Assembly (NCBI GenBank): GCA_006384855.1
Contig: VCJN01001821.1
Coordinates: 112,259 to 176,258, forward strand
Length of the DNA stretch: 64,000 nucleotides
Source of the DNA: Tetraselmis striata
Taxonomy: Eukaryota > Chlorophyta > Chlorodendrophyceae > Chlorodendrales > Chlorodendraceae
Reading direction: 5' to 3'
This document shows, piece after piece, positions 1 through 64,000 of this stretch. Numbering within the stretch: position 1 is the first letter of the stretch; every line of letters begins with the position of its first letter. Under the pieces are notes generated by a model, which was given only the letters and a program-made list of their open reading frames with translations, made no database searches and was not told where the DNA came from. The position numbers and the translations under genes were made by a program.

Positions 1-3000
1 TTGTCCACGCTGGTGCTGGTGCCCATCGACGTAGCGGGGGCCATCCACACCGGCTGGTACAAGGCGCACCATGACCAGATGCTGGAGGTGCTTTGGGCCG
101 TCTTCTTCTGGTGCCCCCCCCCCCCCCCCCCCCCCAACCACCACCACCACCAAGACACACTCTAACTCCACCCAAGGGACGTGAGCCAGTGACGGGCCGG
201 CGCACATGCACCCTACCTCCCAGGCAGGAACTGGCAGGTGCCGCCGGTGAGTCTTACTGCTCTCACTGATTCCCGCCCGGGCTGCCGATGCCGCGCAGGA
301 ACGGCCTTCTCATGCAGATCACCCTGCTCCCCTTCCACCAGGTGCGCCTTCACTGCCTGGTTGACTGACCGGTGCGCCTGCTGCCTGCTGCGTGTGCTCA
401 CATCTGCGCCCCCTTCCACCCCCTGGCCCACCCCCCTGCCCGCCCCTGGTGTCTGCAGGAGTGCGCAGACTCCGGCGGGCTGACCCTGATGGACCGCGTC
501 ACGTACAGCCTCACCAAAAATCTGCTGCTCTACATGGTGGGGACGCCCGGCTGCCCCCCACCCCGCAGTGCCCGCCCGGTCGCCATGCATGAACCCCGCT
601 CGGTCCGCCTGAGCTGACAGTGCCCGCCTCCGGCTGCCGCAGGTGCTGCTGGTTGGGGGCGGCACCGCGGCAGGCCTCACCATCCTGAGCGGCCAGCAGA
701 TCCAGTGGCACTGGTGGATCTCGCTGTTAGCAGCCACCGGCAACGCGATTGGCTTGTTCCTGGGCCTGCTTCTCATGTCGTACGGCATGGTGGAGATCCC
801 AAAGCGCCTGTGGTACCTCTCCAACCTGCACGCCATCCACCAGTCCATGTACCACCGCGTCGGCGTCAACCACGCCAATGCGCTGGAGGCCAAGAGGTGC
901 GCGCCGGCCAGGCGGAAAGCGGTGGCGGTGCACGGCGGTGGTGGTGCCGTATGGGACGGCCCGGGGGGGGCTCTTGCCTGCAGGGGGACAGGCAACGGGG
1001 GCCAGGGTTGAGTGGCCTGCCGTGGGGCGCGCGCTGCAGGGAACTCCTCAAGTGCCAGCGGATGGCCGCCAACGCCAACCGCCTCTTCCGTCGCACTGAT
1101 CCCTTGAAACGGTGCACCCCGTCCCACACTGCCCGCCCCTTCCCCATTCCCTTCCTAATGCAGCTCTGAGCGCCGGGGCGGTGCTTTTTCTGGGCTGTGG
1201 GTGCAGGCATGTGGAGGGGATCGAGGCGATGGCGCGGCACGCGCTGCCGCCCCCGGATCCGCTGGACCTGGGCGAGGCGGAGGTGGAGCTGAGCGAGGAT
1301 GCGGATGTGGACTACGACTTTCTGAGCCGAGGGGAGCTGGCGGGGTGCGCCTGCCCGCCACATGGCCCGCATGGCCCACCCGACCCACTCTGATGCTGGC
1401 GGATGGCTGCTGCCCCCCCTATTCTCGCACTTGAGTGCCTTCCGGTGCCCACTGCATTACTTGTGTATCCCTGCGCCTCTACTATTCCCACCATATTGAT
1501 GGGTATCTCTAGCAGCTCCCCAATTGCGCCGCGGATAAGCAGTGCCAAATACCGCTGCATGGGGCGAATTTGGTGCTGCCCCTCCGCAGGCGGGCATACT
1601 TTGCCACTCCCATCATTTCATTGACATTGCTGGTATGTATATGATATATCGCGGTCAGGTGATGCCCTTTTAGACCCTCCCAACCCCTCCGGACTGGGCG
1701 CGTTAAACCATACCACACAATGTGTTATATCGCGCACATCTGCGCCCCTGGCAAGCAGCATTCTCTCCCCGCCCATGAAGGCGGCGCGCCTTCCGTTCCC
1801 TGGCATTCGCTGTTGGTAATTTGTGCGCCGGCCGGCGGGGCTGCCAGGCTCAAGCGCAAGGTGCGCAGCGCCATCGAGGAGTGGGAACGCTGCGTGGCGC
1901 GCTACACCGAGGCGGCGCACAGGTACGTGGAGCTGGAGGACGTGCTGCACAACAGCGACCGCGAGGGGATGCGCTTCCAGTCGAGCGCGCCGCGCCGTGG
2001 CGACGAGGTGACGGGGCTGGCCGCCTCGCTGGCGGGGCACGGGGAATGGTGGTGGCGCTGCCGGATCAAGCCGCTCCTGTTCCGCGCCGGAGCGCTGCTC
2101 ACCGGTGGGGGGCCGCTCCCACTCACGCTGTCTGGTCCCCGCTACCTCCTTGCTGCTGCCTGTGCTCATGTCCCCGCGTAGTGTGTGGAGTCCGACTCAT
2201 GGATCCCCCCCCCCTACCACCCCTTGCCTCTTGAACCCTCTTTCGCAGGCCTCCTGTCGCTGGGCATTGTGGTAGCGGAGGCGACCATCTCGCCGCTGTT
2301 GCCCAACCTGTCCATCTTTTCGCAGCTGATGCAGAACGACGCCGGGCTGCTGCAGACCATGCTGGTCTGCATGTTCAGCTTGGCCTACCCTGTCATCTGC
2401 GCCTACTTCAGCCTCTTCCGCCTCGGGTGCCTCCCCCCCCCCTTACCCCCGTTCCTCACCCGCCTCCATGCAGCCTCCAGCGCGTACCTGCACAAGACAG
2501 ACTGGGGTTCCGGGTCTCCATGGGATGTCTTACTCCCCCTCCCCCCCCCGGGGGATATGCAGGCAGACGCAGTACTTCATGCTGGTGCCGCGCCACACAT
2601 CCCCGCACTCCCTGCTCATGCACGCCACGCTGATGTGCCGCTTCGCCGCGCCGCTCGCCTTCAACTTCATGATCGCCATCGCGCTGCCCTACAGCACCGA
2701 CCCGGATGTGAGCTAGCTCCCCCGCGCATTCCTTTCCAAATGCCCCTTATCTGCCCCCCTCCACCCCCCCACCTCCCCACCCACACACACACAAAGCTGC
2801 TGACCCACTTCCCCCGTTCCCGCTGCGCCCCCGCCCGCAGATGTCCGACCACACCGACACCGTGTTTTACCATACCATCGGCGTCAAGATGATCCGCCTG
2901 CCGGTCATTGGCTTCGAGCTGACCACGTACCTGCCCACAATGATGGGCATCCTCATGCTGCTCATGATGCTGGACATCCCCAACCGGCTGGCGCTGCTGC

Positions 3001-5617
3001 TCATGCCACACCGGTGACCCCCCCCCCCCCCCTCCCCTTCCCCCCTCCACACCCCACACCCCACCCTCCTTGGAGACCCGGACCCCCACCCAGCCCTGCC
3101 GGGGGGCAAGTAGGGGTGCCAACGTGGTAGTGAGAGCAGTGCCAAACAGAATTCACTTAATGCCGTCAGAGGTCGAAGGTAGGCGAATTAATAGCAGACT
3201 ACAGGGATACTTGCAATCGCTTGCGTGCAGGCCTACTTTGAAGGTCATGCTAAGGGTAATTCCTTTAGGAGCATGGGCACCCGTAGTGTCAGGCAATGGG
3301 AGTCGGGGTCAGCCACTGGGGGCTACCATAGCCACGAGGCGGAATGCGAGGTTGTGAGCTCCGGTGGCGCCGCATCCCGTGTGACACCCCGGGCGGGGAT
3401 GCTTCTTCCTGCAGCCGCATGCGGGTGATCGCCAGCGACGAGTGGACGGGCGACGAGCCGCCCGGACCGGCCCGGGAGGCGAGGAAGCTGCTGGCAGTGG
3501 AGCGCGAGAACTACAAGGTGCTGGCTGCTGCCTCCGCCACAGCGCCCACCCGCCCCCACACGCGGCGAGCATCCAGGAGCAGTGCGTGGCGGGGCGCATC
3601 CCGCTGCCGAGCTGATGCGCGCATGCTGGCGGCCACTCGCGGGGCGTCATTTGCCCGTCTGCCCGTTGCGCCTGCAGATGCTGGGGAAGGCTGGTCTCGG
3701 GCGAGGGACCCTCATTCACGAGAGGCACTTCCCCGGCGGCAGCAGAGGCGTCGGCAACGGGTGAGTGGGCAGTAACGCCCTGCGCTGCCGCACCCGCCCC
3801 GTCTGCGGTGAGGGCCATGTATACGATATGATATGATGTATGTATGTATGTATGTATGTGTATCTGCCAGAAGTGGCAGATAGGAGCGAGGAAAGTCATC
3901 CAAAGGACCACTCGGAAGGAACACTCCAACGATACATTTCATTGTTGAGAAAGTAACCACGTAGCACGAGACTTAAGTAGCGACTGGAGGCCCCGTGGGG
4001 GTTGACTGTGCCGCGTGCTTGCCATCGCTGCTGTCTGGGCGTCGCAGGCGGGCGGGCGACTCCCTGCGCAGCCCCCTGCTGGCGCCGACAGCCTGGGCGG
4101 CGGCTGCGGAGACGGCGTCCCCCAGCGTGCTGGGCGCCCGCGCGCGGACCCCCGCCTCCTCCGCGGAGAGGCCGCCGCCGCAGGCCCGCCAGCCCGAGGA
4201 CAACCCTCCGCTGCTGCAGGCCAACATCCCGCCCGGGCTGCGCGCCAGCAGGTACACTCACCGCTACATGCGTCACTGCCTGTGTCGACTCCCTCGCGAA
4301 CAAGGAAAACCCCTCATAGCCTGGAAACGCATCAGAATACACTACGAAGACAGCAGAGAATGCCCAACTTTATGCAGCGCGAAACCGGTCCTTACTTTTG
4401 GGGACTCGGAAACCAAATCTCATGCCTCGGCACCCCGCCTCATCACTGATGGCCACCTCTTACGTGAATCCCTGCCAGCCCGGCTGTCAGGCCTGCAGGC
4501 AGCTGGGACCCGGAGGCCAACAATGGGCGGTCGGGTGCGTGCCCCCGCCCCCCCCCCCCCCCCCCCCTTACACACACACACACACACACACTCCTGCAAC
4601 CCTCCTGTGGGAGGCCACCCTGCGCGCCATCCGCAAGGCCGACTCGCGCAACGTGCTGCCAACCAGCCTCTCTTTGCCCCTTGTGGCCGGACAGAACCGG
4701 CGCAGGCACAGTCAAGGCCGCACACGAGCATCCCGCGCAGATGGAGTGGGGAACTGGCGCGTGCCCCCCCCCCCAAGTTGGACATTTCATCTGGCCTGAT
4801 GACACACTGCAAATGCGTGTCGTCGATTCGCTGACATGTATAAAAGGTGCCATAGTTTTGGTTGCCGTTCCCTATTGTACAACTAAAAGAAGCTCAAAAT
4901 GGAGTTCATTTAGACCATTGCGCCATCTGCTCAGTCTCCGTCTGCGTAACTATTATTTGCAAAAACAATAGCGATGGCACATCCATATCGCTTGCAGCAG
5001 GACAACTGACCGCATCTGTAGCTTTCTGCGCTCACTGTGTGCCAGTCCCCCCGCCCCCCTGGGCTGCCTACTCCCATACTTTGCCCCGCGCACTGACGCT
5101 GCGCCTCAACCCCCCAGCAGCGGCAGAGCCAAGCCGGCAGCAGCGCCGCGTCCCAGGGTGCGCTGTCCACCAGCCTCGGGGCGTCGCCCAGCATGAGCCT
5201 GTGGTTCCAGGAGGCGCCGTCCGGCGGGGGGGTGGGCGACTTGGCGGGGATGGGCGCCCAGCCGGGCAGGAGGCAGCCTCCTAGCCTAGCCAGGCCCGAG
5301 GCACCCAGCCCCGCCCCCGCCCCCATGAGCCCGGTGAGAGAACCCCCCGACCCCCCCCCCCCCCCCCCACCGACTCCTGGCGGACTCCAGGCCAGCCCCA
5401 CAGTCGCCTTCTTGGCTCCCCAAGTAGACCACCGCAGAGATCACCTACCGGCTGTAGGTCGGGTTTCGCTTCTACACCCCATCCACGAAAAATGGCAAAG
5501 CTTGTTTGGTGCCAAGGACATGTCGGAATGTTCGTGTTGTATTCGTGGTTTATTCTAAATTATGTCGACATTTTGACATCGTAACCTTTTCGCAGGAGAG
5601 AGAAGGGGAGGGGGTCC

Positions 5618-5664
<47 letters not shown>

Positions 5665-5993
5665 TGCGGTGATAAGCTGTGTCCTGCAACACTGCGTCAT
5701 AAATTATGCCTTGTTGTTGTGGAGATTTTTGAACACTATCAGTGATTCCCTCGCCAATGCCGACCGGGGGGGGGGGGGGGGGGGGGGGGCGTCGAAAACG
5801 CTGACAGTGCGTGAGCCCTACATGCGTTGACAGAGTCCCTGCGCCACCGCCCCCGCCATCCCGCACCGCCTCACCCGCACCCCTGCGCGTGCCAGCAGGG
5901 CAGCCCCCTGAACGACATCGTCTCCAAGATCAAGCAGAAGAAGCGGAGCAACGCGGACCTCAAGTCGGTCATCAGCTTCCCGCCCAAGCTGTG
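1..5993 (+). CDS. LMBR1-domain membrane protein, LMBD2-like (5' end outside window)
   Basis: This is the 3' part of a multi-exon gene that enters from the left edge. Approximate exons: 1-109, 225-246, 299-340, 461-534, 643-895, 1039-1110, 1207-1345, 1849-2105, 2250-2427, 2561-2707, 2841-3014, 3414-3517, 3677-3759, 4046-4250, ~4499-4529, ~4607-4655, ~5118-5335 and 5899-5993 (stop TGA 5991-5993). The first exon reads LVLVPIDVAGAIHTGWY, and exon 643-895 has the hydrophobic run ending LGLLLMSYGMVEIPKRLW, the pattern of LMBR1-domain-containing protein 2. Several hydrophobic helices follow (2250-2427, 2561-2707, 2841-3014), then a hydrophilic, Pro/Ala-rich tail ending SVISFPPKL. LMBR1 family members are polytopic membrane proteins; animal LMBD2 has been tied to receptor signalling, but the role in algae is unknown. 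Introns hold C homopolymers right after donors (110-134, 3015-3032). The two junctions near 4.5-4.65 kb and the exact tail exons are the least certain parts. Confidence 0.82.
3836..3858. repeat. (GTAT)n microsatellite
   Basis: A short tetranucleotide run of about six units within an intron of the LMBD2-like gene. No function is implied. Confidence 0.8.
5620..5662. repeat. (GA)n microsatellite in intron
   Basis: About 21 GA dinucleotides inside the last intron of the LMBD2-like gene. A 25-nt G homopolymer (5765-5789) follows in the same intron; there G is on the sense strand, opposite to most other intronic tracts in the window. Confidence 0.9.
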
Positions 5994-6381
5994 ACCCGCG
6001 ACGCCGTGCCCCCACTTCCCTGGCAGCACTTCAGAGGACTAAACCCTAGATAAAACCCACAGAACCCTAATCCCCTAGTAGAACCCTCCAGGGGCTGCCA
6101 GCTGCAGTCCGCGTAGGTACCAGGTAGGTCGGTAGTAGGTAGGTAATGGCACATATATATGTATGCGGTTTCCCTGCGCCTCTCACGTGGTCGCCACACA
6201 AGCCGCGGATACATACTATGCGCACCAAAGGCCCTGTGCCTTCTCGGCATGCCGCTGTCTGGGGACCCGCCGGGCGGCCACCTCATCCGGACGGAGGCTG
6301 TCCCAACCACATCGTTTACAGCGAGTGTTTGTGTGTGTTGGGGTAGGGGGATGGGGGGGGGGGGGGGGGGGGGAGGTGGGG
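5994..6381. other. Convergent intergenic region
   Basis: Between the stop codons of the LMBD2-like gene (+) and the GT29 gene (-). It holds several degenerate ACCCTA-type repeats at about 6037-6085, a GTAGGTAGGTA run near 6120-6145 and a G homopolymer at 6352-6373. No coding sequence seen. Confidence 0.6.
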
Positions 6382-9029
6382 TCAGTCGTACAGGCACAGC
6401 ATGCCCATCGACTGCGCCTCCCGGTACACCCAGTGCTCCAGCCCCGAGATGTGCACCGACTTCATCAGCGACGCGCGCTTGAAGTACTTCCCGCTGCCCT
6501 GCGCGGTGTAGCTGGGCGGGGGCGGCGGGGGCGGCCGTGTCAGTCCTGGCTGGTCGGCGGTGGGGTGGGGGCGCCCGGCAGGTAGGGGGGGGGGGCAAGG
6601 CAGGCGGCGCACCCGTAGAGGTCCACGCGCTTGCACAGCCCGGAGGACAGCACGTCCGAGGCAAACTTGAAGCCGCCCGCGGGGGTGCCGCGGCTCAGCT
6701 TGCGATCCTCCTTGTACTTCTGGTATATGCCCAGCTGAGCGAGAGAGAGGGGAGGGGGGGGGGGGGGAGGGGGAGGAAGGCGGCGCAGTTTTAGTGGTCA
6801 GGCCATTGCGGGGCCAAGGCGCGAGTCCGTCCACTGCCCCCCCCCCCCCCCCCCGCCCTTCTTTCCGACTGCATGGAGCGGAGAGTTGCGGAGGGAGAGG
6901 GGGGTCACTCACCCACAGCTTCTGCGACTCTGCGGGCGGGTTGGGCCACAGCAGGGGCATCCCCCGGAAGGTGTTGGCGGCCCAGTCCGCCGGCTTGCCA
7001 AACTCCATGAACTTGCTCGCGTCCTTCCACATGTAAAACCGGCTGGCGCGCTGCGGGGAGGACGGCGCGGGCAGGGCGTCAGCTGCTCTACCCTAGCCCA
7101 CGCAGGCAACCAACCCCCTGCGCCGCCAGACGAGGGACGCTGCCGGGTCACATGCGGCCGCGCGGGGCACGGCGCCCACCTGCCCCTCCTGCCCGTAGTC
7201 CTTCTCGTTGCTCCGCATCTTCCAGTACATGACATCCGATTTGCCCCCCACGTCCTTCTTGAAACTGCACATCCAACATGGGAAAGGGGGGGGGGGGGGT
7301 GATGTGTGCTTGCCGCCCGGGGCGTCAACATGTTCATGGGGCAAGGCGCGCTGTGGGCGCTCCGCCAGGCGGGCCACCCACGCTTTCATCGGGGAGTTGT
7401 AGCGGAACACGGTGTCGTGCGCGTCGATCTCCGCGCCGCGCCCCTTCTTGATGACGTTGTCGCCCACTGCCACCACGGCGCAGCTCCCCAGCTCGCCGGG
7501 CTCGAGGTCGGGGAAGCGCGCAAGCAGCTCTTTGTTCTGGCGGGAGGCGGAGGGAGGACGGGCAGCATTCTCACCGAGGCAGCCATCAAGCATGCCGGCT
7601 CTACCAAGGGGGGGGGGGGGGGGGGGGGGGCATGGGGGCCACGCGGCAGGGCTCACATCCTGTGGGAAAGTTCCTTTGGCAAAAAGCTTCTTGAGGGGGT
7701 CGAGCGCCGGGTCTGCTGGGTGCGCGCCCTCAATGCCCTGCGAAATGCCCCTCTGCGTGTCAGCCGGGGGAGGGCAGGGGGGGGACTGCCCCCTTTTCCT
7801 TTAAGTCCCGTCCCGGGCTCTGTTCCAGCGGCGTACTCACCAAGTCCTCCCCCTTCACGTGGTACCGCTCAACGCACTCTCGCGTCCACAGCCCTGTATG
7901 CACACGTGGCGGCGGCGCGCGTCAGCGCCCCCGCCCCCGCCCACCCTGAGCTCATCCAGGGAAGCCCGCGGGAGCCGCCGTGCCGGGCAGGGCGCGCACC
8001 GCAGCGCCGCGGGTTGCTCTTCCAGCGGGCCAGGATGCCGTGAGCAAAGTTGGCGGTCTTCTCCTGCGGCGGGATGAATCGAGGCTGGGAGGCGGCCACA
8101 GCCAGCAGGTGCCTGCTCCTGCCTCGCCTGCCCCGCTTCGCCCGCTTGGCCGGGGCGCGCGGGGCAGGTTTCTCCTCCGGCACAGCAGGCCGCTCTTGCC
8201 CGGCCTCCTGCCCCTCCGCGGCGTGCTGTGCGTGCGCGTGCCCTCGGAGGTGCAGCCAGTTGCGTTCTGCCCCTGCTTCCTCGCCCGCTGCCGCGCCCAG
8301 GGGCGCTCCCCTCCGGCGGGCCCACCCGATCCAGCTGCTGGTAGTCCTCCCACCGCGCCCCGGGCGGCTCGGTGCCGGCCTGGTAGCTGCACATCTCTGG
8401 CGGAACACACAATGCAGCGAGGCGGCGGGCGCAGATATGGGCATCAGTCCAGCCAGGCAGGAAAGGTGCCCATAAATCCGCCACCAAAGGCGCAAGCAGA
8501 CTACTACGTGCATCCAGGCCAGGTAGGTAACCAACGACGGCGAAGAATAAATGGGGAAGGGGGGGGGGGGGGGGGGGGGGGGCATCGTTTCGATTGTGGC
8601 GAAAGGGGTCGCCTCACCTGGGACGTGCGCCACGGGGCACTTGACGCAGTTAAGCACCTTGGTGGACGGTCCCCGGATGCGAACGGGCTGCACCTCCTCC
8701 AGGCGCCGTCTATTCGAGGAGGCCCGAAGGTCGCCGCGCCGCTCCACGCTTATCAGCCTGCGTCCCGTCAGGCGCCCCCAACAAGTCAACGCCGGTGCGC
8801 GCCGAGTGAAAGGGGGGGAGGGCGCTTGCCCCTGCCCGGCCCCGGTCCCACGCAAGCATAGAAGGGCTCTGCACACGCACACAGCGTCCTCGTCCAGCCG
8901 CCAGCCGCCCGCCCGTGCACCCGCCTCCTCCGCTGGGGCAGCGGCCCACGCTCCTCCCGCGGCGCCCCGCGTAGTCCCAAGGAGCAGCAGCACCGCGGGA
9001 AGCGAAAACAGCGCGCGCCCAGTGAGCAT
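6382..9029 (-). CDS. GT29 (sialyltransferase-like) glycosyltransferase
   Basis: Multi-exon minus-strand gene. The start chosen (ATG at 9029) gives a typical hydrophobic N-terminus, MLTGRALFSLPAVLLLLG, a signal peptide or type II Golgi anchor. Recognisable exons, descending: ~8884-9029, 8618-8705, 8000-8400 (boundaries poor), ~7842-7895, ~7661-7745, ~7393-7533, ~7190-7265, ~6911-7051, ~6615-6735, 6382-6513. Exon 7393-7533 carries the L sialylmotif (GSCAVVAVGDNVIKKGRG, then EIDAHDTVFRYN). Exon 6615-6735 carries the S motif (FASDVLSSGLCKRVDLYG). The last exon carries the VS motif as HISGLE (H-x4-E) and ends SMGMLCLYD. Family members move sialic acid or, in plants and algae, probably a related acid sugar such as Kdo from a CMP donor in the Golgi; the algal substrate is inferred, not seen. 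Long C tracts on the sense strand fill several introns (near 7273-7286, 7603-7630, 8557-8582). Confidence 0.85.
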
Positions 9030-9267
9030 GGCGACAGCGCCACTGCGACACGGGTCATATACCAAGTTTGCGGGGGGTGGGATCACTGTCTACTGCCAGC
9101 TGCACGCAACCAGACGATCACCGCCAACTGTTGTGTCGTCAGCAGCGCGGCCATTTTCAAGCCGACTCGTCAACAGCGCGCACAGCCCCGCGTGGCTCGC
9201 ATGCAGAACCGACTACCGCCGCGATATAATCCTTACAGGGTAGCGACCATTTGCATGAGCTGGTTGC
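9030..9267. other. Region upstream of the GT29 gene
   Basis: Presumed promoter and leader of the minus-strand GT29 gene, grading into transposon debris at about 9268. No clear TATA box or other motif could be assigned. Confidence 0.4.
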
Positions 9268-9540
9268 AGAATCGCGTTGGTGTGAATTACAAAAGGGGCA
9301 GTTCCCCAGAATAATTAGAAAATCAACACAGCAAGCCGCCTAAAAGCGGCCCGCATCCCGCATAAGGCGGGATGGATGAGTGATGCGCACACGGTTCAGA
9401 GTCCGGGCCACGCGTGCACGTGTGTGTGTGTGCGTGATCCTCGGACGTGCTGTGCAGCTTCAGCAACGGGATGGCAGACGAATCTGCGCCGTTTGATGAG
9501 GCAGCAAGCGCGCTCTCGAGCGGCCACCAAGCTCAGGACC
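9268..9540 (+). repeat. Dispersed transposon 3'-end repeat, copy 1
   Basis: Starts with GTGTGAATTACAAAAGGGGC, then a CCCGCAT...ATGCGGG-type hairpin (GCATCCCGCATAAGGCGGGA) and a conserved stretch coding-like for CCAASATGWQTNLRRLMRQ. The same block recurs reverse-complemented at about 26155-26440. Shorter pieces of its terminus are at 11499-11550 and near 16468-16490. The pattern suggests the end of a transposon family that inserts as truncated copies. Confidence 0.7.
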
Positions 9541-10153
9541 CCGAGGAAATCTCTTGCGAGCAAGGCCTCCTGGTGAGCCCGGGTGATGCACCGAGTGCCC
9601 CGCGATGAGAGGGCACCCCGATCCGCAGCCAAGCATGCGATACCACGCACTGTGCGGTGCACCCCCTTGCTCACCTCACCCACTGTGCCGAAGCCTATGC
9701 CCGTGTACTCCGACATATCCAGAATGTCTCGAAGAGGACCCTTCTGTCCGGGCTCCGTGTTGTGCCACGCCGCATCCCGCGCAGCCAACCCCCGTTGTAT
9801 GTCGCCCAACAGGGAGCGCTCAAACCTATTCACAGCCGTGGCCCGGGGCACTGAAGTGTACTTGGCCCCGTACGCATAGTCTTGAACTCCAGCAGCGTGG
9901 ACTTCAAGCTCCGGGGATCATAACTCCCGGTCACGACGTTGAACGCCGGAAGGGAGAGCTCTGCGTCCGGCACTAGGTCCTTGAGTTCATCTCTGGGTAC
10001 GGTGTTGCCGAGAGGCACTGCCTGCTGGAACAAGTCATCCACCTCCCGCCGTACCGCGATACCTAGGTCGTGAACACAGTGATCGCGGAAGGCATCTGCG
10101 ATGGCGTCATGTTGTACACCCCAGTGAGCGTCTCCAGGCGCCGGGAGGTTCAT
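9396..10153 (-). pseudogene. Transposon-derived protein remnant with one frameshift
   Basis: Two overlapping minus-strand frames join into one apparent protein. The upstream frame (from 10153) reads ...NVVTGSYDPRSLKSTLLEFK-TMR; after a one-base loss near 9873 the downstream frame continues YGAKYTSVPRATAVNRFERS and later YTGIGFGTVGEVSKGV, running to a stop near 9396. The 3' part overlaps dispersed repeat copy 1, so this is most likely the C-terminal part of a transposon ORF. I cannot name the family with confidence; it resembles uncharacterised repeat-encoded proteins of volvocine algae, from general recollection only. The frameshift makes this copy inactive unless it is a sequencing error. 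Confidence 0.55.
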
Positions 10154-10255
10154 GAGCGGGGTAGAGGAGGTTCACGTACGGGGCCCTCTAGAGCTCCCAT
10201 GACGCCCTGGTGGTCATCATGCCAGTTCTGTCCATAGTACTGGACCCATACTTTC

Positions 10256-10390
10256 TGTTGTACATATACAACATTTGTTGTATATATATATTCACATGAG
10301 CTAGCAGCAGAAGGCGATATTACGAAATCACCAAATGTACATATTATATATGTGTAATATATATGTATATATGTTGTACATATACTACAC
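10256..10390. repeat. AT-rich palindromic patch
   Basis: Dense TATATAT/TGTACATAT alternation with self-complementary stretches, very unlike the GC-rich surroundings. It contains GAGCTAGCAGCAGAAGGCGA at about 10299, a short block that recurs at about 11389 and inverted near 17485-17515. Confidence 0.6.
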
Positions 10391-12900
10391 ATCCTGACGG
10401 GGCACTACAAGCGATGATGATAATACTGTACGAAGATTTCCAGGCCATAGCCCGACATGCGCGAGGAGACCTTTTTTTAGTACGCGCGTACAGGAGGGGT
10501 CGACTCAGCGGACAGCGGTCGACTCAGCGGCTCTCGTGGTAGCGTCTCTGCTGCTTTTGGCGCGGTGGATTTCTTTTAGATTTGGATTACTGGCCTTCTG
10601 CTGTAGTTTATGGGAGTAGTCGAGTACCTGCTGTACTTCAATACGGCGGCTAGGCGGGTAGCACGGGTACCACGTGCGAGGTGGAAAAAATATGTGTTTC
10701 GGCTGGGGAAAGATGCCAGCTGGGCTTTGCATGTTGCCGCATCGCGGTTCGTTTCTCCTGATATATATTTGACTGCGATGAGGCGGGCCTCAACCGGCGG
10801 CCCGTGGACCACACTACCACATGACTGTACGAGATACTGTCCCAACACCCCTTATACGGTATGGCTCCGAGGCGTGCCGGGGAGTGGGAGGACCGGGAAG
10901 TCCGGGAAATATAGCGATACATGAAACTAACCCCTATGCCTGGAATCGTCCGCACTTGAGCCTCGAGATCGAGAGGAATGTATTGATCACCGGAAGCAAC
11001 GGAAGACGTCGGTAACACACTGGATACAGGTCGCTACGAGTACGAGACTACGAGTAGAATAGTAGAAAGGATGGAGGCCCAATGATGAAATCTCGAATAA
11101 AGGTGCTGGTCTTGGGAGGATTCGATCTGATTTCCTCCAGCTCACGAAGGAAGCTCCGAAACCATGTGAGGACGATACGCCGGGTATATATCGGCAGAGA
11201 GAGGATGCCAGCTGGGCTTTGTTGCCGCAAGGCCGCATGTCGCGGTATCTACTGATGTGGCGACCACATATTCGTCCCGGAAACTTGCGGCCTGAACCGC
11301 CCTGACGATCATGACACCACAGTAGCCCCGAACACAGTACTGGTACTGTCCAAACACCTAGTGCGGGTTGATGTACTATTACTTACGTGAGCTAGCAGCA
11401 GAAGGCGATATCGGAAATCACCAAAATAAGGTTGATGTACTATACAATGTATGTTATTCACTCATCTCAAGACGAAAATCTCCAAGTAGTACTAGTACTG
11501 GTGTGAATCACAAAAAGGGCAGTTCCCCATAATTAGAAAATCAACACAGTACTGGTACGAGTGTAGATCTCGTGGGGGCTGCTACATCAGGTTATACTGC
11601 TGCTGCTGCTTTTTATGGTCGCGCTGTTTTCAGCAGTACATCAGGGCACCAGGTATCGGGTAATAATCCTTGGTACAGGGTACCAGTCGCAGCAGTACGA
11701 GCTACCTGTCCCGGGGGCGAAAAAGAAGAGTGCCAGCAGCACGTGCGCGCGTGGCTGGACTCCCGGCCGGCCGGGCACACGCATCGATCCCTCATCCACC
11801 CCGCCTCGTGTGGGGGAGGGGGGGGCGGGGGGGAGGGGCAGCTTCTTCATAAATAAGCGGTTTGAGTTGATCTTTTTGTTCTGCTTTAGCGGTGGATTTG
11901 TCGTATTATTTGCCTTTTTGTAATTATATTTCACATCACGATTAGTAATCCATAGCTGGCGCGTACCTAGCCGAGATAGACGCCTGATGCTGTGGCGGGT
12001 CTCCGGCCCGGAAGCGAAATCGCAATTGAGAAAGCTCTCGAAACCAATGCGAATCGACAACAGATGTTTACTTGCTTGGAGATTATTCCACCTCTTGACC
12101 ACGACCTTCCTCGCGGGTTTCCTGCCGCGAATCCGGGACTATCACGAGTAGAAATCTGGTGCCATTGCACTTGTGGCCTATGTTGCTAATGTTGCTGCGA
12201 ATACCAACAGGCCAGGATCCAGTGACATGGAGAAAGGAGCTTCTGCTGCAGCGGGAAAACAAACTGATGCACTGCTTGTTGTAGGGTATCCTACGGGTGA
12301 TGGCGCAGATGTGGTTTTTCCTGCCTGACCCGGTGGCCTATGCCGTCAAGTACCAGACAAACGTGCAGTCCTCCTAATTTTGGCATCTCCTCATAGCGCT
12401 AGTTGCCGGACACGTCAAAGGGGGTGAAGCGTTCACCAGCGACGTGAGCTGATAATGCTGACTGAGGTTACATAGCCTCGTAGATTATATATCCACATAC
12501 GGAACCCGGCCTTTGTTGTATCAACTGCATTCATCCCATCAACAGTCCCTTTGCCAGAATGCGAGAGGGAATGTCACAGACCTGCCTCCTTCATCGAGGA
12601 CATTTGGCCCGTACGAGGTGCTCACCAGTGGGCGCTAAAATCACCCCACTGGCGAAGTGCTGGTCATGTGGCGGATCTACTCAGCCACCATGATGATATC
12701 TGGACCGCTGTGTGTTGCCCTACACTTGCACTTACCCACACACTACAGTCCGCGTTGATTATGCCTGGTCCAGAGCATCATGCCTTTTGCCCTGAGCCAG
12801 CACCTGAGTGCCAGAGCACGGCACGCATTACTAGTTTATTCCTGCTACCCATACACTTCCATTGGCAAGTATTAATATTGCGGCGCAAGCTGCACTGATG
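10391..12900. other. Repeat-rich stretch without a recognisable gene
   Basis: Holds short dispersed blocks: GATGCCAGCTGGGCTTTG occurs at about 10710 and again at about 11205, the AGCAGAAGGCGATAT block at 11395, and a truncated transposon end at 11499-11550. A small open stretch at 12300-12379 (..WFFLPDPVAYAVKYQTN..) could be the tail of a lost gene. Nothing else could be identified. Confidence 0.5.
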
Positions 12901-12952
12901 TGATGAAGTATGAACGTCCCCCCTTGCGGCACTGGGGTGTTACAGCCTCTAG

Positions 12953-13264
12953 TCATTTCGGAAACCACATCAGCGCCCGGATCCCATTGGTCCGGATCGC
13001 ATCAAGTACTTGGCCAGCAATTTGTGTCTGCGAGTTGTCCATGCTGGAGGCGGGCGGGGGTTCCACTGCAGGGGTGTCACCGTTGAATCGATTGGCAATT
13101 ATGGCTGTACTAACCCCACTGCCAACTTGTTTCACTACACGCTTGGTTAGTGCTCCAGTAATCCCTTCTAGACCACACACAACAATGGCAGTGTCCTGGC
13201 AGCACCAATCTGCTTGCTGCAATTCCACACCTGACATTGTAAATAAATGGTGACAAGAATTCAC
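12953..13264 (-). CDS. Unidentified open reading frame, 103 codons
   Basis: A minus-strand frame without long low-complexity runs, containing DTAIVVCGLEGITGALTK and AGQVLDAIRTNGIRALMWF. It has no clear start context, no splice sites I can join, and no recognised family. It lies between transposon debris and the cyclin gene, so it may be a decayed exon or a chance frame. Confidence 0.2.
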   Translation of the reverse strand: MNSCHHLFTMSGVELQQADWCCQDTAIVVCGLEGITGALTKRVVKQVGSGVSTAIIANRFNGDTPAVEPPPASSMDNSQTQIAGQVLDAIRTNGIRALMWFPK

Positions 13265-13760
13265 CTACACTAGTCCATCCTGCGTTCCTCTCGGGCTGTT
13301 CACACCGCAGATGGTCAGCCATCGCAGGCATTTGCCATACCAGCCAACTCTCTGTTGCATGCCATGGGACTAACCAGAAATGCACTACAATAGCATGCTA
13401 TGGATAAAGTGGAGCATATATAAGAGTCCACGCGTTCATGGTACAACTAATTGCATGATGGGAATTGGGTCGGTTGTTTGGGAACACGCTGGGCTCTTGG
13501 GAGCGTAGGGTCAAAGCACAGAGGCCGAATCTTTACAGATCATGCCCACTGCACCTGCCACGCCATTGATTTATCAATGGGGGTGCCAGATGCATAAAAA
13601 TTAAATAATACATATATATACAGGGTTTGGCATCCCTATTTATTCGAGCCTGTCACGGTGATAACTAGTTGTCACACCAACATCGTCTCCATTTTATTAT
13701 AACTTATATCTGTTTGACGCCAAAAGCGGGGACAAAACAGCTTTGACCACTGCCTGAAGA

Positions 13761-15193
13761 TCATTGGAATATATGGTCCGGGAGCGATGGGTGGCTGGGC
13801 GCAATAGTCGACACACACTTGAACGTGTGCATCGCAAACTTGTCACGGATGGAAGATGATGGCGCCTTCCGCAAAAGAACAAACTGGCGGTGCAGGGACC
13901 GAACACAGACCTGCAGCTCCTGCGCAGTGTACCCAAGGTGGTACAGCAGAGTGGGCGACATGGTTGGTTTGCCCAGGGTGAGCAGGGCGAGAAATACCGC
14001 TGAGGCAGCGACATGAGAGGGGAGGAAGTGGAGCATCCCGTAGTCTGTCAGAGAGATCTCGCCCAGGTACATGGCCAGAAACTCCGTCTTGGAATCAGCT
14101 TGAGCTGCGCGCAGGAAGCGTTTGGTAAAGGTCCGCACGGTGGGCACCGTCAGCTCGTAGTTGAGGACGCGGAGCATTTCCTTTTCGCACAGCAGCAGCT
14201 CCTCCTTCGAATAGGCGTGATCAGTGATGTAGCAAAACTCGTCGAGCTGCGGCGCGTAGATCTCCTCGTACTTGGAGGCAATTAGCGTCGCAGTGATCCC
14301 CACCAGCTGGAGCTTGCTCCGAAGCACGGGTGTCACCGATAGGTAACGATCAACATACGACACGGCAAGATGCAGGGTCTCGGGGACAAGCCGGTATTCC
14401 GACGCCACCTCTACCATCCAGTCGACCAGGATCGCTCGCATGGACGAAGATATGTCGCGCTGCACTGACTCCATGTAGCAGGTGGAGGGCCGCCGCCGGC
14501 GCTCGGACAACCGCAGGTTCTGATAAATACGCTCCACGCAGAAGGTGCAAGCCTGAGGGTCATCGTGTGAATCTGCATCGATGTCCATCACTGCCGGCGG
14601 CACGCTCCCGGGTCCGCCCCATAGTGTCTGCATGAGTGGGGGGGGGGGGGGGGGGGGGGGGGAGGAATTAACGAACCACGCCGAGGGGGGACTGTTCCGA
14701 GGGCCGTCGTCAGAAATAGACCCGCGGTCGCAGAGGGCGGGACCGCTCCGAAATAAACAAGGCATAATCACGCACCTTCTTGTCGGAATCCGACGGGGTG
14801 CCGTTGGTGATGTCGTGCAGAGCATTTCGCAGTTTCTTGCCTTCGCCCTGTTGCAGGCAGAGCGTCGCCACGGTCGGTGGTTATCGGCAACAGGGAACAC
14901 GTCAAGAGCGCTGAGGTACTGCATGTACTGGTGTCAAGTACTGAAAACGGCAATGTAGAGGCGATGAATGGCGATGGCAGGCGTGGAGGGTATATGATTT
15001 CAGCGAGTGCTAGGCCGACGTGGGTGCAACTCGAAGGAATATGCAGGGGCGGGCGGACCTTGGTGATGTCAAGGCCTTCCGGGTCGTTCGCCCCTCGCTT
15101 GTTGGTGCCCGGCGAGGCTGACGCAGCGCCCAGCAATACGCGCTTATTGCTCGGCTCGGGTGTGGGAACCGCCAACAGCCGGGCGTCGTGCAT
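13761..15193 (-). CDS. A-type cyclin, three exons
   Basis: Exons (descending): 15059-15193, 14776-14847 and 13761-14627. All junctions are GT-AG and phase 0, giving about 357 residues. The N-terminus has the cyclin A/B-like elements SNKRVLLGAA and ALHDITNGTP. The last exon holds both cyclin folds: the cyclin box MRAILVDWMVEVASEYRLV, then ETLHLAVSYVDRYLS and ASKYEEIYAPQLDEF, and a C-terminal fold ending PSHPSLPDHIFQ. MRAILVDW plus LVPETLHLAVSYVDRYLS is the A-type pattern, pointing to CDK activation in S/G2; the N-terminal half is short, and no clear RxxL destruction box could be confirmed. An upstream in-frame ATG at 15280 would add 29 residues. A C tract on the sense strand (14639-14662) lies just before the last exon's acceptor. 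B-type remains a weaker alternative. Confidence 0.88.
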
Positions 15194-18100
15194 TGCTGCA
15201 CCCGCGCCGAAAGGGAAGTGGCAGAGCTGCGGCCCGGGAACAGGCTGAAGTGGTGATGGGTGGAGGACCTGGGCACCCATTCAAGTTGTCTAGCGGTTGC
15301 GCAGGGCAACAGCAGCCAGGCGGTGGGAGAGGAGCCGACCAAGCGGAAAATAAAACGACGAGAGTTCCGCCCCAAACCGAAATTAGCTCCAACAACGGCG
15401 TGATCGCGGCAGTCGCCTCTCGAGCGCGAGGTCAACCAATGTGCGCGTTGATGGGCGTTGTTGTGTCTGCCTGCCTGTTGGGGAGGCTGCGCCTTGAGTG
15501 GCTCGGAAGCCTGAACAAGAGTGGACTGCTACGCCTGGCCGCCGGTTATTTGACTGATAATGAATCACAGCGGAGCTTTGGACCCATTACCGAGCGCGCT
15601 GGCCAAGCAAAACCGAGTCGCTGAGGATGAATCCTTACCAGTAGTCGCTACCAGTACCGTAGTCGGCGGTGCTCGAAGTAGTGGTAGCGATGCGCAACGC
15701 CGCGCCAGCCGCTGCGCGCTACAGGCAAGTACTGTATGGGAAACTGGTACCGCCGATGGTCTCGAGTACCTGTTCTCGTACCGTCTTGGTCGTAATCATC
15801 CGCCTGATTCCCGTACCGGTGATCCTAAGTAAAATCAACACCCTAGTATACTACTGCAAAAAGGAGTACTGAAAAATCAAACTACTGCATACTGTTTACT
15901 GCATACTGTATACTGTGTACTGTAAAAGTAAACAACTGCTACAGGGTACGGGTACGCGCGGCATTATATATAATAACTGTAAATACGGTATTTGTGTAGC
16001 CACTATGTCAGCATCAGCAGTAGTAGCAGCATATAGTTTTGCAGAATGCTTCGGCAATCTGCTAGATGACTCGGAGCATCGCCTACCCAGGGCTTCCCGG
16101 AACTGGATTGCTGCCCAAACGGCCGTCGTACGCTGCAGGGGTTTCACTGGTGCCAGTCCTGTCCCGGGGGCGAAAATAAGAAACAGCATAAGAACGGACG
16201 TTTCCTGTAGCCTTTTCGGGTTATTTCTGGTCGCCTTTTGCGGCTAGCTAGCTCATTTTTTAACATATACTGTATAAATAAGGATATCATGTATCCCCCT
16301 CCATTGGCGGCCGTTTGACTGTACTGGTGCGAGTAATGTAGCGCGCCGTCAGTGGACAGTAGCAGTTTAACACACAGATACTAGAGCGCCGATGCATCAG
16401 ATGCTGGCTGGTCAGATGGATGACTACAACGTACCTGTAGCGACCAGTAGTGGGTGGATTCGTTTCTGCCCTTTTTGTAATTCACACCTGTAGCGACCAG
16501 TATTGGTCGCGAAATTGCTGTTGTTTACTGCGGGTCTACGACTCATATACCGGCCGGGTTTAAACGTTACTGCTAGTACGGGTACAGGTGCATCAGGGAG
16601 CATCATCACATCATCGATCATCGTCAGCAGGCTCGGTGCAGCGCAGGGTCGTAGGTCGGTAGGTGTAGATTGTGATGACGACGAGGCGGGTGATGGCACA
16701 CGACCACGGTACCATTTCTTGAATTTTGCAGCTAGCACATGTAATCATCATTCCTTCGAATATAGTAACGGATTTCAAATTAACTTGCAGACAACGTTCT
16801 GGGCGGGGTCGCGGCCGCGCGTGCAGCACGTGATGGTGCTCCTGCGCCTGCGTCGCGTCGCTCGTCGGCATGTGTTGCTATGACCATGGTCATTGGCTGC
16901 AAGCGTACTTGCCGCGGCTGATGGCGTAACCCGGGGCGGTGGTCCCCCCCTTGGTTTCATGTTCCCCTTTCGGTCTTTCTGCTCATTCCTTGGCTTCAGT
17001 GCTTCCCTTGACCCTTTGTTTCGTGGCAGCTTGGCGACTTCGTGGTTCCCTTGGCTCTTCCTTGGTTCTTGGCTCCCTTGCCTCCTGCTCGACCTTGGTT
17101 TCATGCGTATGTCTCTTTTGCTAGCAAACTTTCATAGTTGCTGCTGTTAGTTTTGTTTGTAGTGCGCATATGTAAAGCCATGATGTAAAAAAATTCAAGG
17201 TAACTAAAGGCAAGAAGATGATGATTAGCAGCCGAAAAGTGTGCATATGCTCAGTGACACGGAAATGGGCCGGGACTTATTGCGGCCGAGAGCCACAAAA
17301 GGGCGGGAGGGCGGGTAATCCTTAGTGCAGGCAGAAAGCCGTTTAGGGTTTAAACAAAACAAAGAGTGGTCCCACCTAGCGGACGATGATGGTACTATAG
17401 GATCCGGCGGGTATTTGTATTCTACAATAATGGTAATCACCTCGCAGTTGTTCTATAGGACCTTTCTGATTGTCCTTTTCTGGTGATTTCCTGATATCGC
17501 CTTCTGCTGCTAGCTCATGTTATTTTGATTACGAGGTGCGTCTATCTATGATGAGTATGTCTGTCTGTTTGTTTGTACCTCTGTCGCCGACTTTCGGAAC
17601 GGTTTTGCATATTATTAGATAAATCAACAATGTATACGTTACAGATTCCGTCATAATTCCGTGGAGGCAAAATGACCGCCGCCGCGCTTCCAATACATGT
17701 TGACTACATGTACCGGTACGGGTACCGGTCGCAAGGTAAGGCCGCCGCCGGTCGTTGCCGTTCGTCAGGTCTACGGGGCGGGCATGACGCGAAGCGCCGA
17801 GCCCGCCGCGTGGACCGGACCCGGACGCCGGACGTTGTCGTTCGTCCGTCGCCGGACGCCGCACGACCGTTGGTCGTCCGCCTCGCCGCCGTCCGTTGAC
17901 AGACGCCGGGCCCCGGGTCGGCGGGTCGGCGGACTCGGGGTTGTACGATGTAGCGACTACTACGATTGATCCTTGCCGCTCTCTAGATTATACACTCGTG
18001 CAACGGGTCTACTTGTGACCGATAAATTTGTCGAGTGCGGCATGCAAATTACCGTACTTTGCGGCATTAACATAATCACCATCACGGATTCACGGTTGCC

Positions 18101-20560
18101 CGTGCATGTGTGCGATTGCTTTGTGGCCGCCATGTCAAATTGGCGTGGCGCAAAGGCCGCGGGCAGCAAGTGTCGATAGCCACATACCCTAGGGATGGAG
18201 AAGTGAAAGGAATCCCCTAGAACACATCTATAAACATTTCAAAGGCCGGAAGTAGGCAAAGGATGTGAGCCACTTTGGTCTTATTCACGACTGTGGAGAA
18301 GGCATGGCGGCGCCCAACGAAGCGGGGGTGTTGCTGGGAATACTACGGAGGACCATCAGCCACCGGGGGGGGGGGGGGGGGTGCGAACAAAAGCGCGGCG
18401 GCGCGGTAATATGCAAAACGTAGTTTGGTCGATGTAGTGGTCGTTGATCACAGCAAAATTCCGGGCCCATCCACCCTCCTAACGCGTTTTGTCGAGGGGC
18501 GCGCCAACTGCGTTTGCGTCCGACGCGTCGCCCCTCCGCAAGGAGTGCGAGGTCCACACGAAGCCTTTGGGAAATTTTAAATTGAAATTGAAATTGATTA
18601 CAACGTGCTAGTCTGCCGCTCTTCATCGCCCATACCGAGTTGTTCTTATTAGGGTATGCCATCTCTGCCGCTTTAGTTGGAACACATATAGTGTAAATAT
18701 AGCTCAAGCTTTCGGCCATCCTCTTTCGCTTCCAAACCCCGCCTCCTTACATCACGTGATCATTAGCTGCGTTATGTCCGGATAACTACATGCCGTCGTC
18801 AGTACGAGTGACTACCGCTAATCGCATAATTGAGAAAGCTTCCTAATTACGAATACAGTACTCGACCTACGCCCGAGAAGAGTTTCGTGCACATCGGTAG
18901 TGCACCGGCACCGCGCAATCTTTAGTCGTTGTGATGCGTCTTGGCCCCATCTGCCGCCATCGCTGAAAATATCCCCTTGGTCGCGGCGATCTCCCTGTGA
19001 TCTCCCCACCGCGTCAGTTGTGGCGGTCCGCCGGCCTCGGCCGTGGTCCGCCGATGGTACCTCACTCTCGCATGCATGAGCTCTTGCGGTAGGATCCCCA
19101 AGGGGGAATGGAGGGGGAAAGACGGGCACCTCTTCCCCCCCCCCCCCCCCCCCCCCCCCTTTGTCCGCGTCTCGTCGCTCCGTGGTCGGCAGGCTGGTCC
19201 TGCTCGCCCGCGCGCCGCTTGCCTCCGCAACACGCCTCGTCGCTATTGTAGCCGCCCGTCCAGGGTCTGACCGAGCTAGCCGCCAACAGACTCCTCCCGC
19301 TGCATGGCCGCGACTCCGTAAGAGCACTCCGGCTCATGTTTCATGAGTCGTCACCATGCCCGGCCTCTCCGCCCCTAAACGCCCGCCCCGCCTTTAAGTG
19401 CCGGGCTCCCGTCTCCTCGCGCTCGCCGCCCTCGCCCGTTCTCACGGGGCGGCAAAGTGTCTCCCGGGTGCTCCGATCGTGTCGACCGCATGGCGCCGCG
19501 GAACACTCCGCTGTACTAGGCCGGGATTGGGGTCATTCACACGCGGAGCACATAGAGAAGGGGGGGGGGGGGGGGGTCGCCAGATCTTCTGCATGTCGGT
19601 CGCGGGTCGTACCGAGGTACGAGAATACGATTTTATTTCAAACAACCCCCGCGAGTAGGCTGCCCCCGTCTAAGTCGTACACCCCCCACTCCCCACCAGT
19701 AGGCGCATCTCGGAGGAGCCGACGCAAGGCCGAGGTCGTAAATGAATTATTTTTAGCAGCCTCCCGTACATGGCTGCTGCCCGGCGGCGCCAGCGGCGCT
19801 ACCGGCGGGACTACGAGTATTATTTGAAAACCTCCACATAGGGCTCCCTTGTCGTCGTCGCATGATCCAAGGACCCACCGCCGCCACCGGCCACCCAGCT
19901 CAGCCCCCTGCCGCACCCAGCCGGGCACGGGTCTTAGGGTTTACCATCGCCCACCGCGTGGAGGTGGGGGTGGTGCCGCTGGGCCTGCCGCACCCGGCGG
20001 GATCCTCCGCTGCAGGTGGGCCGCTACTTGGCGGAGGGCGCCGCCTTAGGGGAGGAGCGCGCGGGGGGGGGGGGGGCAAGGGGGGGGGGGGGGGAGTGGG
20101 GGGGGGGGGGGGGGGGGGGGGGTTGTTGACGCGGTTAACGGCTTCCTTGAGCCAATCAATTGCCAAGGGTGGCGGTGTTCGAGGAGAGGGGAGGGGTAGC
20201 GCCGTCGCCGGGGAGCGCAACGGTCGAGTTGTTGGCGGCCGAGAGAGCCCGGAACGTGGAGTCGCGGTAGGCGATGAAGTGGTGTAGGCGGGCTGTCAAA
20301 GCGGGCACGGCGGTGGCCGAGATTTAAAGGTGAGGGCAATCGAAGTGACGCCCTGGCGACCGGGTCGACCATCGTCGACTTATTGAAGCGAGCGCTCTAG
20401 CTCCGATATATCACCTCCAGCGGGGAGCTCCCATCCGACGCGCACCCCATGATGTGCGATGTCATCAGCACCGACCTCCTCCGCATCACTTTCCGCGCTA
20501 TAACCTGTATGACCTTGCAAAAACTACCTGAATATTTTAAAACCGGTAGGCGGTTCGCGC
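15194..20560. other. Repeat-rich stretch without a recognisable gene
   Basis: Only mixed short repeats and homopolymers are visible: TACCGGTACGGGTACCGGT near 17710, G runs at 18366-18381, 19560-19577 and 20061-20122, and a C run at 19136-19160. A copy of the transposon end (CCCTTTTTGTAATTCACACC) is near 16470-16489. Open frames across the G/C runs encode only Gly/Pro/Arg tracts. No gene is supported. Confidence 0.5.
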
Positions 20561-21115
20561 CGTTGGTATATAGTGTAGGTGCACATGCGGCGACGCAACG
20601 TGCACGTCGCGCGGCCCATTATCCATGCTCTAGCCTCTAGCCAGCCTACGACTCTCAACCCCCCAACACCGCGACCGCCCGTAGCGCCAGCAATACCTCA
20701 TTATGCGGCGATGGTGGATGGGTCGCAACCACTGCCGCGCATGCGGCGCGGTGCGGGATCCCCATATCGCGACCCCGCAGCAGCCGATCTGCGTGCCGCC
20801 TCCATCCACCAACCTCGCCCCGATGCCACGGGCTTGGTCGGACGAGTTCGGAAACAACGTACACTTTATAATACAGGTCTCATATTTTGACTAAGCTGGC
20901 TTTTGGCCTTCGTGGCGAATAGTGCCAACAAACCGCAAATCCGTGATGGGTTGTAGTCAATCGGGCGGCAGTCGCGAGGGTAGACCTCGCGGCTGCCGTC
21001 CCGGGACATCCACGCGCCCCCAGCCAGCTATGACCGCCCTATGTCCTCGAATGGGGCAGGGGGTAGGCCTACGGAGTGGGCGGGGGCTGGTGGGCTGGCC
21101 GAGGGTGTGCTAGCG
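20561..21115 (+). repeat. Dispersed repeat family R1, copy 1
   Basis: Matches 24215-24740 in inverted orientation. Both copies keep two short frames in the same order: one with MRRWW(M/A)GR and NLAPMPRAWSDEFGNNVHF (second copy NFAPMAHAPSG..GENVHY), and one ending L(R/G)..R.LVGW..VC and a stop. Conservation of the protein reading over diverged DNA suggests remains of a protein-coding transposon. Confidence 0.6.
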
Positions 21116-21465
21116 GGTGCATGGTGCGCCGCCCGCAGTAGTGCCGGGCGGGTACCGCGGGCGGCAACGACGCGGACCCCGCAGCGCAGGGGTGCGGACC
21201 GTGCGGGCCGATTACATTCGTACCGTAGTCGTAGTCGAAATGTCGTATGGTTACCGCGGGAAGTGATGTGGCGACTACCTTGACGCCCTTTCCACGTCTA
21301 CCACCGACTATGGCGACATCCTTAGCGACGGCCTTGCCGTGTGTTCACCATTTATTTTCTACTCCCTTGGCGAGTCTCCTCCCGGCTGCCGTCGACGCCC
21401 GCAATGTCACTCTCTTCGTCAACTGAGAGAAGGCGGGCCATCGGAAACGTCGAGTTGGGTTCACC

Positions 21466-21510
21466 CCCCCCCCCCCCCCCCCTCTTCCCCCCCCCCCCCC
21501 CCCCCCCCCC
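21466..21510. repeat. C homopolymer block
   Basis: Two long C runs separated by a TCTT interruption. No gene around it. Confidence 0.9.
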
Positions 21511-21852
21511 CATCGAGCTTGACGCGCTAGAAAAAAGGAATTTGGTGTGGACTCGTGATATAGAAAGGCAGCAGGTTTACGCGAGAGAGTTTTGCGCTCA
21601 TGAGAGGGTAGCGGGAGGATGACGACCCGGACAACATGTGGGTAGCCAGGCAGTCCCGCTCATGCCGACGGCTCCAATAATGCAGCGTCGTTTAGAAGAC
21701 ATGCCCGAAGGAGTGTCATGTAAACGTTGCTGCGTAGGGTCGGCACGGCGGAGAACCCAATCATTCGGCCTTGTCGGCCACTGAGGCCTCGGCCTTCGCC
21801 TTACTCGTGCTTGCGTCCTTGGCGGTGTCCTTGGCGAAGGCAGCTCGTGACG

Positions 21853-22152
21853 CTAGTGCCTCGCGCGCCGGGCGCGCGGTCGTGAAGTTGTCGCGGTTGC
21901 CGCCGGTCGTTGTCGCGGCGCGCATGTGGGGCCACAACCGAAACGGTGGCGAGCTGACGTTTTCGCCGCCCTAGCTCGCGGTGTTTGCGTCGCGGAGACA
22001 CATTCCTTGTAGACCTCTATCCTCTCGGTGAACTCGGGCGACCCTAGGTTTTCGGTGCCGAGACGCAGGTAGCGCTCGCGGACGATGTCGAGGGCTAAGG
22101 TGTCATCGTTATTGTGCATCTGCGTGTCCCAATGCTTGCGAATGTGAACCAA
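21853..22152 (-). pseudogene. Coding-like fragment, probable transposon remnant
   Basis: Minus-strand frame containing HIRKHWDTQMHNNDDTLALD and RYLRLGTENLGSPEFTERIE, a balanced amino acid composition unlike the surrounding low-complexity frames. No family was recognised, and upstream and downstream sequence is broken by stops. It sits between R1 copies, so a transposon origin is likely. Confidence 0.3.
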
Positions 22153-22619
22153 TTCCCGTCACCGACGGCCTCGCTCCATGCTGTGGACGACGGCCTCGAG
22201 TTAATTTTCAAGCGCGGGCGTAATGGTGACGGCAAACGGTGACTCCCGCCGCATCCAGTACCTTGCGCAATTCGACGGCCAAATCGGCAATGAAGACCCC
22301 GTAGCACGCGGCGTGGTATCACTCCGGTGAAGACGAAGGTTGCCAAGCATGTGCTCGAGCACGCGATCGATTGCGATGGGAAAGAGCCCCGGGCATCTCA
22401 GGCTCTCGGGTGCAAGCCGTTCTCGAACCCGGGTAAAGCTGTAGCGAGGGCGGTTTTAAATCAAGATAGCGGGATTCGATCGAGGGAGCGAAGGTCGCAC
22501 GGACGTTTTGGTTCTTACCACCGGCGCGGGACTCGTTCCCACCCGGAATGGCGACTTTTTTCGCCGTCGGCAGCCGGCGGTATAGGAGTAAAGGAGTAGC
22601 GAAGAACTTCAAGAGCTGC

Positions 22620-22775
22620 CGCTAGGCTCCCGCACGACTTCGTAATTATTATGTAATACCATGTACTCCTCCTGAAATCTTATCAATAGTATGACACTGG
22701 TCTTTAGTCATTCCGTGACACACTCGTAATAAACTGCATCATGCGCATATCACTCATCGTCACAACTCTATATCC
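22620..22775. repeat. LINE-type 3' end, copy 1
   Basis: Matches 42390-42545: shared CTAGGCTCCCGC, TAATACCA, GTCATTCCGTGAC and CTCGTAATAAACTGCATCA in the same order. The second copy directly follows a decayed reverse transcriptase, so this block is probably the 3' untranslated end of that LINE family. Confidence 0.65.
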
Positions 22776-22784
22776 GCAGTGGGC

Positions 22785-23680
22785 TATTTTTGCATCTGCC
22801 TCTCTAGAAGCCCGACAATCTCGTTGCGGTCTGGCCTAATCCGTGATAGCGCGTGCGGCAGTGCCAATGAGCGGGCGCACGGCAGTGGGCGGCGAGGCGC
22901 GCGGCAGTGGGCGGGCGGAATAAATTATCTACATCCTGTTTCGGCCGGGACCGCGCCGCACGGCTGGCCCCATCACCGCCCCTGCCCCGGGCCGGCACTC
23001 CAGCCGCCGGCTTGGCGGCGGGCTGCTTGGCCTTCTTGGCCGGGGGCTCCGGGCTACTGCCCTCGTCGACGTTGTCGCCGGAGATGGCTTGCGTGGCGGC
23101 CAGGTTATTGGCCGGGTTGGTGTTGTGCTTGATGATGCCGCCCGCCCTCTTTTGCTGCTGCGCCAGCACGCCCATCAAGCCGTGGAGCTTTGGCGACGTA
23201 GCGGTGCCCGCCAACGGCAGCGTCACGACCTTGTTGAGATGAACACTCGAGACGATCGGAGTACCGCCAAACGTAGGGACTGGGCGGGGGTCTGACACAA
23301 CAAATGCAAAAGTCAGTATGCGTGTTGATTGCTTGTCGCGGCGGCGGTGGCGGTGTAATCAAGCAAGTGCGAAAACAAACGCGACTCACTTGCGGCTTCC
23401 CAGTGCGGCGTCAACTCGCAGGCCTCGAGCTATCTAAGGAATCTGAGTGTCGCGTGGCCAGCATTCGTCAAAGACAGCGCTGACATCACTGCCTTGTCCT
23501 CAGCCGTTGGGGCACGATCGAAAAGTAAGGCAGCACGGGTCGGTCAACGCATGTGAAATTCTAATCCTCTACGCAGTCAAGTCACCCATTCGCCGACTCA
23601 CTGTACCTTTCAGGGTGGACTCCATCGCCCGGCCCGTGGGATTATGGCATGGACCGTCGACGGAGGCGTTATGAACGCCA
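22785..23680. repeat. Dispersed repeat family R2, copy 1
   Basis: Matches 45300-46085 with a roughly 150-200 bp length difference in the middle. Shared blocks include AAGCCCGACAATCTCGTTGC, CAGTGGGCGGGCGGAATAAA and TGAAATTCTAATCCTCTACG. The minus strand (23298-22804) is open for 164 codons with SSPEPPAKKAKQPAAKPAAG and VDNLFRPPTAARLAAHCRAP, a basic, nuclear-protein-like composition. This is likely a transposon-encoded DNA-binding or gag-like protein; the family is not recognised. Confidence 0.6.
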
Positions 23681-23749
23681 GTGCCCATGTCGAATTCCCT
23701 GGGGGAGGGGGGGGGGGGGGGCTATGGCACTGGGTTCAGGATCTGGGCA

Positions 23750-23960
23750 CGCGTCGCGTCGGGTACCAACGAGGTAAAAATACAGCGAGACGACACCCTC
23801 ATCGGACACTTGACAACCATGATGGAGGGTGCTGGGGGACGAGCAGCTACGGTACTGTCGGCGAGTGCGCGTCAGGTAGGCGCAGCCGCTTTCTAAAATA
23901 AACAAGTCCGGCGCCGCGCCTGGCTGGACGACTCGCGCTCCGCGCGAGTCGTCTTCTTAT
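23750..23960. repeat. Dispersed repeat family R3, copy 1
   Basis: About 200 bp, over 85% alike by eye to 61440-61640. Shared landmarks are CATGATGGAGGGTGCT, GCGTCAGGTAGGCGCAGCCG and CTTTCTAAAATAAACAAGTC, followed by a short hairpin (GACTCGCGC..GCGCGAGTC). It may be a SINE-like or transposon-end element; no tRNA-derived head is visible. Confidence 0.65.
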
Positions 23961-24214
23961 CATACACCAATCCACATAAGTCTTTGCACTTAGAAATCCG
24001 CCGGTGGTGGGTGGACGTATGCATGCGCTGTAAGACGACCGAAATTGAGCCCAATCGATGCACGCTAGCGATGCAATGCATGGCACGCACACAACACTTC
24101 CCGCGGTAGCCCGTACGACATTTCGCGATCCGAATAAGGTACGAATATTTTGTCCGCGCGCGCCGCGCCCCTGCGCCGAGGGATCCGCGTCGCGCCGCCC
24201 GAAACTGCGGGCGG

Positions 24215-24740
24215 CGAATCATGCATCCACTAGCACACCCCCGTCCAGCCCACCAGCTCCCGCTCACCCCGTAGCCCTACCTTCTGCCGCTTCGAGGACC
24301 CATGGCGATCACGGCTGGCTCGCTTGGGGCGCGTGTATGTCACAGGACGGCGGCCGCGAGGTCCACTCTCGCGACTGCCGCCCAACTGACCACCGACCCC
24401 CATCATGGATTCGTGTTTTGCTGACCCCATACGCCTTTAGGGCCAAAACCGCTCGGATGGATAGGCAGTTTAGACAATATATAAGGCATAAATAGTGTAC
24501 GTTTTCCCCTAGCTGGCCCGACGGAGCATGTGCCATCGGTGCGAAGTTTATGGTTGGGGCGGCGCTCATATCGGTTGCTGCGGGGTCGCCGCGGAGATCC
24601 CGCAGCACGCCGCTTGCATGGCCGTAGCGGTCGCGACCCGCCCACCATCGCCGCATAAGGAGGCCCTTCTGGCGCTACGGGCGGTCGCGGTGTCGGTGGT
24701 TGACAGTCGTGGGCTTGCTAGAGGTTGGAGCATGGGCAAT
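24215..24740 (-). repeat. Dispersed repeat family R1, copy 2 (inverted)
   Basis: Reverse-complement partner of 20561-21115; see that entry for the shared reading frames. The two copies flank a 3-kb interval that includes an LINE end and R2/R3 elements. Confidence 0.6.
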
Positions 24741-25296
24741 GGGCCCCGCTATGTGCGCGTCGCATTGCCACAAGTGCATACTGTACTAACGGCGCGAACC
24801 GCATATTGGATCTTTTAGTCGGGTAGTTTTCGCAATATCGTACGGGTTACCGCGGGAAGTGTTGTGCATTTCCGTGAGAGTGTGCCAGTAACCCCGTCGT
24901 CGTGATGGGGCCAATCATCCCACCAATTTCTAAGCTGCAAGATAAGCGCCGTTGACCGCGCCTCGCCGGGTGAAAGTAGCACACATTAAGTGTCTTCGAT
25001 TCCATAGGTGCATGCTTATACCGCCCGCACCGTAAAATAACCGCGGGCTGGCCCCCCTCGACAGCAATGTCGCCCTTGCTGCACAGGTCTGCGCACATGT
25101 TGTCACACATGTCACCCGTCATCCAAGGGGAAAAGCCAAAAGGATGACGGGGTCCGCGCGACGTGGAGACCTATCCAAGGGGTCCTCGCGCCTTGGAGCT
25201 TGCGTGGAAGGGCACATTACATGCCCCCATCATGTGCCCCCACCCACAGTGAGTGAACAGATACCAGAACAGGGGGGGGGGGTAACTTTAACATGT

Positions 25297-25423
25297 CATA
25301 AACATTTCGACGTTGTATCAGATTGGGCTGTAAATTAGTGGGATGGAAAGCGCAAGTCACGGAATTTCCATCGCACTAATTTACAGCCCAATCCGATAAA
25401 AGTCCGAAATGTTATGAATTAAA
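25297..25423. repeat. Foldback (MITE-like) element
   Basis: A near-perfect inverted repeat. The left arm contains GATTGGGCTGTAAATTAGTG and the right arm CACTAATTTACAGCCCAATC, with imperfect pairing continuing outward through CATAAACATTTCG / CGAAATGTTATG. Arms are about 50-55 bp around a loop of about 20 bp. No coding capacity. Confidence 0.8.
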
Positions 25424-25489
25424 ACGTGATTGCAATATTACTGCTTCTTGCAGGACGAACAACCAGTTTGAGAATGTCGCATGCAGCCC

Positions 25490-25904
25490 GCTAGCTGACC
25501 ATAGACTCCAAACCATGCGCCGCGCGGCAAGGGGTAGGTGGCCAACACATGTATCTCGGCGACAATGGGAGAAAAACGCGGTTCTTTACGTCCAAATGTC
25601 GGCGTGCCGTGCACTCAAACCTTTCACAGCCCGGCCGTGCAACACTTGTTACACTGGTAATGCCGCATAACGTGCGACGCGCGCGCCACGCGCGACGTCG
25701 CATTATTGGCCCTAGCACACCATGTGCACGCTCTTTCGTGGTTATCCTCGTAATGGCTGCAACGGCGTAGACTATGCGTGGGTTTACCGACTAGAAGCGA
25801 CCAAACCCAAATCATACCCATAAAAACATGCAGAGACGTTTGTGGGCTGCTGTACATATTACATCATTATGTTACATAATCTAAATAATATCATATATAT
25901 GAAG
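25490..25904. other. Short stretch without a recognised feature
   Basis: Mixed-composition sequence with overlapping short frames on both strands, none convincing. It is AT-rich near 25855-25905. Confidence 0.4.
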
Positions 25905-26800
25905 TAACTTGACAGTTGAATCAGCGATGCGTCGATTTTTCAGAAAATTTCAAAAGAACGGGTTCTATATCACTGGCCTACAGTTCCATGAATTGCATTG
26001 CCAGCGCTTTGAAGTACCAGCAGCGAGAGTTTGCATTGCCAGCGCTTAGAAGTAAGGACTCCTTACCAGTTTTTTTCCATTAATACCAGCAGCGAGTAGC
26101 GAATGCCAGTATCAGTCGTACCAGCATTTCTGGGGAACTGCCCTTTTTGTAATTCACACCAGCAGTAGAGAGTAGCGAGTACCAGTAGTAAGGCCGCTCG
26201 AGAGCGCGCTCGCTGCCTCATCAGACGGCGCAGATTCGTCTGCCATCCCGTTGCTGAAGCTGCACAGCACGTCCGAGGATCACCCACACACACACGTGCT
26301 CGCGTGGCCCGGACTCTGAATCGTGCGCGTATCACTCATCCATCCCGCCTCATGCGGGATGCGGGCGGCCGCTTTTAGGCGGCTTGTTGTGTTGATTTTC
26401 TAATTCTGGGGAACTGTCCTTTTTGTAATTCACACCAGTAGTAAGGATTACCAGCAAGTCCAGCAGCGAGCGTTCGCATTGCCAGCGCTTTGAAGGACTG
26501 TAGTCGCTACCAGAGTTTTTTTTTCCATTACCAGCATCAGCGAGTAGCGAGGACCAGTACCAGTACCTCCCAACCGTGAGATCGTAATCGGACGGCTGTG
26601 GAATTAAGGACCGTGGGCGGGCGGGTGGGCGGGACCGCGCGAGGCGGCGAGGGCGGGTGGATTATAGTACTTAATAGTACATGCCAGTAGATAAGCGCTT
26701 CAGTCATGCACCTATAGGCCCGATCCGTTGCACCAAACGGGTACCCGTACGGCAATAAAGCTCACCACCGAAAAATCGACGCTTCGCTGGATTACAATGT
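25905..26800. mobile_element. Non-autonomous element with CGTCGATTTTT inverted ends, copy 1
   Basis: The left end contains CAGCGATGCGTCGATTTTTC and the right end the reverse complement of CAGCGAAGCGTCGATTTTTC. A second, shorter element with the same ends lies inverted at about 44725-45160, sharing about 200 bp next to one end (CCGTGAGATCGTAATCGGAC ... GGGTACCCGTACGGCAATAA here). This copy is longer because the dispersed transposon end (26155-26440) is inserted in it. No coding capacity was seen; target duplication not resolved. Confidence 0.6.
26155..26440 (-). repeat. Dispersed transposon 3'-end repeat, copy 2
   Basis: Reverse complement of the 9268-9540 block, with the CGGCGCAGATTCGTCTGCCA segment and the GCATGAGGCGGGATG-type hairpin. 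The terminus TTTTTGTAATTCACACC occurs twice, near 26143 and 26420, suggesting a nested or duplicated insertion. Confidence 0.7.
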
Positions 26801-29580
26801 TTACATATAAATATAACAGCATAACATATTTTAGACTATGATATATATTTCGGTATTTTGATGTATTACTATATAGTATGTTAATACTGTAGTATATAAC
26901 TGTAGTATATTATATACTGCAGATCGTAGCAATACTGTAGTGCGAGTACCCGGTTTGCTGCGTATCCGTAGCGTAATGTCCGCATAATTGTGTTCAGCCC
27001 TGAGCCATATCCCGTATGGCGACCGTATTTAGCGTGAAAATGAGGACACATGTGTCCTCATTTGACACAGACGTGCTCTAGGGTCGTACTTCGCTCGTAA
27101 CTACCCCTTGACGGGAAAGGGTCCCGTAATGAGCTTGTAATTCGACGGTACGCGTCTGCATAAGGCCACTAAATAGTAATGAGACAAGCGACTGACGATC
27201 CCTATATGACGGGGCTGCCAAACGGCTTGTAGTGCCGCAATATGCCGGTTGGCACACGGTGCAGCAAAATTGTCGGCTTCTCCCAGCGACCAATCCCGAA
27301 CCCAAATCCAGGTACTCAACCATCACCCACCCGCCGCCGGCATCACCGTGCGTTACCCACCATCCACGGTTCCTCGTCTCGTTAAGTATGGCCAACCAGC
27401 TGCTCGCATCGTACGACAATGTCCTAGGACAGCGTAAGACATGAAGTTCAGCCGTTACCTCGACCGGCCAATTGGTCGCGAGGGGGTGCATCCATCTCGA
27501 GCCGGGGCGGGTTTACAATCCGCAAGAGCGACACCAACATGTATACCTCTCGACAAGGAACAGACATGGCCGGGCATCCACACCGTTGCTGGGGCAGAGG
27601 CTCTCCGGAGCTGGAAGTTCTTCATCTTCGACACGCCGGACGGTACCCGGGTTTCTGATGGAGACCTGTTTAATAGCGAAGTCGACGGGACATGGCTCGC
27701 TGCCGGCACGGGATGAGCTGGCCCCTAGAAGTGTGCATCAAGAAGGACCCCCTATGGAAACCAAAAACTGATGGAAGGCATCGTCGGCCAGTTCAACTTG
27801 CTCACGGCAACGGCTCCTATGGCTTAGGTCATTGGATCTCAAGCTTTCCGGTCCTCATCTCCTCGGAACCATAAGGGGTGTCGGGACAGTACCTCGTACA
27901 TTCCTATGGTGCGGTCTTCGGCCCGGTTCAGACCGGTATACAAGCTCTACAAAATCGGATGATGACATCCAAGTCCGATCGACACCTTTTTTGATATCTT
28001 AACACATGGGAAAAAGGGTGGGGAGTAAGAAGTGAGAAGTGGGTGATAAAATCCACTCTTTCCAAGGTGAGGAAGGGTGGGCACAGGCGCGGTGGCGGCG
28101 TGCGACTTGCGTAGGTCAGGCACGCGCTCCGCCGATGGGCCCATTCGGAAGACAGTCAGAAACCGCATCAACGCCGGGGGGCACCCAACCGTGGCCATTG
28201 GGCACCTTGCTGCGTCTCACAAGCTGCTAAGCCGCGAGACAATATATTGCGCGCGGAGGAAGGTGGTTTGGACATGCCGCGGTCGGCTCGTGCGGTTACA
28301 GAGACCCCTAGGTCCGCGCCACTTCGCGCGTGGCTTAATGCCTCACGAACTCGACCCTGCCACGAGTCCGTCTAGCTAGCAGCCAAGGCGGCAAGAGGCT
28401 CGCCGACATGGCTAGGTTTAGAGCTGTCGGGTCTAGGCAGTGTCAGGATAGCGCTCGTGCACCAAAATGGCTTCCGACATGGGGTGATATGAGTACGGGC
28501 GGCTTCAAGTTGCACATGTCGGCATCTGCCTACGCGGGCTTTTGGACTTTGTGCAGGTTGCGTTAGAGACAAGGAGCAGATGAGGATGGCTTAGAATCAA
28601 TTACAGGTCTCAGGGCTCAACAGAGCCCATAGTACTAATAGCAAATGCACCTGCTTGCTATGGGCTCAGCAACTGAGGATGCTAGCTCGTGCACCTTGGC
28701 ATTGCTGTATCCTAGTATACAAAGCTTGCTGAGCCTCCATTCTGGCGGCTCTTGTCTCTAATCCACTTTTGCTGAGATGGCGCCCAGAGTAGCATGACCA
28801 TCTGAGGTCATTCTAGAGTGGGCATGTCGGCCACATGCCTGCTGATGGCTCTCTGGGAGCTGGGCTCCTGGGGGGAGCTCTCAGCTCCTTAATATATTAC
28901 GCCATATATGGACTATACCTAAGTACTAGTGCCAAATATTGGCGCAACACATCCAGCTCCCAGTGGGCAGTGAAGTTTGCCTAACACTGCAGCTGGTGGT
29001 CTTACAGACAGATCAGTAGATCAGTAACAGACCAGTGTAATCTATTCCTACTCAACACGGGCATGGCCTTCATTGGAGATGTATGCGAGATGAATTGAAG
29101 AGCACGTCGCACGAGCCGGGCTGTGGCGTTCTTGCCTCACAGCTCAGAAGGGGCCTTTTCGTCAAGCTGGCATTGCCCGCCCCTACACATATGCAATTAT
29201 CCCTCATCTTGGCGTCCGCGGTCACGGTCCGTGCATGTGGAGCCCCGAGGGAGGAGGGCGGTGGTACGGCCAGGCAAGATAGGCGCAACACAGCATCCTG
29301 CGATGGATGATGCCAACTTAAATGAATGTGTGAGTCTAGTAGCTGGCGGCTTCTTTGCAGTACCGGGAGGGGGGGGGGGGGGGGGGGGGGAAAGACGGGG
29401 GGGCTACCAACTGGGGATGAGAGGCCATTCATCTATGCATAAAGTGAAGGGTGAGATGTCCCCGCACGCTGTGCTGCGTTTGCGGGAGGCTCCATGTGTC
29501 CACCTCCCACGGCGCTAATTACCCCCCCCCCCCCCCCCTTGGCTCCGTCTCCGTCTCCGTCTGGCATGGCATGGCTTTCC
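26801..29580. other. Repeat-rich stretch without a supported gene
   Basis: An AT-rich patch at 26806-26945 opens it. Between 27070 and 28580 many medium frames overlap on both strands; a plus-strand frame at 27441-27716 (IHTVAGAEALRSWKFFIF) looks coding-like but is unassigned and probably a retroelement remnant. At 28621-28668 GAGCCCATAG and CTATGGGCTC form a 10-bp stem around a 28-nt loop. A G tract lies at 29368-29391 and a C tract at 29522-29538. The last kilobase may include the 3' untranslated region of the surface-protein gene that follows on the minus strand. Confidence 0.4.
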
Positions 29581-32500
29581 CTAGAGATGGGACGGCGCCC
29601 GCGGGGAGGGCGCCGGGCTGCTGCCGCTGGGGCTGGGCTCGGGGTAAACCAGCGCATTATTGGGGCGCGGTCTGCCCCGCGGTGCCTTGTCCTCAGCCGC
29701 CTCCGCGACAGGCTCACCGCCGCTGTCACCGGCGGACGGGTTGATGGTCTGCTTGGCCGACATGGCGCGGCGGCGCCAGAGGCAGACGGCCACCAGCGCC
29801 GCAAGCACCAGTGCGACGCCCCCGCCCGCACAAATGGCGATGATCACGACAAGGCTGAGGCCGCCCGACGCAGGCTCGGGGGCCACCGTCTCCGGCAGGC
29901 GCGTGAACACCAGGCTCACGGGACCTGAAGATGCGAAGGGGCGGGTGCTGACGCCGGCCGCGGCGGCCACAATGCGGTCCACCTCGCTCTGCGGTAGCCG
30001 CGTCGTCCCAGGCGGGGGGAGCACGAGCACGTTGGCGCGCACACTGCCCTCCTCCACGCTGAACAGCACCACCTGCGCAGCGCCCGCAGTGTCAGCCCGC
30101 ATGGAGGCATCCAGAGCATCGGGGCCGCTAGCCCCTGCACCGACTGGTGGCCGGCAGGTGGGCCATAATCGTGCATGGGGCGCATGGGGCAGCTGCAGTG
30201 GTTGGCATATTGAGTCTGCTCAAGAGCGGGCGATGGGCGGGGTGTGGCTGGGCCCACCTGTGACTCAAGGAGGCGAAGGACAGCGCCGAGGTAGGCTCGG
30301 AAGGCCGCCGCGACCTCGGTGAAGCCGTCCAGGTCAATGTCCTCCAGCAGGAAGGTGAACGCAACTGTCTCGACGCACTCGCAGGTGTCCACCCCCGGGC
30401 GCAGGATGGCCGTCCCGCTGCAGGCGCTGCACTGCTTGCCAGGGGGAGACGGGGCCAGCGGGGACGAGGGGGAGGGTGGGGAGAGCGGGCCGGGGGGCGG
30501 CGGGGAGGATGGGGTGGGAGGGGGGGTGGGGGGCGGCGGGACGCCCGGCGGGGGGCTTGGCGGCGAGGGCCCCGGGGGCGGGATGGGCGGAGGGGAGGGA
30601 GGGGGGCTTGGTGGCGGCGGTCTGGGCGGCGGGGACGGGGGGTTGGGCGGCGGGGGAGGGGGGCTCGGGGGGCTGGGCGGGCTGGGCGGCGGGGGCGGCG
30701 GCGGCGGCGGGCTGGGCCACCAGTAGGGTGGCGGGCTGGGCGGCGGGGACGGCGGCGGCGCGGGCGGCGGGCTGGGCTGGGGCGGAGGCGGCGCCACGAC
30801 GTCAGGGATGAAGAAGCCATCAGGAGGCGGCGGGCTGGGCGGGGCTGGCGGCGGCACGATGGACTGCGGGAGCGTTGGGGGCGCGTTGGGCGGCGGGCTG
30901 GGCGGCTCGCCGGTGGGGTCGGGACACGCGGCCAGCCCGCCGTCCAGCATGAAGCCAAAGTAGACGTACGCAACGTACACGTTGGCCGCGCCCTCCGTCT
31001 GGTTTGTCGGCTCGCCCTCAAACACGTTGTCGCCTGCGTCGAGCACAATGCGCAGCTCGTTGCGCACCCGGTTGGGTTCCGCGCGCAGCGACAGCGGGTC
31101 CAGGTGCACGTACGGGTACGCGCGCTCCACACTCTGCCGCGCGTCCAGCCGCGGGCGCCCGGTGTCGTTGATGCGCAGCTGCCCGTTCCAGTAAATCTCG
31201 TGGCGGAAGCCGGCAGGCGCGTCAATCCAGCCCTCGTTCCACTCGCGGAACGACAGGCTCAGCCCGCCGTTGTACTCCACCTCCGACTCCTGGAACCCTG
31301 CACCCAGGCGCCATCACAACCACCCGGCGGCGACTGTCAGTCCTCCCGCATCAAGAGGGAATTCGCAGCCACCAGCTGTGACGGGATAGCAACAACACAG
31401 TTCGTCCATCCACTGCCACGAGTAGCGAAAGTGTAGCACTGGGCAGCGATTCGAGAGGGGCCGCACCGCTGACGTCGGTGATCTCGAGGCAGACAGAGCT
31501 GCCCCAGCGCGCCGTCTTGTCGCCGACCCAGACCCCCCAGCCGGCGGTGATGTCCGGGTAAAAGTCGCAAAACTCCACCTGCACGTCGTACTGATTGGCG
31601 TCAAACTCGCCGTCGGGGGTCTCGAGGACCTCGTCGCCGTCGTCCAGGTGCAGCGTGAGGTTGTTAACGCCCGCCATGTACGCGGCGTTGGGCAGCCCCA
31701 GCGGGACGGGGCCCATGGGGATAGGGCCGCGGATCTCGCCCAGCGGCAGCAGCGGCCGGGACTCGCTCTGCAGCCGCGTGATGCCGTTGAAGACAATGCC
31801 GTTGGTGTAGCCGGGCGGCGCGTCGCGCAGGGCGGTGGGATGCGTGTTGCCCTCGTAGTACCAGATGTGCACGCGGCCCTCCTCGTCGATGTCGCGCGGG
31901 TAGATGCACACAGGCGCAACCTGCACGCCAACACAGCACAATCGCACGAGGGGCGCGTGGCACATTCAGTCGGCATCTTCCCCCTGCCAACGACAACAGA
32001 GCGCATGGGTCGCCGAAATGGCGTGGCGACCTGAAGAAGCGGGTGGGCGAGGTCATGCGGTTGGCGCGCACCTGCGCCCAAGTGGCGGTCGCGGAGCCCA
32101 GGTGGATGCCTGGGCCGGCCTCGAGGTTGGGGCGGCAGCCGCACATGAGCGGGCCGCTGTCCTCCATGCAGAAGCGCAGCGTGATGGAGCGTTCGTTGTT
32201 GTCCACGCGCAGTTCGTTCACCACGCGGCGCAGGTAGTCCATCCGCAGCGAGAGGCTGTGCTCCAGCGCGTCCCACGTGGACGACGGCTCCAGCCGGATG
32301 TTCGTCTCGCGCTGCCGGATGGTATGGCTCACCAGACCCGCGCGAGTGTTCTCGTCCAGCACGTTGAACGTGCTGTCATACGTCCACCGGTTGTCGAACT
32401 GCCCCGCATCCTCCAGCCCACGATTCTCCTCCCAGTACGCCAGGTAAAAGTCCCGATCGCCGGAAACCTCGACGCCCTCTCTGATTCCGTAGTCGTCGCG

Positions 32501-35500
32501 CGTGAGGCAAACCGCGCCGCCCCACGGCACCACCTGCGCCGTGCCGACACGGGGGATTTATATGACAGCAGGACGTGTAAATGATACAAGCATGTTTGTT
32601 GCATCTGCGGAGTCAAATCATTGGATGCGTCAAGCCATGTCGGAAAATTAGTCGCTTTGATAAACAGCATTATACCATTGTAAGATTCGAAAGTAACCAA
32701 AATGCTGCGAGAGACCTTATTTGCACTTTCCAATGTTCCACGCCGAGGTGGATTAGCGACTGCGTCATGTTGGGTGCGGGAGCGCATGACTGGGAATTCG
32801 CGGGCATGCAGCCTCACAGTGGCGAGTCTCTGATGCGAACAGGGGGCCGAACCAGCATCAGGCGGATTGATATTACCTGTCGCCGGTTGCCGATTGTCAC
32901 GTTCTCGCCGGCACGCAGGTCGGGTCCAAATCCGCAGAAGCGAAACACCAGGTTTAGCTCATTGTTGACACGATGCGGCTCGTCGTCAGGGCAAAAGCAA
33001 GCGGGCGCCTGTGCCAGCCGGCGACCGCCGACGAATGGCGGCGGCGGCGGGGGGGGAGGGGGCGCAGCCGGCGAGGGCGGGGGCGGTGACGGGCAGTCGC
33101 AGAAGCCGTCAAACACCCACCACGGCGTGGTGCCGTAGGGGTCCGTCCCGTTGTAGTGGTCGACGGGGTAGTCCATCCGCGGCTGGGCATCGATGTTGAG
33201 GCTGAGGGTGAGGTTGAGCAGCTCTACGCGCGGGGCGCCCAGGTCCAGCACCACTTCTATGCGCCGCTTGCCACGCGGGCCAATATATTCCCGGTTGGGC
33301 AAGGTTGCCTGTAGCACACCATCCACGTACACCTGCGGGGGGTGGGGGGGGGGGGGGGGGGGGGCACAAGGTGAAGGCACATGCGAGTTGTAAGCTTGTG
33401 GCGCTTACTGCTCGCTCCATACCATGAAACAAACGCCAGTAGCCACAGAGCAAATACTGTATTATACCACGAGGGCATAAAATCTGAGTCTGCAGGAGAC
33501 CCGTGTCTCGGCAATCGAGCAAGAAGCCGCCCGATGATACAATAGCATAGTTGCTGCGGGCAGAGGGAGAGCCTGCGAAAATCTGGAGCTGCGAGGGGAG
33601 CGAGTGAATGGTGTGTGTGTTTTGTGAAGAGGGGGGGGGGGGGGGGGGGATCTGGCTCACCTCGTTGTCAAAGGCGGCTATTGGCAGGTTTCCAATGTTC
33701 TCCTCATCAAAGTGGAGGCGGATGCGGGTGTTGCTGGACGTGCTGTCAGGCTCCACGTCCTCCGAGCGGATGCAAAACTGCGCGTCCAGGCCGTCGCCAA
33801 ACCAAAAAGGGCGGCTTTCGTTGCCCATCGCGACAAACCGAGACGTGATGTCCGGCGGCCAGCAGTACTTGAATGTGATGGCGAAGGTGTTGTTCTCGTT
33901 GGCCTCCTCCGTGGCGTTGTAGAAGTCCGCGTACGCAGTCAGCGTGTGCAGCTCCAGGTCCGCCCCAAGCGACAGCGGATGCAGGTCCGTCTCGGGCCAG
34001 TCAGTCTCATACACCAGCGTCTCGCCCGGGCGGATGATCGTAGCATTGGTGATGAGGAAGTTCCACTCGTCAAGATAGGCGCGCATGCGCGGGTGGTATG
34101 GGGTTCCGTATCCCGCGCTCACACCAGTTGCCTCGGCATCGCCGCCAAGCATGTTGAGAGTCTCGCGGTGCACCAGCGTTATGGGCAGCGTCCAGGAATC
34201 GGACTCGTAGTCTGTCTGATTGATGTGGTTGGGGTAAACGCAGTGGTCTGCTGTCCCCCACGGGACGAAGACGCCGCCGATGACTGCGCCGTCGCCGGCG
34301 TCCAGGTCTGGCCGGCAGCTACAAGGCACGCCGATGTCTTGCCAGCCGCAGTAGCGAACAAATACCGAGCCTGCAATGACCGGCGGGTTGGAGCCAGCGT
34401 CCAGCAGCAGCGTGATTTGCTGCACAGTATCCTCGAAGTGCTCCCCGGCAACGAGCCGCAGGTGCTCTTCCGTCGCAAGGTTCGCCGTGACCGTGGAGCG
34501 GACAAAGCCGGCAGGCAGCGGATCATACAGCAACTCTTCGGTGGCTAGAATCTGCGGGGGGGGCAATGCCAGCAGCAGCAGGAGGAGGACTTCAGGGAAA
34601 GCACTCTGCATGACCGTAGAAGAGTATTCATCAGCCGAGACAAGCACACCATGTATGGCCATGATGCTACTCTAGCTGCCCACCAACTAATAATCGAAAC
34701 GACAGGTCAAATATCATTGTGGCTGCCCTGAGCACCGTGAATGCATGGGTGAAAAGAGCAACTATAGGCATATAATGGTCTGTGGTGCCACTGTCGAGTG
34801 TCCGTTCTGCGCGCCGTGACGCTGCAGTCCATATTATCTGGGAGTTGGCGCACCTTTGCTCCATCCAGCTCAATCCAGTTGCGCCGCGCGGGCACGGTGC
34901 TGATTCCGTCGTTCCGCTCGGCATAGGCAAAGGTGTACGCCAGGTAGTCCACCCCGCCAGACTCGCGGTTGCCTTCCACCACGTAGGCGTCCGCGCGTGT
35001 GAGGCACACATTTGAGCCCCACGGCACCTGCGGGTGGCGGCCGAGAGAGAGCGTTCAGCGGGGGGTGTCCATGAAACACAAGCCTTTTAGGTGTGCCATG
35101 CAGCACAGACACCCCACTGGCAGTCCGATGTAACAGGAAAGCAGCATACTATATACATCACTGCAAGGCAGGCACAAGGTGGGGGGGGGGGGGGGGGGGG
35201 GCAGTTGCCGGCAAAGGGGGGGGAGGTGTACCGTGTAGCCAGCGATTGTTACGGTGGCACCCGCGTTGTGGCCAAGGCGGTTGAGCACCAGGTCGTTACT
35301 GCCAGCGGAGACTTTCAGCGAGAGGTCGCTGGCAGCGCCTGCGCGGATGCGCACACGCAGCGTGGGGCTCACGCTGACATCGCCCACTGTGGCGTTGGCC
35401 AGCACGTTGAAGGTGTAGACCGAGTAGCCGAGGCTGTTGTCCACAGACAGGGTACCGGGCTCCAGCACTCCATTGATAACCTCAATAAAAGACTCGTCAA

Positions 35501-37073
35501 AGCCAGTGACAACCTCGCTGAAGGTGGCGGCCACTGTGACGCCGATGGGCAGGTAGTCTGTCACCACGCTGAGCGTCACACTGGGTGCAGCGTCAGTGTA
35601 GCTCAACGACAGCACGTTGGAGGCCGCTGAGGGCACAGTAGGATAGGACGCGTGCGCCGCGGCGCCAGCCGGCAGGCTCACATTGACTGTGCCAGACAAG
35701 ATGGCAGGGTCAACCACAAAGGTGTACGGCCCCGCGCCCGATCCAGAGGGGCCGCTCAGAAGTGTGCCACCTTCAATGGCAATGTCGTCCGCGGCAAAGC
35801 CAGTCACGGGGACAGCAAAGGTGGCGGTGATTGGAATGGGCTGGTTGACGTAGGAAGTGACGAGTGGATCGGCAGGAGCGAGAGTCACGGTCACATCATC
35901 CACCGGCAGCGTGTTGGCTGACACTGTCGTCACATAGCTCTGCTGGAAGCCATCCGTGGACAACACAAAGAAATGGACATCCACTGACCGGCCGGGCGGG
36001 AGGCCCGTCATGCGCACCGAGGACGCCGTGAGCGCTGCAACGGCTGCCGAGCCGTACGAGACGCCAGCCGGGAAGGTCCGGGCTAGCACCTGAGCCACCG
36101 ATGGCACAGTGGAGGCTGTGTTGCCGCCTGCTGGCGTTTCTGATGCCGCCCAGAAGAGCGTCCCCGCCTGGTTGGAAGTCACCCGCAGCGTGTACTCGTC
36201 CTCGATGATGTCCGTGGTGAGTAAGCTGCTGGTGAGGGGGCCAACGGCCCCAGGGAGGAGCCCGCTGATGCCCGCCATGCGGAAGTCCAAGCGCACCGGG
36301 GCACCCGCAGGGTTGGCGCCATCAAAGGGCACCGCGTACAGGTCGTAATTGGTGTAGGGCAGAACAGATGGGCAGACACTGCAAGCGAGGCCGCCGCCCA
36401 CATCCAGATAGCTACGAAGGACCTGAGGGGACGCCAGTTGCAGATGGGACCTGAGTCAGCCCACCAGTGAAGGGCTGGCATTCCCATGCCCTGAGATGAA
36501 TCAGAATGGTGTGGGAAGCAGACAACATCTAGCCCATCCCAGGACTAGCACCCCAGTCGGCCACATCCCAGCGCTTACCTGGCCATAGAAGAGGCCCTCC
36601 GCTGCCTCGCCACCAGCGCCATAGAATGTGTCGGGCTCGGCAATGCCGGGGATGGTGGGGCCACGGTAGCGCTCCTCGCGCCGTGTGCCGCAAGAGTCGT
36701 AATCAGTGTTCGCAATGTCAATGGAACCGAGGTACGGCGACGACAGCAGCGCCACGGAGCCGCACGCCAAACTGAGGCCGCCGCCGGCGCTAGCGCCGGC
36801 TAGCACCTGCGCTGCGCTAGGGGCTGGGTCGCCCCCAGGCACCACCACCCAGTACACGTGCCCCGCAGAGTCCAGCTGCACCGTGACGCTCACCGTGCTG
36901 CTGGTCACCTGCCCGACGACTGGGTACCCCTGCTGCAGCACCCTGCCCTGGATGAACCGCGGCCCCTCGCCAGCGGCAGCCCCCACAGCGCATGCCAGGA
37001 GCAGTGTGCATAGCGCTGGTGCCACGCCTCTGCCGTGGGCGCAACTAACGCGCCGGTGGCGCTTGGCCACCAT
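29581..37073 (-). CDS. Large type I cell-surface protein: Ig-like domains, repeated Cys/Trp modules, Pro-rich spacer, TM helix
   Basis: Nine exons (descending): 36579-37073, 35232-36422, 34854-35027, 33661-34551, 32877-33332, 32072-32533, 31467-31920, 30258-31297 and 29581-30134, roughly 1900 residues. The start at 37073 gives a basic N-terminus and signal peptide (ALCTLLLACAVGAAAG). Exon 2 has at least two Ig-like strands of the bacterial type (VTGFAADDIAIEGGTLLSG, then VTGFDESFIEVINGVLEPG). Exons 3-8 hold about five copies of a module of roughly 150 residues with (V)PWGxxVCLTRxD and RFCGFGPDLRAGENVTIG-like cores. Exon 8 then has a Pro/Ser-Pro spacer of about 170 residues, and the last exon a helix SLVVIIAICAGGGVALVLAA followed by CLWRRR and a short cytoplasmic tail ending APSHL. 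All junctions are GT-AG with matching phase except the last (30134/30258), which is off by one. It is an adhesin- or wall-linked receptor-like protein by architecture; ligand unknown. Confidence 0.75.
30440..30905 (-). repeat. Pro-rich (PPSPPP-type) coding repeat
   Basis: Within exon 8 of the surface-protein gene, the minus strand encodes runs of PPPPSPP, PPSPPP and PPNPP. Such motifs are hydroxylated and arabinosylated in green algal and plant wall glycoproteins and form a stiff rod. Here it lies between the extracellular modules and the last membrane-proximal domain. Confidence 0.9.
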
Positions 37074-38380
37074 CCGCCGCGCCGCCGATAGGCTACTCCA
37101 AGTGTGCGCTCGCTGCTGTGTGGCTGGCCTGTACTGCCCCTCAAACCCCCATAACTTTCGCGTTGCTCCGCCCAAAGTGTTGCTGGGGGCAGGCTTACAA
37201 CCTGCGGGGCAATCGAGAATCACACGGTCAGGGCTGCGCCCTGCGTGCCGGCCTGTTCACCCAGCCACGTAGGAGATATGCCGCATAGTACCGCCGAGCC
37301 CTAGCCCCTACCCCCCCCCCCGCCCCGCCCCCCCTCCACTCCCCGGGCCTCGCCCGCAAACAAGCCTGACCTCAAGACCTGCCCCTCGGCACGATACCTG
37401 TATCTCACCCAGGTCACCCACCGTCGATCAATGCCGGAACCACGGAGCCCGCCGTTGTTTCGTTCCGGGAAGTGCATAGAGCACACAGCTAACATCGGCC
37501 TGGCTCGTGTCACGCATTGGGCGCGGCCTTGCAGCGTGTGCGATGAGGTGAGACAGTCGCGTGCTCACAACTCTGCCCGACCGCTGCATCCATCCCCCAC
37601 CTGCCCGCCCTCGCTCAGTGCACTGCAGCTGAAATGTCAAGACCCGGCTACTGTCGTCAGCTGGTAGGTTCGCCTGGCAATTGCGAACTCCCGCCTGGCA
37701 CTGGCTCGCTGTAGGTCGCTGGGGCGCGGGCGCGCGGTACCTGCCCCGGAGGGGCCGGGGGGGGGGGGGGGGGGGGGGGGGGGGCTACAACTGCGCCCGC
37801 GGCGCGCAAATACCTTGTTCTGCGTCCAACTACTGATGTACTCCGGGAACACAGGTGTTGCCTGGTGCGCCGCTGTTCTTCGTGTGGGACCGCTGCCCTG
37901 GGGAAAGTCACTAAGTGTGCATGAGATTCACGTGACAGACCCCTCCACTGTCGAGCGTGTGCAGCGTGGCTTCTGTGTGACAACTTACAGGCGCCCACCG
38001 AGGGTTCAATATGGGGGGATGGGCATGTCGGCCCGGGCGACGACATGCTGCAGGCATGGCGGCATCTCCTGTCATATCACCCCGATACGATGAGATACCC
38101 CGCGCGCGTACGGCGTGCTGCTTAGTAATTGATGGGTTTGGTTACAGCACGCAGGGTACAGTCGGATAAAGGTAAAGTACTACGGGCGGGCAGGGGGGCC
38201 GGGGGGGGGGGGGGGGCAAGCGCTCAGTAACCCTTAGGAGTACCTACTACCTTGGGTATAACTCTAGGTAGTCGTCGTCGCTGACCTCCGTCATACTCCA
38301 TGGACTACATGCATCCCGTATTGCATGCATGCATGTAGCGCTACCTTGTAGCGACTGCTACGGCATGCCGAGCACGAGTA
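37074..38380. other. Upstream region of the surface-protein gene
   Basis: Presumed promoter side of the minus-strand gene. It has C-rich sequence at 37308-37338, a 28-nt G tract near 37757-37784 and a G tract near 38200-38216. Frames at 37431-37667 and 37815-38093 were not recognised. No gene is supported. Confidence 0.45.
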
Positions 38381-38504
38381 TATGTTTTTTCGTCTTTATT
38401 TCGCCCCCGGACCCTGGATTTCGCCCCTGGCCAGGACCTCGGACAGGACTGGCAACACTGAACCACTGAAAACCTTGCAGCGTAGCGACCACGGTGGCGC
38501 TGAA

Positions 38505-38590
38505 GGGCCTGCAATTCAGGCAGGGTACTTTAGCATGAAGTCCCAACTTCAGCTGAATTCAGTTCAGCCTGAATACCTCCCGGAAATGGC
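38505..38590. repeat. GCTGAATTCAG-type palindrome cluster, part 1
   Basis: Carries AGCTGAATTCAGTTCAGCCT and related TTCAGGCAGG/CTTCAG units. The same 10-bp palindrome CTGAATTCAG recurs in a denser cluster at 39370-39535. Confidence 0.7.
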
Positions 38591-39369
38591 ATGAATACCC
38601 ATGAAGTCCCCTTCATAAAAATACGAGTTTTAAGTCTGCGGCCCGGCTGTAGGACTGACTACCTCTGAATGTTCGGAATCCGTAGAGATATTGTTCCCTG
38701 CCGCCCATGAGGGTGTCCTACGTGGCGTAGCCGAAAATGGCCAGATGTGTGGCGGATAGTATTGAATAGCCCGTTTCAGTAGATTAGCTAGTATTGATGT
38801 GATAATTTGCAATACATGTACGGCCGGTGCTGCAAACGATTTGAATTCGTATCACAATATGTTATTATTGGCTTGGTATAATCCTTATGTTATCTTATTG
38901 GCGCTTGTTGACTTGTCGACCGATGCCGGACGCCACGATGCTGGAAGGAGATTCGCAAGGCACATCACACACTGCCACACCACTTTCGCCTCACCAACCA
39001 TACACTCTTCCCTCACGATACCAACGAGTGATGTGGATGCTGCGGAGCCAGGCGCGGAGCCTGCAGTCGTGAACGCCGGCGAGGGTGGCGTTCCGGTGTC
39101 ATTGGGAGGGGCTCAGCGCACGACCGCCAGCAGCAGCGCAGCGGCGGCATCACCCGGCGGCCGTGCCGCCGCCCGCCCCCATGCTAACGGCCGTGACTCA
39201 TCCCAGTTCCCTACCGCGCCAATTTAGTCCGTGTCCCATACCGGCGGTCCCGTGGGTGTCACACATGTAACAATTTGTTCAACCGCACAAAAAAATGCCA
39301 CTGCTCTGCGCCGCTGTTGGGGGGTGGGGGGGGAGGGGGGCTGCGGGGGGGAGGGGGGGCTGCGGGGGG
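38591..39369. other. Unassigned stretch between palindrome clusters
   Basis: A plus-strand frame at 38799-39227 (VDAAEPGAEPAVVNAGEGGV) is open for 142 codons but has no recognisable domain, and an overlapping frame is equally open. G-rich runs (GGGGAGGGGGGCTGCGGGGG) fill 39317-39370. Confidence 0.4.
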
Positions 39370-39535
39370 GTCTTCAGGCCTGAATTCAGTCTGAATACCT
39401 GCATACTTGAACTGAATTTATAGACTCCAGGCTGAATTCAGGGCCTGAATTCAGCTTGAAGTCTGCTCAGCTGAATTCAGCTGAATTCAGTTCAGGCTGA
39501 TCTGAATACCTCCAGGGGTACTTCAGCGCAACCCT
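39370..39535. repeat. CTGAATTCAG palindrome cluster, part 2
   Basis: At least six CTGAATT/AATTCAG units in 165 bp, several as the full palindrome, for example CAGCTGAATTCAGCTGAATT near 39468-39487. Spacing is irregular, so it is not a simple tandem satellite. Confidence 0.75.
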
Positions 39536-41528
39536 GGTAGTGACCATCTACGACGTTCGCCGTAGCCCGCGGCCCGCGGCCATCGTACATCGGGTGGCGA
39601 CTGTACGAGTGTACATTGATTTACACTCAACTCGCTGACACCCGTCAAACATCGCTCAAACGCCCGAGTTTTTCATCGTAACTCAAACCGCGTACTGACA
39701 ACCCACCGGTCTCGACCTGGTGTGATTCCCATACTTTTCTCGGCACCCTGCTAGGCACCCGCGCGAGCGCAAGATGGGCCAACCGCGGCATGCGTGCCGA
39801 GATCGGCGCCTATTCTGGGGTATTTATTGTGGGGCGCGCAATAGGCGAGCTATGGGCGTCAGCTCTATTTTACGAGTCGTTTGGGTCTTGGGGAAGGTAC
39901 CCGGCGGTGGCGGCACGGGGTCGGTGGGGCGCATCTCGCGGTCGGCCCATGAGGGATCGTCAATTGTACACGTATACATGTACATTTGCCCGCCGATATT
40001 TTCTTGACGGTCGAATCACCCACTCAACACGGTCTGAGCATGTCACAGAAGCTACATGGTGGTTTGGTGGACGAGTGTTGAGGTATAGATCACATTACAA
40101 GACCATTCGACTTGAATACGTATAACAGCCCGTAAGCCCCGGCAGTTGTGCAGAATGTGAAAATCCGCACTCGTCTAGGCGCCATTGCGCCCAATCACGA
40201 CCCCAGCCAGCACAACTGCCTCAGTAGCCCCCTCTGGGTGCGCCCTGCACCGTATATGGACTTGATAGCAACAGAGGAGAGCGTCGAACGCCACTTGTAA
40301 AGACGTCCCAGTCTCGAGTGACATGGCGCGTGTCGCTTGGGAATCTGCGCGAAATGGCGAGTAATGATGCAAGTGCCGCCGCCCAGCCACCGTTTATCTC
40401 GCCGCCAACTAACCAGCGACGGAAACTGGTTTTAGCAGTCATATGCCAGGCTGGCTGATCGAAGGGACGAAAACCCATAAGCATGTGCTTAGAATTCTTA
40501 ATTACTGTACACATGTACAGCTAACTGTACTGGCGTACAATGCAGGTAGTTCGGTATGCTAGTTGCGACACATGCGTACCAATAGCGACTACCAGTACAT
40601 CAGTTACTCTCGACCACTTCATCGCATGCCCCCCCACCATAGACCCTCCTCCCTCTCGCCCTCGGCATGGGTGGACTACTCTTGGGACGACACCTCCGAT
40701 CACTTCATGTCAAGTGTTCTTTCCATGTGGGCGCCATCCGTGAGGATACCCGTCCACCTCCCCTGCATGTCTGCACGGTCCATTCCCAAACCGGCCCACG
40801 GTGACTCATCTCCCTCTGAATGGCCAAAGCTGTTCGATCCACGATTTCGTCACCGCTAATCCGTTTGCGGTGCTCGCCCCTCTGGATGACCCACATTTAG
40901 ACGGCGAGCCCTCGGGAGTGAGGGGGATCCCTGGACACCGGTACCTGCCAATTTGTACATGCAATGTGGTTGGTGGCGCGCGGGGTAGGGGTTGTTACCA
41001 AGCCCAAGCGTCGTGGCCTAGGGCGGCCGCTGCAATGGTCTATCCTAGGTGCGATTAATCGTCGACGCATGCATTGTCTTTATGGCGTGCCGGGGGACTA
41101 GGGGGGCTCGGGATGCCGCTCTAGCGTCGGCACATAATAATGTTGTTGCACGGCATAGGGTTCGGACACTAGTACGAAATAACCGCCGATGCTGCAAGTG
41201 GGAGCGGGCCGTACAAAAGCGGTTCAGGATTTAAAGAAGGGTGGTGGGAGACGGGAGTTTTGGAAGTAGTGGGCCGTGCTCTCTGCTCCAAAAGGGGCAT
41301 GGTTCATTCGAGGCCACAAACGACCGCGGTCAATACGCGATCTGGTATCAGGGGTACTCCATATCGAGACGGGAGAAATCAATGCGTACTGGGCGCGACA
41401 CTATCGGGAGTTGCTGCGTGACCCCCACCCCTAGCACAACGGGTTATTCCGACATTCCACATTCCATGCGGCGTGGGAACAAAGCCACGGTACATCGCCA
41501 CCCATTGCCACCGCACTAAACGGGGTAA
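39536..41528. other. Probable decayed LINE 5' part and flanks
   Basis: Between 40540 and 40720 the plus strand shows endonuclease-like pieces in different frames (TLDHFIACPPT; then DYSWDDTSDHFMSS, compare the SDHxP ending of AP-type endonucleases). Frames 40801-41058 and 41241-41519 continue toward the reverse transcriptase remnant. Stops and frame changes are frequent. The endonuclease call is weak. Confidence 0.3.
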
Positions 41529-42275
41529 ATGGGCCTATATGGCATGGGGGAACTAGTAAAGGCTCTTAGGCGTTTAAAAAATAGTGAGGCCCAGTGGGAA
41601 TATGGGATTACTGCGGAGGCTTTCAATTGGCGATATACGCCCCGAATAGCCATTTTGGCGAGGCATATGCTATTGGTGGCCTCAATGGAATATGGGCTAA
41701 GAACTAGATCACCCAACAATGGCGTAGCTCGGCGATAGTATCAGTGCCCATAAAAGGCGACTAGACCGTAATGGGCAATTACAGGGGTATTTCAATTATG
41801 GGTGCGCGCCGCTATGAAACTCCTTATGACTGCAATTACTAGCCAACGCTTGCAAGACGCTTGCCAGGCTAAAGGGGCAATCCGCCGTTGGCAAGCGGGT
41901 TTTATGCGGAATGAGGCGGGGCCCATGCAAGTTGCCAGCTTGTTCGATATCTCGGCTCGTCGCCAAGCGGCAGGTCTACCCATGTATATTACGAGGAATT
42001 TGTTAACTTTCGGAAGGCATATATGACACCGTACCTCATGAGCTTTTATTCCTAAAACTACAAGCCATAGGAATCACGGGTCATATGCTCCTTCATTAAA
42101 ACTCTACACATGGATAGTATGGTACAGGTTGACATGGGTGTCCCCGGGAACACTATCAGACCCCATACCCATAGAGCGTGGCCGCCGACAGGGGTGCCCC
42201 GCTTCCCCCATCCTATATAACATGTTCATTAACGACATATTCGATGGGGTAGAGCATATAGACAATGTGCGATGT
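41529..42275 (+). pseudogene. Decayed LINE reverse transcriptase
   Basis: Plus-strand fragments line up as a non-LTR reverse transcriptase when read across frames: AGFMRNEAGPMQVASLFDIS (near 41900-41960), FRKAY then, after a frame shift, DTVPHELLFLKLQAIGITGH (near 42010-42085), SDPIPIERG, and RGRRQGCPASPILYNMFIND (near 42175-42234), the R-QGCP-SP motif of the family. The FADD catalytic box was not found, so the copy is truncated or too decayed. It is followed by the 3'-end block at 42390-42545. Confidence 0.7.
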
Positions 42276-42389
42276 ACTAGGGTGTGATGTACTAGTGTGC
42301 ACCGACACATTAGCGGCAATAAGGCAACCACTATACGGGTGCCAGGTCAGGTCGACGCTATTAGTATCACATGCCCGTTCTGTTAGGGT

Positions 42390-42545
42390 TACCACCATAA
42401 CCTACTAGGCTCCCGCCCGACTTGGTAATTTTACTGTAATACCAAGTATTCATCCTGTAATCTTACCAGTAGTTTGACACTCGTCTGTAGTCATTCCGTG
42501 ACGTACTCGTAATAAACTGCATCAGGCGCATATCACTCATCATCA
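42390..42545. repeat. LINE-type 3' end, copy 2
   Basis: Partner of 22620-22775. Its place just after a reverse transcriptase remnant on the same strand supports reading it as the 3' end of that element. Confidence 0.65.
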
Positions 42546-44724
42546 TGACTATACCTGGGCCATTGCCGGTATTCAATTAATAGTAATTTACTATTAATTA
42601 CCGTTACCGGTATTTTACTAGTAAGAAATTGCCCCGAGCGCGCGGCGCGCACCGGGCCCCGCTGCGCGCCAGACACGCGCGATGCGATAGTGTTAGTTTG
42701 AGTAGCGACTACCGGTACTACACCCCTCCACATAAGTCCGGGTTTTGCATTTTCGATCGCAAAGCGCATGCATGGGCGAGGATAACGCCGGCTGCATGTG
42801 CATACATGCTAACTACAGTGGGAATAGTTCGGGCGAACGCCTATTGTGCGCTTTATACCCACCCGCGCGACAACACGACCATTTGTGGGCGCCCTTTCAA
42901 AAACGCGAAATCATTGCATGGTGCGTTGGCGCCAGAAAGTTGTGGGTTGCGCCAACCGTCCAAACCTATGGAAATAGCGGCACTCGTCGCACCAAACTCG
43001 GTGGATACGGCCCTTGGCATAAGTTGCACACACCGTGCGTGTAGGCCACTGAAAGCATGTCGCTATAGGCACGACGTGACACCCCAACGTCAAGTTGGCC
43101 ACTGTGGGGAGCAGTTTTGGGGTGAAAATGCTGCTGTTTCTGTGGCGAACGCACGTAGGAGAGGCGCTCGATGGCCCCCTTGGCGTAGGGCAATGCTCTA
43201 CTATGGGGGCGCGTGGTGGAATGCCAGTTGCGCCGTTTCGTGGGCGGGGTGGCGCGGTAGGGGCGTGGATTTTGATTAATATGAAATTCCTTGAAAAATG
43301 TTGTGGAAAATGGCATTTTGGCTGGTAGATGTGTGTATCGCTAGGAGGTGGCACATGCCAAGTGTTGGTGGTCCGTGGTCATCCACATACATAACGCTCT
43401 CGCGCAACTGAGTATGGGGCTTAGACACGCACTTGGCGCAAAGCCACGCGCCCGATGTGGGTGGGCACATGAGGCAGTGAGGGGCAACTTGGATGATCAT
43501 CTTTGGGGATTTTTTCCGGAGGCCCAAAAAATCGATTTTGTGATTATGGAAGAGTGTTCCCGACGCAGAATTGAACGAGGAATTGCGTGATATTTTTAAA
43601 AAGTTTTTCTGAGCAAACCCTGAGAAGTTATAGCGTTTTGAAGCCAAGGGGGTGTTGCCGCGCGTGGCCGACACTGATGCCATGCCAGTATCGCAACGCG
43701 ACATGCACTGGCCGCCGCCCACACGGCTGCACCCCAACCAAATGCACCCGAGCCCCTCGCCAATGTGTTTCCTCACGCGTTCATGGCCATCCCGCCGTTT
43801 GGTTGCCTATGCACGCGCGTCGGCGTGTGCGTGATACCGACCCCGGTTTTGGTGCAGTTGCAGGCGACGCCCATCCACGCACCAAGTGCAGCGTGATTCC
43901 CTAGTCAAAGGTCATTAAGCTTCGGTTTAAGCCACTCGTCATGCAGGTTTTATAAAGCCCTCTGAGATCCCAGGGTTTCATCTCATATACCCTACGTTCA
44001 GGTACCCTAGATTTGTGAAGTCTTGAGACTGCCGAAAAGGGACCCCAAACTTATGTGCAGGGGTGTAGTAAAGAGTGAAGTAAACTGCGCACTCCCGTCC
44101 TCCCGCCCAGCAGAGCTAGGCGCCACGTCAAGGGCAGGCGACTGTTTGTGCCACTAGCATGCGTCATGGCGGGCGAACATGCTAGCACGCACCCCGTCAG
44201 TACGCAGCCGATTGGCACAGCAGGTGCTAGGCCGCGGCATATATGTGCACTGCTGTGGTGGAGTAATCGCGTCAAGCCCTGCCTTCGGAGGGAGGTTGCT
44301 CTCCGCATCTTGACATGCTCGCCCGCCGCATGCCTTGTGGAGCGCACGAATATCGTCCGCATGCGAGTGGGCACCAAGACCCGCGCTTCTCTCAAACATG
44401 AGAATGTGATGAAGTTGTAGTATTGCTATGTGAATTTGCCATTGTTATAGAACTACGTCGATGATGTGCCGAACATGGTTGAGGATGCGCTAATTGATGT
44501 AGAGGCTAACGACCTGCTAGCTGAGCAGAGTCAAGCAACACCCCAAAAACCCATGGCTAGCACCCCCTGCTGATGATGCTATGATTATTTTTGACTGATG
44601 TACGCATGCATGTAGCGAGTAGATATGGTGTGCAACATGCACTGCATCAAGCCCTTTGGCTGTCATCGCCGATGTGTTTGTGAGTCAAACGTGCCAAAAC
44701 ACGAGCTCCAACAATATATTATAT
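42546..44724. other. Repeat-rich stretch without a supported gene
   Basis: Frames at 42629-43279 (+), 42911-43354 (-), 43276-43776 (-), 43587-43904 (+) and 44051-44420 (both strands) overlap and show no recognisable domain. Composition is less GC-rich than in the genes. Probably transposon remnants; the family cannot be assigned. Confidence 0.4.
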
Positions 44725-45160
44725 TATCCAGCAAAGCGTCGATTTTTCGGCGGTGAGCTTTATTGCGGTACTGTACGGGTACCCGTATAGTGCAGCGGAT
44801 CGGGCCTGTAGGTGCATGACTAAAGCGCTTATCTACTGGTATGTACTACTAAGTACTATAATCCACCCACCCACCCGCCCACCCACGGTCCTTAATTACA
44901 CAGCCGTCCGATTACGATCTCACGGTTGGAAGGCTATGAACGCGCAGCGCTCAGGGTCGGTACATGTCCTCGCTACTGGTGCTCGCTACTGGCTACTCGC
45001 TACTCGTACTGGCAAGAGTCGCTACTCGCTACTCGCTGCTAGTACTCGCTACTCGCCACAGGTACTCGCTACTCGCTGCTGGTAATGGTACGGTACTAAA
45101 AAAAATGGTAAATGACACCAAAAAATCGACGCATCGCTGATTCAACTGTCAAGTTTCTTC
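44725..45160. mobile_element. Non-autonomous element with CGTCGATTTTT inverted ends, copy 2
   Basis: The left end has CAGCAAAGCGTCGATTTTTC and the right end AAAAAATCGACGCATCGCTG, inverted with respect to 25905-26800. The interior shares CGGTCCTTAATTACACAGCC-type sequence with copy 1 and adds a run of TACTCGCTACTCGCT units at 44970-45080. No coding capacity. Confidence 0.6.
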
Positions 45161-45299
45161 ATATTACTCTTAATTAACACATGGGGTAATTTTTGATTTG
45201 GGAGTTTTAATTAATAGAAATTTACTATCAATTAAAATAAAAATAACATAAATTTCTAGGCCAAGGTATAATTATGACGCTATACATCACTCATCATTT

Positions 45300-46085
45300 C
45301 CAAGTAGGACTATTTTTACATCTGCCCTTAGAAGCCCGACAATCTCGTTGCGCTCTGACCGAATCCGCGATAGCGCGCGCGCGGCACACCCAGTGACCGG
45401 GCGCGCGGCAGTGGGCGGCAAGGCGTGCGGCAGTGGGCGGGCGGAATAAATTATTTACATCCGGTTTTGACCGGGACCGCCTCGGCGGCCGGCATGCTGC
45501 TCGCGGGTGGAGGCAGCGGCTACGGCGGCCCGGCGGCCGGCCCGCGACCCGAGCGCCCCACCGCCCGCCTTGGCCCCGGCACCACCCCGGCCCTCCAGCC
45601 GCCGGCTTGGCGGGTTGCTTGGCCTTCTTGGCCGGGGGCTCCGGGCTACCGCTCTCGTCGACGTCGACTGTCGACGTCGAGGGTGTGATACGGCAACTGC
45701 GAAAGTCAGTATGCGTCGTGTTGATTGCTTGTCGCTGCGGCTGTGGCTGTGTAATCGAACCAGTGGGAAAGCAAACGCGACTCACCTGCGGCTTCCAAGT
45801 GCGGCGTCACCTCGCAGACCTCGAGCTAGCGCCTAAGGAATCTGAGTGTCGCGCGGCCAGCATTCGTCAAAGATATCGCTGGCATCACTGCCTTGTCCCG
45901 AGCTGCAGGAGCAACATCAAAAAGTAACGCAGCACTACAGAGCGGTCAACGCCTGTGAAATTCTAATCCTCTACGCAGTCAAGTCACCCACCCGCCGACT
46001 CACTGTATCTTTCAGGGCGGACTCCAGCCCCCGGCTCGTGGGAGTATGGCATGGACCGTCGACGGAGGCTTTCTGAACGCCCGTG
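45300..46085. repeat. Dispersed repeat family R2, copy 2
   Basis: Matches 22785-23680 but lacks the central block that encodes FGGTPIVSSVHLNKVVTLPL in copy 1. The minus strand keeps SPEPPAKKAKQPAKPAAGGP and VNNLFRPPTAARLAAHCRAP. A G tract follows at 46100-46118. Confidence 0.6.
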
Positions 46086-46118
46086 CCCATGTCGGAATTC
46101 GGGGGGGGGGGGGGGGGG

Positions 46119-46616
46119 GTATACCGCCCCCTACCTGCGCTGCATGGTCCACCCCTACGAATTACTTTGCACAAACCGCCATTACTTAATAGGAACCTAG
46201 CACAGCCAGGCTTATATGCCGGCTTTGGCGATCAACTTCTACGCACTTGCCGTCCCTCAGCCGCCGGACATGGGGGTTAAGCCGCCAGCCTCGGCAGTTG
46301 ATTAGCCGGACTTGGCATCCCGTACCGTGTCCATGGCTTTGCAGCTCTGCCACCGGCACACGCCGAGTCCGGCGCCTGCTGCCGCCGGGTTGCGCACGCA
46401 TGCACGGACGGCCCGGGAATAGATGATGGAGAGCGAGACATGCCGTCAGTGAGGTCGGGCGCAATGTCATTGGGTGGAGCACACGGACGTGTAACACTTG
46501 CACTTTGCGCGTACTGCTGGGTTACATCCAGGCGGTGTCACACTATGCAACCGGAAAGGCTGCGTTGCTACTGCAAACGATGCTAAGCCTCACTCGGTAG
46601 CAACCGCTGCCCCGTC
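46119..46616. other. Short stretch without a supported gene
   Basis: Frames open on both strands for about 60-100 codons, none with a recognisable domain. It leads into the 30-bp minisatellite. Confidence 0.4.
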
Positions 46617-47008
46617 TATCCCACCCGCGTTGGCGCCGCGCTGCCCCGGCCGCCGCGTTTTGGCGCCGCGCTGCCCCGGCCGCCACGCCTTGGCGCCGCG
46701 CTGCCCCGGCCGCCGCGCCTTGGCGCCGCGCTGCCCCGGCCGCCCCTCCTTGGCGCCGCGCTGCCCCGGCCGCCGCGCCTTGGAGCCGCGCTGTCCCGGC
46801 CGCCGCGCCTTGGCGCCGTGCTGCCCCGCCTATCCCACCCGCGTTGGCGCCGCGCTGCCCCGGCCGCCGCGCATTGGCGCCGCGCTGCCCCGGCCGCCGC
46901 GCCTTGGCGCCGCGCTGCCCCGGCCGCCGCGCATTGGCGCCGCGCTGCCCCGGCCGCCGCGCCTTGGCGCCGCGCTGCCCCGGCCGCCGCGCATTGGCGC
47001 CGCGCTGG
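46617..47008. repeat. 30-bp minisatellite
   Basis: About 13 copies of a 30-bp unit with the core GGCGCCGCGCTGCCCCGGCC; variable positions are mainly GCCTTGG/GCATTGG at the unit end. A second copy of the array start (CTATCCCACCCGCGTTGGCG) at 46828 shows the array grew by a block duplication. It abuts the stop codon of the minus-strand gene at 47012 and would lie in its 3' untranslated region. Confidence 0.9.
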
Positions 47009-47011
47009 GTA

Positions 47012-48496
47012 TCAAGTCCTCCCCTCCCTGGTGAGCGCGTCCACCTGCGCCTTGCGCTCGGGGCCGTCCTCCTCCGTCACCACATTCTGCAACCCCCACC
47101 GCGTGACGAACCACGCAGCTCCTTGCAGGCGGTTGTACATCTGCCCAAGCACCGCCAGCTGCGACACCGAACGCACCACCGTTGGGGACGCGAGCTCCTT
47201 CTCGGTCATGATCGCCTTCACCCGGGCCTCCTCGAACAGCGGACCGGCGGTAAGAATGAAAAACGTTTCCATGTGGTGCAAGCAGTCCTCCATGACCCAG
47301 CCGGACTGCAATGTCACCTTGCCTGACCCTGCAGGCATGGAGGGGAATGCCGCCACGCCCACGCCCACGCCCACGCCCACGCCCACGCCCACGCCCGGGG
47401 GGGGGGGGGGGGGGGGGGGGTACCTTTCGACTTCTTGGACACCGCAAACGAAGGGCGCAACCCGCGTCCAAAGTTGCTGGGTATCATGACTAAAGCCTGG
47501 CGCCGGTCTTCCTGCTTCATAGCTCGGAATCCAATGTGCACGGTGACAAGTTTCCTCCTGAGTCCCTTCCCAAGCCAAAAAAAAACAGGTGGAACGGCGC
47601 GAGGGGCAAGAGGTTGACCATGCTGACATAGCCCAGGACCACAGGCACCTGGCACACGCCATGGCAGCCAGTGTTCTGCTTGGCCTCCTCCAGCCGGGTT
47701 GTGTTGAACGCACGCCGGGCAAGGTGCGTGATTCACTGGACTGATCATCGCCTTCAGGAACGGTTACCAAGCGAGCCTTCCCGTCCGCATCCACAGGGGG
47801 GTGCTCCTGGGCAGCCGCCATAGCCTCCACAACCTGCCACGCCGACCGGGCGGGTGCTTGTGATTCCATACAACCGCAGTTGAGTGGTGTCACCGGCACG
47901 CAGGCCGGGCCCACTCACCTCTGAACGCAGAAGGTCCACAATGTCACCGTCCTCGAAAACAGCGCGCCACTGGGTCGCTCCGCCGTAGTCCTCCAACACC
48001 CACTCGGTAACGACGCCGGTTATCACGCCGTAGTTCCATACTCCCCGGAACTTCGTGGCGATGACCTTCATGTAGAAGTCACCGGGATCGCCTTTCCGTA
48101 TCACGCCCTCATCGGCAGCTTCCACGTCCGCCGGCGGCCACGCAGGCGCGTCGATGTCCATACCGTCTTCGCCAACGGGGTCCTCCCCCACGCCCATCAC
48201 AGCGTCCTCCGAGACCGGCGCCAGCGGGCCGTTTCCGACGGCTGCAGCTACTCTTGCTGCCGCCCCTGCCGCTGCTGCTGCTGCTGCTCCTGCCGCCCTG
48301 CTGCTGCTGCTTGTAATAAGGCGGCCTTGCGGTGCAACTTAGCCGCACGCTTCAACGAGTGGCTACAGTTCAGGTACTTCCGGAAGTGCCGCTCTCGCGC
48401 CGTCCTTTCACTACTGCCCGTCACGATGCCTTGCCAGTGCTTGCATGTGTACACGCCATTCTTCGACACACTCGATATCCATCCCTCTCCCGGCAT
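47012..48496 (-). CDS. Unidentified gene with a Tudor/chromo-like segment
   Basis: Minus-strand multi-exon gene, structure partly resolved. The N-terminal frame (from 48496) reads MPGEGWISSVSKNGVYTCKH then RHFRKYLNCSHSLKRAAKLH and enters a Gln/Ala-rich stretch encoded by CAG/GCT repeats (48240-48315), where the frame changes; an intron or a repeat-length shift could explain this. The next part contains KFRGVWNYGVITGVVTEWVL and WRAVFEDGDIVDLLRSEV, the G-x-V ... F-x-D-G-D spacing of Tudor or chromo-like reader domains. A middle exon holds KLVTVHIGFRAMKQEDRRQA and FGRGLRPSFAVSKKSK, then a donor with a C tract. The last exon holds GWVMEDCLHHMETFFILTAG and ends DALTREGRT (stop 47012-47014). The role is unknown; a chromatin or transposon link is possible but not shown. 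Confidence 0.5.
47348..47420. repeat. (CCCACG)n followed by G homopolymer
   Basis: Eight hexamer units then about 23 G. The block lies in the last intron of the minus-strand gene, where the sense strand reads a C tract then (CGTGGG)n. Confidence 0.9.
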
Positions 48497-48815
48497 GCCT
48501 GCTGCCGCGCGCGCGCGCGCGCAGGGGGGGGGGTTGAGAGTTGGGGTGGATGTAGCCCACCACCGGCAGGGAGCACAGATGCGAGTGCGCGGCTGTCCGC
48601 GCTTGGTTCAGCGGTGAGCTGCGGTGACCGCCAGGCTACCCCGTACTTCATGCGCGTGCATGGATGTGCAGCGTTGTATGTGCAGGGATGTGCAGCGGAT
48701 GTGCAGGGATGTGCAGCGAGTACGTGCAGTCGCATGTACTTAGCCCGGGTGCTCCGCGTCGGCGCGCGACACGCGAGCCCGCGTGCGCATATCAATTTGA
48801 TAAAAAAAAGGAAAC
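48497..48815. other. Left flank of the large element
   Basis: Contains a (GC)n run at 48510-48523 and several GGATGTGCAG(C/G) units at 48660-48720. It ends in an A-rich stretch and AAAC (48812-48815), which is repeated directly after the right terminal repeat. Confidence 0.5.
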
Positions 48816-48845
48816 AACAGTAATTTAACCTATTTTGCGCCGTGG
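48816..48845 (+). repeat. Left terminal inverted repeat
   Basis: 30 bp matched at 27 positions by the reverse complement of 61262-61291. The first nine bases (AACAGTAAT) and the TAACCTATTTTGC core are identical. Confidence 0.75.
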
Positions 48846-49104
48846 AATTCATTTTGCACCGTAGGGTTTGTTTATACCCTAGTTCCCGGGTTTACTATCA
48901 GTACTTAAGACTCACTGGTGATGTAGCTTGGGTTTGTAGACCTTGGGTGCAGTGCAGCATTCAACAGCATGAAGGCCAGCCGCGACGCATATCCAATGTT
49001 GGTTTTGGAGCATTTTGTCCAAAATGGGACAAGATGAGGCAATGAAATCAATATTTATTATGATTATTACATCCAGCGGCTAGCCACAAGACGTTGCTGA
49101 TAGT

Positions 49105-52100
49105 TTATTCGTTGAGCATCCCCAACTCGAGCAAGTCCTTCTTCGTGGCTGCGTTAAACTTGACGACTCCGCCGGGTTTGCGTTGCGCTGGGGTGGTTGA
49201 CATGACGTGGACGCAGTTGTTTCGTGGCTGGCTGATTTGCCACCCAGTTTGCGCATATGTCTTCACGACTTGCACGCTTTTCCCGTACCACTTCTTTCTG
49301 ACCATGGTGCCGTCCTCGTTGAACACCTCTCGACTTCCCGACGCGTCGTGGATGGCCTTCGCGTACGATAGGGGGACGGCTTCAGCAAGCTTCCAAGGAA
49401 GCGTCAGGCACTTCTCCCACCTTGTGTCAACTGGCTTCTTCCCTCCTTTTGTGTGCGCGTACAACCATAGGGGCATGAGGGGTTTGCCCTTTGCATCGGC
49501 ATGGAAGGGCTCGTATACGGCCACGGTCAACGTGTCTTCGGTAGTCTCGCGCGACTTCACAAGCCCGATGACGAATCTCGACTCCCAATCACCAAGAGTT
49601 TCAGGACACTTGTCTTCCTCATGCACCTAACGATGACCAAGACCGCGAGCTATGTTAGTCCCGAGCGAGACGCCGCGCCATTTTTGTCCCAGCTGGGACA
49701 AAATAACAAGCAAGGTAGAAGAACCAAATTGTTTTGTCCCGTAAAGGACAAAAATGACAAACAATGGGACTCACATCGGAGACGTCGATGACAACGAGGT
49801 TCGAGCCCTTTGCATCGCTGGGCGATGTGTTGTCATGAAGCCTCTCCTTGGCGCCGGCGTGAACTCCCCGGAAGGCGCTGTCATCTTGAAGCACTTGAGC
49901 ACGAACCTCGGCTTCCACGCGAGCGGCTTCGGCATTGTTGAGGTCTGCGTTGGTAGCCATCGTGTGACGTGCCTCAGCAGGCACGGTCTGCCCGTGCTCG
50001 CGCAAGAAGTCGTCAACTTCCTCTTTCCGTTGCGGCCAGAACCCGGAGAAAGCTGCCGAAGGAGCAGTTTGCATCTCATCCAAGTCGTCGAGCAGATTCT
50101 TCCAGCTCTCGCGCTCGACTGGGGAGAAGTGCCACTGGACCGCCAGGTCCGTGATGTACGACCTGGACCTTCTTGAAATCATCCAAGTACCTCTGGACCT
50201 TCACCGCGTCGGGCTTCTTTTTGTCGCAGAGAGCGTACAAAAGGGGCCGGCCCGCACGAATCTCGGGCGTCCCAGTTGGCGCGCTCTTCAAGATATGCAC
50301 GGGCTCAGAAAGCGGTGTGTTGGACCACAAGGCGGTGCGCAACGAGCCGCCAGACGCGGCGGCGTCGTCACGGGTGAACTCGAATTTGTGCGGCTTACTG
50401 ATGTCCTGAATGTGGTCTTGGAAATGGGGCCTTAACCACTCAGAGAAGTCGAGGGAGAATGAGAGCTCAGCAATCTCCGGAGTGGGCGAGAATGCCTTCG
50501 CCACCAAGTCAAGAAAGGCCTCGATTGTGTAGGCGGAGCTGCGAGATAGCGCAAGACTGATGCGGCTGAAGATCTGGTCAACCCGTTCGTGAGTGTGCCC
50601 GACAGGCAAGAAGACCAAATGAATGACGTCGCAGATGCCGATAGACACAAGCCAATTGCAGAGGGCCGCCACGTTCCTATTCTTGTTCTCCCTGACGGTG
50701 TTGTCCATCTGGATTCTGATGTACGGAATCTTTCTACCACGGTGTTGAATTTCCTGCATCGCAGACCAGATTTCATCAGTCCAGGGCTACCGGACAACCA
50801 CGGCGAACCTATCGGGAGGCTAACGAGCTCACCTTCATGATCGTGATCCATATCAGAGTGCACGTCGTGGACGAATCGTGGGGGATGGTGTTGGTGTAGT
50901 AGTAGATGTCGTCCGGGCGGTATCCGTCGTACTTCACACAGGTGAGGTGGTACTTGAGGAGCATGTCGGGCTTCACAGTCTTGGGGATGCGAACCCAGTG
51001 AGGCAGCAGGGTCTTCGCGGAGTCCATGCTATCAATTTCGAAGAAGAAGAAGTTTCCATGGCCAAGGCGCGACTGGAAGACGGCGTTGTTCAGATCCCTT
51101 CGTTCCTGGCGCACTCTCTCGAGGTGTACCTTCTGCTCAGCTCTGACCTGACGCCTCACCAGCTGCTGATGTTGACGGTGCACTTGACGTTCCTCTGGCG
51201 TCATGTCCTTTGTGCAAATCTCGCGAGCTTGGTCTCTGAGTGCTTTGCCCGCCGCGCATATGGGACAGTGGCTGAATCGCTTCACCTTCGGCGTGGTGAC
51301 ATCCGGGAAGTCTTCCTTCCAAGTCCGGCGGAAAGTGTCGAAGGATGCGAGCTTCACTTCGCTCTCGGTAGCCAAATCTACAAAGGGGCAGGGGCATGAT
51401 AGGTCGGTATACAAATAAGGTCTCATACTGCGAGACAGAAAAGTTCGGTCTAAAGTGGGTCGAAATAATTATATCGGTAGTGGGTGAATAATGCTGTAAT
51501 CAGCATGGCGAAACAATCTGTCATCAGTGTGACGAAACGGTATGTCAGTAGTGGGACAAAACCGTCTCTCAGCAGTGGGACAAGACGTTCTCTCTGCAGG
51601 GGGACGATATCGGCTAATTATGTGGGAGAAATACTTTTGTGGTCGGTGGGACGAAACGGTATGCCATGAGCGGTGCGAAACGTTCTGTCATCAGTGGGAC
51701 GAAATCGGTCCGGCGTCGGTGGGACTAAACGTTCTGGCGATAGCGGGACGAAACGGTTTGTCATCAGCGGGACGAAACGGTATGTCATCAGCGGGACGAA
51801 ACGGTTTGTCATCAGTGGGACGAAACGGTCTGTCATCAGTGGGACAAAACGGTCTGCCATCAGCGGGACAAAACGATTTGTCATCAGCGGGACAAAACGG
51901 TTTGTCATCAGCGGGACGAAACGGTTTGTCATCAGCGGGACGAAACGGTTTGTCATCAGTGGGACGAAACGGTTTGTCATCAGTGGGACGAAACGGTTTG
52001 TCATCAGTGGGACAAAAACGGTGTGTAATTAGCGGGACGAAACGGTCTGTCATCAGTGGGACAAAACGGTCTGTCATCAGCGGGACAAAACGGTTTGTCA

Positions 52101-52998
52101 TCAGCGGGACGAAACGGTTTGTCATCAGCGGGACGAAACGGTATGTCATCAGTGGGACAAAATGGGCCTCACCACGAAGAATGGCGTTGTCGTCCTCGGC
52201 CCACGACTTGTAGTAGTAGTAGACGCAAATCTTGGTCATCCAGGGAGGTAGGTGCTTCTTGAAGGTCTCGCTGTTTCCGTCATGAAAAGGCATGATCTCG
52301 ACGTGACCGAGGTCATCCGAGAAGAAGTGCTCGAGAAACATGCGCACATGCTCCCTCGGTCCGGTCTGTCTGCTCTCGTATTGCTTGCGCTGCCTGATGT
52401 ACGTGGGTTCGTTATCCACCACCGACCGCTGGATCACGAGACGTCTGTGTTTCGAGACCTGATGCAAGGCCTCCCACGCACGCCCACACGTGTAGATGGG
52501 GCCGCGATGATCGAAAGATCGCAAGTAGCCACCGTGATCGAACATGTAATCGAACTTGTCGGATGCCGACTCGTAGCCACCCCTGAGAACCTGAGCGAGC
52601 CGGTCAAAGGAGCGGTTCTGATTGCCCGAGTATACGGTCAACGCACGGTCCAACACGGCATCAACGAGGGCCTCTCCGCACTGTGTGTATAGCTTGTGCA
52701 CGCACTTGCGCGAACAGCATGGCGACTGCTCGCTAGCCTCCTTGGCGAGCATGAGGCGGATACAATCGCGAGAGGTGCGCTTGCTGATCAGAGACGAGAC
52801 CTTGCCATTATCGCTTTCGGCGACCTCATCGGAGCCCTTGCCCCACGTGTACTTCCTTTTCTCAGGCTCCTTACGATCACTCGCACGCGCGTCGCAATCA
52901 CACGAGTACCCGCTGCGGCACGAACACGTCGGTAATGTAAGTGTAGTGTCCGACTCGCCGGATCCTGGAGAAGAGGCCATGCTTTCGACCGCCGCCAT
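49105..52998 (-). CDS. DUF7869-type RNase H-like protein, candidate transposase
   Basis: Four exons (descending): 52173-52998, 50833-51377, 49775-50786 and 49105-49626. Splice phases agree if one extra base near 50150-50185 is ignored, giving about 967 residues. The start at 52998 (MAAVESMASS) is preferred; an in-frame ATG at 53106 would add 36 Pro-rich residues. Exon 1 has a Cys-rich patch (CSCRSGYSCDC), the helix-like YTCGRAWEALHQVSKHRRL and VEIMPFHDGNSETFKKHL. Exon 2 has a CPIC pair (RFSHCPICAAG). Exon 3 has the signature IQMDNTVRENKNRN then FLPVGHTHERVDQIFSRIS, which I recognise as the DUF7869 pattern seen in repetitive eukaryotic proteins and thought to be RNase H-like. The acidic residues of D-N-T and H-E-R-V-D could be catalytic; this is inference. 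Intron 1 holds a 24-bp repeat array, and the last intron a palindrome. A TGTAA poly(A)-type signal lies about 35 bp after the stop. Confidence 0.72.
49682..49703. repeat. Perfect 22-bp palindrome in an intron
   Basis: TTTTGTCCCAG / CTGGGACAAAA, perfectly self-complementary, inside the last intron of the minus-strand gene. A second, imperfect TTTTGTCC...GGACAAAA pair is at 49732-49753 and another near 49015-49033. Confidence 0.9.
51484..52166 (+). repeat. 24-bp repeat array A (intron 1 of the minus-strand gene)
   Basis: About 20 regular and 8 degenerate copies of a 24-bp unit with the core GTCATCAGTGGGACGAAACG on the plus strand. It lies wholly between the donor (52172) and acceptor (51378) of intron 1. 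Main variants are CAGTGGG/CAGCGGG and GACGAAAC/GACAAAAC. The left part (51484-51680) is strongly diverged and probably older. Confidence 0.9.
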
Positions 52999-53537
52999 GC
53001 AGCGCGGGGCGAGAAGGGGGGGGCGGGGGGTGAAGGACTGTGATCTGTGGTGAGGAAGAGTGACGGCCGATGACCGTTCTCGGACGGGCCGTTGACCGGG
53101 GGGCATAATATCCAGCTACGGGTCAAAATAATTGATGACTCAAATACCGTGTTATTTCGTGCTTCTTTCGTATGTCGGAAATAGTTCTATACTAGTAAGT
53201 ACACCCGAATCCAATCCAAGGAATATATCATCCCATGAAGGAATATTATTGCCACGCCACTGTACTCTCGTACCGTTATGACTCTCGAGTAGGGAATATT
53301 TTATCTTCCAGTAATAGTAATATATAGTCGCAGTAGTTAGCCCTGTATATTCGTCGCGGTGCAAAATACATGAACATGATGACGACGACGAGGTACACTA
53401 TAGTGTGCGCACGCGCGCCGTTTGTCCAGCAGGGGTCAGAGCGGCGGCAGACAGAAACCACGTCATTTCCACCTCTCCCTCACCGCTTCCCACCAAGAAA
53501 CCCGCTCATCTACCGCGTCAACCTACCTACCGCCAGA
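52999..53537. promoter_or_regulatory. Shared upstream region of the two element genes
   Basis: About 540 bp between divergent start codons (52998 on minus, 53538 on plus). It contains an AT-rich segment around 53150-53340. No TATA box or repeat is convincing. A bidirectional promoter is inferred from the head-to-head layout only. Confidence 0.4.
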
Positions 53538-56500
53538 ATGGCGCCGAAGAAGAACGAGCCTGCCAAGGACAAGGAAGACAAGGACGACGCCACCCCAGGT
53601 GAGTTGCGCGCGCGTGCAGTAGCTGCCTGCCTGCTCGACGCGTGATACGGCCAGATCTAGCGAGTTCGGTTAGGGTTCACTGTAGAAGCGGTGTAATCTA
53701 GGACCACTCGAGGTGTAGGCAGACGAGTGGCAGCGTACAGTAGCCGCCTGCCTGCTCGACGCGTGATGCGGCCAGATCTAGCGAGTTCGGTTAGGGTTCC
53801 CTGTAGAAGCGGTGTAATCTAGGACCGCTCGAGGTGTAGGCAGACGAGTGGGAATAGAAACCCAAACGAGACGAGCGGCGTCAGGGTCCTGCAGGGTAGT
53901 ATTACGTCCCGTCGAGGCAGCTGCGGCAAGCAGTAAGGATGCTAATTGGTGGTGGGAGCGGGTGGGGTTGAAGAGCGGCCAGGGGGAACCTCTGCCTGTA
54001 CTCCGCCGTAAGGAGTGGTTTAATATTAGTGTGAAGCGCAGTCTTTCAAGACATAACATTATTAAACCGCAGTACATAATGTATTGAAAATAGTTTTGTC
54101 ATCAGTGGGACGAAACGGTTTGTCATCAGTGGGACGAAACGGTTTGTCATCAGTGGGACGAAACGGTTTGTCATCAGCGGGACGAAACGTTATGTCATCA
54201 GTGGGACGAAACGGTTTGTCATCAGTGGGACGAAACGGTTTGTCATCAGCGGGACGAAACGGTCTGTCATCAGCGGGACGAAACGGTTTGTCATCAGTGG
54301 GACGAAACGGTTTGTCATCAGTGGGACGAAACGGTTTGTCATCAGTGGGACAAAACGGTTTGTCATCAGCGGGACGAAACGCTTTGTCATCAGTGGGACG
54401 AAAGGGTTTGTCATCAGTGGGACGAAACGGTTTGTCATCAGCGGGACGAAACGGTTCTGTCATCAGCGGGACGAAACGGTTTGTCATCAGTGGGACGAAA
54501 GGGTTTGTCAACAGTGTAACGAAACGTTATGTCATCAGTGGGACGAAACGGTCTGTCATCAGTGGGACGAAACGGTTTGTCATCAGTGGGACGAAACGTT
54601 CTGTCATCAGTGGGACGAAAGGGTTTGTCATCAGTGGGACGAAACGGTTTGTCATCAGTGGGACGAAACGGTTTGTCATCAGTGGGACGAAACGGTTCTG
54701 TCATCAGCGGGACGAAACGATCTGACAGGGTATGATATTTGTAGGCCGAAGGTCCAAGCGGACATCGAAACCTACCGAGAAAGCAAAAGAATTCGATGCG
54801 CTCGGAGCGCTAGTAGGGAGAAAACACAAGGCGTCATCTTCTGTGCCAGAGCAGCCGGCGGCGAAGAAGAAAAGTGCAGCCTCAGCTTCTGCAGCTAGAG
54901 CCGGCGCTGAGGCATCAGGTAACCCCTGGAAACCGAGCCTTTTAGGAGGTAGGGTGACGGCTTACGGCACGCACTCGCAAGGAGAAAGATTGGCCGCCTT
55001 GCTTTTGAGGGACCGAATCAAGAGCGGTCAGGTCCTCTCAGATGCTCAAATGCAGACAGCGCGAAGGCTAATGGATTACGAAAAGCTCATGCAAGCTTAC
55101 TATCAATCAGGTCCTTGCCTCTCCAATCACATGATTTTTGTGTGTGCACTGTGTCATATTGACATTGTTTGAAATCATGTGTGTTGACAGGTTCGAAAGG
55201 ACGCGCACAAGAGCCAGTAGCGACTAAAGCTTCAAAGGAATCCAAGGGGAAAGAAAAGGTTTCAGAGACAATTGTGACTCCAGGTAATTGTGACTGAAAG
55301 TATCAATCCCTGCCTTTGTGAGTGCACTGTGTCACATTGACATTGTTTAAAATCATGTGTGTTGACAGGTTCGAAAGGACGTGCACATGAGCCAGTAGCG
55401 ACTCAAGCTTCAAAGGAATCCAAGGGAAAATAAAAGGTTTCAGAGACGATTGTGACTCCAGGTAATTGTGACTGAAAGTATCAATCCCTGCCTTCTCACT
55501 CCCTTCGATTACTTTCTCGTCAATGAGTTATCTGACGTTCCAACAGGTCGTAAATTGGCGTAGGCAACAGCGTCGGAAGCAGCTGGTAAATCGGGATCCC
55601 CAGGTAAGAAAAATTACGCTTGGCTTTGATGGTGTATAGCGATACCGTTCAGTAGTTAATCGTGACGCCCACCGCAGGTGTGTTGAGTACTCTCTACTCA
55701 TTCTTTACAGGTTCCCCGAATCAAGGCTCTTCTTTGTCTAAAGGCCCGCCTCAAGTACCGGAAACAGAGCCTGAGCCTGAAATAGAGCACACTGAGCCGG
55801 AGCCGGAGCCCGAGCCGGAGCCTGAAACAGAGCCCAATGAGCCCGAGCCAGAGCCTCGGCATGAGCCTGAAACTGAGCCCGCTCAGATGGAGCCCGAGCC
55901 GGAGCCCGAGCCGGAGCCCGAGCCCACCCGGCTTGACCCGGAGCCAGAGGCCGAGCTCGAGACTCCAGCGCCGACTACCGGGCAAGCGTCTGGTTCTGGA
56001 GCCTCTGGTTCTCGAGCCCCTGTTGCCGAGGCTCCGAGAAGGGTTCCTGAATTCCTCAGTATGTGCACGGATGAAGAGGTCTTCGGCACAGAGGAAGAAC
56101 AGAGGCAACGGGCGGCGGAGAAGCGTAAGCAAGCTCTCGACATCACCGGCACTCCCGGACCCGAGAGGAAGACAAAGCTGATGACGGTCGCCTCTTACGA
56201 CGACTTCTTTGACGAGAGGGACGGGTCCCAAGAAGATGACTCCTACAGCGACTTTACCTCAAGGAGCTGGACTATCCACTGGTTGAAGAACGCAAGTGCT
56301 GAGGTCGAGATCTATTTGTACATCGAATTGCACAAGGCGAGCCTGCTGACTGGCAAGGACTTTTTCGATGATCCGAAGGGGCCACTTCTCGCGTGTATCG
56401 GAAAGATCAAGGACGTCGAGCTGGACTCGGCCGGAAACTACGAGGTGAGTAAAGCTTATATGATGTCTGAATTCGTGTCAATGTCGTGTTTCAATAAGTA

Positions 56501-59500
56501 TTAATATTCTTGTGCTTGTTACCGCAGATATCTCTTGAACCTTATCGCTTGACAGTGCACAAGGAGTTCAGGATCGATGTCAGCTTTGAGAGGTTGCTAC
56601 TCCACGCGATCCAACCGCCACTCTCCTTCCAACCGCGGTTCCAGTCTTACTACGCATGGACTTTGGTCGAGCGCAATGTGCTGGCGCAGGCGCTGACAGG
56701 TTTCGCGTCGGGTCAGATTGACATCGATGACTTGGCCAACATTGACAAGGATTTTAAGAACGCGCTTCCATACGTCAACACGTTGGCCGTCCCGCCGGCC
56801 TTGAATGGCTTCAACAACACCGGTGCCGTCGACTGGATCTCTTACGGCCACCTCAGAGTCGAGATTGCTGATCCAGAGGTGAAGACATCTCACGGTGGCG
56901 ACATCAACATGTTATACGCCGACAGAGTCAACCTCGTGGTCAACAAGGATACGGGGCTGCCTTACATTTTCAGCTTCATATCCGATAAGTTCGTCGCTCC
57001 GCCGCCGGAATTTGAATTCCGTTCCCCAAAGCTGCAAGACTGCAATATGGTGGCGCAAAGCTACAAGGTAAAAGCCTATCGCGACCTGTTGTACCTATCC
57101 GGATCAGATATGTGTAGTTACATATAAATCAATACACAATGCAACTTACTGACATCCATTTCTTGCATTTGTTATTCAGAGAAATCCTTCCCTGTCCGCC
57201 GAGAATTTCTCGGTGTCCTTTCCAGTAGTCCCTAAACAAGATTTTTTCTCCGATGAGTACGAGCCCCTCGCTCAGACCATGGCCAACTTCAAGGAGCTAG
57301 TCGCAGCACACGAAGGCGGGGAGAACCCGAGGTTGGCGGATTCAAATTCCTACAAGCCAGAGATCGACGTCATCGTCGAGTTTCTTCGCGCCCACGGCGC
57401 GCGTCAAGCCAACATCGACGGCAGCCACAGACGGGAGGCGAAGCGCATGGTGAAAGAAAACTACCCGGAAATCTACAACGCCAACAAAGGCATCCACCTC
57501 ACGTCGACTAAGATGTACATCGGCCTCTCGCCGGAAGTCTGCCGCTACATGTCTATGAAGCTCAACGAGGCGGGTCAAACCGTCGTGGGAGACACGTCGA
57601 TGCACAAACTCCTGGTGAGTGACCCATTCTCCCAAATTACTATTTAGCTAACCGTGGCAGCAAATAGGCGTAAAGTGTGACAAAAGTCGTTCTGTCGTTA
57701 GCGGGTTAAAAATATGTGACAGTGGGACGAAACGTTCTGTCATCAGCGGGACGAAACGGTCTGTCATCAGTGGGACGAAACGGTCTGTCATGAGTGGGAC
57801 GAAACGGTTTGTCATCAGCGGGACGAAAGGGTTGGTCATCAGCGGGACGAAACGTTCTGTCATCAGTGGGACGAAACGGTTTGTCATCAGTGGGACGAAA
57901 CGGTTTGTCATCAGTGGGACGAAACGGTGTGTCATCAGCGGGACGAAACGGTTTGTCATCAGCGGGACGAAACGGTCTGTCATCAGCGGGACGAAACGGT
58001 TTGTCATCAGTGGGACGAAACGGTCTGTCATCAGTGGGACGAAATGTTCTGTCATCAGCGGGACGAAATGTTCTGTCATCAGCGGGACGAAACGGTTTGT
58101 CATCGAGGTACAAGCGTTCGGAATTTTGAAATCGGTGCAATTGTTTCTGCATAACCTTCGCAGATGTTTCGAGAGCTGGTATGCAGAACAGGATGCAAAT
58201 CGCCCCGGCTTTAGGGCACTTCCGCAAATCATGGTAGTGAAGGAGTTCAAGAAGTCTGAAGGTCTTCAAGTTGAACTTGAGAAGATCGGCATCAAAGATG
58301 AGAAGAGCAGCGAGTTCTCAAATTTGATTGACCTCTGCTCGCGCCCACAACGGTGAGCTGCGTACATGATGAAAATTTATCGTGTTGTTAATGCTGCTAG
58401 ATTCTGACAAATGATTTGCGCAGTGTTTTTGAGCCCCTTGAGCAGATTTCTGAAGCCTACCGGCATGTGGACCTCGGGGTTCGAGGATGGGACGAAGCCA
58501 GAACCAAACTCGGAGACCTGTTTGTGTACTACCAGCAAGAACTCGATAGAGTCAAGCGTCTCAATTGCGGCAGGCAACTCACCCAGAAGGAAGTGAGCAA
58601 GGTTTACGAAGCAATTCGGAAGCCTATCAATACAATCCTCGATAACAAGAAGTACGGCTTCGGGAAAGACAGAGCTCACTTCCGAGTCGCCCTCATGGAG
58701 GTAAGTTGTGACCGACCCCAGTGTCTTAATCACATGGAATACTATCATTCATTCCTTTCTCCGTACTGAAGTTTGTTTTTCGACCCAGAATGTCGGCTTT
58801 GGACCCCATGCGCCCTGGCTAGACGACCCGTCTCTTGCCAAGCAGAGCGACAGCGCGGATCTCCCTGTGGGCCAGATGTACCTGGTGGTTGGACTGCTCA
58901 TCCAAGGCGAGCACAGTGTGACCCCTTGCCTCTACGAGCTGGTGGATGACATAAAGCATGCCGGCGACAATGGCCCCATGGCTATTACGCACACCAACGC
59001 GGAGTGGCTCGCGATGATTGAGACCTGGAGGTTTCGCGATCTCTTGCGTCGAGCAAGCATCAAGCTCATGAATGCTATTGGCACGGCAAAGGGACACGGA
59101 CATGAACTCCAACTGTTGACGCCGGACGAACCGGCCAGGAACTGGGGGAAATATCTCTCGGACCACATCATCGAAATGGATGCGGATGACAAAGTGTCGG
59201 ATGAGCAAGCGGCCGCTCGCCTTGACGCCATCACCAAGTTCCGAGCCAAGGTTGATGACCTCGGCCCAACAGGCTTCCCTAGAAAGTTCCAGGATTTGTT
59301 CAAAGGTGCTCATCGCTCCGGTCCGTTGATGGTCTTGCTGACCCCTCCTGCCAGATGGGGGGACATGAAATCCGCCGATTGTCTCACACCACTACCGGTT
59401 CGAGAGCATATCGCGGCCACCAACACCACCATCAGGAGTGAGGCGTATCGCATCAAGAATCAGATGCCGGACTTGGTCATCTCCTTCTTCACAGAGTTTG

Positions 59501-60945
59501 CTCTTCTGGCATGTGCGCCGGAGCTTATCGCGGTTTCCGCTCCGAATGTTTCTAATGAGCTGTGGATATCGATGAAGGTAACTAAGATCTTGTGCAACCA
59601 CAAATGCTCTTCTGAATTTTCGTTGTGAGCTATTAACCCGAATCTGTTTTCTAATACACACATGCCGGGGCACTTCCGGTGATGCCCAAGGGCGAAAATG
59701 TCGACAAGGATGAGGAGATTTGGTTAGACACGGAACTTTGCAAGACTTGCATTGTGGAGGGGAACTTCAAGGCTCCCGCGACAAAACAATTCGTCGCGGA
59801 CGCCATGTCGGCAGTTCGTGCCAAAAAGGCAACAGTCTTCATTGCCGACGCGCTTTTCGGAGCTGGTTCGCACACATGGGACTCGAAGGATGCTGCGTGG
59901 GGTACGGACGACTTCAACGACGTGTTTGCTTTCGCCAGGCAAGACAACCCCCACAACCCCGGTGCGTACTAGATGACTGTGCTTTCATTTATCTCATTCC
60001 CGATTTACCCCCGCGCAGGCAGTTGAATATCCTGACTGGATCTTCTGACGTCCACACTGCTCTCGATGGGTGCCATTTCTTCATTCACCTCTCGGACCAG
60101 CAACTTGGATCCGCAATCACAGCCGTTCAAAAACAAGCTGAGGACCTCATCTATCACGTCCTGACTTGGGCCAAGGATTGCGGGATGAAGATGGGCAGCT
60201 CTCTGCGTCACGACGCTGAGTACTATCTCTACGTCAGGAAGCCCCCGCCAAGCATCATAGCTGACAACATCCGTTTCAATGATCCCCGAAGGTGAGATTT
60301 GATCCGTGGAAAATAGCCGGCTTGTATATTCTACTCGCTAAGCCGGTTGTGCCTTTCCAGGTTCTCTACATCCATCATGTTGGGTCACTTCAAAGACAGT
60401 TCGAAATTGAAGGACGAGAACAGACAGACGGTGAACAAGTACCAAAAGCCTATCGCTCTCTTCGCCAAGCACCTTAAGATGGCGGCAACAGACGGGACAA
60501 CAATCGTCGACGTCACAGCCGGAACCGGGACAACCGCGGTGCGTGAGGGGTGCAACCCGGGTGAGTGTCTTAATGGGGTCAGCATAAAAAAATTAACGCC
60601 TTGTGCGGTTTGCCACGCCTTTTCCAGGTCGCTGCGGCCTTTTCCGTGTGGTGGGACCATATGGATCATAGCTACTCGTTCACACACAGGAACTTGAAGA
60701 TGATCCTCATTGACAACCAGAAGACGCAAATCGCTGGGATGAAGTCCAGGATGACCTCATGGTTCAAAGAGAAGCCATGGGACGAGACTCAACAACTGCG
60801 TCCAAGTGACTTCGAGAAGTGGCCGGGTCTACCCCGTCCAATGACCGAGTTAGAGGAGCTGGAAGAGCGTGCAGCGGCGGAGAAGAGGAGGCAACAGGCA
60901 GCGGAGCGCCGAGGGGATTATGTGATCGAAGATGAGGATATGTAG
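53538..60945 (+). CDS. Large acidic protein with C-terminal beta-class DNA methyltransferase domain
   Basis: Likely exons: 53538-53598, 54745-55110, 55191-55283, 55711-56444, 56528-57067, 57180-57614, ~58174-58352, 58424-58700, 58789-59577, ~59664-59938, 60019-60291, 60361-60538 and 60628-60945. The Lys-rich start ([17 protein letters not shown]) and an (E-P)n acidic stretch (about 55760-55970) precede an unassigned middle ([40 protein letters not shown]). The C-terminus reads in the order of beta-class N4/N6 methyltransferases: [17 protein letters not shown] where DPPY is expected, then [16 protein letters not shown], then the SAM motif [16 protein letters not shown] and a helix plus ILIDNQ. 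It ends in a Glu/Arg coiled-coil-like tail ([19 protein letters not shown]). Motif IV is DALF, so catalysis is doubtful. Two extra stop-containing exons (55369-55461, 55547-55603), a GC donor (59939) and a lost acceptor before 59664 suggest decay. Confidence 0.65.
53612..53860. repeat. Two-copy direct repeat of about 122 bp in intron 1
   Basis: The block starting GCCTGCCTGCTCGACGCGTG and running through CGAGTTCGGTTAGGGTT is present twice in tandem, with few mismatches. Confidence 0.85.
54092..54728 (+). repeat. 24-bp repeat array B (intron 1 of the plus-strand gene)
   Basis: About 26 copies of the same unit as array A, in the same absolute orientation. It is more homogeneous than arrays A and C. 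It ends some 15 bp before the acceptor of exon 54745. Confidence 0.92.
55191..55461 (+). repeat. Duplicated exon with flanking intron, second copy stop-containing
   Basis: Exon 55191-55283 (93 nt, phase 1-1) and its copy 55369-55461 share splice sites and nearly all bases. The copy has TAA at 55431-55433 in frame where the first copy reads GAA-AAG. A further 57-nt exon-like segment (55547-55603, phase 1-1) has TAG at 55561-55563. All three can be skipped without changing frame. Confidence 0.75.
57718..58104 (+). repeat. 24-bp repeat array C (internal intron of the plus-strand gene)
   Basis: About 16 copies of the arrays A/B unit, same orientation, between the donor at 57615 and the acceptor near 58163-58173. 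Confidence 0.92.
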
Positions 60946-60961
60946 TACAGTTCCGCAAAAT

Positions 60962-61200
60962 TAGCCGCTCATATGTTTTGTCCCGGCTTTGACAGAGTTT
61001 CAGCCCCGGACGGCACAAACTACTTGGTAGCCATCACGGCCCCGCACTTCTTTTTGTCCCAATTTGGACAGAGTTTCAGCCCCCGATGGCGCAAACTTCT
61101 TGTAACCATCCCGTTTCCTTCACTCTTTTGATTTGTCCATGCTTGGACGGAATTGGTTTCCCCGACTTGGCACAAAATGAACCAACCGGCATTCATATTA
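60962..61200. repeat. Right subterminal duplicated block with TTGTCCC motifs
   Basis: A segment of about 75 bp (TTTTGTCCCGGCTTTGACAG ... AGCCATC) is repeated in tandem from about 61051 (TTTTTGTCCCAATTTGGACA ... AACCATC), with a third partial copy near 61133. TTGTCCC is the reverse complement of the GGGACAA core of the intronic arrays. Confidence 0.75.
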
Positions 61201-61261
61201 GCTTTCAATCCCACAGCTGCCCCCAAACCCTAATTTAGACCTAACCACAATGCACCGCGTG

Positions 61262-61291
61262 CCTCGGGGCAAAATAGGTTACATTACTGTT
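61262..61291 (-). repeat. Right terminal inverted repeat
   Basis: Reverse complement matches 48816-48845 at 27 of 30 positions. It is followed at once by AAAC (61292-61295), the same four bases that precede the left repeat. Confidence 0.75.
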
Positions 61292-62212
61292 AAACGAGAA
61301 ATTCAGATAGTACTTTACAGGTTGAGCGAGATAGTCGCCGCTACTCGGTATGAAATCCACGTCCCTCGTCCGTCCCGTATCGTCCCCGTATGTCGTCGTT
61401 CGTCACCAGTAGGGCACATTTAGGTCACGTCCGAATCTCACAGTGGTACAAACGAGGTGAAATACAGCGAGACGTCGCCCTCATCGGACACTTGGCAACC
61501 ATGATGGAGGGTGCTAGGGGACGAGCAGCTACGGTACCGTCTAGCGAGTGTGCGTCAGGTAGGCGCAGCCGCTTTCTAAAATAAACAAGTCCGGCGCCGC
61601 GCCTGGACGACTCACGCTCCGCGCGAGTCGCCTTAATATCTTACATATTATATCATTATGTTTCTTAGGCCATTCCGACAAAATGACCTGGTTTAGGTCA
61701 CACCCCCCTCCATTTTGAGCCCCCCCCTCCGGTTTGTTTGTAAGGATTTTCTAGTACTTTATGTACTGCAGCACACTATGTAATCCATTTTGACATGTGA
61801 CATGCACTTCCAACAACAACGCGATGCACCATGCCTCTCTCCCACCCCAACGGCCTATGGTAAGCCACTAACATGCGACGGGGGGTGGGAAATATTTGAG
61901 AGAACAAGCGTTGAGTAGTGCCCCGACATCCCAGCAGAGGGCACCTGGCGGTGCAACGGGCTTGGTGCGGCTGTTGCAATGCTTGCTGGTTTTGGATACA
62001 AGCTCTTTAGTTGAGAGTCGTCCCTGCAACTAACGCATGAGCGGTCGTGCGGTGCGCTGCGGTGGCAGTTCCATCACTCCATGTACGGAATTCTTGGTTT
62101 CGCAGCAAATTCAGCGTGCAACACGCATCGCCGCTTGTTGCCGCCGAGATGTTGCCCCGCCAGCCCTTTGCACATGCCGACAGCATAACCACTGGCTGAT
62201 GTCCCGGCGACG
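61292..62212. other. Right flank: repeat R3 copy and unassigned sequence
   Basis: R3 copy 2 is at 61440-61640 (partner 23750-23960). From 61650 to 62212 there is a C-rich patch (61702-61730) and no supported gene. Confidence 0.55.
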
Positions 62213-64000
62213 CAGCGGCCGTGCGGTGCTCTGCGGCGACGGTTTTAGCACTGGTTTTGGAGGATTGTTTGGTGCGGCGTTGTTCCCGGCGAGCATTCCG
62301 TGTGTGGGGGCCCTAGCTTCCTCCCCAAACTGTTTATATGTGCTGGTATATAGTCATATATATAGTCTACCGACCCCCAGCGATAGGACAGATTCTGCGC
62401 ACTTTTGGGTTGGTGGTATACATGCACTGCCATATTGTGCGGTAAATACTGCGGTGTATGCTACGGAGCCGCCGCAAATACATAATCGGCTGGCGATCGC
62501 AACGTTTCGAGCTGCAAATCATACCATGTGCTGGCTATATATGGTCCACTATGCCACCACGATTTGAGCTGGAATAGCCACCATATTGGCCAGCGTCCGG
62601 GCGTTGCGGCGACAGTTTTAGCACTGGTTTCGGAGCATTATCTGGAGCTGCGTTGTTCCGGGGAGCACTCCGTGTGTGGGGGCCCTAGCTTCCCCCCCGC
62701 CCAAACTGATTGTATGTGCTGATATGTAGTCATATATATAGTCTACCGATCCCTAGCGCGAGAACAGATTCTGCGCACTTTTGGGTTGTGGTATGCATGC
62801 ACTGCCATATTCCGCTGAACACTGCGGTGTACGGAGTGGCAGCAAACATATACTCGGATAACAATCGCCATGTTCCGAGCTGCAAATCATACCATGTGCT
62901 GGCTATATACATGGTCCACTATGCCACCATGATTTGAGCCGGAATAGCCACCATATTGGCCAGCGTCCGGGCGTTGCGGAGACGATTTCAGCACTGGTTT
63001 CGGAGCATTATTTGTTGCTGCGTTGTTCCGGGGAGCACTCCGTGTGTGGGGGGCCTACCTTCCACCCTGGTTTGTTCGTTTGGTTTGTTTGTGCTCCACC
63101 CAACTGATTGTATGTGCTGATATGTAGTCATATTATATATAGTCTACCGATCCCTAGCGCGAGAACAGATTCTGTGCACTTTTGGGTTGGTGGTATACAT
63201 ATATGCACTGCCATGTTGCGCGGTAAACACTGCGGTGTATGCTACGGAGCGGCCGCAAAGACATAATCGGATAGCAATCGCCACGTTTCGAGCTGCAAAT
63301 CATACCATATGCTGGCTATATATGGACCACTTTGCCACCATGATTCGAGCCGGAATAGCCACCATATTGGCCAGCGTCCGGGCGTTGCGGCGACAGTTTC
63401 AGCATTATTTGTTGCTGCGTTGTTCCCGGCGAGCATTCCGTGTGTGGGGGCCCGAGCTTCCTCCCCAAACTGATTATATGTGCTGGTATATAGTCATATA
63501 TATAGTCTACCGATCCCCAGCGATAGGACAGATTCTGCGCACTTTTGGGTTGGTGGTATACATGCACTGCCATATTGTATGGTAAACATTGCTATGTATG
63601 CTACGGAGCGGCCGCAAATACATAATCGGCTGGCGATCGCCACGTTTCGAGCTGCAAATCATACCATGTCCTGGCTATATATGGTCCACTATGCCACCAT
63701 GATTTGAGCTGGAATAGCCACCATATTGGCCAGCGTCCGGGCGTTGCGGCGACAGTTTTAGCACTGGTTTCGGAGCATTATCTGGAGCTGCGTTGTTCCG
63801 GGGAGCACTCCGTGTGTGGGGGCCCTAGCTTCCCCCCGCCCAAACTGATTGTATGTGCTGATATGTAGTCATATATATAGTCTACCGATCCCTAGCGCGA
63901 GAACAGATGCTGCGCACTTTTGGGTTGGTGGTATGCATGCACTGCCATATTCCGCTGAACACTGCGGTGTACGGAGTGGCAGCAAATACATAATCGGATA
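62213..64000. repeat. Satellite of about 370-400 bp units, at least five copies
   Basis: Landmark ATATGGTCCACTATGCCACC and CCGTGTGTGGGGGCC blocks return every 365-400 bp. Anchor positions in CACTGGTTT(C/T)GGA are about 62251, 62624, 62994 and 63764. Copies alternate between a CCCCAGCGATAGGACAG form and a CCCTAGCGCGAGAACAG form. Units 62290 and 63431, and 62663 and 63802, are most alike, giving a three-unit period of about 1140 bp. The array continues beyond the window. Confidence 0.9.

Follow-up and report, generated by a model that had tools for sequence, protein, structure and literature searches.

A candidate DNA transposon of Tetraselmis striata with a DUF7869 gene and a methyltransferase-like gene

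A repetitive element with inverted ends

The window analyzed here, a 64-kb stretch of DNA from the green alga Tetraselmis striata, contains one element of 12,476 bp at positions 48,816–61,291. The element has the ends AACAGTAA and is bounded by 30-bp terminal inverted repeats, the left at 48,816–48,845 on the forward strand and the right, with three mismatches relative to the left, at 61,262–61,291 on the reverse strand. Copies of AAAC flank it at 48,812–48,815 and 61,292–61,295. These imperfect inverted ends and AAAC flanks had been reported in an earlier note on this DNA, and both are confirmed in place. Two divergent multi-exon genes were also said to fill the interval, and gene models of four and 12 exons agree with that description. 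Three introns carry arrays of a 24-bp minisatellite, with about 27 units at 51,517–52,162 in intron 1 of gene 1, 26 units at 54,095–54,719 in intron 1 of gene 2, and 16 units at 57,720–58,104 in intron 5 of gene 2.

A 23-bp core of the ends, when up to three mismatches are allowed, occurs twice in the window and in none of 100 shuffled versions of it. Allowing up to two mismatches, the 224-Mb host genome contains 578 matches to this core (298 forward and 280 reverse), compared with 0 for a reversed-pattern control. The shuffles and the genome count together rule out a chance inverted repeat. The left 185 bp recur at 99–100% identity in 40 places and the right 192 bp at 98–100% identity in 40 places, each count including the window's own sequence. 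The element has amplified recently.

Among 18 copies for which both ends were read, 13 are flanked by an exact 4-bp duplication. Three of the four bases agree in two further copies, and the duplication is absent in three, one of which is C2669, a copy open in both genes. The element is missing from all three related target repeats that were examined (of 54 other places listed), and each of these carries AAAC as a single copy; such empty sites are related repeats elsewhere in the genome rather than the same locus. Hence the additional copies and the sites lacking the interval that the earlier note proposed to look for both exist. Shared terminal repeats, a 4-bp duplication in most copies and empty targets are the features of an inverted-repeat DNA transposon, which the element almost certainly is.

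Both genes are recognizable, with parts of each kept, in 10 of 10 further copies of 12–13 kb, which were picked for having both ends at that distance. Both are open in three of 11 aligned copies, including C2669.

A DUF7869 protein as candidate transposase

Gene 1 lies on the reverse strand. Its model, read from copy C2669, has four exons and encodes 956 amino acids, and from its second methionine it matches an independent JGI model, P0012 (950 amino acids). Exon 1 (52,173–52,998), also supported by P0012, is followed by exon 2 (50,833–51,377), exon 3 (49,775–50,753) and exon 4, which includes the stop codon (49,105–49,626). Exon 3 is interrupted in the window copy by a frameshift that the earlier note missed and that is absent from the 10 other aligned copies.

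The product matches DUF7869 (PF25273) with an E-value of 1.1e-43 and a score of 149.5 bits, against a curated cut-off of 26. The domain, whose limits are approximate, extends over 50,361–50,976 and thus includes portions of exons 2 and 3 with the intron between them. Three aspartates, D385 (51,031–51,033, in exon 2), D468 (50,703–50,705) and D510 (50,577–50,579, both in exon 3), are conserved in 8/8, 9/9 and 8/8, respectively, of the DUF7869 proteins that cover each place. Among intact copies, pN/pS is 0.11 for the DUF7869 exons (bootstrap 0.02–0.33) and 0.17 for the whole gene (0.08–0.36). Gene 1 is under strong purifying selection. Neither a sequence match of DUF7869 to solved transposases nor a match at E 1 or better to Pfam transposase or integrase families was found. 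Because its three aspartates are invariant and selection on it is strong, the DUF7869 protein is, judging from sequence, probably the transposase of the element.

DUF7869 is seen in this alga, in a Symbiodinium dinoflagellate and in further database records. Within the T. striata genome it is common to three repeat families, namely the window element and two others, termed families 2 and 3. Gene 2 was not found in the parts of these two families that were read, which comprise, for family 2, the 1.5 kb to either side of 12 matches and, for family 3, about 11 kb of a longer repeat. For family 3, tblastn and profile searches detected no gene 2, with a nested copy of the window element serving as a positive control; the one tblastn row, 21 residues long (E 0.002), lies outside the repeat and is at chance level. 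The second strand of family 3, compared with Pfam in six reading frames, likewise gave no match. Whether family 3 is likewise bounded by inverted repeats was also considered. The search located a right end but no left one, and an apparent left end at about position 5,248 of L069 is really the end of an inserted copy of the window element. With only its right end known, family 3 is at most a candidate inverted-repeat transposon.

A methyltransferase-like protein of less certain role

Gene 2 is transcribed in the forward direction, and its model comprises 12 exons encoding 1,496 amino acids. Exon 1 (53,538–53,598) provides the start codon, exon 2 (54,745–55,110) has a less certain 3′ boundary, and exon 3 (55,711–56,444) encodes an acidic Glu-Pro linker. 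Exons 4 to 7 (56,528–57,067, 57,180–57,614, 58,108–58,352 and 58,424–58,700) precede exon 8 (58,789–59,577), which includes the non-conserved sequence TPPARW. The methyltransferase-like part occupies exons 9 to 12, between 59,691 and 60,945 (59,691–59,965, 60,019–60,291, 60,361–60,538 and 60,628–60,945).

This C-terminal part resembles a beta-class methyltransferase domain and has a good AdoMet motif (60,509–60,538), the core of which is present in 11 of 11 aligned copies. With 28.1 bits (E 2.4e-6), gene 2 passes the cut-off of 26.7 for the PF01555 DNA methylase family, and its methyltransferase part matches a PHROG DNA methyltransferase (E 2.9e-9). Two features of a beta-class amino-methyltransferase, a PF01555 match and AdoMet motif I, are present. 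Catalytic motif IV of these enzymes has the form (D/S/N)PP(Y/W/F). No canonical DPPY or SPPY occurs in gene 2; the motif IV position, assigned by spacing rather than by structural alignment, is probably taken by DALFG (59,847–59,861), which is found there in 18 of the 18 JGI gene 2 proteins listed. Of 11 aligned copies, 10 keep DALFG and one has lost this stretch. In exon 8 the PP motif is variable: of the seven JGI proteins that have this exon, five read T/D/A-PP-ARW and two have a broken motif. CcrM-like beta-class methyltransferases resemble gene 2 in the motif I region and in the overall domain match. However, they differ from it in that gene 2 lacks canonical motif IV and carries the domain at the C terminus of a 1,496-residue protein, and the match to the NCBIfam CcrM model (E 0.00026) is far below the cut-off.

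Other searches returned little. No relatives of gene 2 outside T. striata emerged from a protein search, and the methyltransferase part matched no phage record at E 1. A search of solved structures gave single weak matches (E 0.69, 1.5 and 0.05), of which that at 1.5, for the methyltransferase part, is a putative rRNA methylase.

DUF7869 occurs in two families that show no gene 2 as far as they were read, which suggests an accessory role for gene 2. It might be a DNA-binding protein derived from a methyltransferase domain that has lost catalytic motif IV, and might aid expression or the recognition of ends or targets without methylating DNA. We favor this inactive-enzyme accessory tentatively, at somewhat less than even odds.

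The earlier note regarded the two proteins as one transposition system. The DUF7869 protein is the best candidate for the transposase, while the part given to gene 2 is weakened, both by families 2 and 3 and by a methyltransferase part that has neither the canonical catalytic motif nor clear purifying selection. An obligatory machine of both proteins, with gene 2 recognizing or protecting DNA, would fit the presence of both genes, recognizable in all 10 full-size copies examined, the JGI gene numbers, which for seven of the 18 listed proteins encoded by gene 2 are consecutive with those of a DUF7869 protein, and purifying selection on gene 2 as a whole (pN/pS 0.48 in intact copies, bootstrap 0.36–0.68). 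Nonetheless, pN/pS of the methyltransferase part is 0.66 (0.35–1.21), indistinguishable from neutral, and together with families 2 and 3, which show no gene 2 in the parts read, this makes such a machine rather unlikely.

Less probable again is that gene 2 encodes an active DNA methyltransferase altering the epigenetic state of the element, through self-marking or escape from silencing. The PF01555 and PHROG matches and the AdoMet core shared by all 11 aligned copies speak for activity, and there are precedents. As described in the relevant passages of PMC12730594, TET/JBP genes are carried by fungal KDZ, Plavaka, IS3EU and other transposons, with epigenetic self-marking or escape from silencing as the proposed role. 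Those elements resemble ours in combining a transposase with a DNA-modification-type gene, but the gene there is a dioxygenase, the transposases belong to known superfamilies and the hosts are fungi (PMC12730594). Methyltransferase genes also occur in DIRS and other retroelements, with a role that is discussed in the pertinent part of PMC5890265; these too are mobile elements with a methyltransferase gene, yet they are retroelements, whereas our two proteins have no reverse transcriptase or recombinase match. Against activity stand DALFG in place of DPPY or SPPY, the variable exon 8 motif and the unclear selection on this part.

It is very improbable that gene 2 contains the nuclease, with DUF7869 as its accessory. 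Residues roughly 330–1100 of gene 2 match no Pfam family and could accommodate one, but DUF7869 is the better conserved of the two and is shared by three families, whereas gene 2 is found in one.

Transposition and relationship to known elements

Returning to the DUF7869 protein as transposase, we propose that it would act as a DDD-type (RNase H-like) enzyme that binds the element ends, excises the element and inserts it where the two target strands are cut 4 bp apart. That the element is a transposon of cut-and-paste type and that this protein mobilizes it are, taken together, likely.

Several known groups do not accommodate it. The target of piggyBac and Kolobok is TTAA, a sequence never found among the 13 exact duplications, which comprise 12 different sequences. 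The hAT, P and KDZ elements create 8-bp duplications and have their own transposase domains, to which no Pfam match was found here, the duplication being 4 bp. CACTA/EnSpm elements have CACTA-like ends and 2–3-bp duplications, in contrast to AACAGTAA and 4 bp. Sola and Academ, by contrast, generate duplications of 3–4 bp, a range that takes in the length seen here. Ginger and IS481EU transposases are of the integrase type with an rve core, unlike the proteins of this element, which have no such Pfam match. Nevertheless, Ginger1, Ginger2 and IS481EU share with it inverted ends, conserved acidic residues and a 4-bp duplication, the last being recorded for Ginger1, Ginger2 and the 4-bp lineages of IS481EU in the corresponding section of PMC10045372.

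An endogenous virus or Polinton-like element can practically be dismissed: T. striata does have a Polinton-like virus, TsV-N1 (PMC10120064, in the part concerned), but Pfam scans of both proteins and of exon pieces gave no match to capsid, polymerase (including polymerase B), ATPase or integrase, the duplication is 4 bp rather than the 6 bp given in that same section of PMC10045372, and relatives of neither protein were confirmed in viral contigs, where 27 pattern stretches for the DUF7869 alignment and one for a gene 2 protein all failed confirmation.

The literature search returned no paper on DUF7869, PF25273 or this element, which supports the earlier description of the transposon as undescribed, although Repbase and most subscription journals lie outside that search, and Repbase may already list the element. 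Tetraselmis goes unmentioned in the passages of PMC12695648 consulted. A more speculative and on balance doubtful proposal is that DUF7869 defines a new eukaryotic superfamily of DDD transposases, paired here with a dead methyltransferase that would read the 24-bp intronic arrays or the ends and so link expression, marking and mobility.

Because the element is recent and some aligned copies are open in both genes, its activity can be tested. It appears to be a further case of a transposon lineage acquiring a methyltransferase-type gene; such captures have happened repeatedly, and there is no agreed explanation for them. For DUF7869, a domain of unknown function, the analysis suggests a likely function as a transposase, and therefore perhaps a new transposon superfamily.

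Ends, copies and insertion sites

The element at window positions 48816–61291 is a real, recent transposon. It starts with AACAGTAATTTAACCTATTTTGCGCCGTGG, its other end is an inverted copy of this sequence with three mismatches, and AAAC stands on both outer sides; these ends and flanks, as described in the earlier note, are confirmed in the sequence. The note also envisaged other copies and sites lacking the interval, and both were found. The 23-bp end core occurs 578 times in the host genome, compared with 0 for the reversed control, and twice in the window, compared with 0 in 100 shuffles. The 578 cores correspond to ∼289 element equivalents, or ∼3.6 Mb of the 224 Mb genome, an estimate that assumes all to be full size when shorter copies exist. 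The left 185 bp recurs with 99–100% identity at the best 40 of 391 candidate places and the right 192 bp with 98–100% identity at 40 places, the window's own included in each, and the right end also matches one older place at 80%. In L017, the genome stretch read for copy C2683, an older relative (∼250–480, right end ∼80% identical) and a young copy lie tail to tail with exactly 4 bp between them. Earlier waves of this family exist.

Both ends were read in eighteen copies, namely the window copy, ten others fetched in full and seven covered by their flanks; copies were selected whose two ends lie 7–14 kb apart on the same contig. Exact 4-bp target duplications flank 13 of these copies (AAAC, GAAC, TAAC, ATGT, ATTT twice, AACG, TGGC, TCAC, TAGG, ACAC, GCAG and TACT). 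In C455 and C488 the flanks agree at three of four bases, and no flank duplication was found in C2669, C809 and C200. The window copy is inserted in a dispersed repeat for which 54 other places were listed. In all three of these fetched, the sequence continues uninterrupted across GGAAACGAGAAATTC, has AAAC once and lacks the element; these empty sites are related copies of the target repeat and strictly not the same locus.

Elsewhere, the window carries a cyclin gene (13764–14933, minus strand; Cyclin_N, E 1.4e-45; Cyclin_C, E 3.5e-30) and a reading frame that matches the bacterial Ig-like domain Big_12 (35058–36455, minus strand; E 1.2e-9).

Gene content and the candidate transposase

Gene 1 (minus strand, 4 exons, 956 aa) encodes a protein that matches DUF7869 (E 1.1e-43) and no other family above the cut-off of a Pfam scan; no solved transposase matches it by sequence. 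When nine diverse members are aligned, D385, D468 and D510 (numbering of the JGI model P0012) are invariant where covered (8/8, 9/9 and 8/8), with spacings of 82 and 41. This pattern suits, without proving, a predicted RNase H-type DDD enzyme. Among intact copies, pN/pS is 0.17 (bootstrap range 0.08–0.36) for gene 1 and 0.11 (0.02–0.33) for its DUF7869 exons. Judged from sequence, the DUF7869 protein is the likely transposase.

Gene 2 lies on the plus strand, with 12 exons and 1,496 aa in the window copy. Across 11 aligned copies, gene 1 is open in four (C2669, C809, C154 and C2683) and gene 2 in five (the window copy, C2669, C154, C54 and C2683), so that C2669, C154 and C2683 keep both. The remaining copies are damaged: in C753 a portion of gene 2 is missing, and C488 shows strong divergence in the region of exon 1 of gene 1. 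Because gene 1 exon 3 carries a frameshift in the window copy, this copy is probably not autonomous by itself, with intact copies elsewhere. T. striata JGI gene models (Tetstr1) match at up to 100%, and among the matches listed, 7 of 18 gene 2 proteins have gene numbers adjacent to a listed DUF7869 protein. Two JGI models, P0021 joining DUF7869 to the methyltransferase end and P0049 joining it to phage-integrase-like SAM domains, are either rearranged copies or annotation errors.

Introns of both genes hold three arrays of a 24-bp unit (∼27, 26 and 16 units). Across the whole genome, counted without regard to element copies, there are 2,604 exact matches to this unit, versus 0 for its reverse. 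A second recent group of DUF7869 repeats, family 3, has different arrays of its own (25- and 28-bp units), and by eye GGAC or GTCC is present in both kinds. As speculation, the arrays may be binding sites.

Gene 2 and other DUF7869 repeats

The last ∼300 residues of gene 2 match the DNA methylase family PF01555 (E 2.4e-6 for the whole protein, 1.6e-7 for the fragment), and the C-terminal part matches PHROG DNA methyltransferases (E 2.9e-9). The AdoMet core is kept in 11/11 copies. At the expected DPPY position, assigned by spacing, DALFG stands in 18/18 JGI proteins and in 10 of 11 element copies, the remaining copy having lost the stretch. A PP motif in exon 8 reads T/D/A-PP-ARW in five of the seven JGI proteins having the exon and is broken in two; among the 11 element copies, three showed no TPPA. 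For the whole gene pN/pS is 0.48 (0.36–0.68), as against 0.66 (0.35–1.21) in intact copies and 0.75 (0.51–1.16) in all 11 for the methyltransferase part. Thus, gene 2 is under some constraint, while its methyltransferase part cannot be told apart from neutral evolution. Tentatively, we regard gene 2 as a putative DNA-binding accessory rather than an enzyme. A protein search that scored the 7,998 candidates with the most words in common found no relative outside T. striata, and distant relatives may have escaped it.

DUF7869 itself has at least 150 places in the genome (best 150 of 548 candidates scored) and none in 14 control genomes. Beyond Tetraselmis, DUF7869 proteins occur in Symbiodinium (P0108) and in ENA, JGI, NCBI and other records. 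At least two further families are present: decayed repeats resembling the protein P0051, and family 3, whose copies are 93–99% alike and share ∼31% identity with gene 1 along most of their own length. Family 3, read in stretches L063–L067 and L069, is a repeat longer than ∼11 kb with reading frames, multi-exon in look, on the other strand; several copies lie near contig ends, and L069 1–5248 is a whole or partial copy of the window element inserted in one.

These families bear on whether both proteins are obligatory for transposition, as the earlier note's model of a single two-protein system implies. Neither tblastn nor a profile, with a positive control included, found gene 2 within the ∼11 kb of family 3 read, which argues against that model. 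However, family 3 extends past this reach, and the decayed family was covered for 1.5 kb each side of 12 matches, so that gene 2 could sit further out in either. An obligatory two-protein system is therefore possible and unproven.

Relation to known elements

Ginger and some IS481EU elements make 4-bp duplications (PMC10045372); the present element shares this length, but no integrase-type core turned up in it. Mobile elements are already known to capture DNA-modification genes: fungal DNA transposons have taken up TET/JBP genes (PMC12730594) and retroelements methyltransferases (PMC5890265), and the latter paper also mentions, for marine viruses, DNA transposons that carry a DNA methyltransferase. 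In our literature search neither DUF7869 nor PF25273 was named by any paper, and the transposon is probably undescribed.
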